The position numbers and the translations under genes were made by a program. From Deltaproteobacteria bacterium (GTDB taxonomy: Bacteria > Desulfobacterota > Desulfarculia > JACQYL01): 49,479 nucleotides of DNA. Each line of letters begins with the position of its first letter. Within the stretch, counting starts at the first letter, position 1. Below, piece after piece: positions 1-49,479 of the stretch. The DNA is taken from positions 1 through 49,479 of the forward strand of contig JACQYL010000137.1 in NCBI GenBank assembly GCA_016208165.1, read 5' to 3'. The notes beneath the pieces are model-generated. The model saw only the letters and a list, made by a program, of their open reading frames with translations, was not told where the DNA came from and did not search any database.

Positions 1-542
1 GCGACAGCGAGCCGGAGGGCAGCCTTTACTGAGATCGCGCCCATGCTATCCTTGAGAGGTCGGAGGCATTCTTTATGTTTTCAAAGAGCAAAAGACATCA
101 AAATTTCGGAATTCCGCCTTGACTCTCAAGACGGTATCTACGACCCCCCGCGATTTAATACGTACAGTCACCTCCTGTCCTTGGGACCCGGACAACAAGT
201 TGTCCGGGCCACCCATCCGTCATGACCGATCCCTAGTGTAGCGACGAGTGACACGGCCTGGAGGCGCCTTTCCGTTTATGACGACCAACATTGTTCGCCA
301 CAACAACCAAAAGCTTCTTATGACCCTGTGAACAGGCACGGAAAATCTTTCCGGGAACGCCGCCGGCGCACGTGCATCCATGGGTATCGATTTGGGTGAA
401 CCGCGGATAGAACCTTGTTGCCGGTTCGGAGGCCGGGAGAGACAACCCGGATGGGGGGCCGGGGAAACCTTTTGAAAAGGCTTCCCCGGATAAAACGGTT
501 GCCCTGAAATCCTTAACGCGGAGATCTCGGGCAAACCCGGCA
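1..542. other. Intergenic stretch, no gene recognised
   Basis: Short open frames exist on both strands but none has a plausible ribosome binding site, conserved-looking protein or neighbour support. I see no tRNA or rRNA signature and no obvious transposase remnant. The right part lies downstream of the minus-strand SDR gene and could hold its transcription end, but no clean hairpin plus T-run is visible. Confidence 0.5.
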
Positions 543-1310
543 TCACTTGGGGGACATTCGCAGCGCTCCATCCACTCGGATTACGGAACCATTCAGATAC
601 GCGTTCCGGATGATCGTCATCGCTACGTCGGCGTATTCAGTCGGTTGTCCGAGACGTGAAGGAAACGGCACCTGGGCGCCGAGAGATTCCTGCACCTTTT
701 CCGGCAGGCCGGCCAGCATCGGTGTCTGCATGATACCCGGCGCGATGGTGACCACTCGAACGCCGTTCTTGGCCAGGTCGCGGGCCATGGGAAGGGTCAT
801 GCCGACCACCCCGCCTTTGGAGGCCGCATAAGCCACCTGACCGATTTGACCTTCCCACGCGGCGATGGAAGAGGTATGAATAATCACTCCTCTTTCGCCC
901 CCGGCGTTGGGCGTATTGTTGACCATCACGGCTGCCGCAAGACGAGCCATGTTGAAAGAGCCGATGAGATTTACCTCAACCACCTTGGCGAACTGGCTCA
1001 AAGGCATGGGACCGTCTTTCCCCACGATCTTTCCGGGTACACCGATGCCGGCGCAATTCACCAGGATGTTCAGTCCCCCAAACGCCTTTTGGGCTTGGGC
1101 GATCGCATTTTGTCCATCGGCTTCACTGGTTACGTCCGTCTTACAGTAAATGGCGGCACCACCCAATTCAGCAGCCGTCTTTTTGCCGGTTTCTTCCACC
1201 ATGTCCACGAGCACCACGCGGCCCCCCTGAGACACCAGAGCCTTGGCTGTGGCTGCTCCGAGTCCGGACGCTCCACCCGTAATAATAGCTACACTACCTT
1301 TAATCTCCAT
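543..1310 (-). CDS. Short-chain dehydrogenase, 3-hydroxyacyl-CoA dehydrogenase type II-like
   Basis: A 255-residue classical SDR that should use NAD(H) to oxidise or reduce a hydroxyl/keto group. The full-length pattern resembles the HSD10 / 3-hydroxy-2-methylbutyryl-CoA dehydrogenase branch, so a 3-hydroxyacyl-CoA is the likely substrate. The Rossmann glycine motif TGGASGLG is at residues 11-18, NCAG at 85-88, the structural Asn near 114, catalytic Ser near 148, and YAASK (Tyr161, Lys165). The ATG at 1310 is chosen because GGAGG lies 5 bases upstream; a longer frame to 1349 has no such support. The next gene, divergent across about 460 bases, is an acyl-CoA thioesterase-like protein, which fits acyl-CoA metabolism but is not an operon. 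The substrate is inferred; the SDR fold is certain. Confidence 0.9.
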
Positions 1311-1772
1311 ATCTACCTCCTCAGATGTTAGTTTAACAGAGCGGATCAACGGTTTTTATAAACCATAATCGGATCATGATCAATCCCGGTTTTGCTCTTT
1401 CACCTTTTCGTTCGGATCTTTCGAGCCGTGGCGCTCCCCCACCCGGCGATAAAAGGACCTTGATTTGAAGACACAATTGAAGGAAATGAAGACGCGGATA
1501 CTAGTTGCACTCGTTCGGTCAACAAGGTAGGGTAGTTGGCTTGCGAGGGAATACGTTCTCTGAATCCCGGCACCGGATGGCGCTGTCCGTCGTTCGAGCG
1601 GCCGTCAGTGCGTTCGCGATTCGGGAATAACGCGCAGAAGAGAAGTTCGGACGGAACATCAGGTTTTTTCCTGAATTACGGATGCCGTGTTTTCGCGCTT
1701 CCGCATTTCCCCGAAAAGGTTCCGCTCCGTGCATCCCGTACGGAATTCGTCCACTCAGGGAAGGAGGAATCC
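1311..1772. other. Divergent intergenic region
   Basis: It separates the minus-strand SDR gene and the plus-strand thioesterase gene. It contains the candidate SDR promoter at 1356-1383 and the strong ribosome binding site AAGGAGG at 1761-1767 for the thioesterase. Open frames reading through it are not convincing, and I recognise nothing else. Confidence 0.5.
1356..1383 (-). promoter_or_regulatory. Possible promoter of the SDR gene
   Basis: On the minus strand TTGATC (1383-1378) and TTATAA (1361-1356) are 16 bases apart, about 46 bases upstream of the SDR start. The -35 overlaps a 10-bp palindrome GATCATGATC. The match to a sigma-70 promoter is only moderate. Confidence 0.3.
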
Positions 1773-2300
1773 ATGGTCGATCAGCCTGATCACGGCGACG
1801 ATTCGACGTCGGAAGGAAGAACGGTTCAACATTCCGAAGTCGTCATGTCAAAAGTCTTCGCGCCCGAGCATGCGGGTCCGGGTGGGATCTATGCTCACGG
1901 CGGGGAAATCATAAAACTGATGGACACGGCCGCGGGAGTCGCCGCGGTCCGGCATTCCCACTCCCCGGTGGCCACGTTGCGGGTGGAGGCGATCAATTTC
2001 TTCAATCCTATCCGAGTGGGCAATTATGTGACCGCTCGCGCCAGATTGACGTATACCAGTCAGTCTTCCATGGAAGTCCAGGTGAAGGTCTCGACCGAGG
2101 ATCTGATCAATGAAAAATCCTGGGAGGCCTGCACCGCTTATTTTATTATTGTGGCCCTCAACAAGACGGGAAAACCCAAGATGGTCCCTTCCCTCTTGAT
2201 TTCGTCCGAAGAAGAACGGAAGAGATTCGAAGCAGGCAAAGAACGGCACGATACCTGTCGACTGGACGAACGCTTCCGAGCGTTATGCGGAATCGACTGA
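1773..2300 (+). CDS. Hotdog-fold acyl-CoA thioesterase
   Basis: A 175-residue single-hotdog protein of the acyl-CoA hydrolase (BACH/YciA-like) type, predicted to release free CoA from acyl-CoA thioesters in the cytoplasm. The family signature is visible as GGIYAHGGEIIKLMD at residues 37-51. Asp51 at the start of the long hotdog helix is the expected catalytic acid, followed by TAAGVAAVR and a beta-sheet stretch with VEAINFFNPI. The ATG at 1773 is preceded by AAGGAGG with 5-base spacing; an upstream in-frame extension to 1536 lacks a site and looks non-coding. The last 40 residues are charged and helical, a usual C-terminal extension. The chain-length preference cannot be read from sequence. 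Confidence 0.85.
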   Translation: MVDQPDHGDDSTSEGRTVQHSEVVMSKVFAPEHAGPGGIYAHGGEIIKLMDTAAGVAAVRHSHSPVATLRVEAINFFNPIRVGNYVTARARLTYTSQSSMEVQVKVSTEDLINEKSWEACTAYFIIVALNKTGKPKMVPSLLISSEEERKRFEAGKERHDTCRLDERFRALCGID

Positions 2301-2472
2301 TCAGGAGCGATCGGCAGGCCGGCATGTTCGAGGGAGCCGTCCCGGGCTGATCGATCGACAGGCCCCGGCGGGCCGTCGGAGAAACCGTTCCCATTGACAA
2401 GATACGCCCCGTGCGCCCGTGCCAAAGGACATGACGGCGCGAAAAATACTGACCGAGTGAGGTTTGACGTAC

Positions 2473-3372
2473 ATGAGAATTCTGAAACCCGGCATGATTG
2501 ACGATCGAGTTCTATTTCTGGGAAACCGGCACGTTTGTATGTACCTGGTGATGGGGGAGCAGTTCGCGCTGCTTGGAGGAGGAGTTGCCTGGGAGGTCCA
2601 GCGTTTGGAGTCCCAATTTCAGGAATACCAAGTTGACGTGAACCGCATCCGCTATCTGGTGATCTCACATGCCCACCACGATCACTGTGGCGCGGTCCCC
2701 TACCTGCTGCGCAAATACCCGCACATTCAGCCGGTGTCTTCAGAGTACTGCGCGTATCTTCTGAATAAGGACCAGCCGGTGGAACTCATCACCAAGGTAA
2801 ACAAGACTACCATAAACGCCCTCAAGCGATCGCACACTTTTGAAGGCATTTCTCTTGACTTCTTTCCCATCCCCGTTGCCGTCAAGGTGGGAGACGGGGA
2901 TCAACTGGATCTGGGAGGGGGACTATCGCTTCGATTTCTTTTGACCCCGGGCCATTCCAGATGCTCCATGTCCGTCTATGTTCCCGAGCTGCAAGCCTTG
3001 TTTCCAGCGGATTCGATACCTGCGCCGGAAACGGGAAAACGAGAACTCACGGTAACGGCAAACCACGACTACGACGCGTACCTGCAAAGTCTGGAAAAGC
3101 TGGAAAAGCTCCCCATCCGTCTGGTTTGTTATGAGCATGGCGGGGTCCTGACGGGCGAGGACGCGGCGGAGATCATACCCAGGGGCCTGGAAGCCACACG
3201 ATTGCAACGGGCTCGTATTCAGAAGCGATTCGAGGAGTTACAGGATTTCGACCTGCTTGTGGAGGAGATATCGGATAAATTCCATCAGTTGGAGCTGTTC
3301 CGTCTGGTGCCTCCGGACCTTATGCGGGCCATAACGGAGCGCATGGTCAAAAGCGCTTTAGGCTTGGTGTAG
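2473..3372 (+). CDS. Metallo-beta-lactamase-fold hydrolase
   Basis: A 299-residue MBL-fold protein, predicted to be a di-metal hydrolase. The metal-binding HxHxDH motif is HAHHDH at residues 66-71. GHSRCSM follows about 100 residues later as the third-motif His, then FPADS with the bridging Asp, and a late His in YEHGG. These are the four ligands expected of glyoxalase II/RNase Z-type hydrolases. It is not a flavodiiron protein, since no flavodoxin domain follows. The C-terminal 90 residues are helical and carry no known motif. An ATG at 2473 sits 10 bases after GTGAGG; a TTG at 2464 in the same frame is the alternative. The substrate is unknown. The gene lies about 170 bases after the thioesterase on the same strand and may be co-transcribed. 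Confidence 0.85.
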   Translation: MRILKPGMIDDRVLFLGNRHVCMYLVMGEQFALLGGGVAWEVQRLESQFQEYQVDVNRIRYLVISHAHHDHCGAVPYLLRKYPHIQPVSSEYCAYLLNKDQPVELITKVNKTTINALKRSHTFEGISLDFFPIPVAVKVGDGDQLDLGGGLSLRFLLTPGHSRCSMSVYVPELQALFPADSIPAPETGKRELTVTANHDYDAYLQSLEKLEKLPIRLVCYEHGGVLTGEDAAEIIPRGLEATRLQRARIQKRFEELQDFDLLVEEISDKFHQLELFRLVPPDLMRAITERMVKSALGLV

Positions 3373-3552
3373 CGGGACTCAGGTCTTTTGTGACAGCGGA
3401 CGGGCAGTTGCCTTTTAATGCGAAGCCGCGCACCAAACCGGAACCATGGGGCGGCGACGTTTTCATCAGCCTACGGGAAACGATTTCCGGACGGATCCCA
3501 TTATCACAACCAACGATTCTTTCATACTCATCTGCCTGTAACGGAGAAGTAT

Positions 3553-4995
3553 ATGGAAATCGAGGCGGTGCCCATCCGCAGCATTCAGATATGGGAAGCA
3601 TTACACGGTCTGATACCCTATACGGACGACGACTTGGCTTTCCTCAGATCCGATCTCAAGAAGCGGGGGCAACAACTTCCTCTGGTTATAGACCAGAAGT
3701 ACCGACTTCTGGACGGGCACAGACGTCTTGCCGTACTGGACGAATTAGGCGTGGACCATGCCGTATGCATAATCAAAACCTTCACCAACGATAACGAGGC
3801 ATTGGAATTTGCCATAAGAAACAAGCTCTCCTGTCAATGCCTGCACCCGATCGACAGAGTACGCCTGGAAGTCAAGTTACGGGAATCACTATCAATCGTC
3901 CGATCGGACAGAAAGCGAGTCGATATCGATCGGTATATTCCGGACCGCCTGATCGATCTTCTGAAACGGAACAAAATAAAGGAAAGCTTTCTGCACAAAA
4001 TGGTGTTTGAAATGAAGTCCATGGAATCGAAGGTTGGGAATAGAGGCATTGAACACATTAAACAACTATTGAACACTACGGAAGCACCCTGGCTGCATCT
4101 GTCCACCATTCGCCAGTTTTTCAAAAATCCGGACGTCGACGACGAGACAAAGCAACGGGCCATTGAAGGGAAGTGGACCGTTCACCAGATGAGCACCGTA
4201 AGCTGGGGAATGATTGAACAAAAACAGAAGCACGAGCAGGAAGAAGCGGAAAGAAGCCACGCGTCGGCCCGAGAACTGTTCGAAACGAAATATGGAAGAA
4301 TACCGGAAGGAATCCCGGATGGATATCAATCGTGGGCGGAAAACAGACTTCGGCAATTCACCGACTCGTGGGGGATCACCAGGAATCGAGCCCTAACCTT
4401 ATCCGATCCGGAAATGGATTTCCTGATCTCTCAGCGTCTGGAGAAGGAAATCCTGGCTCATCGGGAATCCATCGATCGCAGAAAGGCGGAGTTCGAAAAG
4501 CGTCTTCGAAACCTGACCTCCAACATCGAACAGCTCTCAAAAAAGCATCCCCGGCCTTCAGCTCCCGAGCCTTCCATCACAAAGGACTGGGAAAACCTCT
4601 CCGAATCCCTGTTGACACCCCTGGAAAGAAAATGGCGGCAAAGGCAGACGGAACTGGAAGTCCAAAAAACGCAGATCGATCGCGAATCCGGTCTGCTCGA
4701 TCTGAAGTTTAAAGCGGAAGCCCTGAACAAAGAACTCAACGAGCGCTTGATACTCATCAAAAGGAGGGAGGCAACAAGGAAAAATCCCGAAGAAGATATA
4801 CGCATCGAATTGCTGGGACTCCTGCCGAACAACTGGGAGTCCATGCCGGAGAAAGACTGGAAACACTTTCAGCGGGCTTTTCGATTGGTGCTCCATCCGG
4901 ACCGAAGGGGCAAAGACTTCACGCACACTTCGTCCGTTGTCAACGCCCTGCTGGACTATGCGAACCAGAAACGATCGTTCAAAATCTCCCCATAG
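3553..4995 (+). CDS. ParB-like N-terminal domain protein with coiled coils and J-like C-terminus
   Basis: A 480-residue protein of unusual build. Residues about 5-90 form a ParB/Srx-type domain: PIRSI at the start, then PLVIDQ and DGHRRLAVLDELG (the GxRR-type phosphate-binding box) at 54-66. The middle (about 100-230) is helical and charged and could be a helix-turn-helix segment. Residues about 230-420 are rich in Glu, Lys, Arg and Gln, with long predicted coiled coils. Near the C-terminus HPD at 448-450, preceded by FRLVL and followed by a helix, resembles the helix II-HPD-helix III core of a J domain. Start ATG 3553 has GGAG 6 bases upstream. There is no parA next to it, so it is probably not the chromosome partition gene. 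It could be an orphan regulator or phage/plasmid-derived. Function unknown. Confidence 0.65.
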   Translation: MEIEAVPIRSIQIWEALHGLIPYTDDDLAFLRSDLKKRGQQLPLVIDQKYRLLDGHRRLAVLDELGVDHAVCIIKTFTNDNEALEFAIRNKLSCQCLHPIDRVRLEVKLRESLSIVRSDRKRVDIDRYIPDRLIDLLKRNKIKESFLHKMVFEMKSMESKVGNRGIEHIKQLLNTTEAPWLHLSTIRQFFKNPDVDDETKQRAIEGKWTVHQMSTVSWGMIEQKQKHEQEEAERSHASARELFETKYGRIPEGIPDGYQSWAENRLRQFTDSWGITRNRALTLSDPEMDFLISQRLEKEILAHRESIDRRKAEFEKRLRNLTSNIEQLSKKHPRPSAPEPSITKDWENLSESLLTPLERKWRQRQTELEVQKTQIDRESGLLDLKFKAEALNKELNERLILIKRREATRKNPEEDIRIELLGLLPNNWESMPEKDWKHFQRAFRLVLHPDRRGKDFTHTSSVVNALLDYANQKRSFKISP

Positions 4996-5599
4996 TCGCT
5001 CGTTCTCCGGCATCGGACGAATTCAACGCCTCGTAGTATTCCTCCAACTCCTGCATGGTCTCGAACGTCATATTTTCCGGCAGAGAAGCGCTTAGAACTT
5101 CCCGGACCAGTTCCCCGTCAGGATTGTACGCATTGCAGGAATTCAGAAGCTCCGGCCGGAACGTCAATGCGAGCTTATACGTCTGCGCATCGCTGATACC
5201 CGGAAAAAGCTCGGCCAGTAGATGCCGTACTCGCCGCCCCCGGCCGAGGAGGGCTCCTTCGATCGTGTCTTTGAATACGGTGTTCAAATGCGAACATCCC
5301 TGGTTTCCCGCCTTGCGGAGCACTTCTTTCATCAAACCGGGCCTGACCTTTTCTCCGATCATGCTTTTCAGCGTATGGACGCTCTCTCGGCAAGCGTTGT
5401 GGGGATGCCGGATAATCACCGGATCGAGATCCAGGATCTTCAGATCCGGATGAGTGAAAACACCGGTCAGTTCAATCTCATGATAAGGATCAGAGAAAAC
5501 GGATTTCACCTTGAGAGTCTTTTCTGCCGTAAACACAACGGATGTGTCTCTTTTACGCTCTCCTAAGAACAATTCGTCAGATTCAGCGATCATCACCAT
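4979..5599 (-). CDS. DUF2889 family protein
   Basis: A 206-residue protein resembling the DUF2889 family, whose biochemical role I do not know. Visible family-like features are an N-terminal beta-rich half with DPYHEIELTGVF, the segment HPHNACRESVHTLKSMIG in the middle, and GCSHL followed by a helix near residue 120. The Cys and His positions look conserved and could bind metal, but that is inference. It is convergent with the ParB-like gene and the two coding ends overlap by 17 bases (4979-4995), with no room for a terminator between them. Two in-frame ATGs (5599 and 5593) are equally possible starts, neither with a strong ribosome binding site. Confidence 0.7.
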   Translation of the reverse strand: MVMIAESDELFLGERKRDTSVVFTAEKTLKVKSVFSDPYHEIELTGVFTHPDLKILDLDPVIIRHPHNACRESVHTLKSMIGEKVRPGLMKEVLRKAGNQGCSHLNTVFKDTIEGALLGRGRRVRHLLAELFPGISDAQTYKLALTFRPELLNSCNAYNPDGELVREVLSASLPENMTFETMQELEEYYEALNSSDAGERATMGRF

Positions 5600-6023
5600 T
5601 TCTATTTCCGATGGACGGATTCCTTTCCCGTGGTGGTAACCCGGCGGTTCGTTCTCACATAAACCGGCCCTGCGCGCCGTCGATGCTCACCCTTCGCCGG
5701 ATTTCATATACCCATATCTATAATCCGCATCCTTGCCCATGTAAAGAGGCGCGAGCCTGAAGCGAGCGCATTCCATGAAAGATGCCGCCCCTTCGGACGT
5801 CCGCGCCGCATGTCCGGACGGCCGCTTTCAACCGTCCATGGTTGAAGGCAAGTGCGCGCCGTCCACCCGTTCTCGCGGAGAAAGAAGTATGTTACCCGAG
5901 ACTTATCTGATATAGAAATCCAGTTGAGATGTCCGGTTCGTTACCACCCTCTATCGATCTTGATCCGACGCACTTCAAGCGGTCTTTTGATATGTACCTG
6001 CGAGGCCTGAAAGGAGTTTCCAA
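5600..6023. other. Divergent intergenic region with a small hairpin
   Basis: No gene is supported. A perfect 7-bp inverted repeat TTCAACC/GGTTGAA with a 6-base loop lies at 5827-5846. The stretch 5690-5880 is rich in CCG/CGG words typical of intergenic repeats, but I cannot assign it to a known family. The right end carries AAAGGAG (6010-6016), the ribosome binding site of pepN. Confidence 0.45.
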
Positions 6024-8681
6024 ATGAGCGACCGAACCTTCAAATACCGCAGGGAGGATTTCGGCGATCTGCCGGTTACGCTGGACCACCTTACCATCCG
6101 TCTGAGCTTTTTCGAAGACCGGGTGGAAGCTGAAAACTGTCTGGAACTGACGGCCAAGACCGAGATGGACGAGATCGTTCTCGACGCCGACGGGCTGGAT
6201 CTGCTGCGGGTGGATCTGGTGCACGAGCCTCACGATCCGCAAGGAACGCCTCTTCGTTACCAATACCATAAGGAAGACCGCAAACTGTCAGTGCGGTTGC
6301 CGAAGCCATACGTCTCCGGCGAACGCTTCCTCATCCGAACCGTGTGCCGATCCTATCCGTCCGAGTCCCTGCTGGAAGGGATTTATCGAGACGCCACCCC
6401 GCCGGGAGCGCCGCAGCAGTACATGTCCCAGTGCCAACAATGGGGATTCCAGCGCATCATGCCGATTCTCGATGATTGCCGAGCCAAATGCACGATGACC
6501 ACCACGATGCAAGCGGACAGCGCCTATACGCACCTCATCAGCAATGGAGACGTGTGTCTCCGTACCAACCCCGACCGCCGTCCCGTTCCCAAGGAAAACG
6601 ACCCAGGACGTCAGGTCATTACCTACGAGAACAAGACGCCAATGGCTCCATACCTGTTCATTGCCGCCGTCGGCACGTGGGACGAGTTGTCGGATGAAGT
6701 CGTCTATCCGTCCGGCCGGCGCGTGCGCCTGGAATATCTGGCGCCCCCGGGCCGAACCAAGGACGCCCGGATTCCAATGGACATCCTCAAAGACGCGATT
6801 CTGTGGACCGGTCGGACCCAGGAATACGAATACACCGGCGATGCCTACCGGACCATATGCATGAACAAATCCAATTTCGGAGGAATGGAAAACGTAGGAA
6901 ACACCACCATCGTAACCGACGCCGCCCTCATCGATGAACACACCATGGATGCTTTTGTGCTCTATGCCCACGCGGTTATCGTGCACGAGTTCGAACACAA
7001 TCAGTGCGGAAGCGAGACGACCATGGACACGCCTTTCGACGTCTGGCTCAACGAAGCCTACACCGTGGACGTGGAACGACAGTACTCGGCGGACGTGTTC
7101 GACGCTTCATTTGTGCGTTTGAGGCAGGTGGACAGCATACGAGACCCGCTCCTGGGCCCCCTGGCCATCGAGGATGGAGGACACCTGGGCAAGGTGGTTC
7201 GGGAAGGGTTCAACGATCCGGAAGAACTTATCGATGGAGTCACCTACGTGAAAGCCGCCGAAGTGATTCGTATGCTCAGACTCCTGCTGGGTACGGATCT
7301 GTTCAAGGCCGGCAAACGTCTTTACTTTTCGAGATATCGCCACGCCAACGCCACCACGGACCAATTCTTCCGAAGTTTCGAAGAGGTTTCGGGAGCCTCA
7401 TTGGAGTCCTTCAAACGAACCTGGCTCTACACGATCGGATACCCTAAAGTCACGGCTCATACCTCGTTCGACCCGGTATCCAAGAGCGCCCGCATTCGAT
7501 TCCGGCAGGAAAGGCCGGACGGTGTCCATCCTTTCCACCTCCCCATCGAACTGGCCCTGGTGGACGCGGAAGGAAACGACATCGAGGGAACCCGGCAGGT
7601 CTTCGAATTGAATCAAGAGGAATCCGAACTGGTGTTCGAAGATCTGTCCACGCCCCCGGCGTTCGCATCTCTGAACCGGGATTACTCATTCTACGGAACC
7701 TTCCACCACGAGAACGCCACCTTCCCCATGTTGACGCTGCAAGCTCGCTTGGATCCCAATCCTTTTAACCGCATCGAAGCCTTTCGCCGTTCCACGGACA
7801 GCCGGCGCAAACGCCTTCTATTGGATGCGAACGCGGCCATCGACACAGAGTGGTTGGACGTATATGGAGAAATCCTCGCGGACAGGAATCTTCCTCCGGC
7901 CCTCAAAGCCTACTTCCTCAAAATCGACGAACAACCCATGGATCGCCGCTATGTCGCATGGCCCCAGGAGCTTGTAGCGGCGAGGGAACGGCTCATGCGC
8001 GCCGTGAACGAGCGTTTCCGAACCCGCCTCCTGGAGTGCTTCCACGGCCTGAATACGTATGGACCCCGCGAGTCCCCCAAGGACGGCATCGAGGAACGGA
8101 TGTTAAAGGCCGTGCTGCTCGAACTGATCGCCGTGGACGATACCCGGGACAGCCACCGTCTGATTCTGGATCACTATCGCGCAGCCACCACGGCCAACGA
8201 TCGCGTTACGGCACTCGGCACACTGAACCGAACATCGGCGGAAGAGCGGCGGCCCATTATTGAAGCGGCCTACGAACTCTGGCATCCGCACCTGACCGGG
8301 TACGGCAACTACCTGCGGATCGTTTCCAGCGGCACTCAACCCGATGTGTTCGATATGATCGAACGCGAGAAGACGCGTGAATCCTTCGACATAACTCAGC
8401 CTACCTGGTGCCGCGCTTTGTTTCTTCCAATGGCGGCAAACTCGAAGATGCTCTGGACGGACTACGGTATCCGTTGGCTGGCGGACAAAGTGATCGAGTT
8501 GGCGTCCGTCAACGCCACTACGGCGGGTCGGATGCTGAACAGTTTTCAGCTGGTTCGAGACCTGAAGCCGCTTCTGAAAGAACCGGTCCTCAGGGCATTG
8601 GAACTCATCGTCGGCCGGGTTCCCGATACGGTATCTCCGGCGATACACGGCCAGGCCCGTTCGTATCTTAAAGGGGCGTAA
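6024..8681 (+). CDS. pepN: Aminopeptidase N (M1 metallopeptidase)
   Basis: An 885-residue cytoplasmic M1 zinc aminopeptidase of normal PepN length, predicted to remove N-terminal residues from peptides. The exopeptidase motif is GGMEN (286-290, a variant of GAMEN). The zinc site is HEFEH (321-325) plus Glu344 in WLNEAYT, exactly the HEXXH-18-E spacing. The substrate-pocket segment QCQQWGFQRIMPILDD lies near 136-151. After the catalytic domain come a beta-sandwich (about 450-550) and the alpha-helical C-terminal domain characteristic of the E. coli PepN type. The ATG has AAAGGAG 7 bases upstream. It stands alone, convergent with the M48 gene. No odd residues were seen beyond Gly for Ala in GAMEN, which is common. 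Confidence 0.95.
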   Translation: MSDRTFKYRREDFGDLPVTLDHLTIRLSFFEDRVEAENCLELTAKTEMDEIVLDADGLDLLRVDLVHEPHDPQGTPLRYQYHKEDRKLSVRLPKPYVSGERFLIRTVCRSYPSESLLEGIYRDATPPGAPQQYMSQCQQWGFQRIMPILDDCRAKCTMTTTMQADSAYTHLISNGDVCLRTNPDRRPVPKENDPGRQVITYENKTPMAPYLFIAAVGTWDELSDEVVYPSGRRVRLEYLAPPGRTKDARIPMDILKDAILWTGRTQEYEYTGDAYRTICMNKSNFGGMENVGNTTIVTDAALIDEHTMDAFVLYAHAVIVHEFEHNQCGSETTMDTPFDVWLNEAYTVDVERQYSADVFDASFVRLRQVDSIRDPLLGPLAIEDGGHLGKVVREGFNDPEELIDGVTYVKAAEVIRMLRLLLGTDLFKAGKRLYFSRYRHANATTDQFFRSFEEVSGASLESFKRTWLYTIGYPKVTAHTSFDPVSKSARIRFRQERPDGVHPFHLPIELALVDAEGNDIEGTRQVFELNQEESELVFEDLSTPPAFASLNRDYSFYGTFHHENATFPMLTLQARLDPNPFNRIEAFRRSTDSRRKRLLLDANAAIDTEWLDVYGEILADRNLPPALKAYFLKIDEQPMDRRYVAWPQELVAARERLMRAVNERFRTRLLECFHGLNTYGPRESPKDGIEERMLKAVLLELIAVDDTRDSHRLILDHYRAATTANDRVTALGTLNRTSAEERRPIIEAAYELWHPHLTGYGNYLRIVSSGTQPDVFDMIEREKTRESFDITQPTWCRALFLPMAANSKMLWTDYGIRWLADKVIELASVNATTAGRMLNSFQLVRDLKPLLKEPVLRALELIVGRVPDTVSPAIHGQARSYLKGA

Positions 8682-8907
8682 CTCATCCGCTTTGGCCCTC
8701 GATGGGAAAGCGGATGACCTCCCTCGAGGAAGAGGCTCGGTTCGTTGAGCGCGCCGGAGTTGCTGATTGCTTATTTAACGCTGGGGAATTTCAGTGGAAG
8801 ACATCGGATTCGCTCGTACATAGAAGACCGCCCGGTAGGATGAGATTCCGGAATCCAGGAAATCCATGGTATGCAAGATCGATCCTCGTTCGGCCCGGCC
8901 CCGCCGG
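8682..8907. other. Convergent gap between pepN and the M48 peptidase
   Basis: This 226-base stretch between two gene ends has no supported open frame. I expected a bidirectional terminator but could not find a strong stem followed by a T-run. Confidence 0.4.
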
Positions 8908-10368
8908 CTATCGTCCGTGCCACCAGCCTTCTTGCTCGGGCTTTTTCGAGTCCTCTTTGCCTTTATTTTTCAGCTTTTCGATGCGTTGCCGGATCTCTTG
9001 AGCACGACCGGGAGTTTCTCCGCTGTATTCCAGGGCTTTGTCATAATGGTAGAGGGCGTTTCGAGTGTCCCCCGTACGTTCAAAATAGATGGCATAGTTT
9101 TCGTGGGCCAAAGCCAGCTTCCCGTCCCTGCCGTAAGCCAGTCCCAGATACTGATACGCTTCGTTCTGATCGGGGTTCAAGTTGAGCACTTTCTCGAGTA
9201 AGGCCTGGGCATCCCGGAACCGGCTCTCATCAAGGGCGATGCGTCCTAAATACAGCAAGGCTTCTGATTGGCGCGGATCCAGGCTCACTGCACGATCGAG
9301 GTACTCCGAGGCCCTGGCGCAATTCCCGGTGGCGTAGCAAACCATTCCCATCTGGGTCACGTATTCAGAGTCTGAGGGATCCAGCCGGATGGCCTTTTCG
9401 TACTCGACCATGGCCTCCTGAACCTTCCGGGAGCGCTCCAGCAATAATCCCATGCCATAATGTGGTAACGCCCCGCCCTCCTTGCGCGCCAACTCATCAA
9501 GCAGGTTGACGCCCAGTTTGGGGTCCTCGTACAGGGCGATCAGCCGCACTTTACAAGAAAGAAATGCCGCTTGCGTGGCCCGCTCCTTCTGCGTGTCAAT
9601 GGCATACTTATCCGTGCTGAGGGTGTTCTCCATGTACACGATGCGGTCGTTCAGCCCCGGGTGTGTCGAGAGGTAGGTGGGAATACCCTCCATGTTCATA
9701 AATCGGCTTTGAACCATCTTCTTGAATACACTGACACTGCCGTTGATATCATAGCCTGAATCCGCCAGGTACTTCATACCCAGCCGATCGGCCTCTTCTT
9801 CGTTCTGACGGCTGTATTGAAGCTGGTAGCTCATACTGGCCGCCGCGGCGCCTACGGCAATGGCCCCTCCCGCCTTCCCTCCGCCCGCCAGAATAGCCAA
9901 CAGGGTGGCTGCCATGGTGGCAATGTTGAGCGGCGTGGTCTCTTCGATCCTTCGAGCAATGTGCCGGGCTTGCACATGTCCGACTTCGTGGCTGAGCACG
10001 GCCGCCAGTTCGCTCTCGCCATCCATGATCTGGATGAGACCGCGGTTGATGAATACGTAACCTCCCGGAATGGCAAAAGCGTTCAGCGAACCGTCATCCA
10101 CGACGAAGAATTCGAAGGGAAAGTCACGGTAACCCACTTGCAGGAGAATATCCCGTCCCACCTTGTTGACGTATTCCACGACTCGCGGGTCGTTTACCAA
10201 CGGCAAGCTCTTCTTGATCTGCGCGAGTACCTCGGTCCCCATTTTGGCCTCTTCCGAGGGAGTCATCAGCGCTCCCACGGGCGATACATACGCCGTCAGG
10301 AAAGAAACCAGGACGGCGATCCAAAATACCTTGGCGGCCGAATCAAAACGTTTACGAATAAGAATCAT
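8908..10368 (-). CDS. M48 zinc metalloprotease with TPR repeats (BepA-like)
   Basis: A 486-residue envelope protease. The N-terminus has a basic start, then a hydrophobic segment (about 14-34) ending near VGA, a likely signal peptide. The M48 domain carries HEVGH at 127-131 with the third ligand in NEEEAD near 190, and a glycine/alanine-rich hydrophobic loop between them. From about 290 to 475 there are repeated TPR-like helices (for example YVTQMGMVCYATGNCARASEYLDRAV). BepA in E. coli has this layout and acts in outer-membrane protein quality control; a similar role is inferred. ATG 10368 is preferred over 10374 because GAGGGG then stands 6-7 bases upstream. It is the last gene of the rplU operon and its start overlaps the end of rsfS. 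Confidence 0.88.
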   Translation of the reverse strand: MILIRKRFDSAAKVFWIAVLVSFLTAYVSPVGALMTPSEEAKMGTEVLAQIKKSLPLVNDPRVVEYVNKVGRDILLQVGYRDFPFEFFVVDDGSLNAFAIPGGYVFINRGLIQIMDGESELAAVLSHEVGHVQARHIARRIEETTPLNIATMAATLLAILAGGGKAGGAIAVGAAAASMSYQLQYSRQNEEEADRLGMKYLADSGYDINGSVSVFKKMVQSRFMNMEGIPTYLSTHPGLNDRIVYMENTLSTDKYAIDTQKERATQAAFLSCKVRLIALYEDPKLGVNLLDELARKEGGALPHYGMGLLLERSRKVQEAMVEYEKAIRLDPSDSEYVTQMGMVCYATGNCARASEYLDRAVSLDPRQSEALLYLGRIALDESRFRDAQALLEKVLNLNPDQNEAYQYLGLAYGRDGKLALAHENYAIYFERTGDTRNALYHYDKALEYSGETPGRAQEIRQRIEKLKNKGKEDSKKPEQEGWWHGR

Positions 10369-10759
10369 TCGCATACCCCTCGTGAGGGCTTCGTCGAACC
10401 CGTTCGTCGCCCTCTTCCGTCCGGATACGTATCGCCTCCGACCACAAGCCTTCCAGATCATAGAATTCTCGGACCGGCTCGGAAAAAATGTGAATCACTA
10501 CATCCCCGTAGTCCAGAAGCATCCACTCGCTGTCTCGATTGCCCTCGACACCAATGGGCCGGATGTCTTCCTGTTTGAGAGTCAGTAACGTATGTTCGGC
10601 AATGGATTGAACCTGCCGAACGGAGCGTCCCGATCCGATGACAAAGAAGTCCGCAAAGGTCGTCAGTCCCCTCACATCCATGATACACAGGTCCTGAACG
10701 TTTTTGTCCGACATGATCCGAGCCGCGCTTCGGGCTTTGTTAAGCGAATCTATAGTCAC
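10352..10759 (-). CDS. rsfS: Ribosomal silencing factor RsfS
   Basis: A 135-residue RsfS/Iojap (DUF143) protein. The family binds ribosomal protein L14 and blocks subunit joining when nutrients are scarce. The signature is clear: LTTFADFFVIGSG near 31-43 and DYGDVVIHIF followed by REFYDLEGLW near 83-105. The last 20 residues are a divergent charged tail overlapping the next gene. The GTG start at 10759 overlaps the nadD stop as GTGA, so the two are probably translationally coupled. The nadD-rsfS pair is a common bacterial arrangement, which supports both calls. Confidence 0.95.
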   Translation of the reverse strand: MTIDSLNKARSAARIMSDKNVQDLCIMDVRGLTTFADFFVIGSGRSVRQVQSIAEHTLLTLKQEDIRPIGVEGNRDSEWMLLDYGDVVIHIFSEPVREFYDLEGLWSEAIRIRTEEGDERVRRSPHEGYANDSYS

Positions 10760-11460
10760 GAGCGATACAGCCCTTTCTGCTGAATGGTTTTTCGGACCGC
10801 CTCGGGTACCAGGTATCGTATGGACCGGCCCTCCAGCACCCGTTTTCGTATGTCCGTCGATGATATCTCCAACAAAGTAGTATCCAAGAAAAACACCGGC
10901 TCCTTTTCCGGATGCAGAAACACCTCACCACCGGAGGCACCCTCGTACCCGGGAAAGGTGGCCTTCAAAAACGACTCGTACGCCTCTCCCTCGAAGCCGG
11001 GTCGGTTCAAAATGACCAACGACGCCAGTTCCGGGATACGCTGGTACGACTTCCACGTCGTTATTTCATAGAAAGAGTCCGAGCCCAAAAGGAAAAAGAT
11101 TTTTGAATGAGTGGTTGAATATTGGTCTCGAAGCAACAGGAGGGTCTCGACGGTGTAGGATTTGCCCGGCCTTAGCCTTTCCACATCCGTGGCGACAAAA
11201 TACGGGTGATCTTCAATTGCCAAGCTGGTCAGTTCATGGCGAGTATCGAATTCCGAGACGACTCTGTCCTTATGCGGTGGAACGGACGCCACGACAAACA
11301 GAATCCTGTCAAGTCGCAGCAGTTCCCTCACCTCCTCCGCAGATCGGAGGTGTCCATAGTGTGGAGGATCGAAGGTGCCCCCAAAGATTCCGACTCGCGT
11401 AACGAAATTCCTTCGTTCGGAACGGTCGCCGACCGGAAGATCCCGGTGATCAGCGACCAC
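10756..11460 (-). CDS. nadD: Nicotinate-nucleotide adenylyltransferase
   Basis: A 234-residue enzyme that transfers AMP from ATP to nicotinate mononucleotide, giving deamido-NAD in NAD synthesis. The nucleotidyltransferase signature GIFGGTFDPPHYGHL is at about 24-38, and the second ATP-contact motif EISSTDIRKR is near 198-207. The start is uncertain. A GTG at 11460 is the only standard start before the conserved core in this frame and leaves an N-terminal tail of about 20 residues. A ribosome-site-like GAAGGA lies just before the core, but no standard start codon follows it. The gene is 18 bases after proA. Confidence 0.93.
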   Translation of the reverse strand: MVADHRDLPVGDRSERRNFVTRVGIFGGTFDPPHYGHLRSAEEVRELLRLDRILFVVASVPPHKDRVVSEFDTRHELTSLAIEDHPYFVATDVERLRPGKSYTVETLLLLRDQYSTTHSKIFFLLGSDSFYEITTWKSYQRIPELASLVILNRPGFEGEAYESFLKATFPGYEGASGGEVFLHPEKEPVFFLDTTLLEISSTDIRKRVLEGRSIRYLVPEAVRKTIQQKGLYRS

Positions 11461-11478
11461 ATCCGGCTGTTCTGCAAA

Positions 11479-12735
11479 TCATGTGCGAATCTGTCCATTG
11501 CCGAAGGCAATGAACTTGGTGGTCGTCAGTTCCTCAAGCCCCATCGGGCCGAACGCGTGTAGTTTGACGGTGCTGATGCCGATCTCCGCCCCCAGCCCCA
11601 ACTGGCGCCCATCGTTGAATCGGGTGGACGCGTTCACGAGAACCAGCGAAGAATCCACCAGTCTCACAAAGCGCATCGCGCGTTCATAGTTCTCCGTCAC
11701 AATGGCTTCGGTATGCCGCGATCCATATTTCACGATGTGGTCCATCGCTTCTTCCATTCCAGAAACCACTCGAACGGACAGGATCAAGTCCTCGTATTCG
11801 GTATACCAGTCGTCTTCCGTGGCCGGTTCAACGTCCGGGAACATGCGATGCGTTATCGGACACCCTTTTAACAGGACCCCCGCCTCTCTGAACCGCTCGA
11901 ACATGGGCGGCAGAAACGACTCCGCCATATCGCCGTGCACGAGCAATGTTTCCATGGCGTTGCAAACCCCCGGCCTTTGAACCTTTGAATTGTAGCTGAC
12001 TTCCAATGCCATGTTCAATTCGGCCGAGGCATCCACGTATACATGACACACGCCCTTTTCGTGGCGGAGGACGGGGATTCGCGAATGGTCCACCATATAT
12101 CGGATGAGTTCCTCGCCGCCCCGTGGAATCAGCAAATCGACGGCGTCGTCCCGTTTCAACAACTCGATGACAGCCTGGCGATCCTTGGTGGGAATCACCT
12201 GAACCGCTGCTTCCGGCAGCTCGGCGGCCCTGACACCCTGCTGCAGCACCTTGGCCAGAATCATATTCGAGTTGTGAGCCTCGGATCCGCCTTTCATTAC
12301 AACGGCGTTTCCGGACTTGAGGCACAGGCCGGCCGCATCCACCGTTACATTGGGTCTGGACTCGTACACGAAGCCGATCACTCCCAGGGGAATGCGCATT
12401 CGTCCCACCTGAAGTCCGTTAGGACGCGTCCACATGCGGGTCACCTCGCCCACAGGGTCCGGCAGCGCGGACACTTCTCGAAGTCCGGCGGCCATCTCGC
12501 CAATGATGCGGTCGGTCAGGGTCAGCCGGTCCACAAACGCATCCTTGGCCCCTTTCTCCCTCGCCAGAGCCACGTCTTTCTTATTTTCCCGACGAATCTC
12601 CGACGCGCGATTCTCCAGGGCGTCGGCAACATACCGCAACGCCGCGTTTTTCTGTTCGCTGCCGGCTCGGGCTAGTTTACGGGCCGCCTCCCGGGCCTGG
12701 TCGACCATATCGGAGATCAGTTGCTTCACGTCCAC
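11479..12735 (-). CDS. proA: Gamma-glutamyl phosphate reductase
   Basis: A 418-residue enzyme of normal ProA length that reduces gamma-glutamyl phosphate to glutamate semialdehyde with NADPH, the second step of proline synthesis. The aldehyde-dehydrogenase fold is recognisable by [14 protein letters not shown] near 117-130 and the catalytic-Cys region [13 protein letters not shown] near 255-267. The C-terminus has the ProA-typical NASTRFNDG and [11 protein letters not shown] segments. GTG start at 12735 has GGAAGGA 8 bases upstream. It directly follows proB in the operon, so kinase and reductase of the pathway are co-expressed. Confidence 0.97.
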
Positions 12736-12753
12736 GCTAGTTGTCCTTCCTGT

Positions 12754-13932
12754 TCAGTCCATTCGGCAAAGGGAGCTGTCTTCGGATATCACCAGATTAT
12801 CGCGGTGGACTACTTCATCGTAGAACTTATAACCCAATTTTTCCTGAATTTGGTCCGTTTTGCAACCCTTGATTTTCCTGATTTCGTCCGCCGGATAGTT
12901 GACAAGACCCACTCCAATGGTCGCGTCATCGGGTCCCACAAGAAGCACTTTGGCTCCGATACGGAAGTTTCCTCTCACGTCGCGAATTCCCGACGGCAAC
13001 AAACTTTTGCCCCGTTGTGTCAGGGCCCAGCAAGCTCCATCGTCTACGATCAGTTCTCCCTCGGATTTCGTAGTGAACGCGATCCAATACTTCCGGCGAC
13101 CGATGCTCCGGTCGTCCGGTAAGAACAGGGTGCCAGGGGCCCTCCCGTCAAAAATGTCCTCGAGCACGCCTTTCTGTCTGCCGTTGGCGATCACGGTGGG
13201 CACGCCCACCATGGCCACCTTTCGAGCGGCCGACAGCTTCGAATGCATCCCGCCGCGACCAAACGCCCCCGGTTCCTTGCTGGCCATGTCCATGACCTTC
13301 CGGGTGATCTTGGGCACCACTTGCACAAGTTGGGCATCCGCATACTTCCTGGGGTCTCGATCGTACAAGCCGTCGATCTGGGTCAGGTTGATGTACGCAT
13401 TGGATTCAATCAGGCTGACGATCATCGAGGAAAGATTGTCGTTGTCTCCAAACTTGATTTCCTCCACCATCACCGTATCGTTTTCGTTAATGATGGGGAT
13501 GACTTTCCAGCGAAGCAGCGTGAACAACGTGTTTCGAGCGTTGAGATACCTCCCTCTGTTGGAAAGGTCGTCACGAGTCAGCAGGATTTGCGCCACCTTA
13601 TCCCCGTTTCCACCGAAGGCAATCTCCCAGGCTTGAAGCAAACCGGGCTGACCCACTGCGGCAGCGGCCTGTTTCTCCGGAATGGATCGGATCTCCTGGT
13701 TCAAACCCATTTTGCCGGTGCCGGCGGCAATGGCTCCCGAAGATACGAGTATGCACTCGATCCCCCGTTTTCGAAGCGCGGATACTTCTCCAGCGAGCCG
13801 CCCGATCATTTCCAGGTCCAGTCCGCTGTCCGTTGCCACGACCGCGCTTCCGATCTTGATGACCACGCGGCGTGCATCCTTCATCAAGTTGGCGCGCCGA
13901 TCTTCTCTTTCAGTGACCTCCAGTGCTTTCAC
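12754..13932 (-). CDS. proB: Glutamate 5-kinase with PUA domain
   Basis: A 392-residue enzyme that phosphorylates glutamate to gamma-glutamyl phosphate, first and usually proline-inhibited step of proline synthesis. The amino-acid-kinase domain (about 20-275) has VVIKIGSAVV, SSGAIAAG, NENDTV and FGDNDNLS. The C-terminal PUA domain (about 295-385) is present, with GACWALTQRGKSLLPSGI. The start is unsettled. The GTG at 13932 has GAGGAGG 14 bases upstream and AGAGAG adjacent, while an ATG at 13884 has no visible site. The gene begins 9 bases after the obg stop. Confidence 0.95.
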   Translation of the reverse strand: MKALEVTEREDRRANLMKDARRVVIKIGSAVVATDSGLDLEMIGRLAGEVSALRKRGIECILVSSGAIAAGTGKMGLNQEIRSIPEKQAAAAVGQPGLLQAWEIAFGGNGDKVAQILLTRDDLSNRGRYLNARNTLFTLLRWKVIPIINENDTVMVEEIKFGDNDNLSSMIVSLIESNAYINLTQIDGLYDRDPRKYADAQLVQVVPKITRKVMDMASKEPGAFGRGGMHSKLSAARKVAMVGVPTVIANGRQKGVLEDIFDGRAPGTLFLPDDRSIGRRKYWIAFTTKSEGELIVDDGACWALTQRGKSLLPSGIRDVRGNFRIGAKVLLVGPDDATIGVGLVNYPADEIRKIKGCKTDQIQEKLGYKFYDEVVHRDNLVISEDSSLCRMD

Positions 13933-13941
13933 CTCTCTGCT

Positions 13942-14952
13942 TCAGACCTCCTCATGCTCGTTCAGCATCCGGGCCAACAGGAGTTTCAGAGTGACGATAC
14001 CCTCTCCCGTGGCGGCTGAAACGGCGATCGTTTCAACGCCTATTTCTTTATATCGCTTTTCAGCGGCGGGCAACCGTTTTCTAACCTCCGGAAGGTCCAG
14101 CTTGTTGAAAACCACGATTTCACGCTTTGCATCGAGCCCGCGGCCATATTGGCTGATTTCGTTACGAACGGTCCGGTATGGCTTCAGCGGGTCTTCAGCC
14201 TCGGGATCCGAGAGGTCGATTAAGTGCAACAGAAAGCGCGTCCTTTCGAGGTGCTTTAGAAATCGCAACCCAAGGCCCGCACCCATGTGTGCGTTCTCGA
14301 TGAGGCCGGGTACCTCCGCCAGGACGAACGGTTCGCCCTCCTCCACAGTCACTACGCCCAATTGGGGATGTAACGTGGTAAAGGGATAGTCGGCTATTTT
14401 CGGATGAGCGGCGGACATTCTCGAGACCAGGCTCGATTTCCCTGCGTTCGGCTTGCCGGCAACGCCCACGTCCGCAAGCACCTTGAGTTCCAGGCGAACC
14501 CACATCTCCTGACCCGGCTCTCCGGGCTGTGAAAAGCGCGGCGTCCGGTGCGTGGCCGTGGCAAAATGAGCATTTCCCTTGCCGCCTCGTCCGCCTGCAA
14601 GCAACACGACCCTCTGACCGGGCTCGCTCAAGTCCTGCAACAATTCTCCGGTATCCGTATTGTATATCACGGTGCCCACAGGCACCCGAATCTCCCGGTC
14701 CTTGCCCGACCTGCCGGTCATGTTCTTTCCGCTTCCGTTCCGCCCGCGTTCCGCCTTGAAATGCTGCTGGTACTTGAAATCCAGGAGGGTGTTCATCCCT
14801 GGATCCGCCACGACGACGATGTTCCCTCCCTTACCGCCGTCCCCACCGTCCGGTCCCCCTTTGGGCAGAAAACGTTCCCTGCGGAAACTGAGGCATCCAC
14901 CGCCGCCGTCCCCGGATTTGATCCAAACCTTGGCTTCGTCGATAAACTTCAT
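13942..14952 (-). CDS. obg: Obg family GTPase
   Basis: A 336-residue Obg/CgtA GTPase, a ribosome-associated GTP-binding protein that acts in 50S assembly and stress signalling. The glycine-rich Obg domain fills residues 1-158 (GDGGGGCLSFRRE, GGDGGKGG). The G domain has GKPNAGKSSL (G1), YPFTTLHPQLG (G2), VPGLIE (G3) and FNKLDLPE (G4, NKxD). There is no long C-terminal extension of the E. coli type. The ribosome binding site is weak. Position after rpmA and before proB matches the usual bacterial order rplU-rpmA-obg. Confidence 0.97.
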   Translation of the reverse strand: MKFIDEAKVWIKSGDGGGGCLSFRRERFLPKGGPDGGDGGKGGNIVVVADPGMNTLLDFKYQQHFKAERGRNGSGKNMTGRSGKDREIRVPVGTVIYNTDTGELLQDLSEPGQRVVLLAGGRGGKGNAHFATATHRTPRFSQPGEPGQEMWVRLELKVLADVGVAGKPNAGKSSLVSRMSAAHPKIADYPFTTLHPQLGVVTVEEGEPFVLAEVPGLIENAHMGAGLGLRFLKHLERTRFLLHLIDLSDPEAEDPLKPYRTVRNEISQYGRGLDAKREIVVFNKLDLPEVRKRLPAAEKRYKEIGVETIAVSAATGEGIVTLKLLLARMLNEHEEV

Positions 14953-15333
14953 GGAACGATCGCTTCCCCGGCTTCTCCCGTTTTAGAACGGGAAATCCGT
15001 AGATGCCGCATAGGGGTTTCGCGATTCAGTTCTCCCAAGATCGCCGCTCCTTGAGGTCTCCTTCGCACCCCTTCTGTTTTTGAATCAATTCGCTTCTTGT
15101 AGGTCGGACCTGGCGGGAATTCGCGTTCCGTTTTCCATTCTCATCTCTTACCCGTTCCTTCCGATGGGGAAACCCGACCATCGGCAGTTCCGGCAAGAAA
15201 CGGAATCGGAAAACGGCTGCTGGACAATGAGGGAACTGAGATCCTTTTCAAGACGGGGGCATTTCCGCCGCGACTGATTTCCGTCCGAATCGGGACGCAT
15301 CCCGAACTCGCGGCAGAAGTCCACGTAGTGCTA
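14953..15333. other. Spacer between rpmA and obg
   Basis: This 381-base gap is unusually long for the rpmA-obg junction and holds no supported gene. A short stem CGGGA/TCCCG with a 4-base loop lies near 15290-15303, just downstream of rpmA in the minus direction, but without a T-run. I see no convincing internal promoter, so whether obg is transcribed from the rplU promoter or its own is open. Confidence 0.4.
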
Positions 15334-15588
15334 TCAGGCGGGATACACGCTCACTTGCTGGCGCTTGTCGTTGTATCGTTCGAACTTGACCACTCCGTCG
15401 ATCAACGAAAACAACGTATAGTCCCTCCCGAGCCCCACGTTATTGCCGGGATGAAATTTGGTGCCGCATTGCCGGACCAGAATGTTGCCGGCCCGCACCA
15501 ATTGGCCGCCGTATCGTTTGACGCCTCGGCGCTGACCCTGGCTGTCTCGTCCGTTTCTCGAGCTTCCTCCGGCCTTCTTATGCGCCAT
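15334..15588 (-). CDS. rpmA: 50S ribosomal protein L27
   Basis: An 84-residue L27 with the standard start [16 protein letters not shown] and the conserved [16 protein letters not shown] and [19 protein letters not shown] segments. L27 sits at the peptidyl-transferase centre. The N-terminus begins directly with AHKK, so the cleavable leader seen in Firmicutes is absent. It starts 2 bases after the rplU stop and its GGAG ribosome site lies inside the end of rplU. Confidence 0.98.
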
Positions 15589-15590
15589 GG

Positions 15591-15905
15591 CTAGTTCTCC
15601 TTGATCTCTTTGATTCGAAGGGCGGTGTAATACTGGCGATGGCCCCGTTTCTTGCGATAGCCCTTCCTGCGTTTGGATTTGAATACAATAATCTTCTTGC
15701 CGCGTTCCTGGGCAACGATTTGTCCGACTACGGAGACGTTGTCCAACAGCGGCCGACCCACTTTGATGTCTTCGTCCTGAGCCACCAGGAGAGGCGCACC
15801 CAACGAAATCTCGGCGCCGACGTCTCCCTCGAGTTTTTCCACGCGCAGTACGTCCCCAGGAGAGACTTTATATTGTTTTCCACCGGTTTGGATCACTGCG
15901 TACAT
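15591..15905 (-). CDS. rplU: 50S ribosomal protein L21
   Basis: A 104-residue L21 of normal length: [18 protein letters not shown] at the start and the basic C-terminal stretch [17 protein letters not shown] that contacts 23S rRNA. The ATG at 15905 is preceded by AGGAGG with 8-base spacing. It is the first gene of the L21-L27-obg-proBA-nadD-rsfS-M48 operon, with a strong promoter immediately upstream. Confidence 0.98.
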
Positions 15906-15933
15906 CTGGGGAACCTCCTAAAGAAATAAAAAA

Positions 15934-15965
15934 ATTATATTATAATGATTTAAGGCCCATGTCAA
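15934..15965 (-). promoter_or_regulatory. Promoter of the rplU operon
   Basis: On the minus strand a perfect -35 TTGACA (15965-15960) is followed by an A/T-rich block with overlapping -10 candidates: TATAAT at 15-base spacing, TAATAT at 17 and TATAAT at 20. It lies 30-60 bases upstream of the rplU start and is the only strong promoter-like site seen for this operon. Confidence 0.7.
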
Positions 15966-15999
15966 TAACCTTTTTTCTTGCCATCCTCTCTCGGAACAT

Positions 16000-17400
16000 T
16001 CATTCGCCCTTCATCCGGCCCAAGGCTTCCCGCATACGCCTCAGCGTCTTTTCCCTGCCCAACACCTCGAGCACCTCGAAGATGCCCGGGCTGACCGTCT
16101 TGCCGGTAAGCGACACCCGCAGCGGCTGAGCGATGCGGCCGAATTTCACCTCATATTGCTCCATCAGTTGCTCGAAAACCGGTTGCAGGTGCGCCTCGTC
16201 CCACGGATCTACGCCCTCTATCGCCGTCGCCAGGGCTTCAAATAGAGGCGCCAGGTCCTGCGTCAGGAACTTCTTCATCGCCTGCTCGTCATACTCCACC
16301 GCGTCTCTGAAATAGAACGCCGCTCCATCGGCCATCTCTTCCAACGTTTTGGAACGGGTTTGAAGCGTTGCAGCGGCCGCGGCCACGACCCCGCGATCCG
16401 GTTCTTCGATTCCCGCTCGCTTCAGGAACGGAATCAGAGGCTCGACCAGGTCGGCAGGATCGGACTCCTTGATGTAATGGCTGTTCAGCCAGAGCAGCTT
16501 CTCGGGATTGAATACGCCCGCGGACTTCCCAACGTTTTCCAGGCTGAATTTCTCCAGGAGCTCACTCCGTGAGAAAACCTCCTGGTCCCCGCTAGACCAC
16601 CCCAAGCGGACCAGGTAGTTCAGCAATGCACCCGGCAGGTATCCCATATCCCGATAGGCCAGCACGCTCGTGGCTCCGTGCCTTTTGCTGAGCCTGGTCT
16701 TGTCCGACCCTAAAATCATGGGAACGTGGGCGTACTTAGGCAACGGAACGCCCAACGCATTGTAGATAAGGATTTGTCGCGGTGTATTGTTCACGTGATC
16801 GTCGCCCCGGATGACATGGGTCACGTTCATCGTAATATCGTCCACCACCACGGCCAGGTGGTACGTGGGACTCCCGTCGCTTCGTTGCAGGATCAAGTCG
16901 TCGAGTTCGCCGTTGTCAAAGGAAATGGGGCCTTTGATCAGATCGTTGTATCGGGTTTCCCCCATGACCGGCGACCGGAGTCTGACCACGGCCCCTTTTG
17001 CCGGCCCCAGGCCCAAATCCCGGCATTTCCGGTCGTACATGGGCTTACGCCCCTGGGCCAGAGCTTCTTTTCTCTTGAATTCCAACTCATCCGGCTGGCA
17101 ATGACAGTAGTACGCCTCTCCCCTGTCCAGTAGCCGCCGGATGTGGTCCACGTACAGTTCCGTCCGTTTCGATTGATAGTAGGGACCTTCGTCCCAATCC
17201 AGACCCATCCAGCGCATGCCTTCCAGTATGGCGTCCACATACTCGTCCGACGATCGGGCCACGTCCGTGTCTTCCAGCCGCAAAATAAACGTTCCCCCGT
17301 TCTGTCGGGCGAACAGCCAATTGAACAAAGCCGTTCGTGCGCCCCCGATATGAAGATATCCCGTTGGGCTCGGAGGGAACCGGGTAATTACCTTTTCCAC
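16000..17400 (-). CDS. gltX: Glutamyl-tRNA synthetase
   Basis: A 466-residue class I synthetase that charges tRNA-Glu with glutamate. Its N-terminus [22 protein letters not shown] carries the HIGH-type signature, and the KMSKS-type loop is TRLSKRHGA near 237-245. The C-terminal anticodon-binding half is complete. The GTG at 17400 is chosen: GAGGA lies 7 bases upstream and the protein then begins close to the family start, just before VITRF. The same frame stays open to 17469 with an ATG at 17421, but no ribosome site supports that. Whether it also charges tRNA-Gln cannot be decided here. Confidence 0.96.
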
Positions 17401-17550
17401 TTGATTGTCCTCGCTTTCCATACAAACCGATCCGGACCGGCACCGGTTCCAAACCACATTTTCGATCAAATCTCAAGCCCCTCCGCGAAAAAACGACTCG
17501 AGGATCTTTTCGTCCGTCCAACGTCCCCGTTTCCCGAAGGCCTTTCTCCC

Positions 17551-17582
17551 AACAGAAATCCCCCGCCCGAAAAGGCCGGGGG
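17551..17582 (-). terminator. Probable terminator of amrB
   Basis: In the minus direction, about 52 bases after the amrB stop, CCCCCGGCC and GGGCGGGGG form a GC-rich stem with one internal mismatch and a TTTT-containing loop. It is followed by ATTTCTGTT rather than a clean T-run, so termination efficiency is uncertain. Confidence 0.45.
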
Positions 17583-17633
17583 ACCGCGTGGATGGCCGAC
17601 GGCCGTGGATCGGCCCGGTGGCGCCTTTCGGCG

Positions 17634-18437
17634 TTAATGAATGATGAACCCCGCGTATCCGACCACTTGGCCGTAGTCCCCGGTCGCGTCGCCGCTGGTG
17701 GCGTAGGCCGTCAGATCGCTGTTCTCGGCGCCCAGCTCCAAACAGGCCAACAGGGTGATCGTGACGGGAATCACTCCGCACATGGAAATACCATGGTCCA
17801 CCACGGTCCGGTACAATCCTTCCGGGTCCATGGCTTTGATACGATCCATGGCCATACGGTCTTTCCGGCCCGCGGCTTCCTGGGATTCGTAGTGCGTCAT
17901 GTCCGAACTTGCGACGATTAACGTCGGGTCGCCGATTTCCTCGATACTCTGCGCCAAAGCGTGTCCTATGGATACACAATCCGAGTACTTAAGAAACGAC
18001 AGTGCAACCGGGGTCAGCTTGAAATCCGATCGGATTCCCTGGATGAAAGGCAACTGAACTTCCAGGGAATGCTCGTAACGGTGGGCCTCGGCGTCGACTT
18101 TCATCAACGGACAGTGGGCCACCAACCGATCCGCCATAACCGAATCGAGTTCCACTCTCCCATTGGGCATGTCCCAGGAACCGTCTCTCATAACGGCCAC
18201 ACGCGATCCGATTCCCCGGTGGTTCACGCCCAGCAGCACCACGCGCTCGGGAATCCGGATCCTCGAGTACACGCTGCCCGCCACTTTACCTGAATACATG
18301 TACCCTGCATGGGGCGCCACCACACCACGGGCCGTTTGTTTGGACACATTTTTTTCCAGATACCCCTGAACCTCCCGAGCCAAAACGGCTGGGTTTCCGG
18401 GATAGAATTGATCGGCTACTGCCGGAGGTCTGAGCAT
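17634..18437 (-). CDS. amrB: MEMO1/AmmeMemoRadiSam system protein B
   Basis: A 267-residue protein of the MEMO family, related to extradiol dioxygenases and found beside a radical-SAM protein and an AMMECR1 protein in many genomes. Its own reaction is not established. Family features are RPPAVADQFYPG near 3-14, APHAGYMYSG (41-50), NHRGIG, EHSLEVQLPFIQ near 121-132 and SSDMTHYE near 178-185. The His residues at HAGY, NHRG, EHSLE and THY are the putative metal ligands. AAGGAG precedes the ATG. The partner radical-SAM and AMMECR1 genes are not in this window, so the gene is separated from its usual neighbours. The mobile element inserted just upstream of its promoter. Confidence 0.93.
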   Translation of the reverse strand: MLRPPAVADQFYPGNPAVLAREVQGYLEKNVSKQTARGVVAPHAGYMYSGKVAGSVYSRIRIPERVVLLGVNHRGIGSRVAVMRDGSWDMPNGRVELDSVMADRLVAHCPLMKVDAEAHRYEHSLEVQLPFIQGIRSDFKLTPVALSFLKYSDCVSIGHALAQSIEEIGDPTLIVASSDMTHYESQEAAGRKDRMAMDRIKAMDPEGLYRTVVDHGISMCGVIPVTITLLACLELGAENSDLTAYATSGDATGDYGQVVGYAGFIIH

Positions 18438-18678
18438 CCTTGTCTCCTTCCTGAGGTACGTCGGAAATTCTTCTCAGGTTCCATCAGAGAGTCCGGCTCC
18501 GCTTCTCTCACGCGAAAGCCGGCAAGCCGTGCGAGGCCGGGCGCTTTCAACAGGTTTCTCCGATGCCGCGTCACGCGCGCATCGCCCGCCCCTTTTCGGA
18601 AAAACCCCTCGTTGCCGGGACCCGCCCAAGCGCGTCGTACCTCTCCCGCGCGCGCTCTTTTCTATTCTATTGTCAAAA

Positions 18679-18708
18679 ATTATAGCATGGTCTCGGGTTT
18701 GAATTCAA
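18679..18708 (-). promoter_or_regulatory. Promoter of amrB
   Basis: Minus-strand TTGAAT (18708-18703), an 18-base spacer, and a perfect TATAAT (18684-18679), about 240 bases upstream of amrB. The mobile-element target site begins at 18714, only 5 bases upstream of the -35. Insertion therefore spared the core promoter but replaced everything upstream of it. Confidence 0.6.
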
Positions 18709-18713
18709 GGAAA

Positions 18714-18725
18714 CCCACTCCCGGT
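18714..18725. repeat. Left target-site duplication, 12 bp
   Basis: CCCACTCCCGGT lies directly outside the left inverted repeat. The identical 12 bases lie directly outside the right inverted repeat at 21727-21738, as expected for a transposition target duplication. Confidence 0.9.
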
Positions 18726-18740
18726 TAGTGTCCTAATTTG
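18726..18740 (+). repeat. Left terminal inverted repeat, 15 bp
   Basis: TAGTGTCCTAATTTG is the exact reverse complement of 21712-21726. The transposase stop codon TAG (minus strand, 18735-18733) lies inside it. Identity ends at base 16. Confidence 0.92.
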
Positions 18741-19573
18741 CCGCCCTCAAAAAATCTTCTATAATCCACAATCGGTCGGTGACTTGCTCTTCCGTGGCAG
18801 GAGTCACTTTCAATGTCTTGTGAATCCTCACAAAATTGTAATAGGCAGAGTGAAGAGCAACAACGGCCTTCAGGTTTTCAAGTTTCTTACTGAACGCATT
18901 CGTTAGCCGAGTAAAAAGGCGCATGGACATTCTGATTGTAAGATTTTGTCTTTCCAAAAAAGAAGGTGAAGATTTTGTTAGGATCGGAGTTTCCCGCGAT
19001 TTTCCTTTTTTTCCATGGCGATCGCCTCTGGGGGGAGACCGTACCTACCCGGTCCAATTGGTCGCTCCCCGTAGGACCTTACAATCTACGCATAATCCAC
19101 TTCTGCGCCAAAGCTTTCCTCAACGGCATCGACGCGTTGGCAAAGCATATCTGAGCTTAACTGGATACGGGTAGTCAGGGAAGAGCGAAGGTCGGAAATG
19201 ACGTCTCTGGCTGTCTCAATATTACGTCTTGCGATCTGAATGGTTGGAACGAGCACAGTGTCAGAGTCAAGCGCAACCCACGTCCAAAAGTCGCCCATTT
19301 CAAAAGGGTTATCCGCCCTGTTAAGGTGTGGTTTCTTGTTGCCGAAAAAAGTCCAAATTTCGTCCAACTGGATGCTCTCGCACTGAAGGCCCTTCATGGT
19401 TTTATTCGGAAGTTTTTGACAGCCTTCCCATGTAGGCACCAAAAGGCGTGTAATCGTATCCCTGCGGACCCCTGTCATTTGCTCAGTGGATCTAATGGGG
19501 CAACCTTCCACCCTGTGGACGAGATAACTCCCTCTTGCTTTCGGAACTTCAATGGGAACTTCAAATTGTTCAT
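18733..19573 (-). pseudogene. IS1-family transposase, multiply interrupted
   Basis: Three reading-frame pieces on the minus strand together cover a one-ORF IS1-type DDE transposase. The N-terminal helix-turn-helix and DEIWTFFGNKK (first acidic residue) are in one frame down to 19089. Then QxxY-type sequence YA-stop-IVRSYG shows an amber codon TAG at 19088-19086 where homologues have Gln. The frame breaks again at a run of seven A (19012-19006), after which NSDPNKIF, LERQNLTIRMSMR and the C-terminus LHSAYYNFVRIHKTLKVTP follow in another frame to 18733. The expected start (ATG 19573, MNNLK) is itself out of frame with the first piece, so a third lesion lies near 19530-19555. The A7 run could be a programmed slip site, as in IS1, but the other lesions make the gene dead. 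Confidence 0.88.
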
Positions 19574-19615
19574 TGCGATGCCCCATTAAGCGTGTTATCT
19601 TGAAAAACTTGTTTA

Positions 19616-19689
19616 GTGGGGCCACTCGGGATCGAACCCGAGCAGTCGGGTGTAAACCCACAACTACGAGCGCCCAACTCTGGCCCCAC
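19616..19689 (-). pseudogene. tRNA-Val(UAC)-like relic
   Basis: On the minus strand GGGGCCA and TGGCCCC form a perfect 7-bp acceptor stem followed by discriminator A. Inside are a D-arm-like GAG-TTGGGCG-CTC, an anticodon-type loop TTTACAC (UAC, valine) on a stem with one mismatch, and a T arm with TTCGATC. The standard two bases between acceptor and D stem are missing, and the T loop carries one extra G. It is therefore probably a degenerate tRNA copy rather than a working tRNA. The outer 9-bp inverted repeat GTGGGGCCA/TGGCCCCAC could alternatively be a simple hairpin. It sits between the transposase and the cargo operon, upstream of both. Confidence 0.4.
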
Positions 19690-19744
19690 GTCTCAAGGGG
19701 AATAGGTTGTGTTCTCAACTTAATTCCCCTTTTATTTTGCGCAG

Positions 19745-19772
19745 TTGCCGTGTTCATAGAATGGAGTATAAT
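19745..19772 (+). promoter_or_regulatory. Candidate promoter of the cargo operon
   Basis: TTGCCG (19745-19750), a 16-base spacer and a perfect TATAAT (19767-19772) lie 60 bases upstream of the toxin gene. The whole stretch 19745-19831 is AT-rich and contains a second TATAAT touching the toxin start codon, so more than one start site is possible. Confidence 0.45.
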
Positions 19773-19831
19773 AATTTTATTATATTCGGCCAAGCGGGAA
19801 ATGCTTGCCAATATAAGATTTTTGTTATAAT

Positions 19832-20206
19832 ATGAGCATATGGAAGTTCAAAGTATTTCTTAGCAACCGAGAACTCGACACCTTCGAGGAGTGGTTGACT
19901 GATCAGGACAAAGAGGCTCGTGTAAGAATTAGGAATACTATCGCGTACTTGGCAAACATAGAAAGACACCAGTGGGGTAGGCCGTACTTTGCTCCGATAG
20001 GTAAAAGCATCTATGAAATCAGGGTTCAGAGCGGAAAAAAGCAATATAGAATTTTTGGCTGTTTTGGCTTCGGGCCTCAAACATTTACACTATTAATAGG
20101 AACAGGCAAAAAGGGAAAGACTTATACTCCAAAAGACGCGATAAAGACTGCCCAAAAAAGGCGCAAACTAATTGATGAGGATAGGGGCTATTTAGGTGAA
20201 TACTGA
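19832..20206 (+). CDS. RelE/HigB (Gp49-like) toxin
   Basis: A 124-residue basic protein with the Gp49/HigB branch pattern of RelE-type toxins, which are mRNA interferases acting at the ribosome. Visible features are an N-terminal helix region (FEEWLTDQDKEARVRIRNTI), the strand segment IYEIRVQSGKKQYRIF near 62-77, then FTLLIGTGKKGKTYTPKDAIKTAQKRR, the typical C-terminal helix. The ATG at 19832 has no Shine-Dalgarno sequence; a TATAAT abuts the start codon. It overlaps the antitoxin gene by 11 bases and comes first, the HigBA-like order. Cargo of the mobile element. The toxic activity is inferred from family. Confidence 0.85.
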   Translation: MSIWKFKVFLSNRELDTFEEWLTDQDKEARVRIRNTIAYLANIERHQWGRPYFAPIGKSIYEIRVQSGKKQYRIFGCFGFGPQTFTLLIGTGKKGKTYTPKDAIKTAQKRRKLIDEDRGYLGEY

Positions 20207-20753
20207 CGAAAGAGAAATCCTTAAGGAAGAATTAAAGGACAAAGAATACAGGGATATTTTTGTTTCTGTGACCGTCGATCAAACGATACCATTTCAGATT
20301 AGAACTATGAGGTTATCTAAGGATCGACATTGGACGCAAGAGGAGTTGGCCAAAAGGTCAGGTATGATGCAACCTAGAATTGCGGCCTGTGAGAATCCAA
20401 ACTATGGTAAATTTTCCCTACAAACTTTAAAACGAATAGCTGCCGCTTTCGATGTGGCCTTGATAGTTAGGTTTGCTCCATTTAGTGAGCTTGTTGAATG
20501 GAAAGCAAACCTATCACCTGATAGTTTCAATGTGAGAAATTTTGAAAATGAAGAACATTATTTTTATAGGATTACTGAAACAGAAACAACAGGTTCGCTT
20601 TCATTAAGAGAGGAATATTCAGGACCACAGGTAGATCAATCGCTAAAGTATAATGAACTCCCCAAATCGGCGTCGAACATATTGACTTTGTCGAGTGAAG
20701 GAAACCAAGCCATTCCGGAAATGCCCATAGAAAGAAAACGAGTAGCGCGATGA
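20196..20753 (+). CDS. XRE-family antitoxin with long C-terminal extension
   Basis: A 185-residue protein, predicted antitoxin and repressor of the operon. Residues about 33-85 form a lambda-repressor-type helix-turn-helix (WTQEELAKRSGMMQPRIAACE, then FSLQTLKRIAAAFDVALIV). The following 100 residues are not recognised and are longer than in usual HigA proteins. They may be the toxin-neutralising part or contact the two downstream products. GTG start at 20196 has AGGGG 8 bases upstream and lies inside the toxin gene, so expression is coupled. The stop overlaps the next start as ATGA. Confidence 0.85.
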   Translation: MNTDEREILKEELKDKEYRDIFVSVTVDQTIPFQIRTMRLSKDRHWTQEELAKRSGMMQPRIAACENPNYGKFSLQTLKRIAAAFDVALIVRFAPFSELVEWKANLSPDSFNVRNFENEEHYFYRITETETTGSLSLREEYSGPQVDQSLKYNELPKSASNILTLSSEGNQAIPEMPIERKRVAR

Positions 20754-21409
20754 ACCTATTATCTGTTAAACTGGCAAGGAGTATTTGGTTAGGACCGATT
20801 TCAGACCTAAACCCAAAAGGCATTAGTATCGCTCGAAGCCTATTTCCTTTTCTAATAGATACGTATAAATTTATGGAATACCCGTCTTCTACAAAAACTG
20901 AAGATCCACAAGCGGGACTTAAATTCGAGAACGGTGAGTTTGAAATCGATGGACATGACTATCCAATTCACATCAATTCTTTAACTCTATACCTTGATGG
21001 AATAACAGTTGATACTCACTCCTCTACCAATTATTCTGATGTCATTTTAGATAACGTACTTACAAAATCAGAGCAACTTTTTGGTGGACCTGTCTATGCT
21101 TCAATAATTAAGCAAAAATTATACGTTAGTGAGGTCTACGTTTCAACTGATCAAGTCTTGGAAAGACTCAACTCAAAACTGAAACAAATTTCTAACTATT
21201 TGATTAAATATTTTGGAAAAGAAATAAACTTTCAAGCTGGTGGTATTTCATTTTGGCCAGATCCAAAAAACAAGTTCAATCCAAGACCATTTGCTTTCGA
21301 AAGAGCGGTTGAAGCACCATTTTCGGAAAACAGATACTACTCAATAGCCCCAATACCAACCGACAAACATCTTGAGTTATTAGATAAACTAGAAATGATT
21401 CTAAGCTAA
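20750..21409 (+). CDS. Unknown protein, third gene of the cargo operon
   Basis: A 219-residue protein I cannot place in a family. It has no membrane segment or signal peptide and is mixed alpha/beta: an N-terminal half with strands (FENGEFEIDGHDYPIHINSL, LTLYLDGITVDTHSS) and a helical middle with VLERLNSKLKQISNYLIKYF, ending in a Leu-rich helix. It begins with an ATGA overlap with the antitoxin gene and its TAA overlaps the next ATG by one base. It is therefore translated as part of the toxin-antitoxin unit. Its base composition matches the other cargo, not the host. It may be a third toxin-antitoxin component or an independent passenger. Confidence 0.7.
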   Translation: MNLLSVKLARSIWLGPISDLNPKGISIARSLFPFLIDTYKFMEYPSSTKTEDPQAGLKFENGEFEIDGHDYPIHINSLTLYLDGITVDTHSSTNYSDVILDNVLTKSEQLFGGPVYASIIKQKLYVSEVYVSTDQVLERLNSKLKQISNYLIKYFGKEINFQAGGISFWPDPKNKFNPRPFAFERAVEAPFSENRYYSIAPIPTDKHLELLDKLEMILS

Positions 21410-21696
21410 TGAAGACCGAATTGAAAGAAGCCGTGGAGCAATTACATAACTGCAAAGCAGAGTGGTCTGAATCTATTCCAATTAACGAAACCTTTCAGGG
21501 TCACACAGTTTGGGAAGGTAAGGTTCAGGTTTTCGAACTATCAAGCCATCCGAAGGTTAAAAAGTGCTATGTTTGGTCTCACCCTATGGAAGGATCAGAC
21601 AAGAGTAAATTCTATGCCATTCTCCATCAAGGTCCTGTAGACTCCCCCGAGGCCTGCGTGCGGGCGGCAATCGTCAGTGAATATGGCGAAAAATAA
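21409..21696 (+). CDS. Unknown small protein, fourth gene of the cargo operon
   Basis: A 95-residue protein starting at the A of the upstream TAA (TAATG). It has no transmembrane segment. The central part VFELSSHPKVKKCYVWSHP followed by FYAILHQGPVDSPEACVRAAI looks like a compact alpha/beta domain, but I do not know its function. The stop lies 15 bases before the right inverted repeat, so the operon fills the element to its edge. Gene density and overlaps argue that all four cargo genes are kept together. Confidence 0.7.
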   Translation: MKTELKEAVEQLHNCKAEWSESIPINETFQGHTVWEGKVQVFELSSHPKVKKCYVWSHPMEGSDKSKFYAILHQGPVDSPEACVRAAIVSEYGEK

Positions 21697-21711
21697 TCCT
21701 TTCTGGAAATT

Positions 21712-21726
21712 CAAATTAGGACACTA
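21712..21726 (-). repeat. Right terminal inverted repeat, 15 bp
   Basis: CAAATTAGGACACTA, exact reverse complement of the left end of the element. Confidence 0.92.
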
Positions 21727-21738
21727 CCCACTCCCGGT
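21727..21738. repeat. Right target-site duplication, 12 bp
   Basis: CCCACTCCCGGT, identical to 18714-18725 and directly adjacent to the right inverted repeat. Twelve bases is longer than the 8-9 typical of IS1 itself but within what I recall for the family. Confidence 0.9.
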
Positions 21739-21788
21739 CGCAACCTCCTAGGACGAACTCCAAGGATCGAGCCGGATCTTCGTCAAAG

Positions 21789-23087
21789 TTAATTCAACAT
21801 CCGGTCCGGCAGCCACGTGGCCAGCGCCGGGAAAAGCACCAGCAGGGACACCACGACCATCTCCATAACCACGAACCAGGCCACCCCGGCGAATACCTGC
21901 CTCGACGGCAATCCGGAAACCCGTTTGATGATAATGACATTGGTGCCCACCGGTGGAGTGATCAGACTCACTTCGATCATCACCGTTACCACGATCCCGA
22001 ACCAGACGCCGTCAAACCCGAGTTTTGTGATCACCGGAAAAAAAACCGGAACGGTCAGCACCAGCATTCCGATCACATCCATCATACACCCCAGTATCAG
22101 GTATACCACCAAAATCGCCGTCAGTATCACGTAACGATTGGCGGGCAGCGAGATCACCCAGTCGGCAAACGACACGGTGAGCCCCGTGATGGATATGAAT
22201 TGCGTGAACATCGAGGCTCCCAGGAGGATGGCCACGATCATCGCCGTGAGGCGAATGGCCTGGCCCAGCGCTTCTCCGAGCACGTATCGGTCCAGCTTTC
22301 TTACGGCCGCCAATATGCCCAAGGCTCCCGCCGCTCCGATGCCCGCCCCTTCCGTAGGCGTAAACCAGCCCAAAAACATGCCGCCGATGACGAGCAAAAA
22401 TAGAAGGGTGACTCCCCAGACCCTCCAGGGCGCACGAAATCGTTCCCGCCAGGAAGATGTTGCTCCGCTCGGAGCCATGTTCGGATGGCGGACGGCCCGG
22501 AAATAAATCAGGCCGCTGAAAATCATCGCAGTCAGCAGTCCCGGAATGATTCCTCCCACGAAAAGGCGGCCTATGGATTCTTCGGCCAGAAGCCCGTACA
22601 GCACCATGGGAATGCTCGGGGGAATCAGGATGCCCAGGGTTCCGGCGGCCGCGATGGTTCCCACGGCAAAGGTGGGATCGTACCGATGGCGCTCCAGTTC
22701 CGGCAGGGCGATTTCCCCCAGGGTAGCCACAGCGGCTACGCTCGATCCGGTTACGGCTCCGAGACCCGCGGATGCGAACACCGTGGCAATACCCAACCCG
22801 CCGGGAACGCTTCCGAACCATTTGTGCATCACATCATACAGCTCCTCGGTGATACCCGATCGGAACGCGAATTGTCCCATCAAAATAAAGAGCGGTATAC
22901 AAGCCAGCACGAAGTGGGCCGTGTTACTGTACGCCACAATGGAAAAAGCGGCGATTCCCGCTTGCCAATTCGACAAGAGAGCAAACCCGGCGAGTCCCAC
23001 GCCGGCCATGGCAAAAGCGACGGGCACGCCCAGGGCCAAAAGAACGAGTAGGGCGACGAAGCCCCACACTCCGAACCACGGTTCCAT
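21789..23087 (-). CDS. dctM: TRAP transporter large permease (DctM)
   Basis: A 432-residue inner-membrane protein with about 12 hydrophobic segments, the large transport subunit of a tripartite ATP-independent transporter. It uses an ion gradient to import an organic acid delivered by the periplasmic protein. Family marks are the start GFVALLVLLALGVPVAFAMAG, the conserved ILIPPSIPMVLYG near 153-165 and PTEGAGIGAAGAL near 251-263. The ATG has GGGGGAG 2-3 bases upstream. It is the last gene of a UroD-like/dctP/dctQ/dctM minus-strand set, 9 bases after dctQ. Confidence 0.95.
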   Translation of the reverse strand: MEPWFGVWGFVALLVLLALGVPVAFAMAGVGLAGFALLSNWQAGIAAFSIVAYSNTAHFVLACIPLFILMGQFAFRSGITEELYDVMHKWFGSVPGGLGIATVFASAGLGAVTGSSVAAVATLGEIALPELERHRYDPTFAVGTIAAAGTLGILIPPSIPMVLYGLLAEESIGRLFVGGIIPGLLTAMIFSGLIYFRAVRHPNMAPSGATSSWRERFRAPWRVWGVTLLFLLVIGGMFLGWFTPTEGAGIGAAGALGILAAVRKLDRYVLGEALGQAIRLTAMIVAILLGASMFTQFISITGLTVSFADWVISLPANRYVILTAILVVYLILGCMMDVIGMLVLTVPVFFPVITKLGFDGVWFGIVVTVMIEVSLITPPVGTNVIIIKRVSGLPSRQVFAGVAWFVVMEMVVVSLLVLFPALATWLPDRMLN

Positions 23088-23096
23088 TCTCCCCCT

Positions 23097-23627
23097 TTAA
23101 TCATACAAACGGGGTTTTCGGATGATACCCAACTCGTACAGCAGAGAAACAACGAACTGTAGGCAAAACCAGGCGGAACCGATCACCATGGCCGTCTGGG
23201 GTAAGCCATGCGGGAGTCCCAGGTCCATGGTGGTGTCACCATGGCGGAAGGAAGCCGAAGCAAGTCGAAAACTAGCGAAGGCAAGGGATCCGAAGATCAT
23301 GAGGCCCAGGAAGATCGAGACCAGTCGCATCCCTTTTTGAAACCTCGGAGAAGCCCTTTCCAATAGGATCTCGACCCGTATGTGGTCTCCCTTCACCCAC
23401 GCAAACGAGAAACTGAAAAAGCAGAGAATGCAGAACGAGGTTTCCATGAGATCCATACCACCCTGTACGGCCAGACGCATTCTCCTGAAAACCACGTCCA
23501 GGAACACCAGCAGCATGAGAAACAGCATGAGCGTATTTCCCGCGAGAAAGAGCCATCGGCTCGCCTTTGTGACGAAATCCGCGCTTTTCTGAAGGGCGTG
23601 TCCGATGCTCACGGGGATCCTCTGCAT
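23097..23627 (-). CDS. dctQ: TRAP transporter small permease (DctQ)
   Basis: A 176-residue protein with four hydrophobic segments (about 26-48, 63-80, 100-122, 146-166), the small membrane subunit that pairs with DctM. VVFRRM after the first segment and FFSFSFAWVKGDHIRVE around the second fit the DctQ family. The ribosome site is weak. The start is 16 bases after the dctP stop. Confidence 0.9.
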   Translation of the reverse strand: MQRIPVSIGHALQKSADFVTKASRWLFLAGNTLMLFLMLLVFLDVVFRRMRLAVQGGMDLMETSFCILCFFSFSFAWVKGDHIRVEILLERASPRFQKGMRLVSIFLGLMIFGSLAFASFRLASASFRHGDTTMDLGLPHGLPQTAMVIGSAWFCLQFVVSLLYELGIIRKPRLYD

Positions 23628-23643
23628 CCATAAGGAACAACGA

Positions 23644-24702
23644 CTAGCGGTACGTCGGCTTCAGCGCATCGGTATCGCTCCAAAGCCGATACTCAGCCAT
23701 CAGCGTCTCCATGCGCGCCAGGGTCTCCTTGGCAGGCAGTCCTTCTTCTTCCAAATCCTGTAGCAGCTTTTCCCTGAGAGGTCTCACGGACGATTTCAGG
23801 GCATCGAGCTGCTCTGAAGTGGGCTCGTACACTTCCAGCCCTTTCGAAGCCAGATAGGAAAAGGTCGCCGCGTCCGTATCTTGATAATGGAAACCCGACA
23901 GGTAGGCGGCTTTGAGGCTCGCTCTCTCGACCCCTTTCTGGAGGTCCTCGGGAAGGCGTTTCCAGGTGTCCAGATTCATGCCCATGAAGAGATGATAGGA
24001 GAATAAGTCCAGTTTGAACACATACCGGCTGACTTCCTCCAGTTTGAACGATCTCGCCGCCCCGACGGGGAATACAATACCGTCTACAACGCTCCGCCGC
24101 AGGGCCAGATACATATCCCCGTGTTTCAATTGAACGGGAACAGCCCCCCATAACTTAAGCGCTTCGTCGGCAAATCCGCCGCATTTAAGCCTCAATCCCT
24201 TGAAGTCCTCCGGCGTCTCCACCTTTTTCTTCGATAGAAGGATTTGAAAATTGGGATCGCCCACCATGAACAGCAGCTTGATGTTCTGGGCTTCCAGGTT
24301 CGATGAGAAAGCATCGAGCATCCGGTTCAACACCCATGACGCCTCGGTCCCGTCCGAAAACAGGAAGGGAAGCGTGGTCAATTGAGCCAACGGAAAGGCG
24401 CCCGGATGCTGCGAAAGGTGGATATTGGCTATGTCGCAGACCCCGGCTCGGAGCTTCTGATATTTCTCTCCGGACCCGGCCAGCGTACCCGCGGGGAAAT
24501 AGGTGACTTTTATGCGCCCTTTGGACTCCCGACCGATGTCCCGCGCAAATTCGACCATCACATTGTTCATGTCATGGAGCACGGGCCAGTGCGTGGCCAG
24601 TTTCAGCGGGATCGGCTCGGTTTCCGCCGCAACGGCCCCGGTGCCTCCCGTGAGCCACGCAGCCCCCAGAATCACGATTGCCAGGAACACCCGTCGTCTC
24701 AT
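23644..24702 (-). CDS. dctP: TRAP transporter substrate-binding protein (DctP)
   Basis: A 352-residue periplasmic solute receptor. The mature protein is preceded by a signal peptide: MRRRVFLAIVILGAAWLTGG ending near VAAE. Family marks are KLATHWP near the mature start, SGEKYQKLRAGVCDIANI, then LRLKCGGFADEALKLWGAVPVQL with the receptor's conserved Arg (expected to bind the carboxylate), and VDGIVFPVG. ATG 24702 is chosen over 24753 because AAGGGGG stands 5 bases upstream and the signal peptide then starts properly. The ligand is unknown; the upstream UroD-like gene hints at a methylated or methoxylated compound. Confidence 0.93.
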   Translation of the reverse strand: MRRRVFLAIVILGAAWLTGGTGAVAAETEPIPLKLATHWPVLHDMNNVMVEFARDIGRESKGRIKVTYFPAGTLAGSGEKYQKLRAGVCDIANIHLSQHPGAFPLAQLTTLPFLFSDGTEASWVLNRMLDAFSSNLEAQNIKLLFMVGDPNFQILLSKKKVETPEDFKGLRLKCGGFADEALKLWGAVPVQLKHGDMYLALRRSVVDGIVFPVGAARSFKLEEVSRYVFKLDLFSYHLFMGMNLDTWKRLPEDLQKGVERASLKAAYLSGFHYQDTDAATFSYLASKGLEVYEPTSEQLDALKSSVRPLREKLLQDLEEEGLPAKETLARMETLMAEYRLWSDTDALKPTYR

Positions 24703-24795
24703 TCGAACCCCCTTCTGTGCTTTAAGGTCTCGGCCTTTTCCGATGTCGATCACAACGTTTGCTCTTCATACCGCTATCGTTTTCGCCCCCCGCAG

Positions 24796-24821
24796 GAGCC
24801 TGCCCTGAGCTTGTCGAAGGG
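24796..24821. repeat. Dispersed-repeat-like sequence (SLSKG type)
   Basis: The block containing CCCTGAGCTTGTCGAAGGG matches a short repeat I recall from intergenic regions of many bacteria (read in one frame it gives ALSLSKG). It lies in the 174-base spacer between the UroD-like gene and dctP. It may form a small hairpin (CCTGAGC against GTCGAAGG is imperfect). Copy number in this genome cannot be judged from one window. Confidence 0.5.
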
Positions 24822-24876
24822 TGGCGCCGACTTGAAATGTTTTGAAAGGGGGTTCCCCCCACTGAACTGTCGCAAC

Positions 24877-25941
24877 TCACTCATATCGCCCGAAGGTCCG
24901 GGTCGCCTTTACCATGGCGTCGATATGCTCGATGGGATCGCCGCGGTGAATGGAGCAGGAAGGCATCATGACATACCCTCCCCCGGAAGCCGCCTCCTCG
25001 ATGCACCTTCGTGTTTCCTCCCGGATGCGTTCCGTGGGGCCCGGAGTCAGAACCGTCGGTATGTCCACTCCGCCAAGGATCGCCACCCGATCTCCCCACA
25101 GTTGCTTGGCGGTTCGCAGGTCGCACTCCTCGGGAAACTGAAACCCGGCAATGCCCGTATCAATGGCCGCGTCCACCAGGTATCGAAACCGTTCATCCGT
25201 GAACCTGCCGTGCGGATGGAAGACCACATCCAATCCCTCCGCCCTGGAAGCCGCCACAATCATCCGAAGGCTGGGAATCGTATATTTCAGATACAGTTCC
25301 GGACTGATGATCACCGGTCCGTCCATGGACGACGCCAGGAAGACGAAGTCCGCTCCGGCCCGGGCCAGGTACCGAATATGGCTGATGGCCACCAGGGTGG
25401 CGAATTCGACCAGATCCGCGGCAAAGGCGGGATCTTTGAAGAAATCGCGCATCAGCCGCTCCGTACCCCGGTAGATGGTCGCCTTGGTGACGGGCCCGTC
25501 GATGTTGGCGGCAACGGCCACTTCGCTGCCGATGCGCTGTTTGACGAGTTCATGCGCTTTCAGAATTCCCGGCAACCGACCGTCCCGATCCATGAGGGGA
25601 ATACGGGCCTTGGAAAAAAGGCGCTTGTCGGCAAACGGCTCTTCCACCACCCGCGGCACCCCGCGCAAGGGATAATCCGTTCGCCCGCCCAACGGCTCCA
25701 CGTCCAGGCCCAGATCGTGTATGCTGCCGACGACACAGTCGTGACCGAATCGGCGCCGGCAGGCGATGATCGCATTCGCGGACTTCTCTGCGTCGTACCC
25801 TCCGTTGTCACTCCCGGCGCACACTTCGGGAGTGGTGAGATTCAGCAGATCCATGCCGAGAGTCAGGTCGCGCAGGAAAACCGGAACCATGTCGGGCTTT
25901 CCGCCGGCGAGAGCCGTCATCATTCGTTCCCTGGAATTCAA
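24877..25941 (-). CDS. UroD-family protein, corrinoid methyltransferase (MtaA/CmuA) type
   Basis: A 354-residue TIM-barrel protein of the uroporphyrinogen decarboxylase superfamily. It has the N-terminal NSRERMMTAL start usual for the methyltransferase branch, which moves methyl groups between corrinoid proteins and a cofactor such as CoM or tetrahydrofolate. A zinc-site-like set is visible: HPH at about 242-244 and Cys near 329 in MMPSCSIH. This replaces the family's HxC...C, so the first Cys is His here. True UroD features were not recognised. The TTG start at 25941 is chosen because GGGAGG stands 6 bases upstream; the ATG at 25968 has no site. It heads the TRAP set, suggesting it acts on the imported compound. 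Function is inferred. Confidence 0.8.
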   Translation of the reverse strand: MNSRERMMTALAGGKPDMVPVFLRDLTLGMDLLNLTTPEVCAGSDNGGYDAEKSANAIIACRRRFGHDCVVGSIHDLGLDVEPLGGRTDYPLRGVPRVVEEPFADKRLFSKARIPLMDRDGRLPGILKAHELVKQRIGSEVAVAANIDGPVTKATIYRGTERLMRDFFKDPAFAADLVEFATLVAISHIRYLARAGADFVFLASSMDGPVIISPELYLKYTIPSLRMIVAASRAEGLDVVFHPHGRFTDERFRYLVDAAIDTGIAGFQFPEECDLRTAKQLWGDRVAILGGVDIPTVLTPGPTERIREETRRCIEEAASGGGYVMMPSCSIHRGDPIEHIDAMVKATRTFGRYE

Positions 25942-25983
25942 AGAACGCCTCCCATACTTGCGGTTCATAACGGTACATTATCA

Positions 25984-26006
25984 CATACTATACATTGTAT
26001 ACTATA
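25984..26006. promoter_or_regulatory. AT-rich repeat upstream of the UroD-TRAP operon, possible operator
   Basis: ATACTATA occurs twice in direct orientation (25985-25992 and 25999-26006), centred 14 bases apart, and TATAC-ATT-GTATA between them is a perfect short palindrome. It lies about 45-65 bases upstream of the operon start in an otherwise GC-rich region. It could hold the -10 and a regulator site, but no clear -35 was found. Confidence 0.35.
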
Positions 26007-26074
26007 GATTGGGGCCGGTCGCCTGTCAAAAGAAAAGAATGATCAACTCTTAAAAAATCAAAAACTTCCCGTTT

Positions 26075-26147
26075 ACGTCATGCCGGCGAAAGCCGGAATC
26101 CTGTATTTTCAACAGGTTCCGGACCCCGACTTTCGTCAAGATGACGT
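26075..26147. repeat. REP-like palindromic element, 73 bp
   Basis: The outer arms ACGTCAT and ATGACGT are perfect inverted repeats, and an inner stem CCGGC-GAAA-GCCGG follows the left arm. The layout resembles the short dispersed repeats common between genes in Deltaproteobacteria. Its right end CGTCAAGATGACGT recurs exactly at 37834-37847. Confidence 0.55.
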
Positions 26148-26433
26148 CTTTGCGGACTTTTGCGTGACCATCAGGCATGTGATTTCGACAAAGATTCAAC
26201 CAAGATTAAACGAAGAGGCCGGTTTCAAGTTCAGGAGTACGACCGGTCGGAAGCCGAGCCGATATAGGGTCACAAAGGGTTGCCCTGAAACGATCAGACC
26301 CTGAGCTCTTGGTCCGGGGCGCCGTGCCTTGCTGCTTACTCGGCCTCCGACCCGCTCCACGCTCTCGCAACCTATTTGGAGCCGAACCCTGCAGGCCCGG
26401 CACGTTTTCAGCCGGGGTGAAAAGCAAAACAGG

Positions 26434-26463
26434 TTGACCGGAGTGGAGCACCCATATTATAAT
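26434..26463 (+). promoter_or_regulatory. Promoter of the metal-efflux operon
   Basis: TTGACC (26434-26439), an 18-base spacer and a perfect TATAAT (26458-26463) lie 36 bases before the first gene of the operon. The 18-base spacing is close to the stretched spacers of MerR-type promoters, but I see no clear dyad in the spacer, so regulation is open. Confidence 0.65.
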
Positions 26464-26498
26464 GCTTCTTAACAACGTCAAAGGAATCCATTTTTTTC

Positions 26499-26918
26499 AT
26501 GAACCGCGCTTTGAGACCATCGAGGAAAAAAGGGGGGATTGCCCTGGCGGGGATCCTTGCCTATGTGGCCACCCTGGTATTGGGTGGGTGGGGCGCGTTC
26601 GTCTCGTGCTATGGGAGCGAGGGTCATGCAGGCATAGAATCGCTCCAGGAGAATTTTTGTGGACATCCCTTAGGCGCGCCTCTCCCCGCCGGCTTAAGTC
26701 CGGGCGCCGAACTCCAACAGACCCATGTTCAGTGCGGAACGTGTGTCGATATCCCCCTTTCCGGTCAAGTCAAACTGCCTTCCAAGGCCGATGTCGTGTC
26801 ACAATCGAGGGCTACCGTCCATCTCGCCGCGGTCGACCTCACCAAGCCGTTTCCAACACATACGAACGGGCTTCGTTCCGTTCCCCTCGCCTTTCGTACC
26901 GTTATCCTCCTGATTTAA
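26499..26918 (+). CDS. Small Cys-containing protein of heavy-metal RND operons
   Basis: A 139-residue exported or membrane-anchored protein. A basic N-terminus is followed by a hydrophobic segment (IALAGILAYVATLVLGGWGAF, about 14-34). The mature part has single Cys residues and a CGTCVDIPLS block near 78-87, and it ends with a hydrophobic AFRTVILLI. I recall proteins of this layout, with CVD(I/L)PL and a terminal TVxLLI, as first genes of CzcCBA/CusCBA operons in anaerobes. Their function is not known to me; metal binding by the CxxC is an inference. AAGGAA lies 12 bases before the ATG. Confidence 0.7.
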   Translation: MNRALRPSRKKGGIALAGILAYVATLVLGGWGAFVSCYGSEGHAGIESLQENFCGHPLGAPLPAGLSPGAELQQTHVQCGTCVDIPLSGQVKLPSKADVVSQSRATVHLAAVDLTKPFPTHTNGLRSVPLAFRTVILLI

Positions 26919-27038
26919 ACCCGGCGAAATCCCGTTTGTCTTTTGCACCCCGTCACCGGCGAAGGTGCGTGATGCCCCGTTGCGTGCGATGCGTCGCTTG
27001 CGGGCAAATAAGGAAAAACGTCAGATAGGGGGTCTTTG

Positions 27039-28439
27039 GTGGGTACCAAGCACTTTTTGCTTATATGGTTCGTTCTTATTCCAGCGAGCGCCTGCGGAGT
27101 CAATCGGGATATGGCGGCACGGCCGGAACCGCGCCCCTCGGGAACCGATTTGCCTGCCTACGTCATGCCGGTAGAGCCGCCGCCGAAAGTTTCATCCCGG
27201 AAACCGGACTACGAGGAACCGAACGGCGTCCTGAACTTGCATCAAGCCCTGGCCTTGTCCTTGGCCTGGAATCACGAAATAGCGGCCTCATTTGGGGAAG
27301 TCCGAGCCCGAGAAGCAAGAACCCTCCAATCTTCCCTGCTTCCCAATCCCGAAATCGATCTGCAGATGGAAAACGTCGGAGGAGGCGACGGGAATGGGGG
27401 GGTTGGAGCCGTTGAGACTACTCTGGAGTTAAGTCAACGGATCGAACTGGGCGATAAGCGTTCCAAGCGCTCTCAGGTGGCTGCCTTCGATAGGAATCTG
27501 GCCGGCTGGGACTATGAGGCGAAGCGGCTGGACATTTCCGCCTCAACAACCATCGCTTTTTTAGATGTGCTGGCGGCGCAAGAGCAGTTGCGCATTGCCG
27601 AAGAAACTCTTCGGCTCTCCGAGCAGGTCTTCAACACGGTGGCTGAACGAGTCAGGGCCGGAAAGGTGTCTCCTCTGGAGGAGACCAGGGCCTCGGTAAC
27701 CTTATCCATCGGCCGAATCAAAATGGACACATCGGAACGGAACCTGAAGGCGGCTCGGAAGAGGCTTGCATCGAGGTGGAGCTCCACGTCACCGCGTTTT
27801 ACGAGGGCGGAAGGGAATTTTGACACTCTGGGTCCGATCCCATCGGAGGAGTCCGTAACCGGGCAAACGGCCCGGAATCCTGAAATCGCCCGATGGGATG
27901 ACGAAATTCAGCGCCGTCGCGCCGCCCTGTCCCTGGAAAAGGCGCGCCGGATTCCGGACCTGACCGTATCCGGAGGGGTCCGCCGATTCGAAGAAACGGA
28001 CGATCACGCCGCCGTATTCGGGGTTTCGATCCCGGTGCCGTTTTTCGATCGTAACCAGGGCGGGATCCTCGAAGCGGAATCCATGCTGGCCAAGGCCGAA
28101 GAGGAACGTCAACTGGCGGAGGTCGCCGTTCGTACCGAACTGGCGGAGACTTATGAAGCCCTTTCATCTTCTTATGCTCAGGCTCTCGCGATGAAGAACG
28201 AGGTTTTGCCCGCGACCCAAACCGCCTTTGACGCGGCCAATGAGGGATATCGAGAGGGGAAATTCGGCTTTCTGCAAGTCCTGGACGCTCAACGGACCTT
28301 GTTCGAGGCCAAGGGTGAGTACCTCGAGACACTGGCGCGATACCACAAATCGAAGGCTAAGCTGGAACGATTGACCGGACAAGGCTTGGACGGCTCAGAC
28401 GGAAGCCCGGCGCCGGGGCCTATAGGGGGCAAGCAGTAA
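27039..28439 (+). CDS. czcC: Outer-membrane efflux protein, TolC/CzcC family
   Basis: A 466-residue outer-membrane channel of a tripartite heavy-metal exporter. The N-terminus is a signal sequence ending in PASAC-G, a probable lipid-attachment Cys. The two TolC-type repeats are seen as LNLHQALALSLAWNHEI... near 70-85 and its echo after residue 270 (NPEIARWDDEIQRRRAALSLEKA). The long helices are rich in Ala, Glu and Arg, and the C-terminal KFGFLQVLDAQRTLFEAKGEYL is typical of CzcC. GTG 27039 is chosen since AGGGGG ends 6 bases earlier; a TTG at 27036 is in the same frame. It is followed one base later by the membrane-fusion gene. Confidence 0.9.
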   Translation: MGTKHFLLIWFVLIPASACGVNRDMAARPEPRPSGTDLPAYVMPVEPPPKVSSRKPDYEEPNGVLNLHQALALSLAWNHEIAASFGEVRAREARTLQSSLLPNPEIDLQMENVGGGDGNGGVGAVETTLELSQRIELGDKRSKRSQVAAFDRNLAGWDYEAKRLDISASTTIAFLDVLAAQEQLRIAEETLRLSEQVFNTVAERVRAGKVSPLEETRASVTLSIGRIKMDTSERNLKAARKRLASRWSSTSPRFTRAEGNFDTLGPIPSEESVTGQTARNPEIARWDDEIQRRRAALSLEKARRIPDLTVSGGVRRFEETDDHAAVFGVSIPVPFFDRNQGGILEAESMLAKAEEERQLAEVAVRTELAETYEALSSSYAQALAMKNEVLPATQTAFDAANEGYREGKFGFLQVLDAQRTLFEAKGEYLETLARYHKSKAKLERLTGQGLDGSDGSPAPGPIGGKQ

Positions 28440-28440
28440 G

Positions 28441-29700
28441 ATGAAGACGCGGAACAAGAAGATTCTTCTTTCAATAGGCGTTGTTTTGTCGGGAGCCATT
28501 CTTGCAGTAGGAGGTTTTTGGCTCGGGTATCTGCATGGTGATTCTCGGAATGGCCCTTTCGATGAAGAGATGCATACGGTCGATAGCGGCGACCATCAGG
28601 AGCACGGACTGACCGAGGAGCATGAGGAACAAGCCGATGACCAACTGGTGCGCGTCCAGCCCGAGGAACTGACGGAGTTCGGTATCGAAACGGCCAAGGC
28701 AGGGCCGGGCGAATTGAGTCTATATGTGGATCTGCCCGGTGAGGTCGTCCTCAATGCCGACCGCCTGGCCCACGTGGCGCCCCGAGTTTCAGGCATCGTG
28801 CGCGAAGTTCGAAAGAGCGTGGGTGATTCCGTCAATGCCGGCGAAATCTTGGCGGTGCTCGAAAGCCGCGAGTTGGCCGAAGCCAAGGCGGGTTTTTTGG
28901 CCGCCATCGAACGCGAGAAGCTTGCTTTAGCCAATTTCGAGCGCGAGGAGCGGCTGTGGCGGAAGAAGGTGACCAGCGAACAGGAGTACCTTGACACCCG
29001 CCAGGCCTTGGCCGAGGCGCGCATCACTATGACCTCGGCGGAACAGCAACTTCATGCTCTGGGCTTCACCGATTCGGAGCTTAAAGAGCTGCCCAAGCAT
29101 TCGGACGCCACCTACACCCGGTTTGTGATCCGAGCGCCATTTGCCGGCACTATTATCGAAAGGCATCTGACCCTGGGCGAAAGTGCCAACGCCGAAGCAG
29201 ACGTATTCACCATTGCCGATCTTTCCTCGGTGTGGGTGGACATCAACGTCTACCAGAAAGATCTGGCCCGGATCAGCAAAGGGCAGATCGTGACGATCGA
29301 GATCGGCCATGGTATTCCAACGGTTTCCGGAAGCATCGCCTGGGTCGGTCCCCTGGTCAGCGAGGCGACTCGCACCGCCAAGGCCCGCGTGGTGCTTCCC
29401 AACTCGGAGGGCCGCCTGCGTCCGGGTCTTTTTGTGGTCGCCCGGGTGGCCGTGGGAAGCACGCCGGTCGATATCCTCGTTCCTAATAGCGCCCTTCAGA
29501 CTTTCGAAAATCGTACCGTGCTTTTTGTCCAAACCGAAGAAGGATTCGAGCCGCAGCCGATCGAAATCGGACAACAGAACGCCACCCACGTGGAAATCCT
29601 CTCCGGACTCGAGGCCGGACGGACCTATGTCACCCAAGGGGCCTTCACCCTCAAGGCACAGCTGTCCAAGGGCGCCTTCGGCGACGGCCACAACCATTAA
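28441..29700 (+). CDS. czcB: Membrane fusion protein of heavy-metal RND pump
   Basis: A 419-residue periplasmic adaptor linking pump and outer-membrane channel. One N-terminal anchor (about 8-28) is followed by a His/Glu/Asp-rich stretch (HTVDSGDHQEHGLTEEHEE) that likely binds metal. Then come the barrel/lipoyl part (VAPRVSGIVREVRKSVGDSV), a coiled-coil hairpin (about 140-190), IRAPFAGTIIERH for the second lipoyl half, and the C-terminal RPGLFVVARV. It ends in GHNH. CusB/CzcB-type by all of these. The ribosome site is weak, so it may depend on the upstream gene for translation. Confidence 0.93.
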   Translation: MKTRNKKILLSIGVVLSGAILAVGGFWLGYLHGDSRNGPFDEEMHTVDSGDHQEHGLTEEHEEQADDQLVRVQPEELTEFGIETAKAGPGELSLYVDLPGEVVLNADRLAHVAPRVSGIVREVRKSVGDSVNAGEILAVLESRELAEAKAGFLAAIEREKLALANFEREERLWRKKVTSEQEYLDTRQALAEARITMTSAEQQLHALGFTDSELKELPKHSDATYTRFVIRAPFAGTIIERHLTLGESANAEADVFTIADLSSVWVDINVYQKDLARISKGQIVTIEIGHGIPTVSGSIAWVGPLVSEATRTAKARVVLPNSEGRLRPGLFVVARVAVGSTPVDILVPNSALQTFENRTVLFVQTEEGFEPQPIEIGQQNATHVEILSGLEAGRTYVTQGAFTLKAQLSKGAFGDGHNH

Positions 29701-29715
29701 GGAGACGGGATCGTC

Positions 29716-32700
29716 GTGGAAAGAATCATCCGTTTTGTTCTGCACAGCCGGCTGCTCATGATCCTACTCGGAGTGCTGGTGCTGGCCGCAGGCTGGTTCA
29801 GCTATAGGCGATTGCCGGTAGACGCCTTTCCCGACGTCACCCCGGCCCTGGTCCAGGTCTTTACCGAAACCGAGGGACTTGCCCCCGAAGAGGTCGAAAA
29901 ATACGTGACCTATCCGGTGGAGACGGCCATGAACGGCCTGCCCCGCCTCAAGGAAATCCGCTCCATTTCCAACTTCGGTCTATCCGTCATCAATATCTAT
30001 TTCGAGGACGGCACCGATGTCTACTTCGCCCGCCAGCTCGTGGGGGAACGGTTGCAGATGGCTCGCGAACAGATCCCGGAGGGATTTGGCGAGCCGGAAA
30101 TGGGGCCCATCGCCACGGGTCTGGGGCAGATTCTGTTCTACGTGCTCGAAGATGAGAAGGGCGGCCGTACTCCCGAAGAATTGCGCGAAATCCAGGACTG
30201 GATGATCAAGTTCAACCTGCAAACGGTGCCCGGCGTGACCGAGGTGCTCTCTCTGGGTGGGGAGGTGAAGCAGTTTCAAGTGCGCGTGCGGCCTGCCGAC
30301 CTGCTGCGCTTCGGCTTGACCGTCGGGGAGATCGCAGAAAAAGTCAAGGTTAATAACGGCAATGTCGGCGCCCAGTTTCTGGTCAAGAACGACGAAGAGT
30401 ACATCGTGCGGTCGGTCGGCTTGGCCGAGAAGCTTGATGACTTGGAGCACATCGTGCTCAAAGTGCAGGACGGAACCCCGGTCTACCTCGACCAGGTGGC
30501 CGAGGTGGCTATCGGCGGCGAAATCCGACGGGGCCTGGCCACCATGAACGGGACCGGCGAAGTGGTGGTCGGGATGGTGCTTAAGCTGATCGGCGCCAAC
30601 ACCTCCACCGTCATCTCCGACGTCAAGGATAGGCTGGCCGAAATCAATCAGGTGCTCCCCGAGGGAGTGAAGGTGGCCCCCTATTACGATCAAGCCACGC
30701 TTGTCTCCAAGTGCGTAAGGACAGTTACGGATGCCCTCGTCTTCGGGGTACTGCTGGTGGTCGGCGTGCTCCTGATCTTCATGGGCGGATTGCGGGCGAG
30801 CATCGTTGTGGCCCTGTCCATCCCGTTCTCGATCTTCTTCTCGTTCATCCTGATGAAGGTTTTCGGCGTCAGCGCCAACCTCATGTCCCTTGGAGGCCTG
30901 GCCATCGCCATCGGCATGATGGTCGACGCAACCATCGTTATGGTGGAGAACGTGGACCGCATGTTGCGCGAGGCCGATCCCGCGGATTCGCGCATGGCGA
31001 TCGTTGCCCGAGCCTGCGCCGAAGTAGGTCGCCCCATCATTTTCGCCATTTCCATCATCATCGTCGTTTTTCTTCCCCTCTTCACGCTTCAGGGGGTCGA
31101 GGGTAAGACATTCAAGCCCCTTGCCTTCACGGTCTCTCTGGCTATGCTCGGTTCGCTCCTGTACGCCCTGCTGTTGGCGCCGGTCGCCTCGGACCTTCTG
31201 ATGCGTCGGCCCAAATCGGTGGCCGGCGGCGCAGGCCCCGAACAGGCCTGGATTGTAGATCGCCTGCTGCTTCCCTACCGGCCCACCGTGCGCCTTTTCG
31301 TTCGTCGTCCTTCCCTCGCGGTGGGGTTGGCCGTGCTGATGCTCGCGGTGGGGGCCCTGTTGCTGCCGCGCCTCGGTTCGGAATTTGTGCCGCGCCTTGA
31401 CGAAGGGGATTTGATGATTCGCGCAACCATGGCGCCTTCGATCTCTTTAGAGGAATCACGGAACACCATGCTGCGATTTGAAAGGCGGCTTATGGCCCAA
31501 TTCCCGGAAGTGACCAGGGTGGTCACTCGCGTAGGCCGTGGAGAGGTCGGAGCTCACGCCGACCCGGTCAACAACGCGGAAGCCTTTGTCGCTTTGAAGC
31601 CGCAGGATCAATGGACCAGCGCCGAAAACCCCGATGAACTCTACGCCATGATCAGCGAGGCTTTTGAGGGCTTCCCCGGGGCTCAATTCAACGTCACGCA
31701 GCCCATCGCCGCAGCGGTGGACGAGCTACTTACCGGCGCCAAGGCCGAGCTCGCCATCAAGATCTTCGGTCCCGATATGGACGTCCTCAAAAAAAAGGCG
31801 GACGAGATCGAGGCGCTGATCCGGGATATTCCCGGGGCCGCCGACGTGCAAAAGGATCAGGTGACCGGTACGCCTCAGCTTCGAATACGCATCGACCGCC
31901 GGGCCATCGCACGCTATGGCATCAACGTGGAAGACGTGCAGAGCGTCATCCGCACTGCCGTGGGTGGAGAGGTTAGCGGGCAGATCTTCGAGGGGATCCG
32001 CCGTTTTGACATTTTCATCCGTTTCGCCAAGGAAGCCCGCGACGATGCCGAGGCCATCCGGCATATCCTGATCGCGGCCCCCGGCGGCGCAAAGGTGCCC
32101 CTCGACCAGATCGCTTCTGTTGAGGAGATTGTCGGTCCGCGCCAGATCACTCGCGAGAACAATCAACGCTTCATCACGGTCCAGTGCAACGTACGCGGAC
32201 GCGATATCGGTTCTTTCGTCGCCTCCGGCCGGCGGGCCATCGCCGAAAAGCTTCAGATGCCGGCCGGTTATCTGATCGATTGGGGCGGACAGTTCGAGCT
32301 GCAGCAAGAGGCCAACAAGCGCCTGGCCCTGGTAGTGCCTGCTACTTTGCTGGTCATCCTGGTTCTACTATTCATGAATTTCAGCTCCCTCAAGAATACC
32401 TTCCTGATCTTGCTCAACATCCCTCTGGCCCTGGTCGGCGGGGTGGTGGCTCTGTGGCTGACCGGGGAGAACCTTTCGGTTCCATCCTCGGTCGGCTTCA
32501 TCGCCCTGTTCGGCGTGGCCCTGGAAAACGGCATGGTGCTGGTCACTTACCTCAACCAGTTGCTGCGCGACGGAGTGCCTCTGGACGAGGCGTCCGTCCG
32601 TGGAGCCTGCCTGCGCCTGCGGCCGGTTCTGATGACGGCGCTAACCACGGCCCTGGGTCTTTTCCCGTTGCTGTTCAGCAGCGGGACAGGTAGTGAGGTG

Positions 32701-32823
32701 CAGCGTCCTCTGGCCACGGTAGTGATAGGAGGACTTGTCACCTCTACTATCCTAACTTTACTAGTTATTCCAGCCCTTTACAGGTGGTTTTCCATCAAGA
32801 TCGAAGTGGAGAGTCCGTCATGA
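29716..32823 (+). CDS. czcA: Heavy-metal efflux RND pump, CzcA/CusA family
   Basis: A 1035-residue inner-membrane proton-driven metal exporter with 12 expected membrane segments and two large periplasmic loops. The N-terminus FPDVTPALVQV and YPVETAMNGLP are HME-family marks. TM4 reads GLAIAIGMMVDATIVMVEN: Asp404 and Glu411 match the proton-relay positions of CusA (D405, E412), and the DFG of CzcA is absent. That favours the copper/silver-type relay. However, the periplasmic region GDLMIRATMAPSIS and AEAFVALKP do not obviously supply the CusA methionine triad. Metal specificity is therefore open between monovalent and divalent ions. GTG start with GGAGAC 10 bases upstream. The stop overlaps the PII-like gene. 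Confidence 0.95.
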   Translation: MERIIRFVLHSRLLMILLGVLVLAAGWFSYRRLPVDAFPDVTPALVQVFTETEGLAPEEVEKYVTYPVETAMNGLPRLKEIRSISNFGLSVINIYFEDGTDVYFARQLVGERLQMAREQIPEGFGEPEMGPIATGLGQILFYVLEDEKGGRTPEELREIQDWMIKFNLQTVPGVTEVLSLGGEVKQFQVRVRPADLLRFGLTVGEIAEKVKVNNGNVGAQFLVKNDEEYIVRSVGLAEKLDDLEHIVLKVQDGTPVYLDQVAEVAIGGEIRRGLATMNGTGEVVVGMVLKLIGANTSTVISDVKDRLAEINQVLPEGVKVAPYYDQATLVSKCVRTVTDALVFGVLLVVGVLLIFMGGLRASIVVALSIPFSIFFSFILMKVFGVSANLMSLGGLAIAIGMMVDATIVMVENVDRMLREADPADSRMAIVARACAEVGRPIIFAISIIIVVFLPLFTLQGVEGKTFKPLAFTVSLAMLGSLLYALLLAPVASDLLMRRPKSVAGGAGPEQAWIVDRLLLPYRPTVRLFVRRPSLAVGLAVLMLAVGALLLPRLGSEFVPRLDEGDLMIRATMAPSISLEESRNTMLRFERRLMAQFPEVTRVVTRVGRGEVGAHADPVNNAEAFVALKPQDQWTSAENPDELYAMISEAFEGFPGAQFNVTQPIAAAVDELLTGAKAELAIKIFGPDMDVLKKKADEIEALIRDIPGAADVQKDQVTGTPQLRIRIDRRAIARYGINVEDVQSVIRTAVGGEVSGQIFEGIRRFDIFIRFAKEARDDAEAIRHILIAAPGGAKVPLDQIASVEEIVGPRQITRENNQRFITVQCNVRGRDIGSFVASGRRAIAEKLQMPAGYLIDWGGQFELQQEANKRLALVVPATLLVILVLLFMNFSSLKNTFLILLNIPLALVGGVVALWLTGENLSVPSSVGFIALFGVALENGMVLVTYLNQLLRDGVPLDEASVRGACLRLRPVLMTALTTALGLFPLLFSSGTGSEVQRPLATVVIGGLVTSTILTLLVIPALYRWFSIKIEVESPS

Positions 32824-33158
32824 AGGAAATCAAGGCCTACATCAAGAAGCATAAGCTATCGGAAGTGACCCGGGCCCTCCGGACGATCGAGGGGCTCACC
32901 GGAATGAGCGTGATGGAATGCCGTGGTTTCGGCGTCGGCTGGAGTGGCGCCCAAGCCCAGGCCCATGACGATCTCCTGGATTACCAGCATGGCGTCAAAG
33001 TCGAGATCATGTGCCGGGATGATCTCGCGGAAGCTGTGGTCACCGCCATCCAAAAGGCCGCGCATACGGGCCTCAAGGGCGACGGCAAGATATACGTGGG
33101 CGATATCGGCATGGCGATTCGTATCAGCACCGGCGAGAAAGGCGCCGGCGCCGTATGA
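32820..33158 (+). CDS. PII-like protein attached to metal efflux (PII-NG type)
   Basis: A 112-residue PII-fold protein. The start MKEIKAYIKKHKLSEVTRAL matches GlnB-type proteins, and the end shows KIYVGDIGMAIRISTGEKG, the usual PII C-terminal signature region. The T-loop part (GFGVGWSGAQAQAHDDL) differs from GlnB/GlnK and lacks the usual uridylylated Tyr context. PII proteins encoded next to CzcA-type pumps have been described as a separate PII-NG group; their ligand is not established to me. It is fused to the pump by an ATGA overlap (32820-32823), so production is coupled. It may sense nucleotides or the metal and act on the pump; that is inference. Confidence 0.88.
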   Translation: MKEIKAYIKKHKLSEVTRALRTIEGLTGMSVMECRGFGVGWSGAQAQAHDDLLDYQHGVKVEIMCRDDLAEAVVTAIQKAAHTGLKGDGKIYVGDIGMAIRISTGEKGAGAV

Positions 33159-33229
33159 AGCGCTCTTTGAAGGAAACCCAAAACAGCGTCTCCCGAAACG
33201 TCCAGGTTTTTTATCTAAGGAGGTAAGTA

Positions 33230-33793
33230 ATGCACTCATTTACATTTAAAGCACCGCGGGTAATCGCGACTTGGTTTATTTTCTTTGTGATAATAAGCCA
33301 ACTTAGCTGTTCTTCAACTAGAGAAAATGCTATAATTGACGAAAATGTGCCGGATCATCCCACACACAAATATCCATACACTGAAGTGATTGGAAACCAC
33401 CACGTTACATTTTTTGTTGACCACGCGGAAGGTGTCATAGAAGCATGGATATCCGATGCCGTTGAAAAGCCTTATTTGTTGGAAGAGAGCTTCCTTGAAG
33501 CAGTCATTACGGATCGAAACGGGATGCACAAAGAAATCCGTCTGTTGCCGACCGACTATGAACGTCGCAGGCTGTACTTACGAAAGGAGACAGTAAGACG
33601 AAAGCCATACTCTAACCCTAGGATTCGCAGCAAATGGGTTGCCGAATCCAGCACGTATCGCTACCAAGCAGATTTCCTAAAGTCTTTACACCAATTTACA
33701 ATGGAACTTGAAGTGCCTGTTGAAGGAAATCGATACATTGCAAGGTTCGAATTCGAGATGCCGGAGGAGGAGAACGCCCACCACCGTCATTAG
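33230..33793 (+). CDS. Predicted lipoprotein with His-rich C-terminus
   Basis: A 187-residue unknown protein. A signal segment (APRVIATWFIFFVIISQLSC) ends at Cys27, a probable lipid-attachment site with a slightly unusual lipobox. The mature part is beta-rich (HHVTFFVDHAEGVIEAWISD; MELEVPVEGNRYIARFEFEMP) and the C-terminus is HHRH. TAAGGAGG lies 7-8 bases before the ATG. It follows the PII-like gene by 71 bases on the same strand. Its base composition is more AT-rich than the pump genes, hinting at a different origin. A periplasmic metal-handling role is plausible from His content and position but unproved. Confidence 0.65.
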   Translation: MHSFTFKAPRVIATWFIFFVIISQLSCSSTRENAIIDENVPDHPTHKYPYTEVIGNHHVTFFVDHAEGVIEAWISDAVEKPYLLEESFLEAVITDRNGMHKEIRLLPTDYERRRLYLRKETVRRKPYSNPRIRSKWVAESSTYRYQADFLKSLHQFTMELEVPVEGNRYIARFEFEMPEEENAHHRH

Positions 33794-33843
33794 GAAGCCC
33801 CAACGGCCCTGTCTAGCAGCCCGTTGAAAAAGCCGGGTTGTTA

Positions 33844-33966
33844 CAGGCCGTTGAAAAACGATGAGATGCAAGGCGCGCAAATCCCGAGGAACGAGGCGTA
33901 CATAGAGTACGTCGCAGTGACGAGGGATGAAGCGCAACGCCGCGGATCGCGTTTTTCAGCAGCCTG
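33844..33966. repeat. MITE-like hairpin element, 123 bp
   Basis: The ends CAGGCCGTTGAAAAACG (33844-33860) and CGTTTTTCAGCAGCCTG (33950-33966) are inverted repeats with 15 of 17 matches. The interior is itself imperfectly palindromic around GCGTACATAGAGTACGTC. I recall near-identical elements in Deltaproteobacterial intergenic regions. A partial further copy of the end (CAGCCCGTTGAAAAAGCC) lies at 33817-33834. It contains no gene. Confidence 0.7.
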
Positions 33967-34075
33967 ATAGGAGTGTCACGAACTGTCACAGGGTGCATAA
34001 AAGGGAAAGCAATTCGCATCACCCAGTCGCGTAGGTCGGCTCCAAGAAATTGGGAGAGTCCGGAGGAATTTTTTC

Positions 34076-34104
34076 TTGACAAATTCGGTTGAGTCGCATA
34101 TTTA
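34076..34104 (+). promoter_or_regulatory. Promoter of rplM-rpsI
   Basis: A perfect TTGACA (34076-34081), a 17-base spacer and TATTTA (34099-34104), 35 bases upstream of the rplM ATG. A strong ribosome site GGGAGGGAG follows at 34121-34129. Confidence 0.7.
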
Positions 34105-34138
34105 ATTATTTTGACTTTTTGGGAGGGAGTTCCGACGC

Positions 34139-34570
34139 ATGAAGACATATTCGGCCAAGCCGGAAGACATAAAACGGGAATGGTTCGTGGTGGACGCAGA
34201 GGGTAAGACCCTGGGGCGACTGGCGAGCCGCATCGCCCTTCACCTCAGAGGCAAGCACAAACCCATTTACACTCCCCACATGGACACCGGGGACTTTATC
34301 GTTGTCGTCAACGCGGAGAAAGTACAGCTGACGGGACGAAAATGGGACCAGAAAATGTACTACCACCACTCGGGGCAGGTGGGAGGCCTCAAGACCACCA
34401 GCGCCAAGAAGATGGCCGAGACGCATCCGGAACGCATAATGACGTTCGCCGTGCGCGGCATGCTGCCCAAGAATCCCCTGGGCCGAAGGATGTTAAAGAA
34501 ACTGAAAGTATACACAGGGCCGGACCATCCGCACAAAGCCCAGCAACCCAAACCGTTGAAGTTCGATTAA
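34139..34570 (+). CDS. rplM: 50S ribosomal protein L13
   Basis: A 143-residue L13 of normal length: [29 protein letters not shown], then [21 protein letters not shown], the family signature, and [22 protein letters not shown] near the end. First gene of the two-gene ribosomal unit, 10 bases before rpsI. Confidence 0.98.
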
Positions 34571-34580
34571 GGAGGGGGTC

Positions 34581-34973
34581 TTGCCTACGGAAACGTACTA
34601 CGCAACGGGAAAACGAAAATCGGCCATTGCCAGGACATGGCTCAAGCCGGGTACGGGAACCATTGTTATCAACAAACGTCCCATGAACGAATATTTTCGT
34701 CGAGAGACGGCCTCCATGGTCGTGCGTCAACCGTTCGAGATCACCAATACCCTCGGAAAGTTCGACGTGATCGTCACCGTGAAGGGTGGCGGCATCTCCG
34801 GACAGGCCGGGGCTGTGAAGCACGGCATCAGCAAGGCATTACTGACCATTGATCCGAGTCTCAGACCCATTCTGAAAAGGTCGGGTTTTATTACAAGGGA
34901 CGCCCGCGTCAAAGAACGGAAAAAGTACGGGCAAAGGGGCGCGCGCGCGCGATACCAGTATTCGAAGCGATAG
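34581..34973 (+). CDS. rpsI: 30S ribosomal protein S9
   Basis: A 130-residue S9: [19 protein letters not shown] at the start, [28 protein letters not shown], and the C-terminal [12 protein letters not shown] whose last residues reach the P-site tRNA. It uses a TTG start at 34581 just after GGAGGGGG. A clean terminator follows. Confidence 0.98.
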
Positions 34974-35002
34974 GCTCGACACGTCCGGATTCTCGGCCGA
35001 AG

Positions 35003-35030
35003 AAGGAGGGACGCATATCCCTCCTTTTTT
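35003..35030 (+). terminator. Rho-independent terminator after rpsI
   Basis: Perfect 9-bp stem AAGGAGGGA/TCCCTCCTT with the 6-base loop CGCATA, running into a T-run. It lies 30 bases after the rpsI stop. Confidence 0.9.
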
Positions 35031-35160
35031 CGTCTGTCTTCCGTACGATTCTGCAAGAGGTCTGTAACGCGTCGGGAAACCCGCCCTCAAGCACGTCCCT
35101 CGGACAGCGCTTCTTTTCGGGCGCCTTTTGGTGTAAGATGGCTGACAGGGAGAGGATGTA

Positions 35161-36198
35161 ATGGTCAAGACCGCCGTTATCGGAGGTTCCGGATATACGG
35201 GCGTCGAGCTGATTCGGCTCCTGAGCGCCCATCCCGACTTGAAGCTCACGTGTGCGACGAGTCGTCGATACGAGGGAAAACCCATCGAGGATGTGTTCCC
35301 TTCTTTGAGACGAATCACGGACCTCGTCTTCTCCGCTCCCGACCCATCCCAGGTGGCCCGGTCGGCGTCGGTGGCCTTCACCGCCCTTCCCCATGAGACG
35401 GCCATGGAATTCGTTCCGAAACTGCTTGACCAGGGCCTCAAGGTCGTGGATCTGAGCGCCGATTTCCGGCTGAAAGACGCGGAAGTGTATGGAAGGTGGT
35501 ATCAGCCCCATTCCGCTCCCCTGCTCCTGGAAGAAGCGGCTTACGGATTACCGGAAATCCATCGGGACGCCGTGCAAAACGCCAGGCTGGTGGCAAACCC
35601 CGGATGTTACCCCACCAGCACGATCCTGGCCCTGGCGCCCCTCCTCCGAAACGGTTGGATCGATCCGGCCACGATCATCGTCGACTCGAAGAGCGGAGCA
35701 AGCGGGGCCGGGCGCGGCCCCAGCATGGCGACCCTCTATTGCGAAGTGAACGAAGGCTTCAAGGCATACAAGATCGGGGAACACCGCCACACGCCGGAGA
35801 TCGAGCAGGAGCTTTCCCTCCTGGCCGGCCGGCCCGTGACCATCAGTTTCACCCCTCACCTGGCGCCCATGAATAGAGGCATTCTGACGACGACCTATGC
35901 GAGCCTGACGGCGGACATCGAGGAGCAGCTTCTCTTCGAACGAGCGCGGGCGTTCTATGATAACGCTCCTTTCGTTCGAGTGCTTCCGCCGGGCCATTTT
36001 CCCAGTACGTCCTTTGTCAACGGCTCGAATTATTGCGACATCGGATACAAAATCGATCGCAGAACTCATCGGATCGTCGGCGTTTCCGCCATTGACAATC
36101 TGGTCAAAGGCGCCTCCGGGCAGGCGGTCCAGAATATGAATCTGATGCTGGGGCTGGAAGAAACCGCGGGCCTCCGCATAGCGCCGTTGTACCCCTGA
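35161..36198 (+). CDS. argC: N-acetyl-gamma-glutamyl-phosphate reductase
   Basis: A 345-residue enzyme of arginine synthesis that reduces N-acetylglutamyl phosphate to the semialdehyde with NADPH. The nucleotide-binding start is [16 protein letters not shown]. The catalytic Cys lies in [11 protein letters not shown] near 151-161. [11 protein letters not shown] and [13 protein letters not shown] are family marks. AGGGAGAGG precedes the ATG. It comes after the rpsI terminator, so it is transcribed separately and probably with truA (16-base gap). Confidence 0.97.
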
Positions 36199-36214
36199 GC
36201 AGGAACGTTGGTCC

Positions 36215-36979
36215 GTGATCGGCGCCGAAAGAATCATCAAGCTGGTTCTCGAGTATGACGGCGGCGCTTACGCCGGATGGCAACGCCAGAAGGGGATCGT
36301 CACCATTCAGGAAGTCATCGAAACCGCTTTGAGGACCATGCTCCATGAGCCGGTCACCCTGCACGGCTCGGGCCGTACGGATGCCGGCGTCCATGCGACG
36401 GGTCAGGTGGCCCATTTTGTGACCGCCGCAACCTACGAAGCCGGCGTCTTTCAGAACGCATTGAACGCGCTGCTGCCGCCGGACATCGCGGTAAAGGAAG
36501 CCTCCGAGGCGCCTTCAGGGTTCCATGCCCGCTATTCGGTCCAATCAAAACGATATCATTACCTGATCTGCAACCGCTTCGTTCGCCCCGCGTTGATGCG
36601 GGATCGAGCCTGGCACGTGCGCGTTCCCTTGGATCTGGAAGCTATGGCCGGCGCCCTCGAGTCCATCGAGGGAACGCACGACTTTTCGGCTTTCCAGTCA
36701 GCGGGCAGTTGCGCAAAAAGTCCCGTGCGGACGATTTTCCAGCAATCCCTGTCAGAGGATGCCAACGGCATGGTCTGCGTCGCGCTCAAAGCGGATGGAT
36801 TTCTGCGGCACATGGTAAGAAACACTGTCGGAACGCTGGTTCAGGTGGGCGGACACGCCATTACACCATCGGATTTCACTCGCGTGCTGACCGGAAAGGA
36901 CCGATCCCGCGCCGGTCCGAAAGCACCCCCCCAGGGTCTCTATCTCGTTGAAGTGGAATACGGACAACACAGCGACTAA
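36215..36979 (+). CDS. truA: tRNA pseudouridine synthase A
   Basis: A 254-residue enzyme that makes pseudouridine at positions 38-40 of tRNA anticodon stems. The catalytic Asp lies in SGRTDAGVHATGQVAHF near 52-68. YDGGAYAGWQRQ near 16-27, SKRYHY and DGFLRHMVRN are further family marks. GTG start with AGGAAC 8 bases upstream. Confidence 0.97.
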   Translation: MIGAERIIKLVLEYDGGAYAGWQRQKGIVTIQEVIETALRTMLHEPVTLHGSGRTDAGVHATGQVAHFVTAATYEAGVFQNALNALLPPDIAVKEASEAPSGFHARYSVQSKRYHYLICNRFVRPALMRDRAWHVRVPLDLEAMAGALESIEGTHDFSAFQSAGSCAKSPVRTIFQQSLSEDANGMVCVALKADGFLRHMVRNTVGTLVQVGGHAITPSDFTRVLTGKDRSRAGPKAPPQGLYLVEVEYGQHSD

Positions 36980-36994
36980 GTAAGGAGTTACGGA

Positions 36995-37723
36995 ATGAAA
37001 GGCGTTATTTTAGCAGGGGGATTGGGCACCCGGCTGTATCCTTTGACACGCATAACCAACAAACATCTGCTGCCTGTTTTCGACAAGCCCATGATCTACT
37101 ACCCCATACAAGCGCTGGTAAACGCCGGGATAAAAGACATTCTGATTGTCACTGGAGGCAACAACGCCGGGGATTTCTTGAAACTCCTGGCCAATGGAAA
37201 AGCATTCGGCCTCAAGCATCTCAACTATACCTACCAGGAAGGGGAAGGCGGCATCGCCGACGCCTTGAAATTGGCCGAGTATTTCGCCGACAATGACAGG
37301 ATCTGCGTGGTGCTGGGGGACAACATCATTGAGAACAACATCGCGCAGGCAGTGCGAGATTTCGAAAAGCAGGAGCGTGGAGCTAAAATCCTGCTGAAAA
37401 AAGTCCCCGATCCCGAACGGTTCGGCGTACCCGTGCTCGAGAGGGACCGGGTCGTGCGAATCATCGAGAAGCCACAAACGCCACCGTCATCCTATGCGGT
37501 GATCGGTATCTACATGTACGGTCCCGACGTGTTCGAAATCACCGGGGCGCTTAAACCTTCCGCTCGGGGAGAACTGGAAATCACCGACGTGAACAATGCC
37601 TACATCGAACGAGGTCAAATGAGTTGGAGTGTGCTGGAGGGCTGGTGGACGGACGCAGGAACCTTCGATTCCCTGTTGAGGGCCGGTAACCTGGTGTCCA
37701 AGACGGGCGCCAACAAACTGTAG
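36995..37723 (+). CDS. rfbA: Sugar-phosphate nucleotidyltransferase (RmlA-like, short form)
   Basis: A 242-residue nucleotidyltransferase that should couple a nucleoside triphosphate with a sugar 1-phosphate, most likely dTTP or UTP with glucose 1-phosphate, for cell-surface polysaccharide. Family marks are LAGGLGTRLYPLTRITNKHLLPVFDKPM at the start (split motif), GEGGIADALKLAE and VVLGDNI, then EKPQTPPSSYAVIGIYMY and ELEITDVNNAYI. It is about 50 residues shorter than RmlA of E. coli and ends soon after WWTDAGTFDSLLRA, so it lacks the C-terminal helical region. TAAGGAG precedes the ATG. Other sugar genes are not adjacent, but a glycosyltransferase lies 3 kb away. Confidence 0.85.
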   Translation: MKGVILAGGLGTRLYPLTRITNKHLLPVFDKPMIYYPIQALVNAGIKDILIVTGGNNAGDFLKLLANGKAFGLKHLNYTYQEGEGGIADALKLAEYFADNDRICVVLGDNIIENNIAQAVRDFEKQERGAKILLKKVPDPERFGVPVLERDRVVRIIEKPQTPPSSYAVIGIYMYGPDVFEITGALKPSARGELEITDVNNAYIERGQMSWSVLEGWWTDAGTFDSLLRAGNLVSKTGANKL

Positions 37724-37833
37724 TGTTTCCGGCTTCCCGGCTTTGGCCCTGAACTCGCTGCGCGCCCGCCGACGCGGCCGAATAAACGGTCGGTGGTCTG
37801 CCGGTCCGCTTGCACCGGATGGCGCTTTTCATC

Positions 37834-37847
37834 CGTCAAGATGACGT
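37834..37847. repeat. Copy of a 14-bp repeat end
   Basis: CGTCAAGATGACGT is identical to the right end of the REP-like element at 26134-26147. Here it covers the stop codon of the small minus-strand gene that follows. Only this end is conserved. Confidence 0.4.
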
Positions 37848-38036
37848 TGATTGCGCCTGCGTCTTCTCCCCTCGGTCCGTTTCCTTGTGCGGCTTCGACC
37901 GGATATTCTCCCTCACCACTCGATTGACCAGCAGGTAGGCTTCTTCAAACGTACTGGTACTGAGTCGCCCGGTCTCGATAAACTTGACAATAATCTCTTT
38001 CGTTGCTTTCAGAACAGCTTCTTCCCGGGGATCCAT
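37836..38036 (-). CDS. Small conserved protein of unknown function
   Basis: A 66-residue protein: MDPREEAVLKATKEIIVKFI, then ETGRLSTSTFEEAYLLVNRVV, then a polar tail. I recall short Deltaproteobacterial proteins starting with MDER..VLKATKEIVVKFIE. That supports a real gene, but their function is unknown to me. It is helical, with no membrane segment or motif. It reads against rfbA and mutL, and a perfect 12-bp inverted repeat stands in its leader. The C-terminal 20 residues overlap the repeat end at 37834 and look poorly conserved. Confidence 0.6.
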   Translation of the reverse strand: MDPREEAVLKATKEIIVKFIETGRLSTSTFEEAYLLVNRVVRENIRSKPHKETDRGEKTQAQSTSS

Positions 38037-38059
38037 AGCCCGCTCCTATCCGATTTAAA

Positions 38060-38108
38060 GGGTCCCCGCTTGGGTGTGGAAGAAGGCAACCGATTGAAGC
38101 GGGGACCC
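38060..38108. repeat. Perfect 12-bp inverted repeat in the mutL upstream region
   Basis: GGGTCCCCGCTT (38060-38071) and AAGCGGGGACCC (38097-38108) are exact reverse complements with a 25-base loop. It lies 24 bases upstream of the small minus-strand gene and about 97 bases before mutL. In the minus direction it is followed by TTTAAA rather than a T-run, so it is a weak terminator at best. A regulatory hairpin or a short palindromic repeat is as likely. Confidence 0.6.
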
Positions 38109-38204
38109 GAGAGTTAAGAAGAACCCTTTGGGAGCCCTCCTTGGTGTTTAGATATCACATGCCCGAGGGCTTGACAACATCCTGCCCATCCAAGGAACGC
38201 GCCT

Positions 38205-40001
38205 ATGCCGAAGATTCATATCTTACCCGAAATCCTGGCCAATAAGATCGCGGCCGGCGAAGTCGTGGAACGGCCGGCCTCCATTGTAAAGGAACTGCTG
38301 GAAAATGCCGTCGACGCCCGAGCCGGTCACGTGGTGGTGAACATCGAGGGAGGCGGGCGAAAACGCATCGTCGTGACGGATGACGGAATGGGTATGGAGC
38401 CGGACGACATGTTTCTGGCCCTCGAACGCCACGCTACCAGCAAACTGGCTACCGAAGCGGACCTCTTTGACATTCGGTCGCTTGGTTTCAGGGGCGAGGC
38501 CCTCCCGAGCATCGCCTCCGTGACGAACCTGACCATGGAAAGCCGCGTCCGGGAACTGGACGTGGGCCGGCGCATCACAGTGCAGGGAGGCGTGATACGC
38601 ACCGTCGAAGAAATCACCATGCAGCCGGGCGCCCGCATCACCGCTTCCAGGCTCTTTCACAACACTCCCGTCCGACTGAAATTTCTGAAGAGCTCCCAGA
38701 CGGAAATGGGTCACATCACGGACATGTTTATCCGCACGGCGTTGCCGTTGACGGAAATCCACTTCCGACTGGACGTCGATGGAAAACCGAACCTGGAATT
38801 CCCCTCGGGCGCGTCGCCCAAAGACCGGCTGTATATTCTTTGGGGGCGGCAGTTGGCCCAGCGGGCGGTCGCTTTCTCGTCGGACACGGGCGATCCCCGT
38901 GTGTCGGGATATCTCGTTCCCCCTGAAGATTCCCGCACAGCCCCACGGCATGTGTACGCGTATGTGAACGGGAGGTGGGTGCGTGACCGGTTGCTTCACA
39001 AGGCGATCCTGGACGCTTACCGTCCGTTCCTGACCAAAGGACGCTATCCCATGGCCCTGCTGTTCCTTGAGGTGAATCCTGCAAGAGTGGATGTCAATGT
39101 CCACCCCACCAAAGCGGAGGTTCGATTTACCGATCCTCAGCGGATCTATCACCTCGTTGTGTCGAACTTAAAAACCGCGTTGGATGCTCACGCGCGGTCC
39201 GAGCTCCTGCCTCGGGACGTTCCGGAAATTGAGCCGTGGCAAGTTGGACAAAAGCGGGACTATCACCCGATCCGCTTTCAGGAGGCATCGGGAGGGGATC
39301 GGAACCTTCGAGGTTCTCGGAGTAACCTGCATATCAGCGAACCGGCCCGACCGGCGGTCGTCCCGGCCCCTCGAGTTCCCGAAACGTCTTCTCCCCAATA
39401 TCGTTTGCAGGAAAGCTCCTCCCTCCCTTTGGTCAAGGTCCTGGGTCAGTTGGGCAAAAGCTACATTCTCTGCGAAACGAGGGAAGGCCTCCTGATCTTC
39501 GATCAACACGCCGCCCACGAACGGGTCACATACGAAAAACTGAAACTGGACGCCGCAAAGACCTCGGTGTCCACACAGATGCTCCTCACTCCCGAGGTGG
39601 TGGAACTGAGCCCCAAGGAATTTGCACGGATCCAGGATCTCCGGGAAAACCTGAACGCCGTGGGACTGGAAGTGCGCCCGTTCGGCGAGCGCAGTATCAT
39701 CGTACGGCAAGTGCCCGCCCTGTTGAAACAGGTCGATGTGACCGCATTGATAAACGAACTCCTGGACGATACCGCCGAGACGCCGCCTGCTTCCGGCGAC
39801 GCAGGGCCTCTCGATCCCGTCCTGATCGTGATGGCCTGCCACGGGTCGATTCGATCCGGACAGGCCCTTGCCCGTGAAGAAATGGAAACTCTGGTCCGCG
39901 AAGTCCTCTCATTGGACAGTCCTCTTCACTGCCCCCACGGCAGGCCCATCTGGAAAAAAATCACCTATACGGAATTGGAAAAGGAACTCAAAAGAAGGTA
40001 A
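38205..40001 (+). CDS. mutL: DNA mismatch repair protein MutL
   Basis: A 598-residue MutL that links mismatch recognition by MutS to strand removal. The GHKL ATPase domain has ELLENAVDA (ATP/Mg Asn), DDGMGM and RGEALPSIASV. The C-terminal domain carries DQHAAHERVTYE, a full DQHA(X)2E(X)4E endonuclease motif, followed by ACHGSIRSGQAL and CPHGRP. It should therefore nick DNA itself, as in organisms without MutH. AAGGAA lies 9 bases before the ATG. miaA follows 3 bases after the stop; mutL-miaA is a common pair. Confidence 0.97.
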   Translation: MPKIHILPEILANKIAAGEVVERPASIVKELLENAVDARAGHVVVNIEGGGRKRIVVTDDGMGMEPDDMFLALERHATSKLATEADLFDIRSLGFRGEALPSIASVTNLTMESRVRELDVGRRITVQGGVIRTVEEITMQPGARITASRLFHNTPVRLKFLKSSQTEMGHITDMFIRTALPLTEIHFRLDVDGKPNLEFPSGASPKDRLYILWGRQLAQRAVAFSSDTGDPRVSGYLVPPEDSRTAPRHVYAYVNGRWVRDRLLHKAILDAYRPFLTKGRYPMALLFLEVNPARVDVNVHPTKAEVRFTDPQRIYHLVVSNLKTALDAHARSELLPRDVPEIEPWQVGQKRDYHPIRFQEASGGDRNLRGSRSNLHISEPARPAVVPAPRVPETSSPQYRLQESSSLPLVKVLGQLGKSYILCETREGLLIFDQHAAHERVTYEKLKLDAAKTSVSTQMLLTPEVVELSPKEFARIQDLRENLNAVGLEVRPFGERSIIVRQVPALLKQVDVTALINELLDDTAETPPASGDAGPLDPVLIVMACHGSIRSGQALAREEMETLVREVLSLDSPLHCPHGRPIWKKITYTELEKELKRR

Positions 40002-40004
40002 ACC

Positions 40005-40934
40005 GTGGCCATCCCGAGTATCGGCATCATAACCGGCCCAACCGGAGTGGGAAAGACCGAACTGGCCTTGAGCGCGTCCGAATTTCTGAATGCCGAAATC
40101 GTCAATGCCGACTCCATGCAGATCTACCGTTACATGGACGTGGGTACGGCCAAGCCGACCGTCGACGAACGCAAGCGGGTACCCCACCATCTCATCGATG
40201 TGAGAGATCCGGACGAAACCTGCGACGCATCCACATACCGTCGAATGGCCGACGAGGCCATACGGCGGATTCTCGAAAAAGGCAAGCGCGCCCTTCTGGT
40301 GGGCGGAACGGGACTCTATATCAAAGCGCTCTTGCACGGCCTGTTTCCGGTGCCGCCCAAATCCGCCACGGTCCGCGCCCGGCTGAAAGACGAGGCCAAC
40401 CGGAAGGGGCTGGATGAATTGCACCGTCGGTTGCTGAACGTGGACCCCCTTGCAGCCCAACGAATCCATCCCAGGGACAGGGTTCGCATTGTTCGGGCCC
40501 TGGAAGTGTACGAAACCACGAAAACGCCCATAAGCCGCCTTCAAGCCGGGCATCGTTTTCAGGAATCCTCGTATCGGGTCGCCTACTGCGTCCTTTCCCG
40601 GCCCAAACCGGAACTATACGCCCGTATCGAGAACCGAACGGACCAAATGCTGGCCGAAGGATTGGTGGAAGAAGTGAAAAAGCTGAAGTCCATGGGATAC
40701 GGCGCCGATCTCAAGTCCATGCAGTCCATCGGATATCGGCACGTGGCGCGCTACCTGGAGAACGAATGGTCTTTTGAAGAGGCAACCCGGTTATTGAAGC
40801 GGGACACGAGACGCTACGCCAAACGGCAGCTCACGTGGTTCCAATCGGTGGACGAAGCCCGGTGGTTCCACCCGGATGACCCCAAAGAACTCCTCGAACA
40901 TCTTATGCGGTTCTTCGAAGCGGAAGACGGCTAA
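40005..40934 (+). CDS. miaA: tRNA dimethylallyltransferase
   Basis: A 309-residue enzyme that transfers a dimethylallyl group from DMAPP to N6 of A37 in tRNAs reading codons that begin with U. The P-loop GPTGVGKTELAL is at 9-20. NADSMQIYRYMDVGTAKP near 34-51 and GGTGLYIKALLHG near 98-110 are family marks. GTG start with AAGGT upstream. Its last 4 bases overlap the stop of the convergent glycosyltransferase gene. Its substrate DMAPP is a product of the IspH activity encoded 1 kb away. Confidence 0.97.
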   Translation: MAIPSIGIITGPTGVGKTELALSASEFLNAEIVNADSMQIYRYMDVGTAKPTVDERKRVPHHLIDVRDPDETCDASTYRRMADEAIRRILEKGKRALLVGGTGLYIKALLHGLFPVPPKSATVRARLKDEANRKGLDELHRRLLNVDPLAAQRIHPRDRVRIVRALEVYETTKTPISRLQAGHRFQESSYRVAYCVLSRPKPELYARIENRTDQMLAEGLVEEVKKLKSMGYGADLKSMQSIGYRHVARYLENEWSFEEATRLLKRDTRRYAKRQLTWFQSVDEARWFHPDDPKELLEHLMRFFEAEDG

Positions 40935-41869
40935 CCGGTGTCGCCTTTCGCTCGGCTCATTTCGAGGCCGTCCAGGTTCGTACCTCCCCCATCCGTATCG
41001 ACCTGTCCATCGGGGAGTGCCTGCATTCCCGGGCCATTGGAAGGTCGTTCCTGGTGATCCGGTAGAAGCTTTTGAGCCTGGAGGGCTTCTTCCAGCTTTC
41101 CCCGCTTCAGACATCCTTCCGCGTAAATCCGGGTTTTCCTCCGCAGCGTCTCCAATACCCAGCCGGTTTGCTCTATGGACAGAACATTCGCGGACAGGAG
41201 CTTACTCAGCGAATGAATGCGAAGGCGGTCCAGAGACGGCACGGTCCGGGAAAGCTGATCCGAATGTCCGCCCCGCTTGATCGTGAGCGGTTCGTCTATC
41301 AACGCCACCGGATGGCGGCATGCCACCCGGAGCCATAAGTCGTAGTCTTCGCACGCTTCCATGGAGGTGTCGAATACGCCCACTTCCTCTAATAGACTTC
41401 TGCGCAGCATCACCGCGGACGGGCTCACCATGCACCGTTCCAGGGAGATTCGAAAAATATTCCCGGACCGTTTCTTGTGATAGGCTTTGGGATTGACGCG
41501 TCTGCCTTTGCGAATCCAGACCTCTTCCGTCTGGCAGATAAGGGACTTCGGGCGCATCCGAAAATGAGCCGCCTGAACCTCGAGCTTTCGATCGAGCCAC
41601 AGATCGTCCGAATCCAGAAACGCGATCAACGGCCCCCGGGCCGCTTCGATACCGAGATTGCGCGCCGCGCTTACACCGGAACGTGCCTGAACGAGCACCT
41701 TCACGCCGGCCCCGAAACCTTCGAGCATTTCTCGGGTGCCGTCCGTCGAGCCATCATCCACCACAATGAGCTCGAAGTCACGGAACGTCTGGTCCAGTAC
41801 GGAACGGACGGCCTCTTCCAGCCGGCTCGCGCGGTTGTAGGTGGGAATGATTACCGATACAAGGGGCAT
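40931..41869 (-). CDS. Family 2 glycosyltransferase
   Basis: A 312-residue GT-A glycosyltransferase that should move a sugar from a nucleotide sugar to a surface glycan or lipid. The N-terminus VSVIIPTYNRASRLEEAV and VVDDGSTDGT bind the nucleotide, and FLDSDDLW near 89-96 is the DxD-type metal motif. There are no membrane segments. The C-terminal 60 residues are poorly conserved-looking and polar. Overlap of 4 bases with convergent miaA. The donor and acceptor are unknown. Confidence 0.88.
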   Translation of the reverse strand: MPLVSVIIPTYNRASRLEEAVRSVLDQTFRDFELIVVDDGSTDGTREMLEGFGAGVKVLVQARSGVSAARNLGIEAARGPLIAFLDSDDLWLDRKLEVQAAHFRMRPKSLICQTEEVWIRKGRRVNPKAYHKKRSGNIFRISLERCMVSPSAVMLRRSLLEEVGVFDTSMEACEDYDLWLRVACRHPVALIDEPLTIKRGGHSDQLSRTVPSLDRLRIHSLSKLLSANVLSIEQTGWVLETLRRKTRIYAEGCLKRGKLEEALQAQKLLPDHQERPSNGPGMQALPDGQVDTDGGGTNLDGLEMSRAKGDTG

Positions 41870-41983
41870 CTTTGCACAACGGCCAACGCCTGAACAAGGA
41901 AACGGGGACCCGGGGTTAGGGATCGGATCGCAGGGCCGTCTTCATTCAGTCAGGTGTGATTGTAGGTTTCCCGGTCGGAGCCT

Positions 41984-43732
41984 CTATCCGAAAAGACCCG
42001 AGTTAAACAGATACGCGACTATGCCCGCCAATACGAAGTTGCTCTCTACCGTCAGTTCAAAGGCGGGACCGGGGGTGAACTTGCGTTTGCCGAAAAGCCA
42101 GAGGTAAGTCAGGGTGTACGGGCAACAAAACCCGAAGATCACCGGCAATCCCCTTCCCCAGCCCAGAAGTGCGAATCCGATCAGCAGGGCCGCCAGCAGC
42201 ACCAGAATCATGTTGAGGATGTGCAGGGTCTTCTGTTCACCCAGAAGCACCGGCAATGTCTCCTTGCCGACGATCATATCCCCCTGGACATCGAGCAACT
42301 CGAAAAAGGCCGATCTCACCAGAACCAGCCCGACCACCACTGTAAACGCCGACACGAAAGCCGCCGGGTCGGGGAATCCCGTTGTCAGGGCCGGAAGAAA
42401 CGTAGTGACCACACCCCAACCCAGAGCGATGGAAACACTCTTACTACCGGGTATGTCCTTGAATCTCCGGTACGGAATGCTTCGTCGAAGCGCTCTCGGA
42501 ACCGGCAGAACGCTATACAGCAGACCCCCTATCATCACCAGCAGCGCGGCGGCCAGCACCGCCATGCCCAGCCGGTATGCCATCCATACGACCGCCAGTT
42601 GAGCGACGCCTCCACTGATAACGAACCAGAATTTATATCGATTGAAAAAGCGGATGCGTTCCGGATCGTTGAACTGGCCCGCGTCCCGATCCAGAAGGTG
42701 GTTGATGATATGAAGGCTGTAGAGGAAAAGAAACGAAATGAGCATCAGTCGGAGTTTGGCGGGGGAACTCGTCAGCCCCTGCGCGGTCATACTCGCGTAC
42801 GTCAATCCGGCGCCGCAGAGGGCCACATAAAGATTGCTCTGCAGCACAAACTTCAGGAAGCGAAATCCCTGCGAGCGCCAGGCGGACTCCGTACTCCCCC
42901 GCATATTCTGCAGCTTCTGAATGACTTTCTTGATCATCCAGTTGGGCGTGGAGGCCCCGGCCGTCACGCCTACCACGTTGAGATGGGAAAGTTTCTCCGG
43001 TTCAAGTTCTTCATCCGTCTCCACGTGGAAGGTTTCCACTCCGGACTCGCGGGCGATTCGAGCCAGGCGTCGCGTGTTTCCACTATTATAGCCCCCTACC
43101 ACTACCATTCCGTCCACATGAGGGGCCATCGAGCTGACTTCGGCCTGGCGCTCACGGGTAGCCCCGCAAATAGTGCGTTCCACCTTGACCTCATGAAAAT
43201 AGGATTCGGCGAACTGAACCAGATCGTCAAACTGTTCGTGATGCTGGGTGGTCTGGGCCACGATAACGACTTTTTCAGTAGGAGCAAGAGATCTTAGTTC
43301 CTCTTTTGATTGCACCACCAGACCCTTGGCGTGAGTGAATCCGAGCAATCCGACTACCTCGGGGTGATTTGGGTCTCCGGAAATGACGCCCTTGTAACCC
43401 CGTTTGGCGTATTTATCCAGAATCATCTGGGCTCGGAGCACGTGCGGGCACGTGGCGTCAATAACCCGAGCTCCCCGTTCCTCGATACCCTTCTTGATTT
43501 CAGGGGGAACGCCATGGGCTCGGATAAACACCGTTCCTCCTTTAATCTCATCCAATGTCTCGACCGGTTCAACGCCTCTGTTCTTGAGCAGCTCCAGCAC
43601 CTGGGGATTGTGAATGAGCGGGCCGAAGGTGTACAAGGGCTTTTCCGTGTGACCGGCCTCCTTGAGCACGAGGTCGAGCGCTCTTCGGACTCCCATGCAG
43701 AAACCGGCGGTCTTGGCGAGTTTAACCTTCAT
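41984..43732 (-). CDS. ispH: IspH-UbiA fusion: HMBPP reductase joined to a prenyltransferase
   Basis: A 582-residue two-domain protein. Residues 1-about 275 are a complete IspH, the iron-sulphur enzyme giving IPP and DMAPP from HMBPP. Cys12, Cys95 and Cys189 are the cluster ligands, His41, His73 and His123-P-Glu125 line the site, and SGNT (217-220) and GASTP (259-263) are present. Residues about 295-582 are a UbiA-type membrane prenyltransferase with about eight hydrophobic segments. Its first Asp motif is NHLLDRDAGQFND (344-356) and the second DVQGD (481-485) followed by GKETLP. Both halves keep their catalytic residues. ATG 43732 has GAGGGAG 6 bases upstream; the frame's longer upstream part lies inside the previous gene. 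The aromatic or lipid acceptor of the UbiA half is unknown. Confidence 0.92.
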   Translation of the reverse strand: MKVKLAKTAGFCMGVRRALDLVLKEAGHTEKPLYTFGPLIHNPQVLELLKNRGVEPVETLDEIKGGTVFIRAHGVPPEIKKGIEERGARVIDATCPHVLRAQMILDKYAKRGYKGVISGDPNHPEVVGLLGFTHAKGLVVQSKEELRSLAPTEKVVIVAQTTQHHEQFDDLVQFAESYFHEVKVERTICGATRERQAEVSSMAPHVDGMVVVGGYNSGNTRRLARIARESGVETFHVETDEELEPEKLSHLNVVGVTAGASTPNWMIKKVIQKLQNMRGSTESAWRSQGFRFLKFVLQSNLYVALCGAGLTYASMTAQGLTSSPAKLRLMLISFLFLYSLHIINHLLDRDAGQFNDPERIRFFNRYKFWFVISGGVAQLAVVWMAYRLGMAVLAAALLVMIGGLLYSVLPVPRALRRSIPYRRFKDIPGSKSVSIALGWGVVTTFLPALTTGFPDPAAFVSAFTVVVGLVLVRSAFFELLDVQGDMIVGKETLPVLLGEQKTLHILNMILVLLAALLIGFALLGWGRGLPVIFGFCCPYTLTYLWLFGKRKFTPGPAFELTVESNFVLAGIVAYLFNSGLFG

Positions 43733-44705
43733 GAGCGGCTCCCTCTGCAACGCGTCCAAAGTATCCCGCCAGGGCGGCGAAGAGGGGTTCTTCATCCGTG
43801 ACTCGGCCGATGCTTCCGCGAAAATCCGAACTGCTGGGCAGGCCCCTGGTATAATACATGATATGCCCTCGTAACTTTCGTGCGGCTCTTTTTGCGCCGA
43901 ACACATCCTTCAACAACTCATAATGAAACCGGATGGTTTCCTCACGCTCGTCCAAAGAAACGGGTGCGGGAATCCGCCCCTCCATCAGAGCCCGGGCCTC
44001 CCGAAAAAACCAGGGGTTGCCCACGGCGGATCGTCCGATCATAACGGCGTCGCATCCGGTTTCATGCATCATCTCCAGGGCCTGATGCGGCGTCTGAATG
44101 TCTCCATTGCCGATAACCGGTATCCCGATTTCCCGCTTGAGGCGTTCGATCATGGACCAATCCGCGGCGCCCGAAAAAAACTGGCCGGCGGTTCGAGGAT
44201 GCAGAGTGACGGCGTCCACTCCTTCTTGATCAGCCATGCGACCCACTTCCAGATACGTCAGATGATCCGGATCCCACCCGGCGCGGGTCTTGACGGTGAA
44301 AGGACAGTCGACCTCCCGGCGGACTCGTCGGAGGATGCGCCCGAGCAGATTCAAATCTTTCAGCAAAGCCGCACCGGATCCGCCTTTCGTGACCTTCCGA
44401 ACGGGGCAACCCACGTTCAGGTCTATGATGTCGGCCCCCAGCTTCTGCGCAATGGATGCGGCTCCGGCCAGGATCTCCGGATTGGATCCGAACAACTGGA
44501 CCGCAAGCGGGCGTTCTTCCGAATTCGAGTGAAGGTATCTGAGTGTCCGGCCGTGACCTTGAACCACTCCGTTGGAGCTGACCATTTCGGTAAACGCCAA
44601 CCCGCAACCGAACTTCCGGGTCAGCAGGCGAAAGGCCGAATCCGTAAAACCGGCCATGGGCGCCAATAGGAAGGGAACTTCGAGTTGGATACCGCCTATA
44701 CGCAT
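43722..44705 (-). CDS. dusB: tRNA-dihydrouridine synthase (DusB-type)
   Basis: A 327-residue FMN enzyme that reduces uridines in the D loop of tRNA. APMAGFTDSAFR near 14-25, FTEMVSSNGV, LNVGCPVRKV (catalytic Cys) near 97-106, VKTRAGWD and IGRSAVGNPW are family marks. ATG 44705 is chosen as it begins just before the conserved barrel; a TTG at 44750 in the same frame adds 15 residues without a ribosome site. The gene end overlaps the ispH-ubiA start by 11 bases, so the two are one operon. Confidence 0.95.
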   Translation of the reverse strand: MRIGGIQLEVPFLLAPMAGFTDSAFRLLTRKFGCGLAFTEMVSSNGVVQGHGRTLRYLHSNSEERPLAVQLFGSNPEILAGAASIAQKLGADIIDLNVGCPVRKVTKGGSGAALLKDLNLLGRILRRVRREVDCPFTVKTRAGWDPDHLTYLEVGRMADQEGVDAVTLHPRTAGQFFSGAADWSMIERLKREIGIPVIGNGDIQTPHQALEMMHETGCDAVMIGRSAVGNPWFFREARALMEGRIPAPVSLDEREETIRFHYELLKDVFGAKRAARKLRGHIMYYTRGLPSSSDFRGSIGRVTDEEPLFAALAGYFGRVAEGAAHEG

Positions 44706-44897
44706 GACGCCACTGTATGCTCGTTGCCCCCCGGATGCAAGTCGAACCAAGCATAAGTTTTTAATCTGAAATTACCTTGACAGACCTCGACAGCGATGTC
44801 TAGATGGCGGCAAATTTGGAGGTCTCAGGATGACCTATCCTACCGGGATGTTTCCCTCAGACCCTCGAAACGCCCCACGCTTCTCGGAGTTGCTGAC

Positions 44898-46415
44898 TTG
44901 ATCTGCCTGACCTTAACCGAAAAGACCACCCGGGACGCCGTCCGGATCATGGAAGAGCTGCTGCCGGAAGTCGACCTTGTCGAGGTACGGGCGGATCTGC
45001 TTCAGGATTTGGATATGGAAGCCCTGCTCCATGCCGGAACGAAGCCCGTCATATTTACCGTCAGACGGCCCGAGGAAGGCGGCGCCTTCACCGGTAGCGA
45101 AGAAGAGCGCATCGAACTGCTGGTTCGCGCCAAACGTTCCGGTGCAGCGTACGTTGACGTGGAATGGCTTACGCCCCAGGAGCAGCGCTCCCGCGTACTG
45201 TCAAGCCCGGGCGACGCCAAAGTAATTCTCTCGTTCCACGATTTTGATGCAACGCCCGTGGATCTGTTCGCTCTTTTTCGGGACATGGCGTCCCAGCGTG
45301 CGGATGTGATCAAAATCGCCACTTTTGCACGCAATCTCGAAGATAATTTCCGGATTTTCCGCCTGCTCCAGCATATGAAGCATAACGTTGTGGCCCACGT
45401 CATGGGCGATCTGGGCTACATCAGCCGGATCCTGGCCCCCAAATTCGGATCGCTCTGGACCTACTGCTTCAAAGACGGCCGCTCAAAAGCCGCTCCCGGT
45501 CAGATCAGTCTGGATACCTTGCTGGATGTGTATCACGTTCATCGGATCAAACCGGACACCAAGGTCTACGCTTTACTCGGAAATCCGGTGGCGCATTCGT
45601 TTTCACCTCACATGCAAAACGCCGCATTCCGTCACGCGAACATCAACGCGGTGTACGTTCCCATGCAGGTCACGGATCTGACCTCCATCCTCGCCTTTTT
45701 CAAGGAAATCGACATGCAGGGTTGCAGCGTCACCATTCCTTTCAAGGTCCGCATATTGGACGTTCTGGACGAGGTCGACGACCTGGCCAGGCGCATGGGC
45801 GCGGTGAACACCGTGTATGTGCGTAACGGCAAACTGATGGGGACCAATACGGACGGCATTGGAGCATTGCGTACCATCCAGGCTGCCGGCATTCAACTGA
45901 CGGGTTCCAAAGTGCTGGTCCTCGGCGCCGGCGGGTCCGCCCGCGCCGTGGGATTTACTTTGGCCGCGGCGCGTCGTCTGAACGCCTTGACCTTTGTATC
46001 GCGTCGTTCGGATCAGGCCCAGATCCTTGTTAGAGAGCTTTCTCCGTACACCGCGACCCCGCTGTTCGCGAGCAGTTTTCAGCTATCGGATCTCGAGCGG
46101 GCGTTCGAGGACGCCGACCTGGTGGTCAACTGCACGCCCGTGGGAATGTTTCCCAACGAAGACGAAACTCCCGTACCGATCCATCTCCTCAGGGAACAAC
46201 CCATCGTTTTCGATATCGTGTACAACCCGCTGATCACCCGATTCCTCAAAGAAGCCGCTGAATGCGGCTGCACCACTCTCACCGGCATAGACATGCTCGT
46301 TCATCAGGGTGCGGCTCAATTCGAGGCCTGGACGGGCCTGCGCGCTCCGTTTACCGTCATGCGGCATGCCGCCCTGAAGGCCCTTCAGGCGTCCGACCCG
46401 TCTTCGTCCAAATAA
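44898..46415 (+). CDS. aroDE: Bifunctional 3-dehydroquinate dehydratase / shikimate dehydrogenase
   Basis: A 505-residue fusion for steps three and four of the shikimate pathway. Residues 1-about 215 are a type I dehydroquinase with ICLTLTEKT at the start, the catalytic His114 in FHDFD and the Schiff-base Lys139 in VIKIAT. Residues about 220-505 are shikimate dehydrogenase: LLGNPVAHSFSPHMQN, Lys283 in IPFKVRILD, NTDGIGA with Asp319, the NADP loop VLGAGGSARA, and VNCTPVGM. The TTG at 44898 is chosen: GGAG is 8 bases upstream and the protein then starts at the conserved ICLTL. An ATG at 44796 in the same frame would add 34 unlikely residues. The same fusion order is known from plants and some bacteria. 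Confidence 0.93.
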   Translation: MICLTLTEKTTRDAVRIMEELLPEVDLVEVRADLLQDLDMEALLHAGTKPVIFTVRRPEEGGAFTGSEEERIELLVRAKRSGAAYVDVEWLTPQEQRSRVLSSPGDAKVILSFHDFDATPVDLFALFRDMASQRADVIKIATFARNLEDNFRIFRLLQHMKHNVVAHVMGDLGYISRILAPKFGSLWTYCFKDGRSKAAPGQISLDTLLDVYHVHRIKPDTKVYALLGNPVAHSFSPHMQNAAFRHANINAVYVPMQVTDLTSILAFFKEIDMQGCSVTIPFKVRILDVLDEVDDLARRMGAVNTVYVRNGKLMGTNTDGIGALRTIQAAGIQLTGSKVLVLGAGGSARAVGFTLAAARRLNALTFVSRRSDQAQILVRELSPYTATPLFASSFQLSDLERAFEDADLVVNCTPVGMFPNEDETPVPIHLLREQPIVFDIVYNPLITRFLKEAAECGCTTLTGIDMLVHQGAAQFEAWTGLRAPFTVMRHAALKALQASDPSSSK

Positions 46416-46443
46416 CCTCCTCCTCTCCCCCGCCATACGCTTT

Positions 46444-47733
46444 TCAAGGCGAATACAGACCGAACCAGACGGCCGGCGCAATGCTCAACCGTGGCCAGAG
46501 AATCACGAGGATCAGCCCTGCGAGCATGGAGAGGAAGAAGGGTATGATGGCTACGGACACTTTTTCCAGTGTGGTATCCGCGAGAAAGGTCGTTATATAC
46601 AGGTTCACCGCCACCGGCGGCGTGAACTGTCCCATGGCCAGATTGAAACACATGACCACGCCGAACCAGAGTGGATCCCAATTGAAATGGGCCATGAGCG
46701 GCATGAGGATCGGTAAAAACACATAGAAGATCGATATGGCGTCCAACAACATGCCGGCCACGAGCAAGAGGACGTTCACCAGCAGGATCATCAAAAGGGA
46801 GTTGTTTGTAATGGTGAGCAATGCCGAAGCCAATCGGTCGATGGAACCCACGGCGTCCGCCGTCCAGGCGAACAGGCCGGCAAAGGCCACGATGAGCATA
46901 ACTACGGCGGAAGATACCGCTGAATCGAGCATGAGTTGGTAAAGGTCTCTCCATGCGATGGTCCGATACACCAGCACACCCACGAAAAGTCCATAAAAAA
47001 CGGCCACCAGGGCGGCTTCCGTGGGTGTAAACAACCCTCCGTAAAGTCCGCCGAGGATGACCCCGGGGGCCAACAAACCCCAAAAGGCGTCCTTGAACGC
47101 CGCTCCGATCTCCCGCAGGTTTCCCCAACGCTCGCCGCCGTACCCTCTGCGTGCTGAGACCAGGAATGCGGGCACGATCAGACAAAGTCCCGCGATCAGT
47201 CCGGGAAAGATTCCTCCGGCAAAAAGTGCGGGCACGGAGGTTTCCGTAATCACGCCATAAACGATTAAGGCAATGGAAGGCGGGATGATAATCGCCGTCG
47301 AACCGGCGGCGGCGATCAGCCCGGCCGTGAACGCCCGGTCATATCCGAGGGCCGTCATCGCCGGAATCAGAACGGCTCCCATGGCCGCCGCGTCCGCCGG
47401 CCCCGAACCGGACACACCGCCGAAAAACACGCATACCAGCACCGCAACGATGGCCAATCCCCCGGGAATGGGTCCGACCAGAAGGCCGGCGAGATGCACC
47501 AGACGTCTGGAAATTCCGCACCGTTCCAGAATGAGTCCGGCCAAAATGAAAAAAGGGATGGCCAGAAGTGGAAAACGGGCGATGTTGGCATAGAAGGTAG
47601 GGGATATGCCGAGTATGCCCTGATCGAAGGCCCATATGACGAGGCAGGCCGTCGAACCCAAAGCGATGGCTATGGGAACGCCCAGGAAGAGCAGAACGAT
47701 AAACCCGCCGAACAGAATCAGGCCGGGATCCAT
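46444..47733 (-). CDS. dctM: TRAP transporter large permease (DctM), second system
   Basis: A 429-residue inner-membrane transporter subunit with about 12 hydrophobic segments. It starts LILFGGFIVLLFLGVPIAIALG. IIPPSIALIVYGVI near 147-160 and PTEAALVAVFYGLFVG near 235-250 are family marks. ATG 47733 follows the dctQ stop by 2 bases; the frame is open further upstream but that part lies within dctQ in another frame. Sequence differs clearly from the first DctM at 21789-23087, so this is a separate system, not a recent duplication. Confidence 0.94.
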   Translation of the reverse strand: MDPGLILFGGFIVLLFLGVPIAIALGSTACLVIWAFDQGILGISPTFYANIARFPLLAIPFFILAGLILERCGISRRLVHLAGLLVGPIPGGLAIVAVLVCVFFGGVSGSGPADAAAMGAVLIPAMTALGYDRAFTAGLIAAAGSTAIIIPPSIALIVYGVITETSVPALFAGGIFPGLIAGLCLIVPAFLVSARRGYGGERWGNLREIGAAFKDAFWGLLAPGVILGGLYGGLFTPTEAALVAVFYGLFVGVLVYRTIAWRDLYQLMLDSAVSSAVVMLIVAFAGLFAWTADAVGSIDRLASALLTITNNSLLMILLVNVLLLVAGMLLDAISIFYVFLPILMPLMAHFNWDPLWFGVVMCFNLAMGQFTPPVAVNLYITTFLADTTLEKVSVAIIPFFLSMLAGLILVILWPRLSIAPAVWFGLYSP

Positions 47734-47735
47734 GG

Positions 47736-48218
47736 TTAATCCCTGGACAACTGGGGCCAGTTTCGGATCGAGGCCTGAACAGCCCGAACGATGACGGAAA
47801 TCCCTCCGATCGGGATGGCGAGAGTGTAGTAGAACTGGGGAATGTCCAACGCCTGGGAACGGGTGTCCATGGCGATTTCGTCGGTGATTTGGTACAGCGT
47901 ACACAAAACGATCACCGCACCCATGGTCCCAACAGTCAGAGCGAGGGACAGGACGGCGAGCGCTTTCCGAGTCGCCTCCGGGGCCCGTTCACGAAGCAGG
48001 GACAGTCCCAGATGGGCATTCCGTTTGAAGCCCACCGCCGCCCCCATAAGTGTAATCCAAACCATCATCGAGAGCAGCAGTTCTTCCGTGTACGCCAGAG
48101 AATAGCCCAGATAGCGGGTGACCACGTTGGCGAATCCCAGGAGCGCCATTCCGCTCATCAGCAATACACAGACCCATTCCTCGAGGTTGGCCAACATCCA
48201 TCGGCAGCGGGATCGCAT
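47736..48218 (-). CDS. dctQ: TRAP transporter small permease (DctQ), second system
   Basis: A 160-residue membrane protein with four hydrophobic segments. VVTRYLGYSLAYTEELLLSMMVWITLMGAAVG carries the DctQ-typical R-Y and W-x-x-x-x-G-A features, and FKRNAHLGLSLL follows. ATG 48218 has AAGGGA about 6 bases upstream; a GTG one codon earlier is the alternative. It pairs with the DctM that starts 2 bases after it. Confidence 0.9.
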   Translation of the reverse strand: MRSRCRWMLANLEEWVCVLLMSGMALLGFANVVTRYLGYSLAYTEELLLSMMVWITLMGAAVGFKRNAHLGLSLLRERAPEATRKALAVLSLALTVGTMGAVIVLCTLYQITDEIAMDTRSQALDIPQFYYTLAIPIGGISVIVRAVQASIRNWPQLSRD

Positions 48219-48221
48219 CAC

Positions 48222-48402
48222 CGTCCCTTTCTGAAGGCCTGAAAACCCGAAACAAGAACCCTGTTCAAATAGGACATTCCCTCGCCCCGGCCCTCCCCAG
48301 GGGGTGAATAATGATTCGCCCTACGAACGCGTGTCCGCCAATATTCCGAGCCCACCACGCGATCCCTGGGCAACCCGGATGAACCGGGAAGCCGGCAACG
48401 AC
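48222..48402. other. Gap between dctP and dctQ of the second TRAP system
   Basis: 181 bases without a gene. It contains a C-rich/G-rich word pair (CCCTCGCCCCGGCCCTCCCC at about 48281-48300) of the kind seen in dispersed palindromic repeats. No terminator with a T-run was found, so the three TRAP genes may still be one transcript. Confidence 0.4.
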
Positions 48403-49422
48403 CTACCGATTGGCTTCCACCGTTTCGACGGCTTTCTTTACAAGCTCTTCCCCGATTCTCGGCGTCCAGTCGTCCCACACCGGTTTCACTACGGCTTTAA
48501 ATGCAGATAGATGCTCCGCTGTCGGCTCGACCACCTTCATCCCGTTTTCCTCGAGCAGTTTCAAGGCCGACAGGTCGCCGGTGAGCCCCTTCCGAGCCTC
48601 CTCCACTTCCCAGGCGCACGCGTTCAGCGCCGCCGTTTTCAGGATTTCCCGATCTTCGGCCGAAAATCCTTCCCACACCTGCTTGTTGACGCCCAGGATC
48701 AACGGATCGATCGTGTAATGCCAGAGCGTGATGTAGGCATGATATTGCCAAATCTTATACGGAACGATCACCACGTTGACGGGATTTTCCTGTCCGTCCA
48801 CCGTGCCCTGCTGAAAAGCCGTCTGCGCGTCTCCCCAGTTCATTAGAACCGGGTTCGCGCCCATTGCTCTGAACGTATCCTTAAAGATGGGTGAACCCAC
48901 GGCCCGAATTTTCAGTCCGTGCAGATCTTCAGGCTTCACGATGGGTCGAACCCGGTTGGTGATTTCACGAAATCCGTTTTCACCCCAGCCCAGACAGACG
49001 ACTCCGGCTCGTTCGATCTCGGCGAAAAGGGCTTTCCCGACTTCTCCTTCCTTAACCGCATCCACTGATTTGTAGTTGGGAAAAAGGAACGGCAGCGAAA
49101 ACAGGTTCAATTCTTTCATCTGGGGCGACCAGTTGATGGTCGATCCAACGGCAAAATCCGCAACCCCCTGCCGGAGCAGCATGAATTCGTTGGTCTGTAT
49201 GCCGGCGAACAGCTTTCCGGCAAAGTAACATTTGATGTTGATTCTCCCCTGGGTAGCCGCTTTCACCTCGTCGGCGAACTTCTGTCCCAACTCTCCCCAA
49301 GGCGAACCGGGGCCCACTACGATAGAAAGTTTGTACTCGGGCTTGTAGTCGCCGGCAGTCGCCGGAGCAACCAACACCAACATCAACACCACGGCCAAAA
49401 CGGACCCTGCATGTGTTTTCAT
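48403..49422 (-). CDS. dctP: TRAP transporter substrate-binding protein (DctP), second system
   Basis: A 339-residue periplasmic receptor. Signal peptide MKTHAGSVLAVVLMLVLVAP with cleavage near ATA-GDY. The mature part has GSPWGELGQKFADEVKAATQGRINIKCYF, then GLKIRAVGSPIFKDTFRAMGANPVLMNWGDAQTAFQQGTVDGQENP. The Arg of KIRAV is the expected carboxylate-binding residue. ATG 49422 is chosen since GGAGTAGGGG lies 3-12 bases upstream. The frame is open to near the window edge, but the signal peptide fixes the start. Ligand unknown. Confidence 0.94.
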   Translation of the reverse strand: MKTHAGSVLAVVLMLVLVAPATAGDYKPEYKLSIVVGPGSPWGELGQKFADEVKAATQGRINIKCYFAGKLFAGIQTNEFMLLRQGVADFAVGSTINWSPQMKELNLFSLPFLFPNYKSVDAVKEGEVGKALFAEIERAGVVCLGWGENGFREITNRVRPIVKPEDLHGLKIRAVGSPIFKDTFRAMGANPVLMNWGDAQTAFQQGTVDGQENPVNVVIVPYKIWQYHAYITLWHYTIDPLILGVNKQVWEGFSAEDREILKTAALNACAWEVEEARKGLTGDLSALKLLEENGMKVVEPTAEHLSAFKAVVKPVWDDWTPRIGEELVKKAVETVEANR

Positions 49423-49479
49423 GACCCCTACTCCATCTTTGGTATCCGTCAAAATGGTTATCCGCGAACACCGCAAGGA

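Follow-up and report, generated by a model that had tools for sequence, protein, structure and literature searches.

A 3-kb stretch within the 49,479-nucleotide window analyzed here (contig JACQYL010000137.1 of a Deltaproteobacteria bacterium) was described in the initial annotation as an exactly bounded IS1-type element with a toxin-antitoxin operon as cargo. This raises the question of what kind of mobile unit it represents, and which of its genes belong to the transposon itself. We compared the stretch to related loci and consider it likely to be a decayed member of a cargo-carrying IS1-type transposon family, in which a small recurrent gene (ORF4), a tRNA-like RNA and a cargo cassette may have the roles proposed below. 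Sequence comparison shows the ends and the 8-bp duplication rule, a transposase that is broken, cargo genes that are open, and an ORF4 and RNA that recur in relatives. The features of the element are listed in Table 1.

Table 1. Features of the window element (positions in the window)
Feature	Position	Strand	Remark
Target duplication CACTCCCG (8 bp), left copy	18716..18723		Border from 39 relatives
Left terminal inverted repeat, 17 bp	18724..18740	+	One base off the family end
IS1-type transposase pseudogene	18733..19595	-	Last stop inside left repeat
tRNA-like RNA, degenerate copy	19617..19687	- (transposase strand)	Just upstream of transposase
Gp49-type (RelE/HigB-like) toxin gene, 124 aa	19832..20206	+	Pfam PF05973, E 7.2e-15
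HTH antitoxin-type gene, 185 aa	20196..20753	+	Pfam PF01381, E 1.2e-6
Third cassette gene, 219 aa	20750..21409	+	No family
ORF4, 95 aa	21409..21696	+	Recurs across the transposon family
Right terminal inverted repeat, 17 bp	21712..21728	-	
Target duplication CACTCCCG (8 bp), right copy	21729..21736		

Ends and cargo of the window element

The earlier observation of a bounded element was partly confirmed: the element is real, and its borders need a small correction. Perfect 15-bp inverted ends (TAGTGTCCTAATTTG / CAAATTAGGACACTA) are indeed present in the window. We found 39 relatives with paired TAGTGTCC ends, and in all 39 the element has the layout GG-TAGTGTCC...GGACACTA-CC. Exact 8-bp duplications flank 35 of these, three carry a 9-bp duplication (L079, L096, L110), and one has 8 bp with a single mismatch (L034). 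Three alternative end pairings (L067, L096, L110) were excluded from this count, as each of these loci offered another pairing that yielded the duplication. The relatives place the window element at 18724-21728 (3,005 bp) instead of 18714-21738, with CACTCCCG as its target duplication. A 12-bp direct repeat (CCCACTCCCGGT) had been reported to flank the element and can be found there, but it consists of the 8-bp duplication plus four chance matches, the extra 2 + 2 bp being coincidental. The left end of the window element reads GTTAGTG and differs by one base from the family end GGTAGTG. IS1 elements generate target duplications of 8-9 bp.

The transposase is represented by two open pieces (18733-18957 and 19086-19595), with an in-frame TAG at about 19086, and its last stop lies within the left repeat, as originally noted. 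The homology shifts frame at least twice, with the N-terminal change judged by eye. By alignment with relatives, the residues D (LDEIW), D (LSSD) and E (ERQN) are readable in the pieces, and we assume that they are catalytic. A suspected insertion of ~90 bp in the gene (19005-19085) was rejected, as this stretch aligns with intact relatives and points to decay. IS1 is the best NCBIfam family for the transposase, yet the window piece reaches only 30.4 bits and the intact relative L002 only 67 bits with profile NF033558, where the curated cut-off is 100. We thus use the name 'IS1-type', and count the low score against our preferred explanation. Neither a second copy of the element nor an intact related transposase was found in its own genome assembly, which is 95.5% complete. 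The genomes sampled for comparison included no further member of the host's own family, and we saw no empty site among them, which likewise counts against our preferred explanation. We take the window element to be a decayed family member that is probably immobile today.

Minimal IS1 ends might instead have captured a toxin-antitoxin island, yielding a non-autonomous derivative that depends on an intact copy at another site for mobilization in trans. A broken transposase between intact ends and an intact duplication would fit this scenario, but we regard it as improbable, given that the assembly yielded no such intact copy and that its ends, RNA, transposase and ORF4 are arranged as in relatives whose transposase is intact. 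Because of this shared layout, decay after insertion is the simpler explanation. Nor does the element consist of minimal IS1 ends only, as had been suggested, since it has its own decayed transposase and RNA.

Four overlapping AT-rich genes had been noted in the remainder of the element; we find them as open frames, with a cargo GC content of 39% as compared with 57% in the rest of the window. The first two match Pfam families above cut-off (PF05973, 55.3 bits versus 23.9; PF01381, 28.9 bits versus 23) and have the predicted layout of a type II toxin-antitoxin pair, with the Gp49 gene preceding and overlapping the HTH gene. The 219-aa product of the third gene was considered as a SecB-type chaperone, a candidate discarded after it gave no family match and no PDB match with an E value of 0.001 or lower; its structure model has a mean pLDDT of only 62.8. 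It has one plasmid match, at 26% identity, and no confirmed occurrence in viral contigs. The same trio of Gp49, HTH and 219-aa genes is located in a second IS1-type element from the same phylum, which has its own 8-bp duplication, and again in another genome, between tpiA and secG, there without an adjoining IS1 transposase. Three of the four genes, which had been read together as a toxin-antitoxin operon, thus fit a cassette, while the fourth, ORF4, recurs with many other cargoes. The earlier interpretation as a whole is partly supported, including its view of a transposon-like IS1-type unit with toxin-antitoxin-type cargo.

A family of cargo-carrying elements

We identified 142 related loci and were able to define complete elements in 82 of them. 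All 82 measure 1.9-6.3 kb (the smallest at least 1.86 kb), and there is no simple insertion sequence of ~0.8 kb among them. Although passenger genes were assumed at the outset to be the exception in IS1 family elements, extra DNA is therefore not exceptional in this group, and the family of related loci supports the proposal of a cargo-carrying IS1 subgroup. In addition to the shared ends, we used a motif-free delimitation, which requires an exact 8-bp direct repeat beside an inverted repeat around the transposase. It delimited 43 of the 103 other loci, whereas five controls, in which the left region of one locus was compared with the right region of another, gave 0, 1, 0, 0 and 1 of 103; the delimited elements are thus not due to chance. 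The cargo often consists of restriction, toxin-antitoxin or other defence-like genes.

The family resembles IS1 (NCBIfam NF033558; Pfam PF03400) in its transposase profile, its terminal inverted repeats and its 8- to 9-bp duplications. It differs in its single-frame, sub-cut-off transposase and in the size of its elements, with their extra genes, ORF4 and tRNA-like RNA. ISfinder lists long members in the ISMhu11 subgroup of IS1. Insertion sequences with passenger genes lacking an evident role in transposition have been termed tIS (PMC7986276), and the IS-type unit described here likewise carries such genes; unlike tIS, it has extra DNA in 82 of 82 delimited elements, plus a recurrent protein and RNA. 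Tn3 family transposons also carry Gp49/HTH pairs as cargo (PMC7157771), but our element has another transposase family, other ends and a 219-aa gene following the pair.

ORF4 and a tRNA-like RNA

Relatives of ORF4 are present in 71 of the 142 loci and inside 32 of the 39 elements delimited by shared ends. They occur at either element end and on either strand, and in 17 loci the frame opens on the transposase strand, no more than about 30 nt from where the transposase match ends. ORF4 has no Pfam family at Pfam thresholds. Its structure model is confident (pLDDT 93.2) and gave no Foldseek match up to an E value of 0.001, an absence from which we draw no conclusion; a second structural comparison returned a designed beta-sheet protein as best match (Z 5.4), and UGI at 4.6. 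With the L017 protein as query, no match was obtained on plasmids or phages. Support for the ORF4 clade in a quick tree is modest (SH-aLRT 81), which we count against our preferred explanation.

The tRNA-like RNA does not feature in the initial annotation. In relatives it is 68-71 nt long (base 1 to 73), with a short D-arm directly at the acceptor and a YUACA-type loop. Among 25 sequences, the 7-bp acceptor is formed in 100% and the 5-bp T-stem in 96%, and the acceptor stem covaries (covariation 0.472 versus 0.144 in shuffled alignments). The window copy has a G-C pair at 3:70 and a T-loop of 6 nt. Thirty-two of 33 matches to our RNA model adjoin a transposase or transposase piece, just upstream of it. 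The RNA has no Rfam family at Rfam thresholds, and ARAGORN detects no canonical tRNA in the window, but called odd-anticodon tRNAs in 9 upstream stretches of relatives. In seven relatives (the L014 stretch and six whole loci) the Rfam tRNA family has no match at the RNA site; only sub-threshold tmRNA-type matches were seen, in L014 and L012. A search of 63 genomes with this model gave one match, an ordinary tRNA-Ala; the genome of the window itself gave none, the 27.5 bits of the window copy being too low a score.

Alanine identity elements are present in nearly all copies (G3.U70 in 24/25, A73 in 25/25), and the anticodon columns read UUA in 16/25 and CUA in 6/25. The RNA might thus be a working nonsense-suppressor tRNA that reads UAA/UAG codons in a gene of the element as alanine. 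We think this quite doubtful: 28 of 30 RNA-bearing loci have a transposase free of internal stops (L030 has four and L033 one), and no conserved extension follows the transposase stop, so that a suppression- or readthrough-dependent transposase was rejected. Base 37 is C in 24/25, and 5/25 have a base other than U at position 33, both unusual for a decoding tRNA. Scanning the transposase revealed no target for a stop-reading tRNA, which also counts against our own explanation.

Alternatively, ORF4 and the RNA could be passengers that persist by chance or for reasons connected with the host and play no part in transposition. ORF4 is missing from half of the 142 loci and the RNA from most, and many members lack one or the other or both, indicating that neither is required throughout the wider family, which we also count against our preferred explanation; the variable position and strand of ORF4 also fit passengers, as do the irregular bacterial tRNAs without known function described in a review (PMC7609411). 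On the other hand, across loci assigned by their titles to at least nine phyla, the RNA stays at the same place and on the same strand beside the transposase even as the remaining cargo varies, and the 17 loci with ORF4 close behind the transposase argue in the same direction. We therefore find a pure passenger role unlikely, if less so than suppression. Allo-tRNAs are defined by an 8/4 or 9/3 acceptor/T-stem (PMC7609411), whereas the RNA described here has a 7/5 arrangement. Its length, D-arm, loop and fixed place before an IS1-type transposase further distinguish it from allo-tRNAs and the other irregular bacterial tRNAs.

Proposed role in transposition

In our preferred reading, a one-frame IS1-like DDE transposase would have acted on GGTAGTG...CACTACC ends when the element was active, and the whole 3-kb unit would have inserted between two host genes, creating the 8-bp duplication. 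ORF4 may help or restrain transposition, and the RNA may be a tRNA mimic with alanine identity that contributes to the control of transposase expression. The Gp49/HTH/219-aa cassette could make loss of the element costly and thereby stabilize it, such that the cargo may have outlived the transposase. More tentatively, and with somewhat less than even confidence, we propose a cross-phylum IS1-type family with a core of transposase, ends, ORF4 and a minimal tRNA-like RNA that combines alanine identity with a stop-codon anticodon, in which ORF4 and the RNA would jointly regulate transposition and permit exchangeable toxin-antitoxin or restriction cargo.

The usual picture of a small transposon is a transposase flanked by two ends. 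Here, a widespread IS1-type family has extra DNA in every one of its 82 delimited elements, and many members keep a tRNA-like RNA beside the transposase. If the RNA or ORF4 were needed for movement or its control, this would represent tRNA-linked regulation of DDE transposition, for which we know of no other example. Irregular bacterial tRNAs, suspected in a review (PMC7609411) to accompany transposable elements, would then gain a concrete, testable home.

Borders and decay of the window element

The window element, now decayed, belongs to a family of IS1-type elements that carry cargo genes. It comprises 3,005 bp between two minus-strand host genes (table) and has terminal inverted repeats of 17 bp with one mismatch and an 8-bp target duplication, CACTCCCG. 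The initial annotation had proposed 15-bp ends and a 12-bp duplication; both are present in the sequence, but the relatives place the border at longer ends and a shorter duplication. In all 39 elements with paired copies of the shared terminal motif TAGTGTCC, two extra bases (GG...CC) complete the ends. The duplication, counted after removal of three alternative pairings of ends, is exactly 8 bp in 35 of these, 9 bp in three and 8 bp with one mismatch in one.

The window transposase is a pseudogene, with an in-frame TAG and at least two frame changes in its homology, the N-terminal one judged by eye. Its best NCBIfam family is IS1 transposase, with a score under the cut-off, and an intact 280-residue relative (L002) matches its pieces at 49% and 60%. 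No further copy of the element or transposase was found in its own assembly (5.69 Mb, 142 contigs). In contrast, all four plus-strand genes are open. Intact cargo genes beside a broken transposase may point to selection acting on the cargo, or to the cargo having arrived later.

Coordinates of features in the window and at related loci
Feature	Locus	Coordinates	Strand	Remark
Left neighbour gene	Window	start 18437	-	presumably AmmB/Memo-like
Element	Window	18724-21728		
tRNA-like RNA	Window	19617-19687	-	5' of transposase, same strand
ORF4	Window	21409-21696	+	95 aa
Right neighbour gene	Window	end 21789	-	presumably DctM-like TRAP
Inverted repeats	L155	1761-1782, 4839-4860		
Transposase	L155	1770-2630	-	in-frame TGA
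Different tRNA-like stretch	L155	~2733-2834	-	before transposase
Small gene	L155	4555-4794	-	79 aa, lysine-rich, in the place of ORF4
Tandem tRNA-like RNAs	L033	4543-4610, 4622-4690		5' of one transposase

Family members and their cargo

Relatives of the transposase were collected at 142 loci, near-copies included: the best 80 of 284 confirmed in genomes and 62 in viral contigs. Paired TAGTGTCC ends surround the transposase at 39 of them. A motif-free search of the other 103 delimited 43 elements, each starting with GG (five controls gave 0-1 of 103), and left 60 loci undelimited, some of them situated at contig ends. The 82 elements span 1.86-6.26 kb, and membership of a cargo-carrying subgroup, proposed at the outset, is supported. 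Passenger genes had been regarded as exceptional in the IS1 family; here, none of the 82 is a simple insertion sequence. Long members are found in the ISMhu11 subgroup of IS1. The name tIS denotes insertion sequences that carry passenger genes (PMC7986276). We found no account of this IS1-type family in the literature on IS1 passenger or accessory genes, defence and tRNA-like RNAs, with most subscription journals outside the scope of the search.

Gene content was read in the 39 TAGTGTCC-ended elements and the window. Pfam searches were run singly for 50 of 114 cargo ORFs, and 24 of these 50 had no family at 0.001; all 114 were also tallied. Among the matches listed are a Tsp45I restriction enzyme with methylase (L016), GmrSD (L024), Schlafen-AlbA (L028, L035), methylases (L067; Eco57I-type in L098), NYN (L014), SocA/Panacea with a ParA-like ATPase (L063), M78-HTH (L025), DUF5343 (L023, L069), DUF3800 (L116), a Clp protease (L061), a proteasome-type gene (L096), indole-glycerol-phosphate synthase (L110) and P63C, which is cargo in at least six of the 39 elements (L015, L017, L019, L022, L026, L040). 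By raw counts, the cargo appears to lean towards restriction, toxin-antitoxin and defence, though not exclusively, the genes named for L061 and L110 and the proteasome-type gene of L096 being of other kinds.

The window cargo is a cassette of three genes, which encode a Gp49-type toxin, an HTH protein and a 219-aa protein. The 219-aa protein was matched in four of 247 phylum genomes, its own and three others with four places among them. One of these (L155, genome G080) lies inside a second IS1-type element, whose inverted repeats pair at 19 of 22 bases (86%) and which is flanked on both sides by GGGAGTTG. Its Gp49, HTH and 219-aa genes are 36%, 46% and 46% identical to those of the window. The TGA in its transposase stands where other aligned relatives keep a conserved cysteine. 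The cassette also occurs without the transposon, since cassette-type genes lie between what we take to be tpiA and secG at two loci. L157 has all three types there and no IS1 transposase match; L158, from another genome of the same genus, has HTH and 219-aa genes at this site after a 135-aa gene that gave no Gp49 match by tblastn. A Gp49-HTH pair is also present in the 6.3-kb L096 element, and such pairs are described as cargo of Tn3 transposons (PMC7157771).

The fourth plus-strand gene of the window element, ORF4, clusters with genes of 25 of the 39 other elements and was detected by profile at 71 of 142 loci, inside 32 of the 39 elements. Its 26 members matched no Pfam family (a single PepSY match was at chance level), and no match was found among PDB sequences. 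AlphaFold predicts with confidence (pLDDT 93.2) a helix, four strands and a helix, for which structure searches returned no clear relative. At 17 loci, ORF4 shares the strand of the transposase, and its frame starts within ~30 nt of where the transposase match ends; in the clade of the window it is mostly encoded on the opposite strand, at the far end. A quick tree of 131 transposases contains a 71-row clade of modest support (SH-aLRT 81) that unites 67 rows having ORF4 by profile with the window, placed on a long branch by its N-terminal transposase piece, and three others (L020, with a cut contig, L095 and L112); one ORF4 locus, L083, falls outside. A second recurrent small gene, possibly a regulator, forms an 11-member cluster (L050, L053, L055, L062, L068, L072, L080, L085, L096, L098, L110) and mostly follows ORF4; in some elements it lies on the other strand between the tRNA-like RNA and the transposase.

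A tRNA-like RNA upstream of the transposase

The window contains a cloverleaf-like stretch with a fold z of about -3.6. The T-arm motif GGTTCRA occurs in 42 of 142 upstream regions, some not tRNA-like, versus 60 of 1161 background windows. A strict geometric scan of the 142 loci located tRNA-like stretches sense upstream in 30 (four of other kinds: L037, L101, L103, L117), antisense in none and downstream in two. The titles of the RNA-bearing loci cover nine phyla. The terminal repeat itself supplies the TAG stop codon of the transposase in the window and in eight (L007, L013, L015, L016, L017, L020, L022, L092) of a set of 30 RNA-bearing loci.

We aligned 24 stretches of a single pattern with the window copy, omitting several that have a longer variable region or turned up afterwards. 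Each of the 25 sequences forms all seven acceptor pairs, and four of these pairs show changes on both sides; the T-stem is formed at 96% and the less regular anticodon stem at 63%. Covariation is 0.472, versus 0.144 (sd 0.018) for shuffled and at most 0.168 for slid alignments. Base 73 is always A, and pair 3:70 is G.U in all but the window, which has G-C; G.U at 3:70 with A73 is the alanine identity set (PMC7609411; also established knowledge). The anticodon columns read TTA in 16, CTA in six and other triplets in three. A covariance model run on the window and 85 loci (L092-L148 left out) gave 33 matches at E up to 1, 32 directly 5' of a transposase or transposase piece and one, in L070, elsewhere. 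Run on 63 genomes of the class, the model had an ordinary tRNA-Ala as its sole match at 0.001. The different stretch in L155 folds with a 9-bp acceptor helix and a long variable arm; with a possible UAU in a loop, it is reminiscent of the allo-tRNA UAU group outlined in PMC7609411.

The distance from the end of the RNA to the start of the transposase is ~50-90 nt in one set and ~270-340 nt in another, which disfavours a role as nothing but the leader of the transposase mRNA. A decoding role is possible, but a target for decoding, sought in the transposases of 30 RNA-bearing loci, was not found.

Comparison of sequences shows the ends, the 8-bp insertion, the differing cargo and the decay of the window copy. 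In the working of the element, ORF4 may aid or restrain the transposase, the RNA, probably alanine-charged if charged at all, may couple expression of the transposase with either translation or RNA processing, and the toxin-antitoxin cassette would penalise element loss. The main interest lies in a family with a recurrent protein and a recurrent RNA, the latter testable and possibly a new regulatory RNA.

Follow-up and report, generated by a model that had tools for sequence, protein, structure and literature searches.

A toxin-antitoxin operon with a conserved third gene whose product may act as a dedicated partner of the antitoxin

The window analyzed here, 49,479 nucleotides of contig JACQYL010000137.1 of a Deltaproteobacteria bacterium, carries an operon in which the genes of a Gp49-type toxin and an XRE-type antitoxin are followed by a conserved gene for a 219-residue protein, called p219 below. 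We consider the chances about even that the three genes make up a tripartite module working as toxin-antitoxin-chaperone (TAC) systems do, in which p219 would be dedicated to the antitoxin and take the place of the chaperone.

Results

Organization of the operon

The four open reading frames of the initial annotation were found on the + strand exactly where it placed them (Table 1), and every junction overlaps as it had described, by 11 bases, then ATGA, then TAATG. Homologues of each frame exist elsewhere and the order toxin-antitoxin-p219 occurs in 16 loci, indicating that the arrangement is not due to chance. The toxin start is preceded by 'TTGTTATAATATG', without a visible Shine-Dalgarno sequence. 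The GC content of the operon is 39%, against 56% for the whole window and about 57% for both flanks, and the operon therefore looks like an insert. A decayed transposase-like open reading frame, judged IS1-like by eye and without a Pfam match, lies just upstream (19086-19811, - strand). Relatives of this frame, or of a similar one at L003, are found upstream of the p219 operon in L002 and L003/L020, and adjoin homologues of the fourth, 95-aa gene in L010 and L014. A tRNA-looking stretch at 19619-19690 gave no tRNA match in ARAGORN or Rfam.

Table 1. Features of the operon and its upstream region in the window
Feature	Coordinates	Strand	Description	Basis
Toxin gene	19832..20206	+	124 aa, ATG start, Gp49/DUF891 (RelE/HigB superfamily)	PF05973 match; 16 p219 loci
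XRE-type antitoxin gene	20196..20753	+	185 aa, GTG start	HTH_3 match, alignment, conservation profile, tail lengths
p219 gene	20750..21409	+	219 aa, ATG start, conserved third component, predicted two-lobed TBP-like fold	Homologues, model, fold matches
95-aa gene	21409..21696	+	ATG start, TAATG-coupled here, outside the conserved module	Homologue neighbourhoods
Perfect palindrome TATAATAA-TT-TTATTATA	19767..19784	.	Contains the -10 of a promoter-like site (19745-19772); candidate operator	Function inferred

Toxin

The product of gene 1, annotated initially as HigB-like, is a Gp49/DUF891 protein (PF05973, E 7e-15, 55.3 bits against a cut-off of 23.9). Members of the Gp49-type family act by ribosome-dependent mRNA cleavage (PMC11980606), and by analogy this toxin is probably a ribosome-dependent mRNA interferase. 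In six of the 16 Gp49-type p219 loci (L005, L021, L025, L026, L027 and L029) the toxin belongs to a diverged group, which was detected with a profile built in part from members of that same group. These toxins share a conserved 'LRPMLCRGP'-like motif and the group recurs with p219; the L005 protein, the one examined, has no Pfam match. At L045:520-951 an in-frame stop splits the toxin gene while antitoxin and p219 are intact, and L030 has kept antitoxin and p219 without a toxin gene.

Antitoxin and its tail

The XRE assignment of gene 2 was upheld by an HTH_3 domain above the Pfam cut-off (E 1e-6, 28.9 bits; cut-off 23), and its profile matches HipB and HigA2 chains of known structure. Across the p219 loci, antitoxin residues 1-120 align well, with a mean top-residue frequency of 0.42-0.67 per 15-residue block. 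Past residue 120 or so the frequency is 0.23-0.29, defining a hypervariable tail of about 62 residues composed mostly of disorder-promoting residues. All antitoxins with p219 behind them, counted on 19 loci, have tails of 46-110 aa past the domain. On the other hand, the five closest antitoxin relatives within the phylum that have no p219 (L077-L081, a small control set) are 91-132 aa long and end soon after the helix-turn-helix. Tail and p219 thus co-occur, which bears out the significance attached initially to the long antitoxin C-terminus: it accompanies the third gene. On the Thiothrix unzii plasmid pTunz2 (L073:784-2030), where a Gp49-type toxin gene precedes that of an XRE antitoxin with a tail, the third gene is a different one; its 95-aa product has no Pfam match and may represent another type of antitoxin partner.

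The tails have no convincing shared motif, since a motif search rose only marginally above shuffled sequences at width 8, and no hydrophobic clustering was found in them. An apparently shared tail end in L004 and L021 (NETAFR/NEAAFG) proved to be an artefact of out-of-frame reading over the conserved start of p219, and the remaining similarity between the L004 and L006 tails falls short of significance (p 0.024 among 18 comparisons). Because the tails lack a common motif, contact between tail and p219 is proposed here as an inference. The tails of TAC antitoxins are likewise hypervariable, without shared similarity or motif (PMC5105189).

The p219 family and its partners

As initially suggested, the 219-residue product resembles no known family: no match was obtained in Pfam, NCBIfam, PADLOC, PHROGs or PDB sequences. 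TIGR04255 was rejected as its family (hhalign E 0.44 over 15 columns). After removal of duplicates, homology searches gave 20 intact copies, spread over Desulfobacterota, Nitrospirota, Acidobacteriota and Pseudomonadota. Besides these, L031 has a fragment next to a transposase, and a frameshifted copy lies behind a helix-turn-helix gene on a Bradyrhizobium plasmid (L019). The sequence is well conserved across the family, and an acidic pI of 4.5-6.5 is shared by 19 of the 20 intact proteins. Sampling of 395 genomes from the same phylum turned up homologues in 4, not counting the genome of the window, and a profile added one more; among 297 genomes from the phylum to which the Terriglobia genome L028 belongs, 7 were positive, L028 included. 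In samples around the Gammaproteobacteria and Nitrospira p219 genomes only the central genome was positive. These low numbers of positive genomes per sample indicate a rare and patchy family. GTDB genomes gave 12 loci, some of them already present in the other samples, and no p219 was found in phages or viral contigs in phage and IMG/VR searches.

Examination of homologue neighbourhoods, the check proposed in the initial annotation, showed that in each of the 20 intact loci the gene immediately before p219 is an antitoxin gene or resembles one, if a 202-aa gene without family assignment in L041 is counted. The preceding gene encodes an XRE antitoxin in 17 of them; of these 17 loci, 16 also have a Gp49-type toxin gene, which in L045 is broken. 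The toxin-antitoxin-p219 operon is thus found in the window and 15 other loci. In L004, p219 follows a DUF4160-DUF2442 pair (E 1e-8 and 1e-13), and in L047 it follows HicB (E 1e-7); the latter p219 is distant but genuine (profile-profile E 9e-7). In the p219 tree one clade (support 99/97) unites the copies of L004, L005, L006 and L021, which show 65-77% identity where pairs were compared and stand behind three kinds of toxin-antitoxin pair. Three pairings inside one supported clade indicate that p219 passes between toxin-antitoxin pairs.

Two of the less usual loci have further features. The HicB of L047/L048 (4456-5064 of L048, - strand) has a C-terminal tail of about 80 aa ahead of the distant p219, and no HicA toxin was recognised upstream. 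L041:867-2673 encodes the 202-aa protein, p219 and, downstream, an HNH nuclease (E 1e-11), so that p219 sits there between putative antitoxin and putative toxin genes.

Predicted fold of p219

An AlphaFold model of p219 built from 13 sequences had a pLDDT of 70.5 and already gave TATA-binding protein (TBP) as its top match; with 21 sequences the pLDDT was 93 and the pTM 0.87. The first nine PDB matches of the p219 model are TBPs (probability 0.99-1.00), with TM-scores of 0.36-0.47, one long chain excepted. Structural alignment with TBP gave Z 9.1 over 162 residues with an rmsd of 4.6, and the best 32 rows are all TBPs; the best others, SerRS (Z 7.6) and McsB (7.5), are below TBP by a modest margin. 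The best match among viral models is a giant-virus TBP. In the predicted model the match spans the whole length of p219 and both lobes, and the fold of p219 is accordingly predicted to be two-lobed and TBP-like, unlike any toxin.

In sequence, the window protein and 13 family members showed no match to PF00352 (TBP) in Pfam scans, profile-profile comparison with TBP gave a probability of 2% (E 0.026 for a single pair) with the lobes out of register, and an internal duplication was not detectable by profile. Given the modest margin, the TM-scores, and the lack of profile support and of a visible repeat, the term TBP-like is used here for the fold alone and implies no homology. A 2020 survey describes bacterial TBP homologues, among them RNase HIII and RnlA, as single lobes only, a two-lobed form being absent (PMC7221094); no later contradiction of this statement was found in open-licence literature. 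With TBP and these bacterial TBP-lobe proteins p219 shares the predicted fold, in both lobes and over its full length, but it has no sequence similarity to them and is acidic.

The 95-aa gene

A four-gene system with two conserved followers had been envisaged initially. That expectation held for p219 and failed for gene 4, which joins the pair in this operon only, and the conserved module comprises three genes. The 95-aa family is well conserved (47-60% identity) and has no Pfam match. Outside the window locus no homologue was found near p219 or this toxin-antitoxin pair: one overlaps a GmrSD-type gene (L008), another an N6/N4 DNA methylase gene (L013), and others adjoin DUF3800 (L014) and unknown genes. 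This scatter in unrelated settings rules out the 95-aa gene as part of the system. From its neighbourhoods it looks like a passenger, a small gene from defence or mobile regions that came to lie behind the operon, and the family is possibly a small accessory of defence or restriction loci.

Discussion

Two-gene Gp49-XRE (HigBA-like) type II modules have the same toxin family, a helix-turn-helix antitoxin and the toxin-first order; to these the p219 operon adds a long antitoxin tail and a conserved third gene. Both additions recall TAC systems, in which a SecB-like chaperone holds the antitoxin via its C-terminal extension and the chaperone-extension pair is movable between toxin-antitoxin families (PMC5105189, PMC6377645). 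The p219 loci share with TAC (M. tuberculosis HigBA1-SecB(TA), E. coli HigBAC and CmdTAC) the order toxin-antitoxin-third gene in one operon, antitoxin tails that lack mutual similarity and are absent from the five nearest relatives without p219, and a single third-protein family common to several toxin-antitoxin families, just as the third family of TAC serves HigBA, MqsRA and HicAB (PMC5105189). The difference lies in the third protein: p219 is not SecB by sequence and its predicted fold is two-lobed and TBP-like. The SecB family (PF02556) had no match in 13 p219 members at E up to 1, and the p219 profile reached E 0.12 over 14 columns against six SecB-like proteins; by sequence, p219 could at most be a very diverged SecB. 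No SecB chain was among the 50 rows listed by Foldseek or VIA-align for the p219 model, which by itself says little either way. The module, while it may work like TAC, is not classed as TAC because p219 does not match SecB by sequence.

By analogy with TAC, the XRE antitoxin would bind the toxin and repress the operon, probably at the upstream palindrome. Its flexible C-terminal tail would make it unstable, or unable to hold the toxin alone, and p219 would bind this tail and keep the antitoxin functional. Titration of p219, by a phage protein for instance, would then make the antitoxin fail and let the toxin stop growth; in TAC a phage tail protein can break the hold of the chaperone on the antitoxin, as reported in PMC11980606. 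By the same analogy, the module may serve in defence. This TAC-like model is supported by the antitoxin-adjacent position of p219 in 20 of 20 intact loci, its occurrence in otherwise unrelated modules, the co-occurrence of tail and p219 and the hypervariability of the tails, and also by the conservation of p219 and its confidently predicted fold, unlike that of any toxin. It is weakened by the lack of a tail motif or hydrophobic cluster, by a p219 that is not SecB-like in sequence, by a control set of only five tail-less antitoxins, and by the tailed pTunz2 relative with its other third gene.

Three other roles for p219 were weighed against this model. Known three-gene modules such as HipBST, in which HipS neutralises the toxin, and the constant presence of p219 within toxin-antitoxin operons would fit a p219 that neutralises the toxin directly, leaving the XRE protein mainly as a repressor. 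HipBST is also a three-gene toxin-antitoxin module with a helix-turn-helix protein, but its toxin is a kinase and its neutraliser a split HipA, p219 having been compared with HipBST parts through Pfam, NCBIfam and PDB scans only. Since closely related p219 proteins adjoin different toxin families, direct toxin binding would demand an unusual promiscuity; it would also leave the tails without a reason, and in L030 there is no toxin gene to neutralise. We regard this role as unlikely. Slightly less likely still is a DNA-binding co-regulator that would sit as a TBP-like saddle on the AT-rich operon promoter. The predicted two-lobed fold and the AT-rich palindrome over the promoter would suit it, whereas the acidic charge of nearly all copies argues against binding of promoter DNA, and p219 is kept while the DNA-binding type of the antitoxin changes (XRE, HicB, DUF2442); on both grounds such a role is disfavoured, and the tails are again left without a reason.

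The most improbable of the three is that p219 is cargo, or an independent effector merely travelling with toxin-antitoxin modules. The IS1-like transposase remnants upstream of the operon in the window, L002 and L003 and the lack of conservation of the tail sequences are consistent with it, but all 20 intact copies lie directly behind an antitoxin-type gene and the nearest antitoxins without p219 are tail-less, whereas real cargo resembles the scattered 95-aa gene.

In the TAC papers cited here, the dedicated antitoxin chaperones are SecB-like proteins. We tentatively put forward, as a possibility held with some doubt, that a free-standing bacterial protein of two-lobed TBP fold was taken up by toxin-antitoxin modules as an exchangeable partner of the antitoxin. 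This would be a second form of 'chaperone addiction', independent of SecB and possibly phage-sensing, and the protein possibly a bacterial relative of two-lobed TBP. If this is true, an unrelated family would do the same job with several toxin-antitoxin types, making chaperone addiction a general, convergent strategy, and partners of the p219 type would offer a new handle for finding defence systems. Given the single-lobe statement of the 2020 survey, the presence in bacteria of a fold with two TBP-like lobes would also be relevant to the origins of TBP.
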